DNA of 34,087 bases from a virus. The stretch spans positions 1 to 34,087 of the IMG/VR virus record IMGVR_UViG_3300033153_011469; one strand, given 5' to 3'. The translations under genes and the position numbers were made by a program. This document shows positions 1 to 34,087 of the stretch, in pieces. Within the stretch, counting starts at the first letter, position 1; each line of letters begins with the position of its first letter. Under the pieces are notes generated by a model, which saw nothing but the letters and a program-made list of their open reading frames with translations, did not search any database and was not told where the DNA came from.

Positions 1-1384
1 TAATATTTCGTTTAGCAGGATCAAAAGATTGCATTTTTTTTAGTACTTCTCTTTCAGAAAACGCAAAATTATCTCCAGTATTTGTGAGTTTGCCAACTTT
101 ATTTAGATAAGTTTTTATAGCGTCAATTTCTTCTGTTTTTTTAGGTTTACCCATTTTTGTTCTTAGATTAGCATATGATTGGAATCTTTTATTTGCAATA
201 CTATATAATCGTTTTTCTTTAAAAGGAAGCTTTGCTTTTATAAGACTATCAACTTCACTTCTTATTTTAGAACTAGCTATATTTAAATCATCTGGAACAG
301 AACCAGATTTAAAAGCATTAGGATCTATTTTCTTTGACAATGCTTTTTTAAAATTTTGAGCTTCTCTAAATCCAATATTTTCTCCCTCATTAACTTTTCT
401 AACAAAATTATCTATTACTTTTTGAGTTCCTCTTGTTGTTTTTGCAGAAACATCAGATAACTCTCTGAAATCAGAACTAAATCTATTTATTCTTTTTTTT
501 AAAATATCACTTGGATCGATTTGTATTTCCTTGTTTTTAGAAATAGTTTTAATTGTTTTTTGAAAATTATTCTTAGCAAGATTTTCTGTTCTATTAAACC
601 ATGATAAAAATCTTTTTCCTAAATTATCGATTGCATTTACTGACATGTTCTGTTTTGTTAAAACTCTTGCAGGAGATCTCAATCCTCTTTCAGCATGAAT
701 TTCAGGCATTTTGGTAGCAAACTTAATTAAAGGTTTAATGGTTGAATTATTTATTTTTTTTCCTAATTCTCCAATCAATTGCCCTAGTCTAGTAGCCCCT
801 TTTTTTAAAATCGGTATTTTAGTAACTCCTGTAAATGCTGAATTAATTAAACCCTCCAAAGCAACATCTGTAGCATTTCCTAATGCTGTGTCATCAGGTC
901 TAACTCCTAATACATTCCCTACTATTATTTTAACTTGTTCTCCTAATGCTCCTCCTATCCCAGAGCCAACAATACTGGCAGGAGTTCCTGCCCCTGCTAC
1001 TGCTCCAGCAGACGATAATACCATTGTTGGAATATCTGATACTACATCCGCAAAATCTCCTATAGCGTCAGAAAGTTTAAATCCTGATGGGTCTATAGCG
1101 TGCCATTGTTTATTTCCGTTTACATCATCTACATTTACTATAAATTCGTTATTAGGTAATTGAGCAACATTCTCTTTTCCATATCTATTTTGCAAATCTA
1201 ATTCTTTTCCTCCTTCAGTTGCAAAACCTCCTTTAACTCTTTGTAAAAAACTTTCTGGGCTTTTTTGAACAACATCTTTTAGATCAATTCCTATATCTTG
1301 TTCTGTAAATAAATCTGTAGATGGATTATCAGACTGTATTTCTTCGCCTATTTGATCCTCTAAAAATATTTCTTCTTTTGCCAT
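1..1384 (-). CDS. Internal virion / DNA-ejection protein, N-terminal part (runs off left edge)
   Basis: The frame is open from an ATG at 1384 to the window edge, giving 461 codons with no stop. The N-terminus (MAKEEIFLEDQIGEEIQ) is acidic. Residues about 115-185 form a Gly/Ala-rich hydrophobic stretch (SSAGAVAGAGTPASIVGSG), followed by a basic helical region. A long protein with an amphipathic Ala/Gly segment, at the end of a P22-like late operon, fits a pilot or ejection protein that enters the cell with the DNA. That role is inferred from position and composition. The gene probably continues at 33700-34087; joining the edges directly gives a stop, and one extra base would restore the frame. 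The start overlaps nothing, and the stop of 1386-2564 lies 2 bases upstream. Confidence 0.75.
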   Translation of the reverse strand, partial: MAKEEIFLEDQIGEEIQSDNPSTDLFTEQDIGIDLKDVVQKSPESFLQRVKGGFATEGGKELDLQNRYGKENVAQLPNNEFIVNVDDVNGNKQWHAIDPSGFKLSDAIGDFADVVSDIPTMVLSSAGAVAGAGTPASIVGSGIGGALGEQVKIIVGNVLGVRPDDTALGNATDVALEGLINSAFTGVTKIPILKKGATRLGQLIGELGKKINNSTIKPLIKFATKMPEIHAERGLRSPARVLTKQNMSVNAIDNLGKRFLSWFNRTENLAKNNFQKTIKTISKNKEIQIDPSDILKKRINRFSSDFRELSDVSAKTTRGTQKVIDNFVRKVNEGENIGFREAQNFKKALSKKIDPNAFKSGSVPDDLNIASSKIRSEVDSLIKAKLPFKEKRLYSIANKRFQSYANLRTKMGKPKKTEEIDAIKTYLNKVGKLTNTGDNFAFSEREVLKKMQSFDPAKRNI

Positions 1385-1385
1385 A

Positions 1386-2564
1386 TTATTTTAACCTTTT
1401 ATATTTTTTTTTACCTGTTTTTTCATCATATCCAACAAATTCAAACTTTCCTTTATTAGTAACAATTATAGTGTTTGTAGGTTTAATATCATCAATAGGA
1501 ATATTTTGCTTAAATGTATTTTCAGTTTGTATTTTTTCTATTTTTTTACCAGTTGCTTCTAACCATGAATTAGCAAGACTTTCATTATTTCTTGTTTTTT
1601 TTCTTAATTGTTCTATTAATATATCATTTTCTGCATCACTCAAAGTAAACCTAGGAAGAGTTGCGGAAAATCTAATTATATCTTCGTTTGTAGGTCTAAT
1701 CTCTCCTGCGGCTTTAGCCGCTACTGTCGCAAAAGCTTTCAAAGATATGTTATATGCATTAACATTCGCTAATGTTTTTCCACGAACTGACTCCCCTAAC
1801 AAACTAGCCTCTCCTGTTATAACTTTTCCTGCAATACGACCCCCTAGCCCTGATTTTCCTATTCCCTCATTTGCTTTCTTAGCCTCTCCTATAGCTGTTT
1901 TAAATAAATCTATTAAACTATTGGTTTCTTTTTTTAGCTTAAAATCTTCTACATCTCTTTTTTCTTGAGATGCTGTTTTCTTTTCTGATATAGTTCCTGC
2001 AATTTTTGTATTGACAAAATCAAGTTTATCTAACATATTTGGAAAAGAATTTAATTCTTCTCTAGATATATCTCCTCCAAGATTAGATAATTTATTTAAT
2101 CTTGAATTCAATTCTTTAGTATTTTCTGTAGTAACTCCTTCAGACTTTTTTATTTTAAAAGCAAATCCTGTCTCTCCTGTTTCTTGATCTTCTAAATATT
2201 CAGCCTCAAACAAATTACCTTGTGCTTCTCTTTTTACATCATCAAGAGTAGGTAACAATGCTCTAGTAGGTTTTTTGAATTGTCCAGGCTTTGTAGTGTC
2301 TAAAATAAAAGCCCTAAGATTAGGATCAAACTTTGCTGTGGCATCTATTCCTTGTCCTTTAAGATCATTTATTTTAAGTCCAACTGCTTCTGGAGTTTCA
2401 AATATTAATCCATTCTCTCTAAGTTCATTTATTCTATTTTTAAACTTTATTTCATTAGCTTTTTGTACTTCTATTTCTCTTAATTTTTGTAAAGCTTGTT
2501 CCCTTGATCTTTGAAAAGATGGAACAAAAGAACTCTCAAAAGATTCTGCAAATCCCTTAGCCAT
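1386..2564 (-). CDS. Probable internal virion (ejection) protein
   Basis: A 392-residue soluble protein. The N-terminal 60 residues are charged and helical (SREQALQKLREIEVQKANE), the middle is mixed charged and helical, and there is no signal peptide. A small Gly-rich patch lies near residues 235-250 (GIGKSGLGGRIAGKVITGE). The C-terminus is a short strand-rich Lys-rich tail (GKFEFVGYDEKTGKKKYK). It sits between two other candidate ejection proteins in tight late-operon spacing (14 bases to the upstream gene). By position it matches one of the three injected proteins of P22-like phages. I do not recognise the family, so the role is inference. Confidence 0.6.
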   Translation of the reverse strand: MAKGFAESFESSFVPSFQRSREQALQKLREIEVQKANEIKFKNRINELRENGLIFETPEAVGLKINDLKGQGIDATAKFDPNLRAFILDTTKPGQFKKPTRALLPTLDDVKREAQGNLFEAEYLEDQETGETGFAFKIKKSEGVTTENTKELNSRLNKLSNLGGDISREELNSFPNMLDKLDFVNTKIAGTISEKKTASQEKRDVEDFKLKKETNSLIDLFKTAIGEAKKANEGIGKSGLGGRIAGKVITGEASLLGESVRGKTLANVNAYNISLKAFATVAAKAAGEIRPTNEDIIRFSATLPRFTLSDAENDILIEQLRKKTRNNESLANSWLEATGKKIEKIQTENTFKQNIPIDDIKPTNTIIVTNKGKFEFVGYDEKTGKKKYKRLK

Positions 2565-2578
2565 TATATAAATCCTCC

Positions 2579-3493
2579 CTATCCTATTGGCGAAAATCTT
2601 CCAGATCCTAATCCTGCTATCGATATATCTCCAAAACTTCCTGAACTCCCTGCACCTCCTGAACTACCTGACCCAAATCTAGACCCTAATGACCCTCCAA
2701 ATCCTCCTCCAAAACTTCCTAATACAGTTCCAGCAATAGAAGAAAATGGATTTGACCCTTCGATTTGAGCTTTTTGTTGCTCTAGTTGTGCTTGTTGAAG
2801 TGCTATATTACCAAACTGACCGCCAGATAATCCTGACGTAAGAGTAGGTGTTGGAGCTTGAAAAGTAGATCCAAAATCTCTAAAACCTGATGGAGCTCGA
2901 CTGGTTGCCGATAGCCCTAGATTAGCCAACTGTTGTTGACCACCAAATATACTAGAAGCTACTCCAGTCCTAGCCTGAAATCTTTGTCCTCTTATTTGCT
3001 GTCTTAAATTTTCTAAAGCACCAGTTTCTTCTACAGAACCTAAAGGAGACGCTATCCCAAACCCTCTAACATTTTGTGCTGATCTTATGTCTTGCTCCAA
3101 TGATCTTTTCTGAAAAGGACTTAATACTTCTTCAGTAGGAGATAAAAATTCGTCTAAAGCAGATTGTTGTGATTCTGCAAAAGTTCTTGCTTGTCCTCCT
3201 TCAAGAAAATCTGTAGCTGCTCTTCCACCTGCAACAGCTTCTGGAGTTAATAGCTCTCTTTCAGCAAGTAATTGCTCTGCAAATTGTGGTGCAAATTCTC
3301 TTTGTTGTTCCAATTGTTGCTGTAAAAATTGTGGGGCAAATTCTCTTGATACTTGCAATGATTGTTCTGCAAATTGTGGAGCAAATTGTTGTTCAGCTTG
3401 AAGTTGTTGGGGCAAAAGATTTATTTGACTTTGAATACTTTGCTGTGCTATCTCTGAAGCAGTTGGAGTTCTTTTAATATCTGGACCACCCAT
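2579..3493 (-). CDS. Gln-rich, Gly-rich internal virion protein with FAPQF repeats
   Basis: A 304-residue protein. Residues about 35-85 carry tandem copies of a short unit built around FAPQF (QQFAPQFAEQSLQ, REFAPQFLQQQLEQQ, REFAPQFAEQLLAE), rich in Gln and helical. The middle has a conserved-looking core (SPFQKRSLEQDIRSAQNVRG). The last 60 residues are almost only Gly, Ser and Phe. Gln-rich helical and Gly-rich proteins at this operon position are typical of small phage ejection proteins. The function is inferred from place and composition. The ATG has a ribosome site just upstream (AAAAAGAGGTG). Confidence 0.65.
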   Translation of the reverse strand: MGGPDIKRTPTASEIAQQSIQSQINLLPQQLQAEQQFAPQFAEQSLQVSREFAPQFLQQQLEQQREFAPQFAEQLLAERELLTPEAVAGGRAATDFLEGGQARTFAESQQSALDEFLSPTEEVLSPFQKRSLEQDIRSAQNVRGFGIASPLGSVEETGALENLRQQIRGQRFQARTGVASSIFGGQQQLANLGLSATSRAPSGFRDFGSTFQAPTPTLTSGLSGGQFGNIALQQAQLEQQKAQIEGSNPFSSIAGTVLGSFGGGFGGSLGSRFGSGSSGGAGSSGSFGDISIAGLGSGRFSPIG

Positions 3494-3522
3494 TCTAACA
3501 CCTCTTTTTAAATCTTTTCATA

Positions 3523-3822
3523 CTATGCTTCTATTTTTTTTTTAAACCTTTCAAGACTATAAATCGAACCTCTTCCACTATATTTATCTCTTTTCCAATA
3601 TACATATTTACAATCTATACAGTGTTTTTCCAAATAATAAATTATTTGTTTTGATAACTTTTTAAATTTATTTATACCCTTATTTCTATATTTTGGACAA
3701 CAATAATAATTATTTATATATAAATATTCATTATTTTCTTGTATTATACCATCTTTATCTACAACTATCCACTCAATAAATGTTATTATATCTCCATATC
3801 TATTTTTTATGTATGTTACCAT
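3523..3822 (-). CDS. Small GNAT-like acetyltransferase-type protein
   Basis: A 99-residue protein with an N-terminal strand pair (YGDIITFIEWIVVDKDG) and then a segment that resembles the acetyl-CoA-binding part of small GNAT folds (YCCPKYRNKGINKFKKLSKQ), where R-N-K-G takes the place of the usual R-x-x-G loop. The C-terminus (VYWKRDKYSGRGSIYSLERF) recalls a small GNAT-like family common in phages. Its ATG overlaps the stop of 3822-4568, so it is translated with the tail genes. Virion or cell target is unknown. Assignment is by motif only. Confidence 0.5.
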   Translation of the reverse strand: MVTYIKNRYGDIITFIEWIVVDKDGIIQENNEYLYINNYYCCPKYRNKGINKFKKLSKQIIYYLEKHCIDCKYVYWKRDKYSGRGSIYSLERFKKKIEA

Positions 3823-4568
3823 TAATTATCAACTAATATTAAATCAAATCCAGAGTGGACATCTGCGTCTTTTGAACCTGGTCTTGCTGATATTTCAAGA
3901 TCGCTCATCTCAGTTACTTTAAAATATGGATTAAAAAAATGTTGAAAACCTACTCCATTCCCTGGAACACCTTTTGCACTTTTTATTTGAAACTCATAAT
4001 CATTTAATCTATCTGCTGTTTTTAGAGTATAATCAATAGCATCTGGATCTTTTGCTAGAGTTCGAACATAATCACAATAATATGATACCATATATGCTGT
4101 TTTGTTTCTAGGAACTGTGTATATTGACATCAAAGTTTGATTATTTCCAGCAGATATAATCCCATATATAACTGTAACACCAATATTGCTAATAGTAACA
4201 TTATCTAATAAAATTATATTTGCTAACACTTTCATTCTAAAAACTCTAATTAATGGAGTATCTAATTCCACAGGAATAGAAGAATCAGTTACATCTAAAT
4301 TCTTTGTTTGGACTACTAAATCCCAATTAGAATCTAATCCTTGTACCTCTATAAGAACTCCTCTGTCTGCAACTTGATCAGAGTCCTCTGATATATGCGT
4401 TATATCTACAGTATCTGTGAAAGGATAATCTCCTCCTCCATCCCATACATCTTCTACTGTATCTGCTTCTATATCTGGATTATTACCAAACTTATTTATA
4501 CTACTCATGTTAGAAATCAATCCTCTAGGGATTTCTAACATTATATCTTTTACTCCAAAATAACTCAT
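3822..4568 (-). CDS. Tail-associated structural protein, family not recognised
   Basis: A 248-residue beta-rich protein with no membrane segment. Repeated short strands with Val/Ile/Thr and acidic turns are typical of phage tail or fibre accessory proteins (DVWDGGGDYPFTDTVDITHI near residues 39-58; RPGSKDADVHSGFDLILVDN at the end). It lies in the tail-fibre cluster, 14 bases after the gene at 4583 and overlapping the next gene by 1 base. The near-constant hydrophobic strand content suggests a virion component. I cannot assign a family. Confidence 0.6.
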   Translation of the reverse strand: MSYFGVKDIMLEIPRGLISNMSSINKFGNNPDIEADTVEDVWDGGGDYPFTDTVDITHISEDSDQVADRGVLIEVQGLDSNWDLVVQTKNLDVTDSSIPVELDTPLIRVFRMKVLANIILLDNVTISNIGVTVIYGIISAGNNQTLMSIYTVPRNKTAYMVSYYCDYVRTLAKDPDAIDYTLKTADRLNDYEFQIKSAKGVPGNGVGFQHFFNPYFKVTEMSDLEISARPGSKDADVHSGFDLILVDN

Positions 4569-4582
4569 ATATTACCTCTATT

Positions 4583-4933
4583 TTAGATTATGTGCCATTC
4601 ATTACCTGCTACAATTTGCATATCATCATATTGTGAAGTTAATAAAATTATATTCTCACCATCTATTGTATCAGAGCCATCAGCAATAACACTAACTACC
4701 TCGAATCCTAAATTTTTTATAAAATATCTTTTCCCATTAATACCTTCTGTAGATAAAGATGGTAAACTTATATTAACTTCTCCATCTACTGGAATAACTG
4801 CGTCATCTAAATCAGGAGAGTAATCTCCTGTTATAATAGAATCTTTTATTTCTGCAAATCCTGAAGCAGATTTTAAATGTCTTTTTAAGACTTGTCTGCT
4901 TTGTATATCATTACTAAATATTCTGTTAGCCAT
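4583..4933 (-). CDS. Small tail-fibre-like protein
   Basis: A 116-residue protein. The second half has the strand and glycine pattern often seen at the ends of phage tail fibres and head fibres: IKNLGFEVVSVIADGSDTID, then a strand, then a Trp-containing end (VAGNEWHII). The stop of the 4934-6070 fibre gene touches its own upstream edge, so the two genes are coupled. It probably forms part of, or caps, the fibre encoded upstream. This is inferred from pattern and place. Confidence 0.6.
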   Translation of the reverse strand: MANRIFSNDIQSRQVLKRHLKSASGFAEIKDSIITGDYSPDLDDAVIPVDGEVNISLPSLSTEGINGKRYFIKNLGFEVVSVIADGSDTIDGENIILLTSQYDDMQIVAGNEWHII

Positions 4934-6070
4934 TTAACTATTTATTAACCCATATATTTTAAATTTACCAGATACAATAATTCCTGGATCAGGAAAAGTT
5001 CCTACTTCATATGCAAAAAATTGTATCGCATTTATAGATCCAGAGGTAGTAACTCGTCCACTCCCCTTAGATAATGAGATCTCATTACTATTCTCATTTC
5101 TAAATGCAGTCTCAAATATTATCGAAGGCATAATATCAGAATTATATAAATTCACTTCTCCACTTAAAGCAGAAGTACCATCATTTTCTATAGCTCCAGC
5201 AATTTGAATGCCACTAACACTTGCTTGCGATAGAAAACTTACTGTTGTAGAACCACTGCGAATTATAGAAGCAACAAACTGATACTCGTCATCCAACCAT
5301 GTACTACCATTATCACGACTAGCTTGAAGAAAAAGATAAAGATCACTTATGTTTGTATCCAAATCAGAAATTACAATTTTATATTCATCATAAGTGCTAT
5401 CTATAACTGATACTATATCAACACTAGAACTAGAAGAAGCATTGAATTCTGCTAAGAAAACATATCCTCCATTTTGCAATCCAGTATGAGTATGTAAAGA
5501 ATCAGAATTACTTGAGACTCCTGCTGTTAGTGTATTTAAATTAGTAGACGTAACATTTACACTTGCTCCATCTAATTTATTAATTTCGTCAGCAGTAGAA
5601 GAAACGGTAGTCCCGCCTATTTTTAATGTTGTAGGATCAATTTCATCTATTTGTTTTGAACCATCTATAACCAAAGATTTGTTTGCTGTAGAAGTTCCAG
5701 CAGTGACACCATCTATAACCCCTATCTCCGTTTCTGATAATATAGTAGTATCTATTCCAATTGTTCCTCCACTTCCTACCACAACAGAACCATTTGCATC
5801 TGTTGTTATATTTCTGAATCCTGTGATATCTTTATCAGAATCTACAGCCACAATCTGACTAGCGTTAACTGTTCCAATAGACACAGTTGCATTAGTAGCT
5901 GGCAATATTCCTGTAACTTTTGTTGTCAAATCTATTGTTGAGTCTGCTATATTAACATTCTCTATATTTCCATTAAATTCTGTTAATAAATTGGCTACTA
6001 GATTATTTAATTTATCTTTTGTTACTTGTTCTGTAGTGCTAGTAAATGTAGATGTAGAAACAATTCCCAT
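4934..6070 (-). CDS. Tail fibre protein
   Basis: A 378-residue protein. The N-terminal region (TSTTEQVTKDKLNNLVANL) is helical. It is followed by Thr/Ser/Ile-rich short repeats typical of trimeric fibre shafts (ATNATVSIGTVNASQIVAVD, DKDITGFRNITTDANGSV, GGTTVSSTADEINKLDGASV). The T-S-x-E-I-N-x-L-D-G motif is a common phage fibre element. The last 150 residues look like a beta-sandwich tip. It is likely the receptor-binding or side fibre. Spacing to neighbours is 0-4 bases, within the late operon. Confidence 0.8.
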   Translation of the reverse strand: MGIVSTSTFTSTTEQVTKDKLNNLVANLLTEFNGNIENVNIADSTIDLTTKVTGILPATNATVSIGTVNASQIVAVDSDKDITGFRNITTDANGSVVVGSGGTIGIDTTILSETEIGVIDGVTAGTSTANKSLVIDGSKQIDEIDPTTLKIGGTTVSSTADEINKLDGASVNVTSTNLNTLTAGVSSNSDSLHTHTGLQNGGYVFLAEFNASSSSSVDIVSVIDSTYDEYKIVISDLDTNISDLYLFLQASRDNGSTWLDDEYQFVASIIRSGSTTVSFLSQASVSGIQIAGAIENDGTSALSGEVNLYNSDIMPSIIFETAFRNENSNEISLSKGSGRVTTSGSINAIQFFAYEVGTFPDPGIIVSGKFKIYGLINS

Positions 6071-6074
6071 AACA

Positions 6075-6389
6075 TTACTCCTGTTTTATAAATGGTAACA
6101 CTTTTATTTTTAATTTTTGACAATTTTCTATTAATTTCTTTAAAAAACTACCTGTATCCATATAGAAATCACTCTCAAATATTCTGAAATGCGTAATATT
6201 GTTTCTATTAGGATAATATATTGCAATAGAAAATAATTTATATAGTCTTTTAAAGTCATTATAATCTATGTCTTTTGGAACTTTCCTTTTATGCAAATAT
6301 AAATCTTCGATATCTGTTATTTCCGTCATAACAATATCAAAATAAGGATATTTCTTTTTACAGAATCCTACAACCTTAGAAAATTTCAT
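6075..6389 (-). CDS. Small protein of unknown function in tail-fibre cluster
   Basis: A 104-residue basic protein, rich in Tyr, Phe and Lys, with no membrane segment. It has mixed alpha/beta character (GFCKKKYPYFDIVMTEITDI at the N-terminus, SFLKKLIENCQKLKIKVLPF at the C-terminus). It lies between the large tail hub gene and the fibre gene with 4-8 base gaps. Like the small GNAT-like gene at 3523, it may modify or assemble the fibre, but the sequence shows no catalytic motif. The family is not recognised. Confidence 0.55.
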   Translation of the reverse strand: MKFSKVVGFCKKKYPYFDIVMTEITDIEDLYLHKRKVPKDIDYNDFKRLYKLFSIAIYYPNRNNITHFRIFESDFYMDTGSFLKKLIENCQKLKIKVLPFIKQE

Positions 6390-6397
6390 AAATCTCC

Positions 6398-9300
6398 TTA
6401 ACTAGATTGTGTTTGATTAATAATTCTACTATATAACCAATAACCTAAGAATTTCAATTCAGAATCTAAAGTATTGTGCTGTATCCTATATTGAAACGTT
6501 TTTCCTCTATTATTTATATATAATTGTTTTGATATTATAGTAGAATCATTCAAATAAAAAGGAAGATTAATAGGTAAAACAGGAGACTCTCCAGATAAAT
6601 CAATAATATTGGGATAAAAAATATTTTCTTCTTCTCCATTTAAAAAATAAGTATTATTAGCTTGACCAGAAGATCCTCCAGTTAACTTAACAAATATATG
6701 TGAAAATCTTTTATCTATATCAGAATGACCTATATCTTCATCTCTGAAATAATATTTAGAATTTATAGCAATATCATCATCAGATGTTCCAGATAATGTA
6801 TTATAAATCTTAGTAGGATATGGCTCTCCTGTAAAAGTAACAGTCAAATCATCTACATCCATCCGAGATATGCTATTATCCCATGCTGTTTTCATAACCA
6901 AAACACTAGAAGTAGTCAAAGACAATATATTACTATTAATATCTGCAACAGAATTAGCTTGAGCATATGAATCGTCGCTAGCAGTCCATATTGATCCATT
7001 CCAATATTCCCCATTCAATATATATTTTGGACTATTAGATTCTGTTGTATTTATTGCAGTAAAAGAACTTATATTTCCAGATATAGCATAACTAAAATCT
7101 GGATATGTAATTGTATCAGAGACATATATTGTATCTTCTAATGTATATCCTGCTGTATAATTAGATACATGCTCAACATTATCAAATCTAATAAAATCAG
7201 CAATTTTAAAATCAGAAACCAAGCTACCTGAATTAGTAGAACCAATTCTTAATAAGTTTATATTATTAAGATCTCTTGTAAATGTTGTAGTTTTAGTAGC
7301 CCCCAATTGTGTCCCATCTATAAACAACTTTTGGTTTCCATTAGTAAAATCAAAATTATATTCTATCTCATATTGCACGTTAGCAGTTGGACTCCATGCC
7401 CCATATATTTCATTTACAACAAAAGCTCCTGCACTATTATATAGTTGTACAAAAATAGATCCACTAGGAAATTGTGAAATAAGAATCCCATTAGTATTAT
7501 CAGATAGCCCTTTAGTTTCACTAACGAATTGCATATTTGTAGAAGGAGAACCAGTATAATTTGGTCTAAGCTTAAACTTAAAAGCTCCTATTTGAGGACT
7601 ATTAAAATTATTAACTGCATCATAATCAACATATCTAATGTCGTTATGAGCTAGATCAAGCTCTTCTGATAAAATACTAGCCCCACCAAAAGCAGTTCCT
7701 GTCAAAGTCCCATTCCCATAAGTTAAGTTTATATCGGATGTATATGTAGCATAACAAGAAGCATTGTCAGGTACTTGATTTTTCTGTCTCATTATCTCAG
7801 ATAATAATGGATTATCATCTCCTACAACATATCCTGTTGTATACATATAATCAGTATGTTGAACTTCATCAAAAAAAACAATATCATCTATTTCAAAATT
7901 AGAAGTATTTGTCCCTGTTCTTTCACTTCCAATTCTAATAATGTCAAGATCAATTGTTCTAGTTCCTATAGAATCATCAAATATACCTATCTGCATACCA
8001 TCTATATAAAACCTGTTTTTACCATCATCTAAATTATAATTAAATTCTATTTCATATTCTGTGCTAGAAGTAGGACTCCATACATCCCATTGTTTTGTAA
8101 AAATAGAGACATCTGATGAATCTTTCATAGAACAGGTTATATGTCCAGTAGTTTCATGTTTTATTAAAATTAAATTAGTATCATCTGCCGTTTTACTTAT
8201 ATTAACAAAAATCTGATCACTTGCAGGAGATCCAGTATAACTTGGAGTAAGTTTAAATCTTATAGCACCTTTCTGTGAAGCAGGAAGATTATTTATTGGG
8301 TTATAATCAACATATCTAATATCATCAAATGACAAATCTAATTTACCACTTGATATCGTAGCCCCTCCAGTTCCTGTGCCAACAAGATCTCCTCCACCCC
8401 AAGACAAATCTATTCCTGTAGTATAGTTTGAGGCAGATACACCTCCTTGCAAAGTATATAAACTTACAAATTCAGTTTTTGAACTATCATATGTAAATCC
8501 AATATCAGATGAAAAATCTTGATTAAATGTAAGACCTGGAATATCTTCCGAAGATTCAGTATCATATCTAACAGATATAAGGCTAGGCTTAGTCTTATAT
8601 TTTGATATTATAAAATCATCTAATTTCCAACTGTCAGTTGCGATTACAGTCCAAGACTGTATATTAATACCTCTTTTTTGAGCTTCTTGGGTTGCAAATG
8701 AATCCCATATAGCAAAAAAATTAACACTAGCAGAAGAATCTAATGGCAAACCAATAATATATTTATTATCAAAAAAACTAGCAAAAGAAACATCAATTAC
8801 ATTCCAATTTATTCTATCTATATAATTTTGAATAGGCTTAGATATTAACCCAACTTGAATTGTATCAAAATTTGATCTAGACAAAACTCTTATACCATCA
8901 TTTGCTAAGAATATATGATCGTTACCTACGTCTGTTACTGTTCTCCCAGCTGGACATCCAATTACTGGATTGAATAATCTAACAACCCAATCATGAAGAG
9001 GAGAAGCACCAGTAGTATCTAAAACTAAAATAGTATCTTGTTTGTATATAATAAGTTCTTTTTCTTTAAAACTTTTTAATGCAGTTACCTGTCCTTTTGA
9101 CCCTTTTAAAGCTTTAAAATTATTTAAACTTCTATCCCAAGTTTCTGGGTCAGCAATATCGCTGAAATATACTAAATCATCTTTAGATGAAAACATTCTA
9201 TTATCATGATATTCATATATTATGCTTTTAGGAGGATCAGTGTTAGTATCTCCTAAATCTGTTACAACATCTGATTCATCTACACTATGAACATTATCTG

Positions 9301-9670
9301 CAGAATTTGATATATATAATTTATTATTTGCTTGAATAAATTTAGTTTGAAAACTAGAAGCAAATCCAGTATCTATAGCTTCCCAAGAATCAATACCGCT
9401 ATTATACTTATATAAAGTTGTTCCACCTAAAATATATAAATAATTTCCTAATAATACCTCTAAAATACCTAATCTAGAAGAAGATTCTATATTTAAATTT
9501 TGTGCTATTTTAGATAACCCTTTTCTTTGTTCTAATTCTCCAGCTTTGTTTAAAAGCCCATTTTCTATTAAAGCACATTGTGTTTCATGAATATCACTAG
9601 CATTATCATAACTATTCATTCCTGTAAAATATTTTCTAATAAGTATATTTTTATTTAAAACATTTGGCAT
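6398..9670 (-). CDS. Large tail hub protein: beta-propeller followed by two lectin-like repeats
   Basis: The largest gene, 1090 residues. Residues about 50-400 have the blade pattern of the P22 gp10-type tail hub or DNA stabilisation proteins (YHDNRMFSSKDDLVYFSDIA, KGQVTALKSFKEKELIIYKQ, GNDHIFLANDGIRVLSRSN). Residues about 415-620 and 635-845 are two copies of one domain: both contain DIRYVDY, then FKL-x-P-x-YTGSP, W-x-W/AWSPT, YEIE-x-N, FIDG-x-Q-x-G and IRIGS. This is the layout of LamG/concanavalin-like lectins. The last 245 residues are further beta-rich domains. It probably plugs the portal channel and may bind a surface glycan. Propeller and lectin calls are by pattern. Confidence 0.75.
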   Translation of the reverse strand: MPNVLNKNILIRKYFTGMNSYDNASDIHETQCALIENGLLNKAGELEQRKGLSKIAQNLNIESSSRLGILEVLLGNYLYILGGTTLYKYNSGIDSWEAIDTGFASSFQTKFIQANNKLYISNSADNVHSVDESDVVTDLGDTNTDPPKSIIYEYHDNRMFSSKDDLVYFSDIADPETWDRSLNNFKALKGSKGQVTALKSFKEKELIIYKQDTILVLDTTGASPLHDWVVRLFNPVIGCPAGRTVTDVGNDHIFLANDGIRVLSRSNFDTIQVGLISKPIQNYIDRINWNVIDVSFASFFDNKYIIGLPLDSSASVNFFAIWDSFATQEAQKRGINIQSWTVIATDSWKLDDFIISKYKTKPSLISVRYDTESSEDIPGLTFNQDFSSDIGFTYDSSKTEFVSLYTLQGGVSASNYTTGIDLSWGGGDLVGTGTGGATISSGKLDLSFDDIRYVDYNPINNLPASQKGAIRFKLTPSYTGSPASDQIFVNISKTADDTNLILIKHETTGHITCSMKDSSDVSIFTKQWDVWSPTSSTEYEIEFNYNLDDGKNRFYIDGMQIGIFDDSIGTRTIDLDIIRIGSERTGTNTSNFEIDDIVFFDEVQHTDYMYTTGYVVGDDNPLLSEIMRQKNQVPDNASCYATYTSDINLTYGNGTLTGTAFGGASILSEELDLAHNDIRYVDYDAVNNFNSPQIGAFKFKLRPNYTGSPSTNMQFVSETKGLSDNTNGILISQFPSGSIFVQLYNSAGAFVVNEIYGAWSPTANVQYEIEYNFDFTNGNQKLFIDGTQLGATKTTTFTRDLNNINLLRIGSTNSGSLVSDFKIADFIRFDNVEHVSNYTAGYTLEDTIYVSDTITYPDFSYAISGNISSFTAINTTESNSPKYILNGEYWNGSIWTASDDSYAQANSVADINSNILSLTTSSVLVMKTAWDNSISRMDVDDLTVTFTGEPYPTKIYNTLSGTSDDDIAINSKYYFRDEDIGHSDIDKRFSHIFVKLTGGSSGQANNTYFLNGEEENIFYPNIIDLSGESPVLPINLPFYLNDSTIISKQLYINNRGKTFQYRIQHNTLDSELKFLGYWLYSRIINQTQSS

Positions 9671-9672
9671 AT

Positions 9673-10686
9673 TTAAACAGAATATGGATTATTACCCAAA
9701 AATCCTCTCCTTAAAGGCTTCCTAGTATCAAGTCTAGGAGTAAATTGAACAATATAATTAGGTCTTCTTCCATCTTTCTTTATTAATTCTTGAACCATTT
9801 GTCCAAATCTTTGCTCTTCTACTTGCCAAGACGAATCTCCATCATTTTTAAGTAAATCTGAAAATGCTCCTTGTATTAGCTCTAAACTACAGTCTATTTC
9901 AGGAATATTATTTACATTATTAAAACTTATAGGAGTTTTTCTATATAATATTCTTAGAGTAGGCATTGTTCCTGTTTCCGTAGGCTTTGGGAAAACTCTT
10001 ATCCATTTATACATAGTTGCAAAATCATTATTAGCAATAACAGATTTTACATTAGCAGTAGTTAATGTTTCTCTTACAGTAACAACTCCTGTTATACTTT
10101 TCTTTGCACCGTCTATTGTTCCAGAAGATATAATCAAATTACTACCAGAATCATAAGTATTTGTAGACGTAACAGCAGTTGTCCCATTTAAAACTATATT
10201 TTCACATAATTTAACACCATTAACATCCCCACATATTCTAATACAATTAGGGCTCGAATCTGTTATGTCAGAAGATACAATTTCCAAAGTATCTGATATA
10301 GTCATTAATTCTTTACAATACAAAGAATTTAACAAATAATATCCTTGAGGCTGATCTCCTTCTGTTTCATTTCCAGAAACATCATAATAAGGAGCTATAA
10401 ATTCGGAATATTCTGAGGCAGATGTTTCAGGCAAATTACATCCATTTGTTATATCATTTATTTTTAATATTTCATCTAAATCCCTTTTTAAAGAATAGTC
10501 TATTTGGCTATTAATTAAGGCAAAATCATAACTTCTAACTAGCTCTGACCAAGGATGAGATCTTATTATTCTTTCATATCTTATATCTATCCAATCTAAT
10601 ACCTTATTTAGTTGAGTGGTATTTTCAGAGCTAAGGTCAACCTTTTCTAATGCTCTGTCAGCTATTTCTCTTCTAGTTAATATCAT
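9673..10686 (-). CDS. Head-tail adaptor / neck protein
   Basis: A 337-residue protein from the ATG at 10686; a TTG at 10692 is also possible, but the ATG overlaps the preceding stop (TAATG). The N-terminus (LTRREIADRALEKVDLSSEN, then IDIRYERIIRSHPWSELVRS) matches the helical start of podovirus adaptor proteins that dock under the portal: a conserved R-Y-x-x-x-x-R-x-H-P-W segment is typical. A beta-rich insertion follows at residues about 130-220. The C-terminus returns to helices (QRFGQMVQELIKKDGRR). It lies just before the tail hub gene, as expected. Function is inferred from motif and order. Confidence 0.7.
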   Translation of the reverse strand: MILTRREIADRALEKVDLSSENTTQLNKVLDWIDIRYERIIRSHPWSELVRSYDFALINSQIDYSLKRDLDEILKINDITNGCNLPETSASEYSEFIAPYYDVSGNETEGDQPQGYYLLNSLYCKELMTISDTLEIVSSDITDSSPNCIRICGDVNGVKLCENIVLNGTTAVTSTNTYDSGSNLIISSGTIDGAKKSITGVVTVRETLTTANVKSVIANNDFATMYKWIRVFPKPTETGTMPTLRILYRKTPISFNNVNNIPEIDCSLELIQGAFSDLLKNDGDSSWQVEEQRFGQMVQELIKKDGRRPNYIVQFTPRLDTRKPLRRGFLGNNPYSV

Positions 10687-10829
10687 TAACAATCTTTCCT
10701 TTTCTTTAAAAAAGAAACTAAAGCAACAATTTTTTTCTGTTTACTATTACCATTTTTTATTTTAAAAGATTTAGTCTTGTTTTTTCTAAGATCAATTAAA
10801 CTTACTTCTTTTGGTCTCCTACTAGACAT
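10686..10829 (-). CDS. Very small basic protein
   Basis: A 47-residue protein starting MSSRRPKEVSLIDLRKNKTK and ending KKRKDC. It has a strong ribosome site (AGGAGG, 6 bases before the ATG). The ATG lies inside the end of the upstream gene, and its stop TAA overlaps the ATG of the adaptor gene. Such tight coupling and a good ribosome site support a real gene. It is highly basic with many Lys and Arg and may bind nucleic acid or a virion partner. No family is recognised. Confidence 0.7.
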   Translation of the reverse strand: MSSRRPKEVSLIDLRKNKTKSFKIKNGNSKQKKIVALVSFLKKRKDC

Positions 10830-11256
10830 TTCTATCCTCCTGTATTGTTATAACTTGATTCCCTTGCATTTCTAACTTTGTCATTGTAACAGTCATTATC
10901 CTACTCATATCTCTTGTCTCTTTTAATATACTATCCATTTTATCTGACTGCTTATTAATTCTAGAATCTTGTTTCTTTAAATATTCTGACAATGACTTTA
11001 TTTGATAGTCATTTTTAGTTATATTTTCTCTTAGAAGATTACAGGTATTTGATGTAATATCTTTATAATCTCTCATTACTATTGTTATATTATCTTTGAA
11101 TCCTATATACTCGGCTTTTAATTTATTTGTAGAATTTATACCAAAAAAAAGAACTTGTAAAAACAAAGCACTTAAAACCGTCATAACAGTACCAAAAAAA
11201 ACATTTGTAAACTGTTTTCTTGCAACAGAAAATTGATTACTAACTCCGTGGCTCAT
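10822..11256 (-). CDS. Membrane-anchored coiled-coil protein, possible spanin-like
   Basis: A 144-residue protein with one membrane segment at residues about 19-40 (VFFGTVMTVLSALFLQVLFF), preceded by a short charged N-terminus. The rest is a long charged helix (LLRENITKNDYQIKSLSEYL, KKQDSRINKQSDKMDSILKE) likely to form a coiled coil outside the membrane. One membrane anchor plus a periplasmic coiled coil is the layout of inner-membrane spanins. Unlike most spanins it lies 2 kb from the holin. Ribosome site AGGATGAT precedes the ATG. Spanin is a suggestion, not a firm call. Confidence 0.5.
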   Translation of the reverse strand: MSHGVSNQFSVARKQFTNVFFGTVMTVLSALFLQVLFFGINSTNKLKAEYIGFKDNITIVMRDYKDITSNTCNLLRENITKNDYQIKSLSEYLKKQDSRINKQSDKMDSILKETRDMSRIMTVTMTKLEMQGNQVITIQEDRNV

Positions 11257-11348
11257 GATTATTAATCATCCTATAGGATTTTATTAAAATTAATTCACGA
11301 TACACCATATAATATTATACAGTATTTATCTATTTTTGTACTCCTTTT

Positions 11349-12077
11349 TTATCGTCTCATTATATATGGTAAAGAATAATATGGAGGTCTGTTTTCATGA
11401 GGTTGATCTCCTCCAGTTGCTTGTGATGGAGTAACAACTACATCTTCTTGTGTAGTTCCTCCAGACCCAGAAGCCCCAAGTGATATGTTTTGCTCATATG
11501 TATGCACATGATTAGGTATTTGATCTATTGTAAGCGTTACCGTGTCTTCTCCTCCTACATCTCCAAACGAATACGTATCTCCTGCACTAACTATAAAACT
11601 ATCTTTCATACTAGGAGTTCCATTAGTGCCATCACAAAACACCCATCCACTAGGGATATCTCCAACAACACCTTCCCAAATAGATATTATTCCCTTTTCT
11701 ATAGTTTTCTCTCTCAACCCATCATATGGTTTGTTTATATAGGCTAAAGAATAGTAAGGTGGCAAATTGTTATGTGCTTGATCTCCTCCAACAGAGGAAG
11801 TGTTGCCATCTGTCACACCAGTTTGAGCATTTCCACCACCTACCGAATACCCAAGGGAGACATGTTTAAAATAGTTGTGAGTATGTGAAGGTAACTCATT
11901 TTCAGACAATATATGAGTAGCAGAGCCTCCTATATCTCCTTTAGAATATATATCTCCTGCGTTTACTATAAACTTATCTGTTAAATCTAGAGTATCATTA
12001 TTCCCATCACATAAAAACCATCCATCTGGGATACTGGCTATGCTTCCTTTCCAAATCAATATAAGTCCTCTTGCCAT
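11349..12077 (-). CDS. Tail fibre protein with two tandem tail-collar domains
   Basis: A 242-residue protein made of two copies of one domain. Each has a G-W-F/V-x-CDG motif (IPDGWFLCDGNN; IPSGWVFCDGTN), a D-x-FIV-x-AGD-x-Y motif, a G-D-I/V-GG motif, a His motif (LPSHTHNY; IPNHVHTY) and a closing PPYYSL-Y-I. These match the phage tail-collar domain, whose His pairs bind metal in T4 short fibres. The gene is followed by a related single-domain gene at 12086. It is probably a receptor-binding or collar fibre. The domain call is secure; the exact tail position is not. Confidence 0.85.
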   Translation of the reverse strand: MARGLILIWKGSIASIPDGWFLCDGNNDTLDLTDKFIVNAGDIYSKGDIGGSATHILSENELPSHTHNYFKHVSLGYSVGGGNAQTGVTDGNTSSVGGDQAHNNLPPYYSLAYINKPYDGLREKTIEKGIISIWEGVVGDIPSGWVFCDGTNGTPSMKDSFIVSAGDTYSFGDVGGEDTVTLTIDQIPNHVHTYEQNISLGASGSGGTTQEDVVVTPSQATGGDQPHENRPPYYSLPYIMRR

Positions 12078-12085
12078 AATTTTAA

Positions 12086-12502
12086 TTAATTTTTCATTAT
12101 ATATATTAAAGAATAATATTTTGGTCTATTCTCGTGAGACAATCCACTTCCTTTACTTCCAGTATTTGAGGTTACGCTTCCTAACTGTGCAGAACCAAAA
12201 AAACCAAAAGAGTTTAGATTAATAAAGTCATCATAAACATGAGAATGAGAAGGGATTTGACTTAATATTAATGTTTCTGAATCTGTTCCTCCTGTATCAT
12301 CTACAGAATATGAATCTCCTGCACATACAACAAAATTATTTGCTAAGTTAGGAGTTCCATTCGTTCCATCACAAATAGACCATCCTGCAGGGATAGAAGC
12401 TCCAGTAGAAGACCACATCATTATCATACCAGATTCTACAAGATCTTCTACACTCTCTGTTCCTTGTTGTTTATTAAAATCAAATTGAAAATATTTTTTC
12501 AT
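12086..12502 (-). CDS. Tail fibre protein with one tail-collar domain
   Basis: A 138-residue protein with a short N-terminal lead (MKKYFQFDFNKQQG) and one tail-collar domain: IPAGWSICDGTNGTP, NNFVVCAGDSYSV, IPSHSHVYDD and NRPKYYSL-IYIM. It shares the ordering of the two repeats in the neighbouring gene at 11349, so the pair comes from duplication. Here the His pair is H-S-H. Spacing is 8 bases. It is probably another fibre or collar subunit. Confidence 0.8.
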   Translation of the reverse strand: MKKYFQFDFNKQQGTESVEDLVESGMIMMWSSTGASIPAGWSICDGTNGTPNLANNFVVCAGDSYSVDDTGGTDSETLILSQIPSHSHVYDDFINLNSFGFFGSAQLGSVTSNTGSKGSGLSHENRPKYYSLIYIMKN

Positions 12503-12504
12503 AT

Positions 12505-12984
12505 CTATATTTCTATTACAGAGAGATATACTTTTATATCTGAACTACTAATATAAGTAGCACCACTTCTAGCAACTAAACACGCATATAAATTATGATC
12601 TGTATCAAAAGAAGAACAATTAATAGGAATATCTATTAGAAAATTGTATGCCAAACTATTGTCTGAAAAAGACGAATATTCAGTGATAGGAATTGGAACA
12701 ACAAACTCTAAGTCATTATCATTTACATCTAATATAACATTATCTGTAAAAGTTGTATTTGTAGGATTAGACGTAAATAATACTAGATCTAGTTCAGCAT
12801 TTTGTTTTGCTAAATCTAATATTCTTACACCGACAACCCTTGCCTCTTTTATTCTATTAAAAACGTTTTCAAAAGTCATTAACGTACCAACTAGATCTCC
12901 AGAAGCATAAGTAGAAGTATCTATAATTGGAGTCGCACTATATTCTATAGGAATATAATTTTTAATATTAACTTCATTTGCCAT
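12505..12984 (-). CDS. Virion structural protein, family not named
   Basis: A 159-residue beta-rich protein. The pattern (STYASGDLVGTLMTFENVF, then RVVGVRILDLAKQNAELDLV) is the one seen in many podovirus proteins placed by the tail fibres: a Y-x-x-GD-x-x-G start and a D-L-x-L-F middle. It has no signal peptide and no membrane segment. It is the first gene after the 13.0 kb inverted repeat, in front of the collar fibre genes. It may be a head or fibre decoration. The ATG has weak ribosome-site similarity (AAGAGGG). Confidence 0.6.
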   Translation of the reverse strand: MANEVNIKNYIPIEYSATPIIDTSTYASGDLVGTLMTFENVFNRIKEARVVGVRILDLAKQNAELDLVLFTSNPTNTTFTDNVILDVNDNDLEFVVPIPITEYSSFSDNSLAYNFLIDIPINCSSFDTDHNLYACLVARSGATYISSSDIKVYLSVIEI

Positions 12985-13015
12985 AACAAACCCTCTTAAA
13001 ATAATTTTATTATAT

Positions 13016-13052
13016 TATATTCTAATATATTATTATAATATATTAGAATATA
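13016..13052. repeat. 17-bp perfect inverted repeat with 3-base centre
   Basis: TATATTCTAATATATTA and its exact reverse complement are separated by TTA. The element is all A/T except one G and C pair, with no T-run of the kind a simple terminator has. It sits between the lysis block and the tail-fibre block, 32 bases upstream of the ATG at 12984. It could be an operator, a processing hairpin or a weak transcription barrier. The function is not visible. Confidence 0.7.
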
Positions 13053-13054
13053 TA

Positions 13055-13189
13055 TTACCAATTAAATTTAACTTTTATTCCAGTATATTTTACTCCACTA
13101 GGAGTTTTAAATTTTCCTATGCGAACATGTTTCTTAGTCCAGATCCCCGCATTTAAGAGTTTGAATCCGAACTTACCTGCTCCCCCAAC
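13055..13189 (-). CDS. Coding-like ORF in -1 frame after holin, no normal start codon
   Basis: A 44-codon open stretch overlapping the end of the holin gene in the -1 frame. It reads like protein (NAGIWTKKHVRIGKFKTP, then SGVKYTGIKVKFNW) and has no ATG, GTG or TTG. The frame is closed by TGA just upstream, at 13190-13192. A run of five G bases on the minus strand (13182-13186) lies where a -1 slip could carry the holin frame into it. Options are a programmed frameshift giving a C-terminal extension, an unusual start, or a base-count error in the G run. Confidence 0.4.
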   Translation of the reverse strand, partial: VGGAGKFGFKLLNAGIWTKKHVRIGKFKTPSGVKYTGIKVKFNW

Positions 13190-13473
13190 TCACCTGTCAT
13201 ATTACTAACTGCACATTCTATCATTTCTCCTATTTTTATTCCACTAGCCCATTTAAACTTTTTTTTAAGTCTATTTTGAACATATTCAAACTTTTCTGGA
13301 TTACTACTAATTTTTTTTTGTGCATATCTAACAAGAATTGCTGTTGCGTCATATAAATTACTATGTTTTTGTCCGCTTATTTTCTCTTTCAAAAACTTGC
13401 CAACTGCCTTGCCTATAGGTGCTGAAATAAATAACAAAATCAACCCTATTAATTCAGGAACTATGTCATTCAT
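13153..13473 (-). CDS. Holin, LLH-type
   Basis: A 106-residue protein. One membrane segment at residues about 5-25 (VPELIGLILLFISAPIGKAV) is followed by an amphipathic helical domain: DATAILVRYAQKK, NPEKFEYVQNRLKKKF and GEMIECAVSNM. This order, ending in an I-E-x-A-V motif, matches LLH-family phage holins. It would open the inner membrane for the lysis enzyme encoded upstream (13466-14002), whose stop TGA overlaps its ATG region. The C-terminus may be extended by a -1 shift; see the overlapping ORF. Confidence 0.65.
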   Translation of the reverse strand: MNDIVPELIGLILLFISAPIGKAVGKFLKEKISGQKHSNLYDATAILVRYAQKKISSNPEKFEYVQNRLKKKFKWASGIKIGEMIECAVSNMTGELGEQVSSDSNS

Positions 13474-14002
13474 ACTTTTTTTTTCTCCTTAAATTTATTA
13501 ATTTTAACATATTACTTTCTACTATATCTTGAGGAGATGTTATAGAAGCCCCATCAACATGAGGAACAATATCAATACCTCCACCTTCTAAAAATGCTTG
13601 ATAACATAATTCTGAACAAAAATAATCCTTTTCTCTTTGCCATTTATTAGAATAATTTTTTAAAGGAAATCCTATTTTTACAAGCAATTTTATTATACCT
13701 AAAAATAAAAGACCCATAATATCATATTTTTTATGCAGTTTATTTAACAAATAAGCTATTGTCTCGTTAACATCATAAGCAATATCTTCTCTAATCCTAT
13801 ACACATCATAACCTGTTTTTATTCTTTTAATATCTATACTTCTAACACCACTTAGGCTTGCTTCTATACCAAGATTCATCTCTCCAGAAATACATATAGC
13901 AACATGACAATACAAACTATTAGTCATCCAAGAAATTATATTAGAAAACAAATCATCTCCTTTTTTAAAAAGCAGAATATCTCCTCTTCTAATAGTTTCC
14001 AA
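13466..14002 (-). CDS. Permuted papain-like amidase (YiiX/NlpC-P60 superfamily), candidate endolysin
   Basis: A 178-residue protein with the permuted papain motif set: GDILLF at residues 7-12, the catalytic His region YCHVAICI (His33) and the catalytic Cys region YFCSELCYQAF (Cys129). The YiiX/DUF830 type of NlpC/P60 enzyme uses this His-before-Cys order. No other endolysin-like gene is present, and it lies directly before the holin. It is therefore the best candidate for the cell-wall or lipoprotein-cleaving lysis enzyme. Known YiiX relatives are not all peptidoglycan enzymes, so the substrate is inferred. No signal peptide is seen. Confidence 0.7.
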   Translation of the reverse strand: METIRRGDILLFKKGDDLFSNIISWMTNSLYCHVAICISGEMNLGIEASLSGVRSIDIKRIKTGYDVYRIREDIAYDVNETIAYLLNKLHKKYDIMGLLFLGIIKLLVKIGFPLKNYSNKWQREKDYFCSELCYQAFLEGGGIDIVPHVDGASITSPQDIVESNMLKLINLRRKKKYE

Positions 14003-14016
14003 AATAAACTCCTAAA

Positions 14017-14736
14017 TTAGGTATATATTTTATGTGCTAAAAAATGTATATTATCTCTAGTTAGATATCTCATACAATAACTTTTTCTACTTATTATTAT
14101 TTCAAAATCAGATTTTTTAAGTTCTCTTTTTAATGATTCTTGAGACCACATTATATGATGGTCTTTTTTCGACCAATGACTCCAAGCTGGCACACCTATA
14201 CTATTTATAGCATCTATATCTGGAGTAATAATAAATAAACATCCATTTTCATTTAATAAAGAATAACATTTCTCAATAATCTTTTTAGGTTCTAAAAAAG
14301 ACTGAAAAACATCATCCAACCAAATGAGATCAAATTTATTCTCCTTAAAGTCTAATTCTTCAAAACGACCTTCAATAAATCTATCAGACTCACTTTTTTC
14401 ATCTGATAATCCAAAATATATCCATCCTCTATCATTAAAATATTCCTTTTTATATTTCCCACTATATCCCACTTCCAAGACTTTTCTACCATTAGTAATA
14501 TCTTCTATTATATTTAAATATGTTTTTATTGCATGTATGCTTCTTTTCTCTATCTTTTTTATATCATAATTTTTTATTTTAAATTCAGTAGGCTTGTTTT
14601 CTTGAAATATTATATTACAAGAACATTTAAACCAAGAAGTTGGCTCTTTCTCTTCTGCTTTCTCTTTTACATATACTGCATGCCTAGTCATTCTATTACA
14701 AATAGGACAGAACTTATAATCATTATTTACACTCAT
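14017..14736 (-). CDS. Class I SAM-dependent methyltransferase with N-terminal zinc-ribbon
   Basis: A 239-residue protein. A Cys cluster (FCPICNR at residues 9-15 and WFKCSCN at 36-42) suggests a small zinc ribbon. The Rossmann core follows: motif I KVLEVGYSG (84-92), an acidic residue after FGLSDEK, a DLIWLDDVFQS strand at 136-146 and LLNENGCLFIITPD (160-173). This layout is common in glycan-biosynthesis methyltransferases. It overlaps the FkbM gene by 4 bases (ATGA). It probably methylates a sugar or lipid-linked glycan; the substrate is inferred from its neighbours. Confidence 0.75.
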   Translation of the reverse strand: MSVNNDYKFCPICNRMTRHAVYVKEKAEEKEPTSWFKCSCNIIFQENKPTEFKIKNYDIKKIEKRSIHAIKTYLNIIEDITNGRKVLEVGYSGKYKKEYFNDRGWIYFGLSDEKSESDRFIEGRFEELDFKENKFDLIWLDDVFQSFLEPKKIIEKCYSLLNENGCLFIITPDIDAINSIGVPAWSHWSKKDHHIMWSQESLKRELKKSDFEIIISRKSYCMRYLTRDNIHFLAHKIYT

Positions 14737-15539
14737 TTTAACACCTTATGTTTTTTGTTTTTTAAAGTGTCGTAAAATTTTTTATGTTTTTTCATATCTA
14801 GACAAACCATGTTAATTGACCTTAATTCTTTATATATATTAGTTTTATTATTAAAATGATTGGACTTATTAAATAATGGAGGTATATGATAGAATGCTTT
14901 ATATCCTAATTCATTACTAATATAATCTATTATTTTTTTTCTATTATTTTTCCTGTCATTCTCTAAATATATTATTGGTCTATATTTTGATATATGTGAT
15001 TTTGCCCCCTGTAAAACTTCTAATTCCATACCCTCTACATCTATTTTTAAAAAATCAAGCTGATTTATATCTAAAGAATCTAACTGACAACATATTACTT
15101 TGTTTTTAAGCTTTTTATTTTTTTCTAACTCTCATTCTCCAGAGTTATATTTAGAAGAATAGTCATAATCATTATAATTCATAACGCACTGTTCTTTAGA
15201 AATTCCTATATTAAAAGAACGTACATTATGAAGATTATTTAATGAAAGATTACAACATAAAGATAAATAATTTATATGATTTGGCTCTATTGTAATTAAA
15301 TTTTTACATCTTTTTGCTATAGGAACAGATAATAAGCCTGTATTAGATCCTACTTCAACAACAACAGACTTGTCATTTATAAAACAAAAAATAAACTTTA
15401 ACTCATATTCACTATATTCTCCATATTCAACAATAGATCTTCCTAAATAGAAATCGTTTTCATTAACATGAAAAATACCATGCCTTCCATTAATCAATTT
15501 CATATAATTATTTTCTAATATTACTCTATTTGTTTTCAT
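14733..15539 (-). pseudogene. FkbM-family methyltransferase split by an in-frame TGA
   Basis: Both parts lie in the same reading frame over 269 codons with one TGA at 15132-15134. The N-terminal part has the SAM motif VVVEVGSNTGLLSVPIAKR and an acidic strand LITIEPN. The C-terminal part has the FkbM signature LDFLKIDVEGMELEVLQGAK and RPIIYLEND. With the TGA read through, the product would be about 268 residues, a normal FkbM length. After N-S-G-E the stop falls where relatives often have an aromatic residue, so a Trp to TGA change is plausible. TGA ends several other genes here, which argues against recoding. FkbM enzymes O-methylate sugars. Confidence 0.8.
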
Positions 15540-16545
15540 TTTTACTTTTTATATTTATAATTTCTTTTATTCTATTCTCTAATCTATCAGGAGATATTCC
15601 ATAATACATACACCAAGCAGAATTGCTTTCTAATTCTACAGGACATTGTGCATTTAAATCATATATTAATCTACTACAAGGAGAACATTCGGCTAAACTA
15701 GGATCGCTCTCTAAACTTAAATCGTTATAAAAATGTTTTGTTATATTTTCTATAGTAGTATGTCCTAATAATCCAATTTTAGGAGTAGAATAACATCCTG
15801 AACCATGCAACAATCCTGTATCAGGAGATATCACTAAATCAGCATATTTTGTCATAGAAAGAGATTTTCGCATGCTTATATCTCCACTTAAACATTCTAC
15901 TCTTTTATTATTATCCCATCCATGTTCTAAAATCTTACATTTAGTATCTCCTAGAAGAAAAAATCTAACGCTAGGATATAATGATAAAATATTATTAATT
16001 ATAATATCAGTCCAAGGATAACATTTGTTTTTCCCACTACCTGAAAGACCCCATACAATATTAAAATCATTTTTATTGAACATTGATTTTGCTTCTTTTT
16101 CTTCTTTCTTAGTAAAAAATAACTCTGGAATATAAGTATCTATCCCTACCTTTTTGATATCAATATCAGCAAATTTAAAAGAATTCTCATAATAATTTAT
16201 TTTGGAGTATTTAAGTCTTTCATTTTTAGGAGAATTATATTCAGGGTCAGCAGGATGTAAAGCAATTGAAACTTCTATACTTTCAGCAAAATTTATAAAT
16301 AAATCAGCTTTAGTTTTCTTCTTTAAATCTTCCCAATATATATCTAATTTATCATTAGAAACAGAGTCAGATTTATAAAAAATAAACTCATCAATATTTG
16401 GATTATTCTTAAGAATCTCCATTCCTCTTTCAGAAACATTTATGATGATATAATATCCTTGTTGTTTAAGATATCTTATTACTGGAGTTATAATTATACA
16501 ATCCCCATATGCTCCAAATCTACTTATAAGACATTTCTTTAACAT
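15526..16545 (-). CDS. GT9-like (heptosyltransferase-type) glycosyltransferase
   Basis: A 339-residue protein of the GT-B fold. The N-terminal signature is CLISRFGAYGDCIIITPVIR, the GT9 entry loop G-A-x-G-D. The C-terminal sugar-nucleotide half has CLSGDISMRKSLSMTKYADL and SPDTGLLHGSGCYSTPKIGL, the GT9 D-T-G-x-x-H-x-x motif. ADP-heptose LPS heptosyltransferases have this plan. Five Cys in the C-terminal third (CSPCSR and beyond) are unusual and shared with the gene at 16843. Overlaps the FkbM gene by 14 bases. The acceptor is likely a cell-surface glycan. Confidence 0.8.
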   Translation of the reverse strand: MLKKCLISRFGAYGDCIIITPVIRYLKQQGYYIIINVSERGMEILKNNPNIDEFIFYKSDSVSNDKLDIYWEDLKKKTKADLFINFAESIEVSIALHPADPEYNSPKNERLKYSKINYYENSFKFADIDIKKVGIDTYIPELFFTKKEEKEAKSMFNKNDFNIVWGLSGSGKNKCYPWTDIIINNILSLYPSVRFFLLGDTKCKILEHGWDNNKRVECLSGDISMRKSLSMTKYADLVISPDTGLLHGSGCYSTPKIGLLGHTTIENITKHFYNDLSLESDPSLAECSPCSRLIYDLNAQCPVELESNSAWCMYYGISPDRLENRIKEIINIKSKNENK

Positions 16546-16547
16546 AT

Positions 16548-16835
16548 TTAAATATTAATTCCCTTTTCTTTCTCTACCTGATTTCCTAATTTGCATATAC
16601 ATAAAGTTATCAAATCTTTTATCTTATCTTTCACTTCTTTATCAGATATATCAGAAAAATTAAACTCAATATTAAAACATTTTATAGTAAATGACGATAA
16701 ATTATTACCTAATAATAACTCAAATTTTTTTAGTTTTGCAAGATTAATCATTGCCTCTTCTTCTAAATTTTTGACTTTATTATATTTATCAATAATTTTT
16801 TTTATTCTTTTTTCAGAAAAATCTTTTATTTTCAT
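16548..16835 (-). CDS. Small helical protein between two glycosyltransferases
   Basis: A 95-residue, Lys-rich and Glu-rich protein. The N-terminal half (FSEKRIKKIIDKYNKVKNLE, then EEAMINLAKLKKFELLLG) is strongly helical, with a heptad-like pattern. The middle holds strands, and the end is amphipathic (KDLITLCICKLGNQVEKEKG). No catalytic motif is visible. Close spacing to the two GT9-like genes (2 and 7 bases) suggests a partner or scaffold for them. The family is not recognised. Confidence 0.55.
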   Translation of the reverse strand: MKIKDFSEKRIKKIIDKYNKVKNLEEEAMINLAKLKKFELLLGNNLSSFTIKCFNIEFNFSDISDKEVKDKIKDLITLCICKLGNQVEKEKGINI

Positions 16836-16842
16836 TATTATC

Positions 16843-17940
16843 CTATATTTTAGTTGATAATACTTTTTTTACACCGTTATCATACCAGTCATATAACATT
16901 CTTTTTAGAACAACAAAAACATCTTTCGGACTAAATCCTAAGACACAAATTGGTAAATTATATTTAGTATCAATTTTACAATTCTCGTATTTATAATGAC
17001 CTGAAAAACAAGGAGAACATTCTGCTGTAGATTGTAGAGAATAATTGTTTTTAGAATTAGGATGATTATGGCATTTAATACTAGCCGCGGTCATAAGTTG
17101 GCAAGTTCTTGTTCCCCACATATTAGCCCCTACAAGAAGACCACTCTCGCAACCTATAACGGCATCAGCATATTTGGTTAGTAAAAGAGCTTGCCTAAAA
17201 GGTATTCTCCCAGACAAATTTACTAATCTTTCATTTTCCCATTCTAAAACTTGACAATGTTTATCTCCTGTAGTTATTACTAAAATACTCTGGCTAAAGG
17301 ATATAAATTCATTTATTACTTTCTTAATATGAGGATATACCTTATGAAGCCCTGTACCGCTAAGATTTACAACAAGAACAAAACTAGTCTTTGGATATAC
17401 TTTAGGAAAAAATCCTTTACTAATTCCTTCTGGAATGTTATTTTCTATAAGAGTTTTTAAATGATTTTCACATTTTTTTTCTTCTTCTTTAGAATAATAT
17501 ATTTCCCCTTTTATTCCTTTACCACATAGATTTTTATATCCTGACCATTTTAAAGTCCAATCATAATAATTATTATCAAATTTCTTTTTCCTTTCTGCTT
17601 TAGACAATAAAATATCTTTAGTTCCTTCCATTGCCATAGTTCCATATTCTAAACTTTTATGAAGATTAATTACTTTGTCATATCCCTTAGAAATCTTCGC
17701 CCATCTTTCTTTTAATAATTTATCTATATCTTTAACATTGTCTATTAATTTCTTATCAGCAGATGGCTCATAGAATATATGTTTTTTTATATATGGATTA
17801 TGTGCTAAAAGTTGTAATCCTTTCCAATTATATTCGAATGTAACATCATAGCCCTCTTCACTTAGTATTCTTGGCAACATTGAACAATGAATAATATCTC
17901 CATATGCTCCATATCTTATAATTAAAGCTTTTTTTTTCAT
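16843..17940 (-). CDS. Second GT9-like glycosyltransferase
   Basis: 365 residues from the ATG at 17940, which overlaps the XRE stop as ATGA. An in-frame TTG 9 bases upstream is less likely. Motifs: KALIIRYGAYGDIIHCSMLP at the N-terminus, PEGISKGFFPKVYPKTSFVL and VVNLSGTGLHKVYPHIKK in the middle, RIPFRQALLLTKYADAVIGC and ESGLLVGANMWGTRTC near the C-terminus. It is a paralogue of 15526-16545: both have the R-x-G-AYGD loop, LTKYAD or MTKYAD, and an ECSPC motif. Here the usual D-T-G is replaced by E-S-G. Probably adds a sugar to the same glycan as its paralogue. Confidence 0.75.
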   Translation of the reverse strand: MKKKALIIRYGAYGDIIHCSMLPRILSEEGYDVTFEYNWKGLQLLAHNPYIKKHIFYEPSADKKLIDNVKDIDKLLKERWAKISKGYDKVINLHKSLEYGTMAMEGTKDILLSKAERKKKFDNNYYDWTLKWSGYKNLCGKGIKGEIYYSKEEEKKCENHLKTLIENNIPEGISKGFFPKVYPKTSFVLVVNLSGTGLHKVYPHIKKVINEFISFSQSILVITTGDKHCQVLEWENERLVNLSGRIPFRQALLLTKYADAVIGCESGLLVGANMWGTRTCQLMTAASIKCHNHPNSKNNYSLQSTAECSPCFSGHYKYENCKIDTKYNLPICVLGFSPKDVFVVLKRMLYDWYDNGVKKVLSTKI

Positions 17941-18143
17941 TTTATACAAAATAAATAGTCAAATTTTAAATTCAATTCATCACAAATCTTAATTCTTAAT
18001 TCAGGAGATGGATTTCTTTCCCCTTCCAATAATAACTTAAAATATATAGGAGTTATTCCAATCTTCTCACAAAAAACTTTTCTAGAAATATTTCTCCTAA
18101 GTAATGATCTTTTTAAATTATCTTTTCTTATGAAAACTTTCAT
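17937..18143 (-). CDS. XRE/Cro-type helix-turn-helix regulator
   Basis: 68 residues from the ATG at 18143; an upstream ATG at 18170 in the same frame would add 9 residues. The core is a standard HTH: NLKRSLLRRNISRKVFCEKI, then GITPIYFKLLLEGERNPSPE with the typical G-x-R-x-P-S-P. It is the first gene of the glycosyltransferase cassette and its stop overlaps the next ATG. It probably controls its own cassette. A 10-bp palindrome CTCTATAGAG lies at 18156-18165 and a tandem 11-bp repeat in its promoter; either could be its operator. Confidence 0.8.
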   Translation of the reverse strand: MKVFIRKDNLKRSLLRRNISRKVFCEKIGITPIYFKLLLEGERNPSPELRIKICDELNLKFDYLFCIK

Positions 18144-18182
18144 ATATATTCTAAACTCTATAGAGATCATTAAGTTTAATAT

Positions 18183-18211
18183 ATTATAACAGAAACAAAA
18201 CAGAAACAAAA
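18183..18211 (-). promoter_or_regulatory. Promoter of XRE cassette with tandem 11-bp repeat
   Basis: On the minus strand an extended -10 box TGTTATAAT (TATAAT at 18183-18188) follows two exact copies of TTTTGTTTCTG (18190-18211). The first base of the -10 TG motif falls in the second copy. A T-rich, CAAAA-type tract continues upstream. Transcription would start about 18176, only 6 bases before the ATG at 18170 or 33 before that at 18143. The tandem repeat covers the spacer and -35 zone, a good place for a repressor. Confidence 0.65.
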
Positions 18212-18220
18212 CAAAAAAAT

Positions 18221-18610
18221 CTATATATCTAGAAGTTTACTCAATGTTGACATCTGTTTAGATGATAATTTTTGATAAAGATATAATTCTACAAGAAAAA
18301 GATTTTTTTTTATTGCTATATCAACTTGATCTTTACATAACTCTTGATATATATATAAAGCTTTTAATATATGTGTTTTTTTTATATCTTTTTTTAGAAT
18401 AACATGTATTACATTAGTAGATAACTTTTGATATGTAACTAGAATATCTAATACATCTTCAGAGTCTTTTTTATTTATTGCTAACAAAAGAAGTTCTTTA
18501 TCCAATCTCTGATATTCATATAAAAAAGCTAAAGAGTCTCCTTTTTCAATCGCTAATCTTATTTGTTCTTTAGATAATAAATTTTTACTGAAAAAATGGT
18601 GTAAGCTCAT
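18221..18610 (-). CDS. YQ-LS repeat protein (small copy)
   Basis: 129 residues from the ATG at 18610 (MSLHHFFSKNLLSKEQ). The frame extends to an ATG at 18718, adding a hydrophobic stretch that is mostly translated T-rich promoter DNA, so I prefer the short start. It has about five units of roughly 23 residues with consensus L-S-x-x-x-I-x-x-A-I-x-K, then L-x-x-L-Y-x-YQ (AIEKGDSLAFLYEYQR, AIKKNLFLVELYLYQK). A longer paralogue is at 24893-25546. Helix-turn-helix solenoid repeats suggest binding to a partner protein. They resemble, but do not equal, the Y-Q-K-L-S phage repeats I know of. Confidence 0.6.
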   Translation of the reverse strand: MSLHHFFSKNLLSKEQIRLAIEKGDSLAFLYEYQRLDKELLLLAINKKDSEDVLDILVTYQKLSTNVIHVILKKDIKKTHILKALYIYQELCKDQVDIAIKKNLFLVELYLYQKLSSKQMSTLSKLLDI

Positions 18611-18758
18611 ATCAATATAATAACATATTAAAAACAAAAACAAAACAAAAATAAAACAAAAATAAATATTATTTGATATTAAAATATAAAATGACAGTAG
18701 AATGATTCCCACTGCCATTTTGACTAGAAAAAAACAAAAAATAAAACAAAGATAAATT

Positions 18759-18767
18759 ATTATATCA
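18759..18767 (-). promoter_or_regulatory. Extended -10 promoter just past the head-operon terminator
   Basis: TGATATAAT on the minus strand (TATAAT at 18759-18764). It lies 6-14 bases downstream of the terminator at 18773-18807 and points into the cassette. The 16 bases ATTCATGATATAATAA occur again on the plus strand at 32771-32786, where they precede another repeat-protein gene, which supports a real phage promoter. No good -35 box is seen, as is usual for extended -10 promoters. Confidence 0.6.
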
Positions 18768-18772
18768 TGAAT

Positions 18773-18807
18773 AAAAAAAAGCGAGTAAAATTCTACTCGC
18801 TTTTTTT
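18773..18807. terminator. Bidirectional Rho-independent terminator
   Basis: GCGAGTA (18781-18787) pairs with TACTCGC (18794-18800) around AAATTC. Eight A bases lie on the left and seven T on the right, so the stem could extend and the element can work in both directions. It ends the head-gene transcript after the decoration gene at 18839. This is the clearest terminator in the window. Confidence 0.9.
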
Positions 18808-18838
18808 ATAAGGTCTAATAAGTTATAACTAGAAAGGT

Positions 18839-19261
18839 CTATGTACAAACAAAGTTTTCAACATATCCCATTTTAACAGAAAAAACCGGAGTTCCTGCAA
18901 CTGTTCCTGCAACAGACTCAAGAACAATATCATCTCCATCAGCTATACTTGTTTCAGTTAATGGCACATCTAGAACTGTTAAGTCTGCATTTGTTGCAAA
19001 AGTAGCAGTACCAAAAGGTTCTAATGCTCCAGTTCCTCCTAAAGATTTGTTAAAAGTAAAAGCAAGTCCTACCGCAGTTCCTCCTGATATAATTTCTAAC
19101 TCTGATTCTAAAGCTTTTATATTAGAAAAAGCTCTAGTTCTATAAATCTCAGTAGCAGATGCTTGAGTTCCTGAAAGAGTAATACTCTCACCAGTAACTT
19201 CCATTATCTGCTCTGTATAATACTTTCCATCTGAATATTGCCCAGCATTAGGTTTAGACAT
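18839..19261 (-). CDS. Head decoration / capsid-associated protein
   Basis: A 140-residue, Gly/Thr/Ala-rich and beta-rich protein (SITLSGTQASATEIYRTRAF, TFNKSLGGTGALEPFGTATF). It is the gene right after the major coat protein in transcription order, 12 bases away, and the last before the terminator. Small beta-rich proteins here usually decorate the capsid surface. Strong ribosome site AGGAGGAA before the ATG. No sequence family is recognised, so the role rests on context. Confidence 0.6.
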   Translation of the reverse strand: MSKPNAGQYSDGKYYTEQIMEVTGESITLSGTQASATEIYRTRAFSNIKALESELEIISGGTAVGLAFTFNKSLGGTGALEPFGTATFATNADLTVLDVPLTETSIADGDDIVLESVAGTVAGTPVFSVKMGYVENFVCT

Positions 19262-19273
19262 TTATTGTTCCTC

Positions 19274-20200
19274 CTATAAACTTGTTACATGTATAATACG
19301 TTCTTCACTATCTACTGCATAATCCCATATCTTCTTAAACCCTAACAATCCTAACCATGCAATCCCTTGATCTCTTCCATAATCTGTACTATCTATTCTA
19401 AGTTGTTCTGGCAAAGCAATTCCTTCTCTAATTGCATCATCTCCAAAGAAAACCGCTTCTCCATATTGTGAACCAGACCCCAATGAATTTGATAAAAAGT
19501 TTGTTTCTTCAACAAATCTTGTCATATAATATCTTCCAACTTCTCCGCTTAATGAAGATTCAAGAGAGGTATATTGTGCAATGTCTTCAAAGCTATCATG
19601 TAATCCTCTAATAGCTGTTGTAGAACATATCGCAACATAATTATTTCCATCATAGAATGGAATATTATTTATTTTCATTTTATCTACAATATCTTTTACA
19701 TTATCAGTAGACAAATTAGCACCTGCAGTTCCTCCAGCTGTACCATCTGTTGTAAAAGTTGTGCTTGCTGTTCCTAAACAAACAACTTTAAACTTTGAAG
19801 TTACAAATTCAATAGCAGCTGCACTATCAAGAACTTTTGCCATATCATTTTTAAGAGCTATCTGCACATCAGATTGTAAACTACTTTCTTCCAAAGTTTC
19901 AGCTTTCAATGTATATGGAATTGCATTCCCATATTCAAGAATTTGCAAACTACCTTGTGTTATTGTAAAGTTTGTTTTTGGGATAGTGCTAGTTTCTGTT
20001 AAAACACCACCTTGAGTTACGATATTTGATATTTTATTAAATAAAACATACTCACCTTTGTGTGCCCCAGCAGAATCTTCAGGCTTAGTAAATTGACGAA
20101 ATTTCTGCATTGGTTGAGACGCTACTCTTATTTTAGCACTCAACTCATCATTAGAGAGATAACCACCTAAACTATTTACTGCCCAGATTTGTTGCCCCAT
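19274..20200 (-). CDS. Major capsid protein
   Basis: A 308-residue protein with the features of HK97-fold coats: an N-terminal arm (NSLGGYLSNDELSAKIRVAS), an E-loop-like region (KGEYVLFNKISNIVTQGGVL), a long spine-helix-like segment (SDVQIALKNDMAKVLDSAAA) and a closing strand (AWLGLLGFKKIWDYAVDSEE). The Y-G-R-D-Q near residue 275 is common in N4-gp56-like or related podovirus coats. Lies between scaffold and decoration genes, with a ribosome site AGGAGG. Shorter than P22 coat (430), so not a close P22 relative. Confidence 0.85.
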   Translation of the reverse strand: MGQQIWAVNSLGGYLSNDELSAKIRVASQPMQKFRQFTKPEDSAGAHKGEYVLFNKISNIVTQGGVLTETSTIPKTNFTITQGSLQILEYGNAIPYTLKAETLEESSLQSDVQIALKNDMAKVLDSAAAIEFVTSKFKVVCLGTASTTFTTDGTAGGTAGANLSTDNVKDIVDKMKINNIPFYDGNNYVAICSTTAIRGLHDSFEDIAQYTSLESSLSGEVGRYYMTRFVEETNFLSNSLGSGSQYGEAVFFGDDAIREGIALPEQLRIDSTDYGRDQGIAWLGLLGFKKIWDYAVDSEERIIHVTSL

Positions 20201-20212
20201 AAAAAATACCTC

Positions 20213-21070
20213 CTATATGAAAGAAGATCCTTGCAAAGCTTTTTGTTTAGCAATCCTTTCTTTTATATATTCCGAATTATAATCTTCTGATGTTTTTTTC
20301 TTATTAGGAATATTTCCTGATGGATTAGAATTGCCACCACCTAAAGCCATTCTACTTCTTTCTTTTACTATTTGACGATCTTTCTGTTTGATTTTGTTCG
20401 ACTCAAGCAATCCATCTTCAAACATTTCTTTAAAAGCAACCATAACTGATTGAGTTTGCGATAACGTTTTATCATTAGTGTAATGAGCTTTAGCTAATTT
20501 AAAAAAATCAGAATTCTTATCAGTTAACCCATATTTACCATATTGCTCGCTAAGACTATTCCATTCTTGAATTTGAGCATTATTTTTGGAATATTGTGTT
20601 TCCTGATCTTTAAATATTTTTTCTTTTTCCTCTTTTATTAAAAGCTTTGTCTTTTCATCTCTAAGGGCTTCTTCATAAGCCTTGTCACCATCATCAATAG
20701 CTTTTGTTAATTCTGATTTTATAACATCTAAAGTTAACTCTGGTTGTTTAGGTTCTTGAATATTGGATATTTGCTGTCTTAAACGCTCAACTTCTTGTTT
20801 AAGATAAGAACTTTCTTCTTGAGCCTCTTTCTTTTGAGATGTCAATTGATTAATTCTCTTCTGGACTGGACTAACCTCTCTATCTGTATTAGATTCCGTA
20901 GGGTTATCTACTAATCCTTCTGTAGAATTATTCTCTGACTCCGATACATTTTCAGAAACTTCGCCAGAATCTATTTTTGTTGATTGATACTGATCATCAG
21001 ACAAAGTCTTGTTTTCAGTATTATTTTTCTCAATAGATTCAGATATTTTGTTAGCTTCTTCAAATCCCAT
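20213..21070 (-). CDS. Scaffold protein
   Basis: A 285-residue, highly charged, mainly helical protein. The N-terminal 75 residues are Ser/Glu/Asn-rich and disordered. A coiled coil follows (RINQLTSQKKEAQEESSYLK, QEVERLRQQISNI), then KAIDDGDKAYEEALRDEKTK. The C-terminus is basic (KQKDRQIVKERSRMALGGG). Acidic-disordered head, coiled-coil core and basic tail that binds coat are hallmarks of phage scaffolds. It precedes the coat gene. Assembles procapsids and leaves before packaging. Confidence 0.8.
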   Translation of the reverse strand: MGFEEANKISESIEKNNTENKTLSDDQYQSTKIDSGEVSENVSESENNSTEGLVDNPTESNTDREVSPVQKRINQLTSQKKEAQEESSYLKQEVERLRQQISNIQEPKQPELTLDVIKSELTKAIDDGDKAYEEALRDEKTKLLIKEEKEKIFKDQETQYSKNNAQIQEWNSLSEQYGKYGLTDKNSDFFKLAKAHYTNDKTLSQTQSVMVAFKEMFEDGLLESNKIKQKDRQIVKERSRMALGGGNSNPSGNIPNKKKTSEDYNSEYIKERIAKQKALQGSSFI

Positions 21071-21088
21071 TTTTCAAATCCTCCATGG

Positions 21089-21406
21089 TTATTTACCCAA
21101 GCTTAGTTGCTTTTGAGCTTCATCTCCAGCAACTATAATATTTCGTAAATTATTATAAAAATCTGTTAAGCCATCTTTTCTAGAAATCCATTTGGCTAAA
21201 TCTTTATCATCTTTTATACCGCTTATACTTCCCTGTATTATCTTTTTATTTTTATCAATTCCACCAACAATACTAAATATCATACCTCTTAATATCTCAT
21301 CAACTATTTCCCACCCTTCTGTTCCCATCATGCTTTTTATTTTTATAGAATCAGATACAAGTCTTCTTAATTGTCTATTCTTTATCTCTTTTATTGTTTC
21401 TTTCAT
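21089..21406 (-). CDS. Unknown protein between portal and scaffold
   Basis: A 105-residue helical protein. The N-terminus is basic (IKEIKNRQLRRLVSDSIKIK), the middle contains a hydrophobic helix (DEILRGMIFSIVGGIDKN), and the end is helical (DKDLAKWISRKDGLTDFYNN). Its ATG overlaps the portal stop (ATGA), so the two are translated together. Genes at this place in related podoviruses often aid portal or head assembly, but nothing in the sequence shows it. The family is not recognised. Confidence 0.6.
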   Translation of the reverse strand: MKETIKEIKNRQLRRLVSDSIKIKSMMGTEGWEIVDEILRGMIFSIVGGIDKNKKIIQGSISGIKDDKDLAKWISRKDGLTDFYNNLRNIIVAGDEAQKQLSLGK

Positions 21407-23526
21407 TTTCTTCCTTTTAATAAAGTTTCTCTTAAGTTTTTTGCTGTCTCAACCTTAGCTTCTACTTTCCCTTTAAATTTATTTTCAGCTTGGCGTTGTT
21501 TCTCTTGTACCTTAGACAAATCTTTTTCTGATTTATCTAATGATTGCAACATTAACTGATTTTGACCTGCTAATTGTTGATTTTGTTGTTGTAATTGAAC
21601 AAGTCTCTCTTGTAATATCTGTTCAGGGTTTGAACTATACTTATCTATATCTTTAACTCCATCAGCTTCTAAGTAATCCAAATAAGCATTATATCTATCT
21701 TCAATAGTAACAAAATCTGGGGGCTGTTGATTTATAATTTGCATTCTAGTTAAACTTTTATTAACTTTAACTTGAGAATCACTTTCCTCTAAACTACCAT
21801 TAGATTTTACCTCAGATGGAAACGAGAAATCACTCTTAGTAATATTTTTGCCTTCTATAAATAAACTTTCTCCAATTCTTTCTTTTAATACTTGAAATAC
21901 CATTTTATATAATCTACTAATTCCTTCATTAAAAGTAATGAAATCTAAATTTGCTATTTTAGACGCCTCGGATTGTGCAATTTTTATCTCTCCAAGAGTT
22001 CCAGAACCTCTTCCAACTCCTTGAACAGAACCTGCATTTATAGCGAAATCTATACTTCCAATATATTCTTCTCCATAAGCTTTTATAGTTTGTTCTATCC
22101 TTTCGCTTGATACATCTACATTAGAACTCAAATTAAAAGGTTCTATCCCTTGATCTATAACCTGCCCAGGAATAAATTGAACTACACTACTAGTCAACCC
22201 TGAATTTGATCCATTATTTCTAAACATAGGCGTATTATTTAAAACATCTCTTCTTATTCTATTATTCTCTTGCATATCAATGATTTCTTGTACAAACCTT
22301 AGCATCTCAGGGACTCCCCTAGAAGCATATGCATTATCTTCCCTTATCTCATGGTCTATAACTTCAAAAGGAAATATATCTTCATCATTAGGCTCTCTTA
22401 TAACTCTTAAAATTTCGCCTTTAGTATCATAAGCAAAAACAGTAAAAACCCATTTTTCTAATCTATCAGAATCATTTTTTTTCCAATATGTATGGATCTC
22501 CCAGATTCTATATAATCCAGCTTTTTCATTTTCTGATATTCCACTATTAATTTTTTGCCTAGTCTCTATTAGTCTTTGCTTTACATCAGACAAAACCTCT
22601 TTATTATCATTCTTTTTTATTCTATTTTCTACAACATCTTTATCAAACTGGCTACTTTCTACAGCATCTAACAAATCTTTTTCACTCATATGAAATTCAT
22701 GACAAATTCTTCTTGCTTTTTGTATGTTTCTAGGGGTATCTGCTGGAACTATTAGCTGTTCTGGAGGTATTGCCTTAATAACTGGCCTGCTTTCTATGAT
22801 TGGCAATTGGAATTCTATTTCATCTTTTCCAGATTTAAACTCTTCTGCAACATTCTTCATTACTTTTAAATGGTCTTCATCCTCTATACTAAACTCAAAC
22901 CCAGAAAAAATATTCAATAATTCAATAACCTCTGATATATCTAGTTCTCTAAGAGCTTTTATGCCTTCATCATCTAAAACAACCTCTTTATCGCCAAGAA
23001 CAATAGTTTTATCTTTGAAATTTTTTACATTTATAGTTCTACTTACAAACTTAAAATTAAACTCTTCAAAAACTTTAAAATAACATCTTCCTTTTTCAAG
23101 CATATAATCAACGCCTAAAATAAGATTATCAAGCCAATCTACCTTGTTTCTAAGATAAAAATTTAAAGCCTTTTCTGATAATTTAGATTTTCCAGAGAAA
23201 GTACCAGAAACATCTTCTACCCCATCAGTTACATTCACAATAGAAAGTTTTCTAGTATTCCATATAGAACTTACCAATGCAGGCTTTTTCTTCCTAATTA
23301 TTTTATCTGTAAAAGGAATAGAAATATTTGGAGCACCAGTCCATGGGATATCATCTTCACTAGGATTCATCATCCTTTGATCATAAGCAACAACTAATTT
23401 GTCTAAATATACTTGCCTAGAATCATCATCACTTACAACTTCTATAACCAAATCTTTTACAAAAAGCTTGACATCTTCGGTAATTTTAATATTTTGTATT
23501 TCTTTAGAATTTACTTTATTTTCCAT
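21403..23526 (-). CDS. Portal protein
   Basis: 707 residues, close to P22 portal (725). Near residue 60 it has the portal-like segment DDIPWTGAPNISIPFTDKII, and later EIHTYWKKNDSDRLEKWVFT and IFPFEVIDHEIREDNAYASR, which recall the stem and wing domains. MLRFVQEIIDMQENNRIRRD is the conserved clip/stem helix. The last 80 residues are a Gln-rich coiled-coil barrel (QERLVQLQQQNQQLAGQNQL). It forms the dodecameric DNA channel at one vertex. Stop TGA overlaps the next gene. Confidence 0.88.
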   Translation of the reverse strand: MENKVNSKEIQNIKITEDVKLFVKDLVIEVVSDDDSRQVYLDKLVVAYDQRMMNPSEDDIPWTGAPNISIPFTDKIIRKKKPALVSSIWNTRKLSIVNVTDGVEDVSGTFSGKSKLSEKALNFYLRNKVDWLDNLILGVDYMLEKGRCYFKVFEEFNFKFVSRTINVKNFKDKTIVLGDKEVVLDDEGIKALRELDISEVIELLNIFSGFEFSIEDEDHLKVMKNVAEEFKSGKDEIEFQLPIIESRPVIKAIPPEQLIVPADTPRNIQKARRICHEFHMSEKDLLDAVESSQFDKDVVENRIKKNDNKEVLSDVKQRLIETRQKINSGISENEKAGLYRIWEIHTYWKKNDSDRLEKWVFTVFAYDTKGEILRVIREPNDEDIFPFEVIDHEIREDNAYASRGVPEMLRFVQEIIDMQENNRIRRDVLNNTPMFRNNGSNSGLTSSVVQFIPGQVIDQGIEPFNLSSNVDVSSERIEQTIKAYGEEYIGSIDFAINAGSVQGVGRGSGTLGEIKIAQSEASKIANLDFITFNEGISRLYKMVFQVLKERIGESLFIEGKNITKSDFSFPSEVKSNGSLEESDSQVKVNKSLTRMQIINQQPPDFVTIEDRYNAYLDYLEADGVKDIDKYSSNPEQILQERLVQLQQQNQQLAGQNQLMLQSLDKSEKDLSKVQEKQRQAENKFKGKVEAKVETAKNLRETLLKGRK

Positions 23527-23580
23527 ATTTTTCTCTTTTTAGTAGATTATACTATTTATATATTATATACTAAACAAAAA

Positions 23581-24906
23581 CTACCAGCCATATCTATTCT
23601 TATTTTTTATATTATTACTTTGCTTGTCATAAAACATTCTTTTTTCTAACTTATTCTTTATAAATCTCAAACCATAAATACCCATAGTAAAAGCATCAGC
23701 CCTATCTGGAGATTTGCTTATTCTTTTACGTGTATCCTCTTTTTTCTCTAAAAGAATCTTCCCATTCCTGCCTTCTGGCTTAAATCTAACACTACTTAAT
23801 TGTTGTATCAACTCTATATCTTTTGGATAATAACATAATACCTTATTTATAACTTCCATTGTATACCACCAAGATTCTGCTCTTTTATTAGCAAACCTAT
23901 CATCAATTGGCTTTTCAGCTCCATTAAAGAATATAACATTATACTCTAACTCTACCATTTTAACCCCAACACCATGACCAATACCACAAGTATCAATTAT
24001 TAACTCTTTAGTATCGTTCTTCATACAAAATGTTGTCAATTGAGAATATATTTTATCAGGATCTCTTGTATATAAATACAAATGATCAACTATTTTAGTA
24101 TCATTAAAAGCGTATGCTACAAACTCATCACCTCCAAACGCTGGATCTATAGATATTATCCTTCTTCCCTCTGAACTAATAGTCTTTATAACCCTTAAAT
24201 CTTCTATCATTTTTGATGTTATTAATGTAAATTCTTCGTCAGCTATGAAAGAACACAACATTTCTTGATTAAATAATACAGGAAGCATTTCTTCCCTTGC
24301 TTTTTCTAACTCTTCTTTACTTATTATGTCACTATCTGTTGCTCTAAGCTGAAGAGTATACCAATCTTCTCTATTAGAAACTTCATTCCACATCTTAAAA
24401 GCATGATTTTGCCCTTTAGGAGTAAAAATAAACATAGCCCATCTTCTAGGGTCTTGAGCCATGATCGGTCTAAATATCTCATTCCATACCTCGCTATGTT
24501 TAAACACAGCCCATTCATCAAAGACAACCCCTTTACAGTCTATACCTCTCAAAGAATCAGGATCATCAGCTCCTTTGATCTGTAATATAGAGCCATTTAA
24601 AAACTCAATATATAACTCTTGTTCCACTTTTCTTTTTATATATTTCTCTGGAATCCATTTAGAAAGCATGTTTGGATCACGCCATATAATGTTTTTTGCC
24701 TGTTTGTATGTAGGTGCAATATATAAATAAACGCTATTGCTATTCAGAAGACATTCTTTGACCAATATATTTAAAGCTAATGTTGTTTTTCTATGTCTTC
24801 TAGCCCAGTTTAACATAAAAAAACGAGCTTCTTTATTGTCAAACGCCTTTAATATCTTCTTTTGACCACTATGCAAAGAACTACAAAACTCTTTAATAGG
24901 TATCAA
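23581..24906 (-). CDS. terL: Terminase large subunit, TTG start
   Basis: 441 residues. ATPase: Walker A is divergent, WARRHRKTTLAL at residues 34-45, without the usual Gly before Lys. Walker B VVFDEWAVF at 127-135, coupling motif FTPKG at 161-165. Nuclease: SIDPAFGG (Asp254), LIIDTCGIG (Asp305), SPDRADAF (401-404). This is a canonical packaging motor and headful nuclease layout. The only early start in frame is TTG at 24906, inside the end of the upstream gene; an ATG start at residue 31 would cut the adenine-binding region. The TTG is therefore chosen. Confidence 0.9.
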   Translation of the reverse strand: MIPIKEFCSSLHSGQKKILKAFDNKEARFFMLNWARRHRKTTLALNILVKECLLNSNSVYLYIAPTYKQAKNIIWRDPNMLSKWIPEKYIKRKVEQELYIEFLNGSILQIKGADDPDSLRGIDCKGVVFDEWAVFKHSEVWNEIFRPIMAQDPRRWAMFIFTPKGQNHAFKMWNEVSNREDWYTLQLRATDSDIISKEELEKAREEMLPVLFNQEMLCSFIADEEFTLITSKMIEDLRVIKTISSEGRRIISIDPAFGGDEFVAYAFNDTKIVDHLYLYTRDPDKIYSQLTTFCMKNDTKELIIDTCGIGHGVGVKMVELEYNVIFFNGAEKPIDDRFANKRAESWWYTMEVINKVLCYYPKDIELIQQLSSVRFKPEGRNGKILLEKKEDTRKRISKSPDRADAFTMGIYGLRFIKNKLEKRMFYDKQSNNIKNKNRYGW

Positions 24907-25546
24907 GATATTTCTCTGTTATTTTGCGAAAAGTTTTATTATTTCCTCTTAACATTTCCTGATATAGTGGTTGGTACATATATAAACTATATAAATTAAT
25001 ACCTCTATCCATGGCAAAACCAATACTTTTACTAGACATTGCCTGATATTTATACATAATATCTAGGACGTTTCCTTTTACTATCTCTTCTATAACATAT
25101 TTATCTGGTATTTTGTTATATTTAAACAAACTCAACAAACATAATCTTTTTTTTAATGCTTTGCAAATTAAATAATCAGGCAATTCTTGATTCTCATACA
25201 AATAGTCTAAAGACTCTTCCTTATCAATTGCTATTTCAATCTGTTGATCTGACAAACTGACTTGCATATAAAAAGTATCTAACTCTAATCCCTTAGCAAA
25301 TCCTAATGCAATATTATCAGTAGATAACTTTTGACGACAATATATCACGTCAAGACAAATATTGTTTTCTATAAAATATTTAACTACATCATTAGATAAA
25401 TATTGATACACTGATATTTCTGAAGAGATCAAACAATAATCCTCTTGAATTAGAGCTATAATCTCTTTACTAGACAATTTTGAAAAATCAAAACCTTTAA
25501 CATCATAAATATTATTAAAATATTTTTGCCATTCTTTACAAATCAT
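24893..25546 (-). CDS. YQ-LS repeat protein (large copy)
   Basis: A 217-residue protein built of about eight units of 23-24 residues. Consensus: L-S-x-x-x-I-x-x-A-I-x-x, then L-D-x-L-Y-x-YQ. Examples: ISVYQYLSNDVVKYFIENN, LDYLYENQELPDYLICKAL, LYSLYMYQPL. It is a paralogue of 18221-18610. Helical solenoid; no catalytic motif. It sits in the packaging block, overlapping the start of terL, with ribosome site TAGGAGA. The function is unknown, but its place between terminase genes is unusual for a repeat protein. Confidence 0.75.
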   Translation of the reverse strand: MICKEWQKYFNNIYDVKGFDFSKLSSKEIIALIQEDYCLISSEISVYQYLSNDVVKYFIENNICLDVIYCRQKLSTDNIALGFAKGLELDTFYMQVSLSDQQIEIAIDKEESLDYLYENQELPDYLICKALKKRLCLLSLFKYNKIPDKYVIEEIVKGNVLDIMYKYQAMSSKSIGFAMDRGINLYSLYMYQPLYQEMLRGNNKTFRKITEKYLDTY

Positions 25547-25565
25547 TATTTTTAAATTCTCCTAA

Positions 25566-25820
25566 TTATCTAGAAATTCTACTATTAAGCTCTAATATTA
25601 ACTCACTCTCATGAATATTCATATACGATTGAAGATATTTAAAAGTTATCAAACAATCAACTAAACTTTCTAATATTTCTTCTTTAGAATCTATTTCAGG
25701 CTCTCCAATTCTTGTCAGATCTACTTGTAAATTAGCAAGCGACCTAATAACTTCTTTTATCTGATCCTCAAACACCTTTTCTTTGCATTTAACATCAAAA
25801 AAATCTATCATTCTATTCAT
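25566..25820 (-). CDS. Small acidic helical protein, weak MazG-like pattern
   Basis: An 84-residue protein, all helical, with an acidic middle. The pattern EEILESLVDCLITFKYLQSY followed by ESELILELNSRISR recalls the E-E-x-x-E-x-x-D and C-terminal K/R end of MazG-type nucleotide pyrophosphohydrolases, but it is shorter than the family and lacks most acidic ligands. A MazG relative that has lost activity, or an unrelated helical protein, are both possible. Ribosome site AGGAGAGG. Low certainty about function; the gene itself is well supported. Confidence 0.5.
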   Translation of the reverse strand: MNRMIDFFDVKCKEKVFEDQIKEVIRSLANLQVDLTRIGEPEIDSKEEILESLVDCLITFKYLQSYMNIHESELILELNSRISR

Positions 25821-25839
25821 ATAGAACCTCTCCTAGTTA

Positions 25840-26295
25840 TTATTCTTTTATTTTAGAAAAATCTACAACAACAGGATTCTGAGATTGTCCCCCTATATTT
25901 ATATTATGATTATCTTTGTACCCATAATGTGTTTTCAAAATAAACATAGAAAAACTTTCTTTCCACCTGCCCATCATAGCCCCTTCAAGTGTATTTTTCT
26001 CTATTTTTTGCCTAGCCTTTTTTAAAATGTCGGTATATCCATATGTTTTATCGTGTCTTATCCATTCATTAAAGGTATCCCTATGAATCTCTAAAAAATC
26101 ACACATCCCAATTATAGTATATGGAATCGGTCTAGAAACTTTCTTAAAAACACCTTCTTTGTCAATCTTATTTTCAGTATTTCTATCACAATATGCAAAA
26201 TATTTATTTATTTTATCTAATAACAGATCTTTAGTCTTAAATTTTCTTGGCTTTCCTACTTTATTCTTTTGAGTTTTTTTACTACCTAATGGCAT
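25840..26295 (-). CDS. terS: Terminase small subunit
   Basis: A 151-residue protein. The N-terminus is basic (KKTQKNKVGKPRKFKTKDLL). The centre is a HTH: PIPYTIIGMCDFLEIHRDTF, then NEWIRHDKTYGYTDILKKAR. This matches the small-terminase pattern of an HTH followed by a helix with K-x-A-R. The C-terminus GYKDNHNINIGG is strand-like. It recognises the packaging site and hands DNA to TerL, 1 kb downstream; two genes separate them. Ribosome site TTAGGAG, inside the end of the upstream gene. Confidence 0.8.
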   Translation of the reverse strand: MPLGSKKTQKNKVGKPRKFKTKDLLLDKINKYFAYCDRNTENKIDKEGVFKKVSRPIPYTIIGMCDFLEIHRDTFNEWIRHDKTYGYTDILKKARQKIEKNTLEGAMMGRWKESFSMFILKTHYGYKDNHNINIGGQSQNPVVVDFSKIKE

Positions 26296-26515
26296 ATAAG
26301 CTCCTAATATATGTTTTATCTCTATTATTAATCAAATCTTTTGTCTGTAACAAATCTATAATACAGTCTAAAGTATTTTTTAGAGACAATGAAGTCTTAG
26401 AACAAATATCTATAGCATTTACTAAATTGGCATGTCTTTCCATCATATTTTCATATAATAATTTCAAATCTTTTACTTTAACAAGCTCTTCTTCTAATTC
26501 TTTTTTAGAACTCAT
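26282..26515 (-). CDS. Short coiled-coil protein
   Basis: A 77-residue protein. The first 30 residues are a charged coil (SSKKELEEELVKVKDLKLLY, then ENMMERHANLV), followed by a helix with two Cys (AIDICSKTSLSLKNTLDC). Its stop lies inside terS. No motif is known; it may help packaging or be a regulator. It is kept because of the overlaps on both sides and its position in a tight row of genes. Confidence 0.55.
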   Translation of the reverse strand: MSSKKELEEELVKVKDLKLLYENMMERHANLVNAIDICSKTSLSLKNTLDCIIDLLQTKDLINNRDKTYIRSLYAIR

Positions 26516-26518
26516 AGT

Positions 26519-26674
26519 TTATCCCAAAGAAATATTATAACTTTCTCTCCATTTTCCATCAGATATCTTTTTTTTTAAAGTATCTTTACTTTTTATATCT
26601 TTTTTTGACCTAACAACATTAACATTATTATCATATTCAAACTTCATAAAGCCTATTTTAGTTCTATGTACCAT
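26519..26674 (-). CDS. Very small basic protein upstream of the coiled-coil gene
   Basis: 51 residues from the ATG at 26674 (MVHRTKIGFMKFEYDNNVNV) to DGKWRESYNISLG. It is basic and Lys-rich in the middle (SKKDIKSKDTLKKKI). It fills the gap between 26515 and 26687, with a near-contiguous spacing of 3 and 12 bases. No good ribosome site was seen. It may be translated by coupling with the upstream gene. No known family. Confidence 0.5.
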   Translation of the reverse strand: MVHRTKIGFMKFEYDNNVNVVRSKKDIKSKDTLKKKISDGKWRESYNISLG

Positions 26675-26686
26675 GTAGTTTTCACT

Positions 26687-26983
26687 TTAACCCCCCATAC
26701 TTTCTATAGTTGTTTCTTTTATATCCATATTCAAAAAATCAGGAGAAAAAGCATGCTTCTCTTTACTATAATTAACATATGGAATGCAAGCAGTTCTCTT
26801 TGCATATCTTATATTGTTTTTTCTCCCAATATAATATATATACCCATCACCCCAAATTAGAAAGTTTTTTATATATAAATTAGAATCTAATTGAGATTCG
26901 GAAATATCTGTTGCTATATTAGAAAAACTATCTCCAGTTACGGCAAATACATTTTCTAGTTTTTCTCTCCATGTTTTACTCAT
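26687..26983 (-). CDS. Small phage protein, GDSFSNI type, leaderless
   Basis: 98 residues from the ATG at 26983, just 6 bases downstream of a TATAAT box; a longer frame to 27079 reads through the promoter and is not used. The sequence begins SKTWREKLENVFAVTGDSFS, then NFLIWGDGYIYYIGRKNNIR and RTACIPYVNYSKEKHAF. The W-x-x-K/F, V-x-x-TGD-x-F-x-N-I start and W-G-x-x-Y-x-Y pattern recall a common phage hypothetical family whose role is unknown. Its messenger probably starts at or near the AUG. Confidence 0.6.
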   Translation of the reverse strand: MSKTWREKLENVFAVTGDSFSNIATDISESQLDSNLYIKNFLIWGDGYIYYIGRKNNIRYAKRTACIPYVNYSKEKHAFSPDFLNMDIKETTIESMGG

Positions 26984-26989
26984 ATATAT

Positions 26990-27018
26990 ATTATACAAAT
27001 AAACATATATATTGTCAA
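26990..27018 (-). promoter_or_regulatory. Strong sigma70-type promoter of the late-strand start block
   Basis: On the minus strand the -35 box is TTGACA (27013-27018), the spacer is 17 bases and the -10 box is TATAAT (26990-26995): a perfect consensus. The start codon ATG (26981-26983) is only 6 bases after the -10 box, so RNA would start at or next to it. The -35 zone AATTATTGACAA (27012-27023) is identical to that of the regulator promoter at 27297-27308, so the same regulator may act on both. Confidence 0.8.
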
Positions 27019-27038
27019 TAATTTTATTAAAATAACAT

Positions 27039-27245
27039 CTAATAAAACTTTTTTGTCTTTTGGATATTTCTAAATTCATTGGAGATTGTTCGATCTATTT
27101 TCTTTAAAGAATCAACACAATTTATTCTATCATCCCACTGGTAACCATTCATGTTCTTTTTTCTGGAGGCATATATTCTTTTTGAGGTTTCATCAAGCTG
27201 TTTTTGTATCTCTTTTTTTTCTTTAAAAAGCTTCTCTATACTCAT
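27039..27245 (-). CDS. Small coiled-coil protein, first gene of the minus strand
   Basis: A 68-residue, charged, helical protein (LFKEKKEIQKQLDETSKRIY, then DSLKKIDRTISNEFRNIQKT). It forms a likely coiled-coil hairpin around NMNGYQWDDR. It is the first gene leftward from the control region, with an extended -10 box 6 bases before the ATG. Early, promoter-proximal, small and charged fits a regulator or host-takeover protein. The family is not recognised. Confidence 0.6.
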   Translation of the reverse strand: MSIEKLFKEKKEIQKQLDETSKRIYASRKKNMNGYQWDDRINCVDSLKKIDRTISNEFRNIQKTKKFY

Positions 27246-27251
27246 AGATAC

Positions 27252-27260
27252 ATTATACCA
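27252..27260 (-). promoter_or_regulatory. Extended -10 promoter of the first minus-strand gene
   Basis: TGGTATAAT on the minus strand (TATAAT at 27252-27257) ends 6 bases before the ATG at 27245. No strong -35 box is seen 17 bases upstream. The distance would make a leaderless messenger, as at 26983. It faces the early promoter about 55 bases away, which points right. Confidence 0.6.
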
Positions 27261-27301
27261 TGGTTATGTTAAATAAAAAAGAAAATAATTCAAAATAATT
27301 A

Positions 27302-27330
27302 TTGACAACAATCTTATATTAAGATAATAT
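27302..27330 (+). promoter_or_regulatory. Promoter of the ribbon-helix-helix regulator
   Basis: -35 TTGACA (27302-27307), 17 bases, then TAATAT (27325-27330), or GATAAT at 27323-27328. The TTGACAACAAT sequence at 27302-27312 is repeated exactly at the early promoter (27566-27576), so the regulator may bind both. The RHH start codon is at 27382, with the ribosome site AAGGAGAT just before. Confidence 0.7.
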
Positions 27331-27381
27331 ATATTTAAATATTAAATGTGATTTAAACTAACAAATAACCAAGGAGATAAA

Positions 27382-27522
27382 ATGGTAAAAGTAACAAAAA
27401 GCATATCATTAAAAACTGACGATATTATACAAATAGAGAATCGTGCAAACAAACATGGTTTATCTTTTTCAAAAATGATAAATGAGATAATAAGGGAGTA
27501 TTTTGAAGAACATAAAATATAA
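27382..27522 (+). CDS. Ribbon-helix-helix (Arc/CopG-type) regulator
   Basis: 46 residues, too short for most gene finders. The pattern is classic RHH: a strand MVKVTKSISLKTDD, helix 1 IIQIENRANKHGLS, helix 2 FSKMINEIIREYFEEH. Phage P22 Arc and Mnt have this fold and bind operator repeats as dimers. Ribosome site AAGGAGAT, 4 bases before the ATG. Its gene lies between two promoters that share TTGACAACAAT over the -35 box, so it likely represses itself and the early operon. DNA binding is inferred from the fold. Confidence 0.8.
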   Translation: MVKVTKSISLKTDDIIQIENRANKHGLSFSKMINEIIREYFEEHKI

Positions 27523-27532
27523 AACTTAATAT

Positions 27533-27564
27533 AATAATTATTATATTTTTTTATAATAATTATT
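27533..27564. repeat. 13-bp all-A/T inverted repeat upstream of early promoter
   Basis: AATAATTATTATA (27533-27545) and its exact reverse complement (27552-27564) are split by six T. It lies 10 bases after the regulator stop and directly against the early -35 box. It could be a weak terminator for the regulator, or a melting or binding site for the early promoter. Not followed by a T-run. Confidence 0.6.
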
Positions 27565-27565
27565 G

Positions 27566-27594
27566 TTGACAACAATTATATATAGTGTTATATT
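27566..27594 (+). promoter_or_regulatory. Early promoter of the replication block
   Basis: -35 TTGACA (27566-27571), 17 bases, -10 TATATT (27589-27594) preceded by TGT, so an extended -10 as well. The -35 box lies in the 15-bp palindrome ATTGTTGACAACAAT (27562-27576), a good repressor site. It drives the rightward early genes from 27640, which has the ribosome site AAAGGAGA. Confidence 0.8.
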
Positions 27595-27639
27595 TTTAAT
27601 AGAGAAAAACATTTTAATAAAAAAAAGGAGAAAATAAAA

Positions 27640-27984
27640 ATGGAATCAAAAATTAACTTCGAAAATTATTTAGACGATAGACTAGAACCTAATGAACTAG
27701 ATCCATATTTCTATGATTCAAACACAGACCCTTTGTCTTTTATTGAAGAACTTGAGTATTCTTTTAAAGACAAATCTAAGGATGGATTATCTACTTTTCA
27801 TATCTACCTTGAAAAACTTGGAGATTATATTTTAGAAACAGAAGCATATTCAAAAGAACCTAAAAAAACCGATAGAGATCCTTTCTCTTATCTTTCTATG
27901 TTAGAGAGTGCTTTTCTAGAAAGAAATGATTCATGTTTTTATTTTTATATTGGTGCATTAGAAAGTTATATTGACTCTATTTAA
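27640..27984 (+). CDS. Acidic protein with an internal duplication, first early gene
   Basis: A 114-residue protein. Two copies of a 36-residue unit are visible: NTDPLSFIEELEYSF and later IYLEKLGDYI; then DRDPFSYLSMLESAF and later YIGALESYIDSI. Both share DP-x-S-F/Y, LE, F, and a Y-I end. It is strongly acidic (Asp and Glu exceed Lys and Arg by far). The first gene after the strongest early promoter, with an excellent ribosome site, often encodes an anti-host or anti-restriction factor; acidity would fit a DNA mimic. That is inference; no family is recognised. Confidence 0.65.
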   Translation: MESKINFENYLDDRLEPNELDPYFYDSNTDPLSFIEELEYSFKDKSKDGLSTFHIYLEKLGDYILETEAYSKEPKKTDRDPFSYLSMLESAFLERNDSCFYFYIGALESYIDSI

Positions 27985-28003
27985 TAAAAAAAGGAGATTT
28001 AAA

Positions 28004-28600
28004 ATGGAAAATAAAAAAATATACGAAAAAATGAGAAACATACAAATAAGTTTGAAAGCTCCAAAAAAACAAACTAATACTTTTGGAAAATACAAATATA
28101 GAAATCTAGAGGATATATTATCTTCTCTAAAGCCTATATTAAAAAAACATAGTTGTATTATTAATCTATCTGATGAAATAATAAATATATCAGAAAGATT
28201 CTATGTAAAAGCAACGGCAACATTAATTTGCATAGAAACAGAAGGCAAAATATCTTCATCCTCATTTGCAAGAGAATCAGAAATTAAAAAAGGAATGGAC
28301 TCAAGCCAAATAACAGGCTCTTCAAGTAGCTATGCTAGAAAATATGCTTTAAACGGACTGCTTGCTATAGACGATACAAAAGACAGCGATTTCCATGACA
28401 ATAGTATTACAAAACAATATACCCCTTCTCATGTTAATCCTAAAAAAGATCCTTCTATGCTTTTTATAGAACTAGTAGAAAACCAACCTGATAGCCTTGA
28501 ATTAATTGATAATTTTAAAAACATGAATATTGATGAAAAAAGAAAATATTTTACACAAATAAAAAATAGAATATATGAACAAAAGGATAAAAAACAATGA
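28004..28600 (+). CDS. erf: ERF-family single-strand annealing recombinase
   Basis: 198 residues from the ATG at 28004, behind AAAAAAAGGAGATTT. A longer frame to 27971 is out of reach of this ribosome site. The ERF core is present: KYKYRNLEDILSSLKPILKK, VKATATLICIETEGKI, then MDSSQITGSSSSYARKYALN and GLLAIDDTKDSD. P22 Erf anneals single strands and circularises phage DNA by recombination at its terminal repeats. The role fits the circularly permuted window ends. The C-terminal 60 residues are less conserved. Confidence 0.85.
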   Translation: MENKKIYEKMRNIQISLKAPKKQTNTFGKYKYRNLEDILSSLKPILKKHSCIINLSDEIINISERFYVKATATLICIETEGKISSSSFARESEIKKGMDSSQITGSSSSYARKYALNGLLAIDDTKDSDFHDNSITKQYTPSHVNPKKDPSMLFIELVENQPDSLELIDNFKNMNIDEKRKYFTQIKNRIYEQKDKKQ

Positions 28601-28965
28601 AAATATTTATATCAATAATATCACCCATAATAATAATTTTATCTATAGAAATTATATATAATATTTATTTAAAATTGACAGAAAAAAGAAGAAAATCAAA
28701 CATTGAACTTTTACAATATAATAATATTAACAATATCCCAAATTTAAATTCAAGTACAAAAAAAGAAATTTTCAGAATTATTAAAATATTAAATACTGAA
28801 AAAGATATAACTAAAAAACTAGACAAAAGTTCTTTATCTATAATATACGGAAAGAAAAGTTATGATTATTTTGGACAATCAAAAGTATATTATAAAGACA
28901 AAGAAGAAAAAATAGCCTGTATTCATGATGGATTTTTAATAGATGATCAATTAGGAGATGAATAA
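28597..28965 (+). CDS. Membrane-anchored small protein between recombinase and replication genes
   Basis: A 122-residue protein with one N-terminal membrane segment (IFISIISPIIIILSIEIIYN) and a Lys-rich soluble part (KLTEKRRKSNIELLQYN). It ends acidic (HDGFLIDDQLGDE). It overlaps the erf stop (ATGA), and its own stop overlaps the replication protein ATG. A membrane anchor inside a replication operon may tether DNA or a replisome, or act on the host. No family is recognised. Confidence 0.55.
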   Translation: MKIFISIISPIIIILSIEIIYNIYLKLTEKRRKSNIELLQYNNINNIPNLNSSTKKEIFRIIKILNTEKDITKKLDKSSLSIIYGKKSYDYFGQSKVYYKDKEEKIACIHDGFLIDDQLGDE

Positions 28966-29738
28966 TGTCTAAAGACCCAGCTATATTATTTTATACTGCT
29001 GATTTTCTAACTGGCACAATGACAATGTCAGATGACGAAATAGGGAAGTATATTAAACTATTATGTCTACAGCACCAGAAAGGCAAATTAAGTCAAGAAG
29101 ATATAAATTCTGTATGCAAAATTGATATACAAAACATCCTTGATAAATTTGATAAAGATTCTGATGGTTTTTTTTATAACAAAAGACTTAATGAAGAAAT
29201 TAATAAAAGAAAGAAATATTGTAATAGTAGGCGTAAAAATGTATTAAAAAGATATATTAATAATAATAAAACGATACTTAATAAGAGTCTTAAAAAAGAG
29301 GCTACATATGTAGAACATATGAAGAACATATGTAGTACTAGTGTTCTACATATGGAAGATGAAGATAGTATTAGTAATATTAATATTAATACTAATCTTA
29401 ATAAGAATAATCTTAATACAATAAAGCAGTTAAATACTTGTATACTTAGCACTATAGACACTCAAGATAATTTTGAATCTATATGGAATTTATATCCTAG
29501 AAAGATTGGTAAGAAAAAAGCAGAAATACACTTCAAAAAATCTGTAAAAACTAATGATCATGTTAAGAAAATAAAAATTGCACTAGAAAATTATACTAAA
29601 TCTAAATCTTTTAAAGATGGATATATTCAAAATGGTTCTACATGGTTTAATAATTGGGAAGATTGGATTGACTATCAAGAAAAAAATTATAATACAAATA
29701 AAATTGCAAACCAAAAGGGGGTTAATTTAGGATGGTAA
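28965..29738 (+). CDS. Phage replication protein (lambda O / DUF1376-like type)
   Basis: 257 residues. The N-terminus AILFYTADFLTGTMTMSDDE followed by IGKYIKLLCLQHQKGKLSQE matches the DUF1376/YdaU-type replication-initiation winged-helix start. The middle (about 100-160) is low-complexity, rich in Asn, and holds the iterons. The C-terminus FESIWNLYPRKIGKKKAEIH, with IQNGSTWFNNWEDWIDY, is typical of initiators that load helicase. It lies before a DnaC-like gene, as lambda O lies before P. It is likely to bind its own origin within the gene and recruit the loader. Confidence 0.75.
   Translation: MSKDPAILFYTADFLTGTMTMSDDEIGKYIKLLCLQHQKGKLSQEDINSVCKIDIQNILDKFDKDSDGFFYNKRLNEEINKRKKYCNSRRKNVLKRYINNNKTILNKSLKKEATYVEHMKNICSTSVLHMEDEDSISNININTNLNKNNLNTIKQLNTCILSTIDTQDNFESIWNLYPRKIGKKKAEIHFKKSVKTNDHVKKIKIALENYTKSKSFKDGYIQNGSTWFNNWEDWIDYQEKNYNTNKIANQKGVNLGW
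29304..29427 (+). other. Candidate replication origin: four 11-bp-phased iterons plus AT-rich stretch
   Basis: ACATATG begins copies at 29304, 29315, 29326 and 29348: ACATATGTAGA, ACATATGAAGA, ACATATGTAGT and ACATATGGAAG. The spacing is 11, 11 and 22, one and two helical turns. The first is part of a 12-bp palindrome CTACATATGTAG (29302-29313). An A/T-only or almost A/T stretch follows (29366-29427), with an inverted repeat ATTAGTA / TACTAAT at 29370-29396. Lambda ori has the same plan: iterons plus an unwinding region inside gene O. Confidence 0.7.
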
Positions 29739-30499
29739 AAAACATAAATGATTTATTAAAAAATTATAGAAACAAAACTATGACAATAAGAAATACAAAA
29801 TGTATTTGCTGTAAAAAAATAATGCAAAACAAATTTACAGATGAAATATTTTTTGATCATAAACATAAACAAATCAGCGATATAATTTTTCCACAAACAG
29901 CAAATTTATGTTCTAGTCATTGTAAAAACAGATTTTATAAAATTTTAATTGATAATATTACTATAAAAAACTTAGATAAAAAAACAAAAGAATTACCTCT
30001 AAGATTTAGAGATAAAACTCTAGAAAATTATAAAAACATCAACCCAAAAATACTAGAATATATCTCTAGAGAGAATCCTAATAGTTTATTATTAACTGGA
30101 AAATCAGGAACAGGAAAAACACATTTGGCAATAGGGCTATATAAAAAAATTATTTTAAAAAATAAAACAGTTAAATTTATTCCTTTCATAGAAATGATTC
30201 ATGAGATAAAAAACAGTATAAACACAGATATAAACAGCAAAATTGATAGTTTTACTAAATATGATTATTTAATCATAGATGACCTAGGATCTGAGAAAAC
30301 AACAGATTGGATTAAAGAAATTCTTTATTTAATTTTCGATAGAATTTATAGAGAAATGAGAAACGTTATAATTACAACGAATATGACTTCTAGCGAAATG
30401 TCTGAAAGATACGATTATAAAATAGTTTCTAGATTTAGTGAAATGGGATATGCGATTACTTTTAATGGAAAAGACTACAGAATAAACACAATGCATTAA
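29732..30499 (+). CDS. DnaC-like helicase loader (AAA+ ATPase)
   Basis: 255 residues. Walker A is GKSGTGKT at 123-130, Walker B YLIIDDLG at 179-186, sensor-like VIITTNM at 212-218, and Arg-finger-like IVSRFSEM near 231-238. The N-terminal 90 residues carry a Cys motif (CICCKK at 24-29; NLCSSHC at 58-64) that may bind zinc, as in DnaC/IstB relatives. The start overlaps the replication-protein stop (GGATGGTAA). Loads the host DnaB helicase at the phage origin. Together with the upstream gene this replaces a phage polymerase: none is encoded. Confidence 0.85.
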   Translation: MVKNINDLLKNYRNKTMTIRNTKCICCKKIMQNKFTDEIFFDHKHKQISDIIFPQTANLCSSHCKNRFYKILIDNITIKNLDKKTKELPLRFRDKTLENYKNINPKILEYISRENPNSLLLTGKSGTGKTHLAIGLYKKIILKNKTVKFIPFIEMIHEIKNSINTDINSKIDSFTKYDYLIIDDLGSEKTTDWIKEILYLIFDRIYREMRNVIITTNMTSSEMSERYDYKIVSRFSEMGYAITFNGKDYRINTMH

Positions 30500-30693
30500 T
30501 TGTTTATTGATAATTAGACACAAGAGCATAAAACATGCTTAACAGGCTCAAGAATCTAATTTCATGACTTGTTAATGGTTTTCTATTAATTGAATATGTT
30601 TTTTCTTAATACAGGGATATATGGACGTATAAACACTATGTTTAAGTATTAAGTATATTATATTTTTATTATTTAAAAAAGGAGATCAAAATT
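30500..30693 (+). other. Structured intergenic stretch, no gene seen
   Basis: 194 bases after the helicase-loader stop without an ORF. Pairings seen on the plus strand: AATTAGA (30512-30518) with TCTAATT (30555-30561); AGCAT (30525-30529) with ATGCT (30535-30539) inside it; ACAAG (30520-30524) with CTTGT (30568-30572), which would cross the first stem as a pseudoknot; TTAATGG (30572-30578) with CTATTAA (30583-30589). A small RNA, an attenuator or a regulatory leader is possible. No tRNA-like fold was found. Confidence 0.45.
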
Positions 30694-30819
30694 ATGCTTT
30701 TAGAAGATTTATTTAAATTATTGTTGACAAAAATAATTACTAGTGTTGTAATAGTTGTAGAATCTTTGGTTAAAACAAAGCTTAGTAAAGAAAAAAAAGA
30801 GAAAACAGAAGTAAAATAA
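30694..30819 (+). CDS. Very small amphipathic or membrane peptide
   Basis: 41 residues, with a strong ribosome site (AAAAAAGGAGATC, 8 bases before the ATG). The N-terminus is hydrophobic (LLEDLFKLLLTKIITSVVIV), the end is Lys-rich (SKEKKEKTEVK). It resembles a single-helix membrane peptide. It is the first gene after the structured intergenic stretch, which may control it. Function unknown. Confidence 0.6.
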   Translation: MLLEDLFKLLLTKIITSVVIVVESLVKTKLSKEKKEKTEVK

Positions 30820-30880
30820 TATAATATATATAAATATCAATTTAAAATTGTATGTAAATCCAATATCAGAGGTATTTTAA

Positions 30881-31138
30881 ATGTATCAAGAAGAATTCTT
30901 AGTTGTAAAAAATATTTTAATAAAAATCTTTAGTGGAAGTTTGCAAGATTCATTTCATTATTTTTTTATAATAGGAATTTCTATAATATTTTTAAATTGT
31001 TTTCTTACTCTACTTTATTCTTCTTTGAAAATAAATAATAAATATATGAATTATATAAATATCGCTTTTTCTATAATAAGTAATTTTTTATTATTAGAAG
31101 GATTTGTATTTCTTAAACAAATGTCTTTATTGAAATGA
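30881..31138 (+). CDS. Small membrane protein, two segments
   Basis: An 85-residue protein with hydrophobic segments at residues about 22-48 (FHYFFIIGISIIFLNCFLTL) and 58-83 (INIAFSIISNFLLLEGFVFL). The next gene starts within its TGA stop (ATGAAT). The pair of membrane genes next to each other could act as a membrane complex, for example in superinfection exclusion. No family is recognised. Confidence 0.5.
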   Translation: MYQEEFLVVKNILIKIFSGSLQDSFHYFFIIGISIIFLNCFLTLLYSSLKINNKYMNYINIAFSIISNFLLLEGFVFLKQMSLLK

Positions 31139-31323
31139 ATAATAAAGGTTATATAGGAGTTCTTATCTTAATATTATTTTTATTTATAACTCTTTATATA
31201 GGTGGTTATAGATTTGATAATTTTTCATTTAGTATAAATATGTTAAAGATGTTAATTATTTATATTTGTAATGGATGTATTAAAATATTTGTTTTTATTA
31301 TAAATTCATTATCAAGCAAATAA
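31135..31323 (+). CDS. Small membrane protein coupled to the previous gene
   Basis: A 62-residue protein. One N-terminal segment (GYIGVLILILFLFITLYIGG) and a second (KMLIIYICNGCIKIFVFIIN) are hydrophobic. It overlaps the previous stop by 4 bases. It has no signal of cleavage. Probably works with the 30881 product. Family unknown. Confidence 0.5.
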   Translation: MNNKGYIGVLILILFLFITLYIGGYRFDNFSFSINMLKMLIIYICNGCIKIFVFIINSLSSK

Positions 31324-31336
31324 AACAGGGCTAAAT

Positions 31337-31915
31337 ATGATGAAAAATTATTTTAAAGCCGTAAAAATATACAACATAAAGAATTTAAAAGATTTTCCTG
31401 AAGAATTTAGAACAAAAGAATTATGTTGGAAATGTGTAAAAGGAACATATGGATGGGGATTAGAATATGTTCCTGAAAAATTTAAAACAAAAGAGTTATG
31501 CTGGGAAGCTATAAAAACATATCCATGGGCTTTAGAATATACTCCTAAAGAGCTAATAACTTATGAATTATGTTTATCTATAATACAAGAAGTCAATTCC
31601 TTAAATTGTATAATTCAAAATCTAGATATATTAAAATATGTACCTGAGAAATTTAAAACTTATGAATTATGCTTAGAATCTGTTACTAGCGATTCTTCTT
31701 TAGAATATGTTCCTGAGAAATTCAAAACCAAAGAAATGTTTTTAGAGGCTGTATCTTATAGCACTAAGATAGACAAAAGAAATTTTAAGGAAGATATGCC
31801 ATTACATTGGGTTTCTTGGAGATATACTAGAGAACCTAAGTCAGAGTTTGTTCCAGAAAAAATAAAACAAAAAAATAGTTTAAAAACAAGGATTAAAAAA
31901 TATGGAAGTTACTAG
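31337..31915 (+). CDS. DUF4116-type repeat protein (copy 1)
   Basis: A 192-residue protein. The unit of about 23 residues is A-L-x-Y-V-P-E-K-F-K-T-x-E-L-C-x-E-A-V/I. Copies include LEYVPEKFKTKELCWEAIKT, LKYVPEKFKTYELCLESVTS and LEYVPEKFKTKEMFLEAVSY. This matches the repeats known as DUF4116, which are of unknown function and seen in some bacteria and large viruses. About five copies plus a degenerate basic end (EKIKQKNSLKTRIKKYG). The next copy gene starts inside its end. Confidence 0.75.
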   Translation: MMKNYFKAVKIYNIKNLKDFPEEFRTKELCWKCVKGTYGWGLEYVPEKFKTKELCWEAIKTYPWALEYTPKELITYELCLSIIQEVNSLNCIIQNLDILKYVPEKFKTYELCLESVTSDSSLEYVPEKFKTKEMFLEAVSYSTKIDKRNFKEDMPLHWVSWRYTREPKSEFVPEKIKQKNSLKTRIKKYGSY

Positions 31916-32237
31916 TACTAGTGTTACTAGACCATCTGATACAGATCCTTATAGTTCTAAAGCTTATAATAATATGAAAACAAACGCTTTTACAAAATTT
32001 TTTGAAGAAAATGAAAAAAACATGTATTATTGGTGTAATGCAGTAAGGTTTCCTAGAAAACTTACTGCAGAAATGTGCTTAGAGACTGTTAAATACTATG
32101 GCAATGCCTTAGAATATGTTCCTGAAAAACTAAAAACTTATGAATTATGTCTAGAAGCTGTTAAACAAGATGGAGATGCTTTAGAATATGTTCCTGAAAA
32201 TTTAAAAGATATTATAATTAAAAAATTAAAAACATAA
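31902..32237 (+). CDS. DUF4116-type repeat protein (copy 2)
   Basis: A 111-residue protein. The N-terminus is Ser/Thr-rich (EVTSTSVTRPSDTDPYSSKA), then KNMYYWCNAVRFPRKLTAEM, then two clear repeats: CLETVKYYGNALEYVPEKLK and CLEAVKQDGDALEYVPENLK. Overlaps the end of copy 1 by 14 bases. A 17-base DNA identity with copy 1, TTAGAATATGTTCCTGA, suggests recent duplication or conversion. Function unknown. Confidence 0.75.
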   Translation: MEVTSTSVTRPSDTDPYSSKAYNNMKTNAFTKFFEENEKNMYYWCNAVRFPRKLTAEMCLETVKYYGNALEYVPEKLKTYELCLEAVKQDGDALEYVPENLKDIIIKKLKT

Positions 32238-32252
32238 ATAAAGAGGAATAAA

Positions 32253-32411
32253 ATGCCAATATCTGAATGCAAATTTAACAATGATGAAATAAGAGAATTT
32301 TATCCAATTCCAATTGATTTAAAAGATAAAACATTGCATAAGACCCTTATGTTCAAAAAAAGGATGGAGAATAAAAATCATAATATGAGGTTAAATAATG
32401 GATGTAATTGA
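32253..32411 (+). CDS. Very small protein between repeat and coiled-coil genes
   Basis: 52 residues (MPISECKFNNDEIREFYPIP, then IDLKDKTLHKTLMFKKRMEN). Ribosome site AAGAGGAA before the ATG, and 14 bases of overlap with the next gene. It is too short to appear in many gene lists. No family is recognised; the basic C-terminus may bind nucleic acid. Confidence 0.55.
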   Translation: MPISECKFNNDEIREFYPIPIDLKDKTLHKTLMFKKRMENKNHNMRLNNGCN

Positions 32412-32757
32412 AATATCCAAGAAAATAGAAGAGAAAATTTTATTACTAGAAAAAGGCAGAGAAATATTAAAAGAAAGAGCAGAATTAAAAGCTTATGCCA
32501 TATCTCATTATGAAAAAACGTTAGCAATTACAATTATAAAACTTAGGAACAATGTACCTATGGAATTAGAAGGTCAAAAAATAGATAAGCTACCAACTAC
32601 TATTATTGAGAAAACTGCAAAAGGAATTTGTTGGAGAGAAAAATTAGATCTAGAAAAAAAAGAAGCTGAATATAGAAGTGCTGTAATTGGAATGGATAGT
32701 ATAAAAGCAGAGTTGAACGGATATCAAAGTGTTAATAGGTACTTAGATGAAAAATGA
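32398..32757 (+). CDS. Helical protein of a common phage type, function unknown
   Basis: A 119-residue protein. The N-terminus is a coiled coil (ISKKIEEKILLLEKGREILK), the middle holds SHYEKTLAITIIKLRNNVPM, and the end is SIKAELNGYQSVNRYLDEK. The K-A-E-L-N-G-Y-Q-S ending is frequent in small phage proteins near recombination or replication genes, but their job is not established. The gene is solid by frame and length. Confidence 0.6.
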   Translation: MDVIEISKKIEEKILLLEKGREILKERAELKAYAISHYEKTLAITIIKLRNNVPMELEGQKIDKLPTTIIEKTAKGICWREKLDLEKKEAEYRSAVIGMDSIKAELNGYQSVNRYLDEK

Positions 32758-32775
32758 AAACATTATAATAATTCA

Positions 32776-32784
32776 TGATATAAT
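32776..32784 (+). promoter_or_regulatory. Extended -10 promoter before repeat protein copy 3
   Basis: TGATATAAT on the plus strand (TATAAT at 32779-32784), in ATTCATGATATAATAA (32771-32786), which occurs also on the minus strand at 18757-18772. The strong ribosome site AAAAAGGAG and the ATG at 32815 follow. No good -35 box is seen. Confidence 0.6.
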
Positions 32785-32814
32785 AAACATTATTAATTAA
32801 AAAGGAGAAACAAA

Positions 32815-33270
32815 ATGGGATTAGATGAGATTATAAATAATAGAAGAACAACTACTAAGACATTAAAAGAAATAAAACAAAATGCTTGGATTTTACAAAT
32901 AATACCAGATGAAGAAATAACCTATGAGATGTGTGTAGAAGCAACAAATAAAGATGGAAAAACATTGTCGATTGTCCCTGAAAAACATAGAACAGAAGAA
33001 ATCTGTTTAGCATGTGTTAAAAAATATGGATTATTATTAAAAGAAGTTCCAGAAAATCTTAGAACAGAAGAAATTTGTCTAGAAGCTGTTAAACAAAATG
33101 GCTGGGCTCTTCAATTTGTAGTAAACCAAACATTAGAAATATGTCAAGAAGCAATTGATTATGATGGAAGAGCAATAAAATTCATTAATTCTAATCTAGT
33201 TCCTTCTGATATGACTTCTACTAGAATGAATAAGATAGTTTATAAAGGGTCTAAAGTGATTCCAAATTAA
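32815..33270 (+). CDS. DUF4116-type repeat protein (copy 3)
   Basis: A 151-residue protein with about four to five degenerate repeats: ILQIIPDEEITYEMCVEATN, LSIVPEKHRTEEICLACVKK, LKEVPENLRTEEICLEAVKQ and LQFVVNQTLEICQEAIDYD. It is more diverged than copies 1 and 2 and has its own promoter and ribosome site AAAAAGGAG. C-terminus is basic and Ser-rich. The HNH frame begins in the overlap of its stop codon. Function unknown. Confidence 0.75.
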   Translation: MGLDEIINNRRTTTKTLKEIKQNAWILQIIPDEEITYEMCVEATNKDGKTLSIVPEKHRTEEICLACVKKYGLLLKEVPENLRTEEICLEAVKQNGWALQFVVNQTLEICQEAIDYDGRAIKFINSNLVPSDMTSTRMNKIVYKGSKVIPN

Positions 33271-33643
33271 AAGAAAAACATTAATCAATAAATTAGATAA
33301 AAAATGGGCTGAAATAATAAAATTAAAAGCTAATCATCAATGTGAATATTGTAAAAATATAAATTATCTAAATTCACATCATATAACTTCTAGATCTAAT
33401 AAGAATGTTAGATGGAATATCGATAATGGGGTTTGTCTGTGTGCAAAACACCATATGCTTAATTCAAAGTTTTCCGCACATAAAACCCCTTTAGAGTTTG
33501 TAGAATGGCTAATAAAAGAAAAAGGTAAGTCTTTTATTGATAATATTAGAATAAAATCTTTTATTGCTTGTAAACCAGACTATGCTCTTATAGAATTATA
33601 TTTGAATTCTGAATTAAAAAAATACAAAACTTTAATCACTTAG
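33266..33643 (+). CDS. HNH endonuclease; no standard start codon
   Basis: The frame is open from 33260 to 33643, and the first ATG (33455) lies too late, after the catalytic motif. I place the start at ATT 33266, which overlaps the upstream stop as ATTAA, but this is a guess. Zinc-binding and catalytic residues: CEYCKN, then LNSHHITSRSNKNVRWNIDN, then VCLCAKHH. This is the HNH layout of His-Asn-His nucleases such as NinG-like proteins. It may nick DNA in recombination or packaging. A +1 shift from copy 3 is a second option. Confidence 0.6.
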   Translation: MKRKTLINKLDKKWAEIIKLKANHQCEYCKNINYLNSHHITSRSNKNVRWNIDNGVCLCAKHHMLNSKFSAHKTPLEFVEWLIKEKGKSFIDNIRIKSFIACKPDYALIELYLNSELKKYKTLIT

Positions 33644-33699
33644 CAATAATAAAATAATAAATGCAACAATTAAGTAACTATATGTAGAATCAATATTAT

Positions 33700-34087
33700 T
33701 TAAGCTCCTATATTATTTAATTTCTTTTTTATATCTTTTTGTCTCAACAAAGTATCTCTAATATTATCTTTAAGAACTTCTTTAATCATCAATTTATCAG
33801 TTAAGTTTGTAGCTTGTCTCATTATAAAATCTCTTGTAACATCATTAAATGTATTTCCTTCATCATCTCTTAAATTCTGTACAACTTGAGATAATAATTG
33901 AGGATTACCTCTAAACTTTATTGCTTCTTTTATAGACTTGCCAACAGCAGATTTTCCTTTAATTGCTCTAGCAATATTAATAGGCTTGCTAATAGCTTTT
34001 AATCCTAATGCAGTGCTAATTAATGCTGTAGCTGGAAGACCTTCTGAAACACTCTTACTTCCTCCTATTTCAGCAAATAATGTTAAT
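33700..34087 (-). CDS. C-terminal part of the ejection protein gene (runs off right edge)
   Basis: The frame is open from the right edge to a TAA at 33700-33702, 128 complete residues. The sequence is helical and Ala/Ile/Lys-rich (TALISTALGLKAISKPINIA, RDNIRD-like end). No ATG at its start, so it is the 3' part of a longer gene. It converges on the HNH gene and is on the same strand as the 1-1384 frame. If the molecule is circular, the two are likely one gene of about 590 residues with one base lacking at the joint. Confidence 0.65.
   Translation of the reverse strand, partial: LTLFAEIGGSKSVSEGLPATALISTALGLKAISKPINIARAIKGKSAVGKSIKEAIKFRGNPQLLSQVVQNLRDDEGNTFNDVTRDFIMRQATNLTDKLMIKEVLKDNIRDTLLRQKDIKKKLNNIGA

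Follow-up and report, generated by a model that had tools for sequence, protein, structure and literature searches.

In phage lambda the replication origin lies within gene O, where iterons are followed by an A/T-rich region of approximately 40 bp and, after the gene, by a second initiation gene, and in Stx phages two extra iterons merely add 13 residues to the O protein (PMC5043065, PMC7466680). Direct repeats and an A/T-rich unwinding element also make up oriL of the Bacillus subtilis phage SPP1, inside gene 38, with gp39 as loader and gp40 as helicase (PMC6316719), and the Rac prophage has an active origin, oriJ (PMC3945230). An earlier note on the virus record analysed here (34,087 bases, taken whole and referred to as the window) had proposed a lambda-style origin and remarked that lambda and its relatives place ori in the same way, a remark borne out by the mapping of the lambda and Stx origins inside gene O (PMC5043065, PMC7466680). 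The proposal also agrees with the anatomy of the locus, in which iterons and then an unstable A/T tract lie inside an initiator gene, with the gene for a helicase loader next in line. We consider it very probable that positions 29302-29424 are a phage replication origin, at which the N-terminal domain of the initiator would bind the iterons, the tract would open, and the loader would bring in a helicase.

Up to about 27.2 kb the genes of the window lie on the minus strand, and from about 27.4 kb they lie on the plus strand. The early plus-strand set includes a gene for an ERF-type ssDNA annealing protein (27971-28600; Pfam ERF, E 8.7e-42), the initiator gene (28965-29738, 257 aa), and a gene for a DnaC-like AAA+ helicase loader (29732-30499; PHROG 50, E 9.4e-47; Pfam IstB and Bac_DnaA ATPase). 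The GC-skew minimum, at 28848, is close to the iterons but does not constitute independent evidence, as it lies near the change of gene direction. Relatives of the phage identified through its putative major capsid protein (14 records; loci 40-55% identical) lacked this initiator, which made a close whole-phage comparison impossible, and a pattern scan with the DnaC-like protein returned no relatives. Elsewhere in the plus-strand region, a ribbon-helix-helix-like ORF of 46-47 aa (27382-27525), too short for the ORF list, sits between the divergent gene sets, with two copies of TATAATAATTATT, 22 nt apart, on its 3' side and upstream of a promoter-like TTGACA-17-TATATT at 27566; and adjacent ORFs at 31337-33270 consist of DUF4116 repeats, two of them matched by Pfam at E 3.3e-21 and 3.8e-19. 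On the minus strand, 15132-15539 and 14733-15029 share one frame and resemble an FkbM-type methyltransferase split by an in-frame stop; they adjoin a glycosyltransferase of family 9 (15526-16545) and another methyltransferase (14017-14736), an unusual set among phage structural genes.

The initiator comprises a DUF1376-like N-terminal domain, a disordered linker and a C-terminal domain with a W..YP motif. The Pfam match (DUF1376, PF07120, the YdaU N-terminal domain; E 7.6e-7) spans the first 80 residues and, at 29.9 bits, falls just below the curated cut-off of 30.1; DUF1376 is detected at E <= 0.01 in 24 of 44 aligned members, the window protein included. Its matches among PHROG families are annotated as primosomal (9327, E 4.5e-19) and as replication initiation protein (270 and 9474, E 7.9e-11 and 1.8e-10). 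As the Pfam scan (E <= 0.1) yielded DUF1376 and one weak, unrelated match, with no lambda O family, the description of this gene as 'lambda-O-like' in the earlier note holds for role and architecture, but not for sequence. An AlphaFold2 model built from 42 sequences predicts two confident domains, with pLDDT mostly above 90 in the C-terminal domain and below 50 in linker residues 125-163; a model made without an alignment (pLDDT 41) was set aside. The N-terminal domain (about residues 1-105, encoded by 28965-29280) is proposed to be an iteron-binding winged helix. Structural comparison of residues 10-82 returned mostly winged helices, including ORC2, ArsR/MarR repressors and the DnaD N-terminal domain, albeit weakly (best Z 5.8, rmsd 3.3 over 70 residues); Foldseek returned no match to the modelled domain at E <= 0.001, nor did its profile match any solved structure. 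The C-terminal domain (residues 166-235, encoded by 29460-29669) is a candidate contact for the loader or helicase. Residues 114-154 are encoded by the iterons and the A/T tract.

Four copies of ACATATG, at spacings of 11, 11 and 22, had been reported here, and were found on the plus strand of the window at 29304-29310, 29315-29321, 29326-29332 and 29348-29354. The array repeats with a unit of 11 bp, the core of which is a 6-bp palindrome, and the lattice position that is skipped between the third and fourth copies holds a degenerate unit on the same phase, TAGTACTAGTG (29333-29343), which shares 7 of 11 bases with TAGAACATATG. One copy had been assigned to a 12-bp palindrome: the palindrome, CTACATATGTAG, is perfect and has the first iteron as its core, but it occupies 29302-29313 and so begins two bases ahead of the region as then delimited. 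An inverted repeat, CATATGTAG / CTACATATG, with a loop of 10, spans 29327-29354. The fourth iteron is followed by GGAAGATGAAGAT, and the last iteron of relatives is likewise followed by GGAAAATGAAAAT. Since 3 does not divide 11, the copies fall in all three frames and are translated as TYV, EHM, NIC and LHM. A protein-level repeat was considered as the cause of the array and ruled out on this ground, since copies that fall in all three frames could not arise from it.

The 60-base, nearly pure A/T stretch with an inverted repeat that the earlier note placed after the array corresponds to 29365-29424, our proposed DNA unwinding element. It contains 7 G/C in 60, is the least stable 60-nt stretch of the gene, and is surpassed in instability by only 0.2% of all such stretches in the window. 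Within it, on the plus strand, TA steps come at almost every third position (TAG TAT TAG TAA TAT TAA and so on; 29366-29419, 54 nt), forming the longest and strongest such run in the window, with a score of 12, where 200 simulated genomes gave no more than 7. Of its 18 codons, 17 end in T, a bias reached in none of 20,000 synonymous resamplings based on plus-strand gene codon use and at p 0.003 by synonymous shuffling within the gene, the choice of this codon test having been made once the tract had been seen. G is rare in the run, which may serve melting only.

When the gene was shuffled synonymously 20,000 times, some 7-mer occurred four times within 60 nt in 65 shuffles, and four copies shared one lattice in 76; the corresponding counts in simulations were 3 of 200 (order-2 Markov genomes, 34 kb) and 0 of 300. 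Taken from the window alone, the array is therefore unlikely but modest evidence, as about 0.3-0.4% of synonymous shuffles produce its like given the protein. The initiator ranks first for frame-breaking repeats among all predicted genes of the window, ranks two and three being T-rich stretches. Only one other cluster of four 7-mers in 60 nt was found, that of TATATTA at 13011-13057, which is irregular and intergenic; it belongs to a set of A/T-rich inverted repeats between genes (12985-13152) that is perhaps a terminator or a second cis site.

A far wider comparison came from searching all viral contigs for ACATATG-N4-ACATATG-N4-ACATATG, without any protein information. This returned 51 loci, many of them near-duplicates (17 non-redundant proteins), and the pattern fell inside an ORF in 41. 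In 37 of these 41 the ORF starts with the N-terminal domain seen in the window protein (DPA-x-LFY), and one more (L052) resembles a shortened copy. The N-terminal domains of the genes found in this way are 48-58% identical to that of the window, and their C-terminal parts are of several unrelated-looking kinds. Arrays of ACATATG at 11 bp also occur outside DUF1376-like ORFs (L009/L049, L018/L055, L019/L051, L029, L032 and L047/L057; in L018, TTTTACATATG occurs four to five times), and are perhaps other origins or operators.

Relatives were also chosen by protein only, through an alignment of the N-terminal domain (80 loci, reduced to 39 non-redundant complete genes). In this sample, which leans to the CATATG clade because some of the genes that seeded the alignment had come from the DNA-pattern search, CATATG occurs at 5.58 per kb (0.24 in the remaining ORFs of those loci), and at least three copies are present in 32 of the 39 genes. 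Successive copies are most often 11 nt apart (55 times), followed by 12 (16) and 22 (5). Synonymous shuffles were exceeded by all copies (146 observed vs 78 +/- 4.6), by those outside the His-Met frame (85 vs 25 +/- 3.9) and by pairs at 11 or 22 (68 vs 10.4 +/- 2.8), and isoleucine in the iteron peptides is encoded by ATA in 29 of 29 cases, as compared with 249 of 523 (48%) across the set. The 60 nt after the linker array are A/T-richer than the gene in all 38 genes with such an array; the consensus after the last CATATG is GGAAAATGAAAATGAAAAT, where the window has GGAAGATGAAGATAGT. The earlier note had suggested asking whether related phages keep the iterons though the amino acids vary, and had named as evidence against an origin the retention of the amino acids with loss of the 11-base phasing. 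The opposite was found: word and 11-base spacing are kept, and linker and C-terminal amino acids vary. CATATG is absent from four genes (L007, L085, L164 and L166) that have this N-terminal domain but are more distantly related, and one of them, L085, has another 11-nt repeat in its place.

For a complementary set, assembled around the C-terminal domain, 80 loci from viruses and 80 from bacterial genomes were combined with those found earlier, giving 91 non-redundant complete genes that have this domain in common; a scan of bacterial-genome proteins with the single initiator sequence found nothing, and it was the alignment-based scan which recovered loci there. Repeats at periods that are not multiples of 3, assessed by synonymous shuffles of each gene at a threshold of 0.01, were significant in 33 of the 91 genes and in none of 211 neighbouring control genes, with periods of 11 (11 genes) and 22 (7 genes) the commonest. 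Given these counts and the lead of these two periods, phased, frame-breaking linker repeats are a habit of this initiator class, as judged from sequence. The distance from the end of the array to the C-terminal domain downstream is at most about 265 nt in all but one case and within 100 nt in over half, and a Walker-A ORF within 2 kb lies downstream in 39 of the 91 and upstream in 3. The pooled autocorrelation of linker DNA has weak peaks at 11, 12, 22 and 24, and the per-gene tests are far more telling. The repeat words vary within this set, and CATATG is found at 0.17 per kb in relatives with the same C-terminal domain but other N-terminal domains. CATATG thus tracks the N-terminal and not the C-terminal domain across relatives, which points to the former as its likely reader. 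Between iterons and C-terminal domain, nine loci (L121, L188, L190, L191, L214, L221, L239, L095 and L106) also carry pentanucleotide-type repeats (AGTATAGATAAG, ACCTGACCTT, AGAGA), some of them frame-breaking; these were set aside, being absent from the window.

Together, the anatomy of the region, its conservation in the family, the predicted domains and the adjacent loader gene suggest how an origin might operate here, through initiator binding, opening and helicase loading. The DUF1376-like winged-helix domain of the 28965-29738 product would bind the CATATG iterons, all of which the 11-bp lattice would set on one face of the helix. With iterons so aligned and a palindromic core at each site, a row of initiator molecules could assemble on the phased sites, and strain from the bound initiators could then open the adjoining tract at 29365-29424. 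The C-terminal domain and the DnaC-like loader (29732-30499) would bring a DnaB-type helicase of the host to the opened strands. The origin would occupy the coding sequence of the disordered linker that joins the two domains, a placement which may explain why it is tolerated within a gene. As judged by titles and abstracts, the literature surveyed contained no binding, opening or replication data for a DUF1376 protein, and DUF1376 was named together with phage and replication in no more than three papers, a single time in each, whose titles and abstracts did not concern its function.

Several other accounts of the array deserve consideration. Binding sites within an operon can act as roadblocks, and a palindromic CATATG core resembles the site of a repressor, such that the iterons might be initiator sites for controlling expression of the initiator and loader, by autoregulation or as a transcription roadblock, with replication starting elsewhere. 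We regard this as improbable, as the sites are not at the beginning of the gene but 340 nt inside it, the linker array is succeeded by an unstable A/T tract in 38 of 38 relatives, and no comparably regular, frame-breaking array was found in other genes or intergenic regions of the window. Equally, the tract could be a DnaA-trio element of a host DnaA-dependent origin that the phage protein only assists: the trio consensus is 3'-GAT-5' (PMC10201434), and the run of TAG TAT TAG TAA on the plus strand, unrivalled in the window, reads as 3'-NAT-5' on the minus strand. Yet 28900-29800 is free of DnaA boxes even when 2 mismatches are allowed, the position of the tract is taken by GAAAAT or other A/T repeats in most near relatives, and TAN runs scoring at least 5 are confined to 8 of the 91 relatives that share the C-terminal domain (0 of 211 controls), all of which makes a DnaA-dependent origin very unlikely.

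That the array is an accident of low-complexity coding sequence in an A/T-rich genome is scarcely credible, even if linkers are low in complexity and a lattice of four 7-mers does emerge from 76 of 20,000 shuffles, for a period of 11 breaks the reading frame, word and spacing are kept among relatives beyond what the protein demands, and such repeats are absent from all 211 control genes. Iteron-like arrays occur also at centromere-like and packaging sites, which would allow a part in packaging initiation, recombination or partition; this too we consider exceedingly improbable, since the array follows one replication-initiator domain across phages with differing C-terminal domains, and adjoins the loader gene, with the large terminase gene at 23581-24906.

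A replication origin thus being our preferred reading, a broader arrangement comes into view. Many near relatives (L008-L058 and L244-L323) bear two CATATG arrays, one in the coding part for the N-terminal domain (gene nt 120-160) and one in the linker; in L296, for example, they lie at gene nt 135-157 and 294-327. The peptide at the first array is HM..IC.TYD in these relatives, and QEDINSVCKIDIQ in the window phage, which has the linker array only. We see even chances that a large class of phage initiators binds its origins through the DUF1376 domain, and that the CATATG clade has a split origin, its two arrays, approximately 130-165 bp apart, overprinted on the binding domain (nt 120-160) and the linker (nt 285-345). 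If so, the same DNA would encode the DUF1376 domain and be read by it.

For a domain that Pfam lists without a function, these findings put forward one that can be tested, as well as a recognition word (CATATG, repeated on an 11-bp lattice), and they suggest that origins in uncultured phages might be sought through frame-breaking repeats of 11 or 22 bases in the linkers of initiators. They also illustrate how a DNA signal can dictate a segment of protein, as reading ACATATG in three frames yields the linker peptide TYVEHMKNIC, and the S/I/N/T-rich stretch after it is associated with codons conducive to easy opening of the tract.

In comparison with described systems, the locus shares with lambda and Stx phages the order of iterons, A/T tract, remainder of the gene, and second initiation or loader gene. 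It differs in its iterons, which in lambda are inverted repeats of 19 bp to which O binds as a dimer and in the window are a 7-bp word on an 11-bp lattice, and in that its initiator does not match the lambda O family and its loader is DnaC-like rather than akin to lambda P. SPP1 is alike in having repeats and an A/T-rich unwinding element inside an initiator gene, but no sequence match was found between its proteins and those of the window, and it has a second origin, oriR, and a helicase of its own. The lactococcal phages BK5-T and phi31 resemble the window in their C-terminal domain, which is homologous (38-40% identity), and in having linker repeats at the corresponding position, where the GenBank record of BK5-T annotates a repeat_region (34602-34683), although their N-terminal domain is another and their repeats are different and longer (about 43-45 nt). 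In the Rac prophage of E. coli K-12, ydaU (L324:5120-5977) is annotated as DUF1376 and is followed by an ATPase gene, ydaV; the linker of ydaU carries TGTTCA at gene positions 360, 393 and 426, in 33-nt steps (3 x 11; repeats p 0.024), a word other than CATATG. The position of oriJ relative to ydaU was not found in the literature surveyed, and it is possible, as a lead rather than a result, that these TGTTCA repeats form part of oriJ. In-gene iteron origins are, then, already known; what is new is the link between a DUF1376-type domain and a defined DNA word, how widely it occurs among uncultured phages, and, in many near relatives, a second array within the part of the gene that encodes the binding domain.
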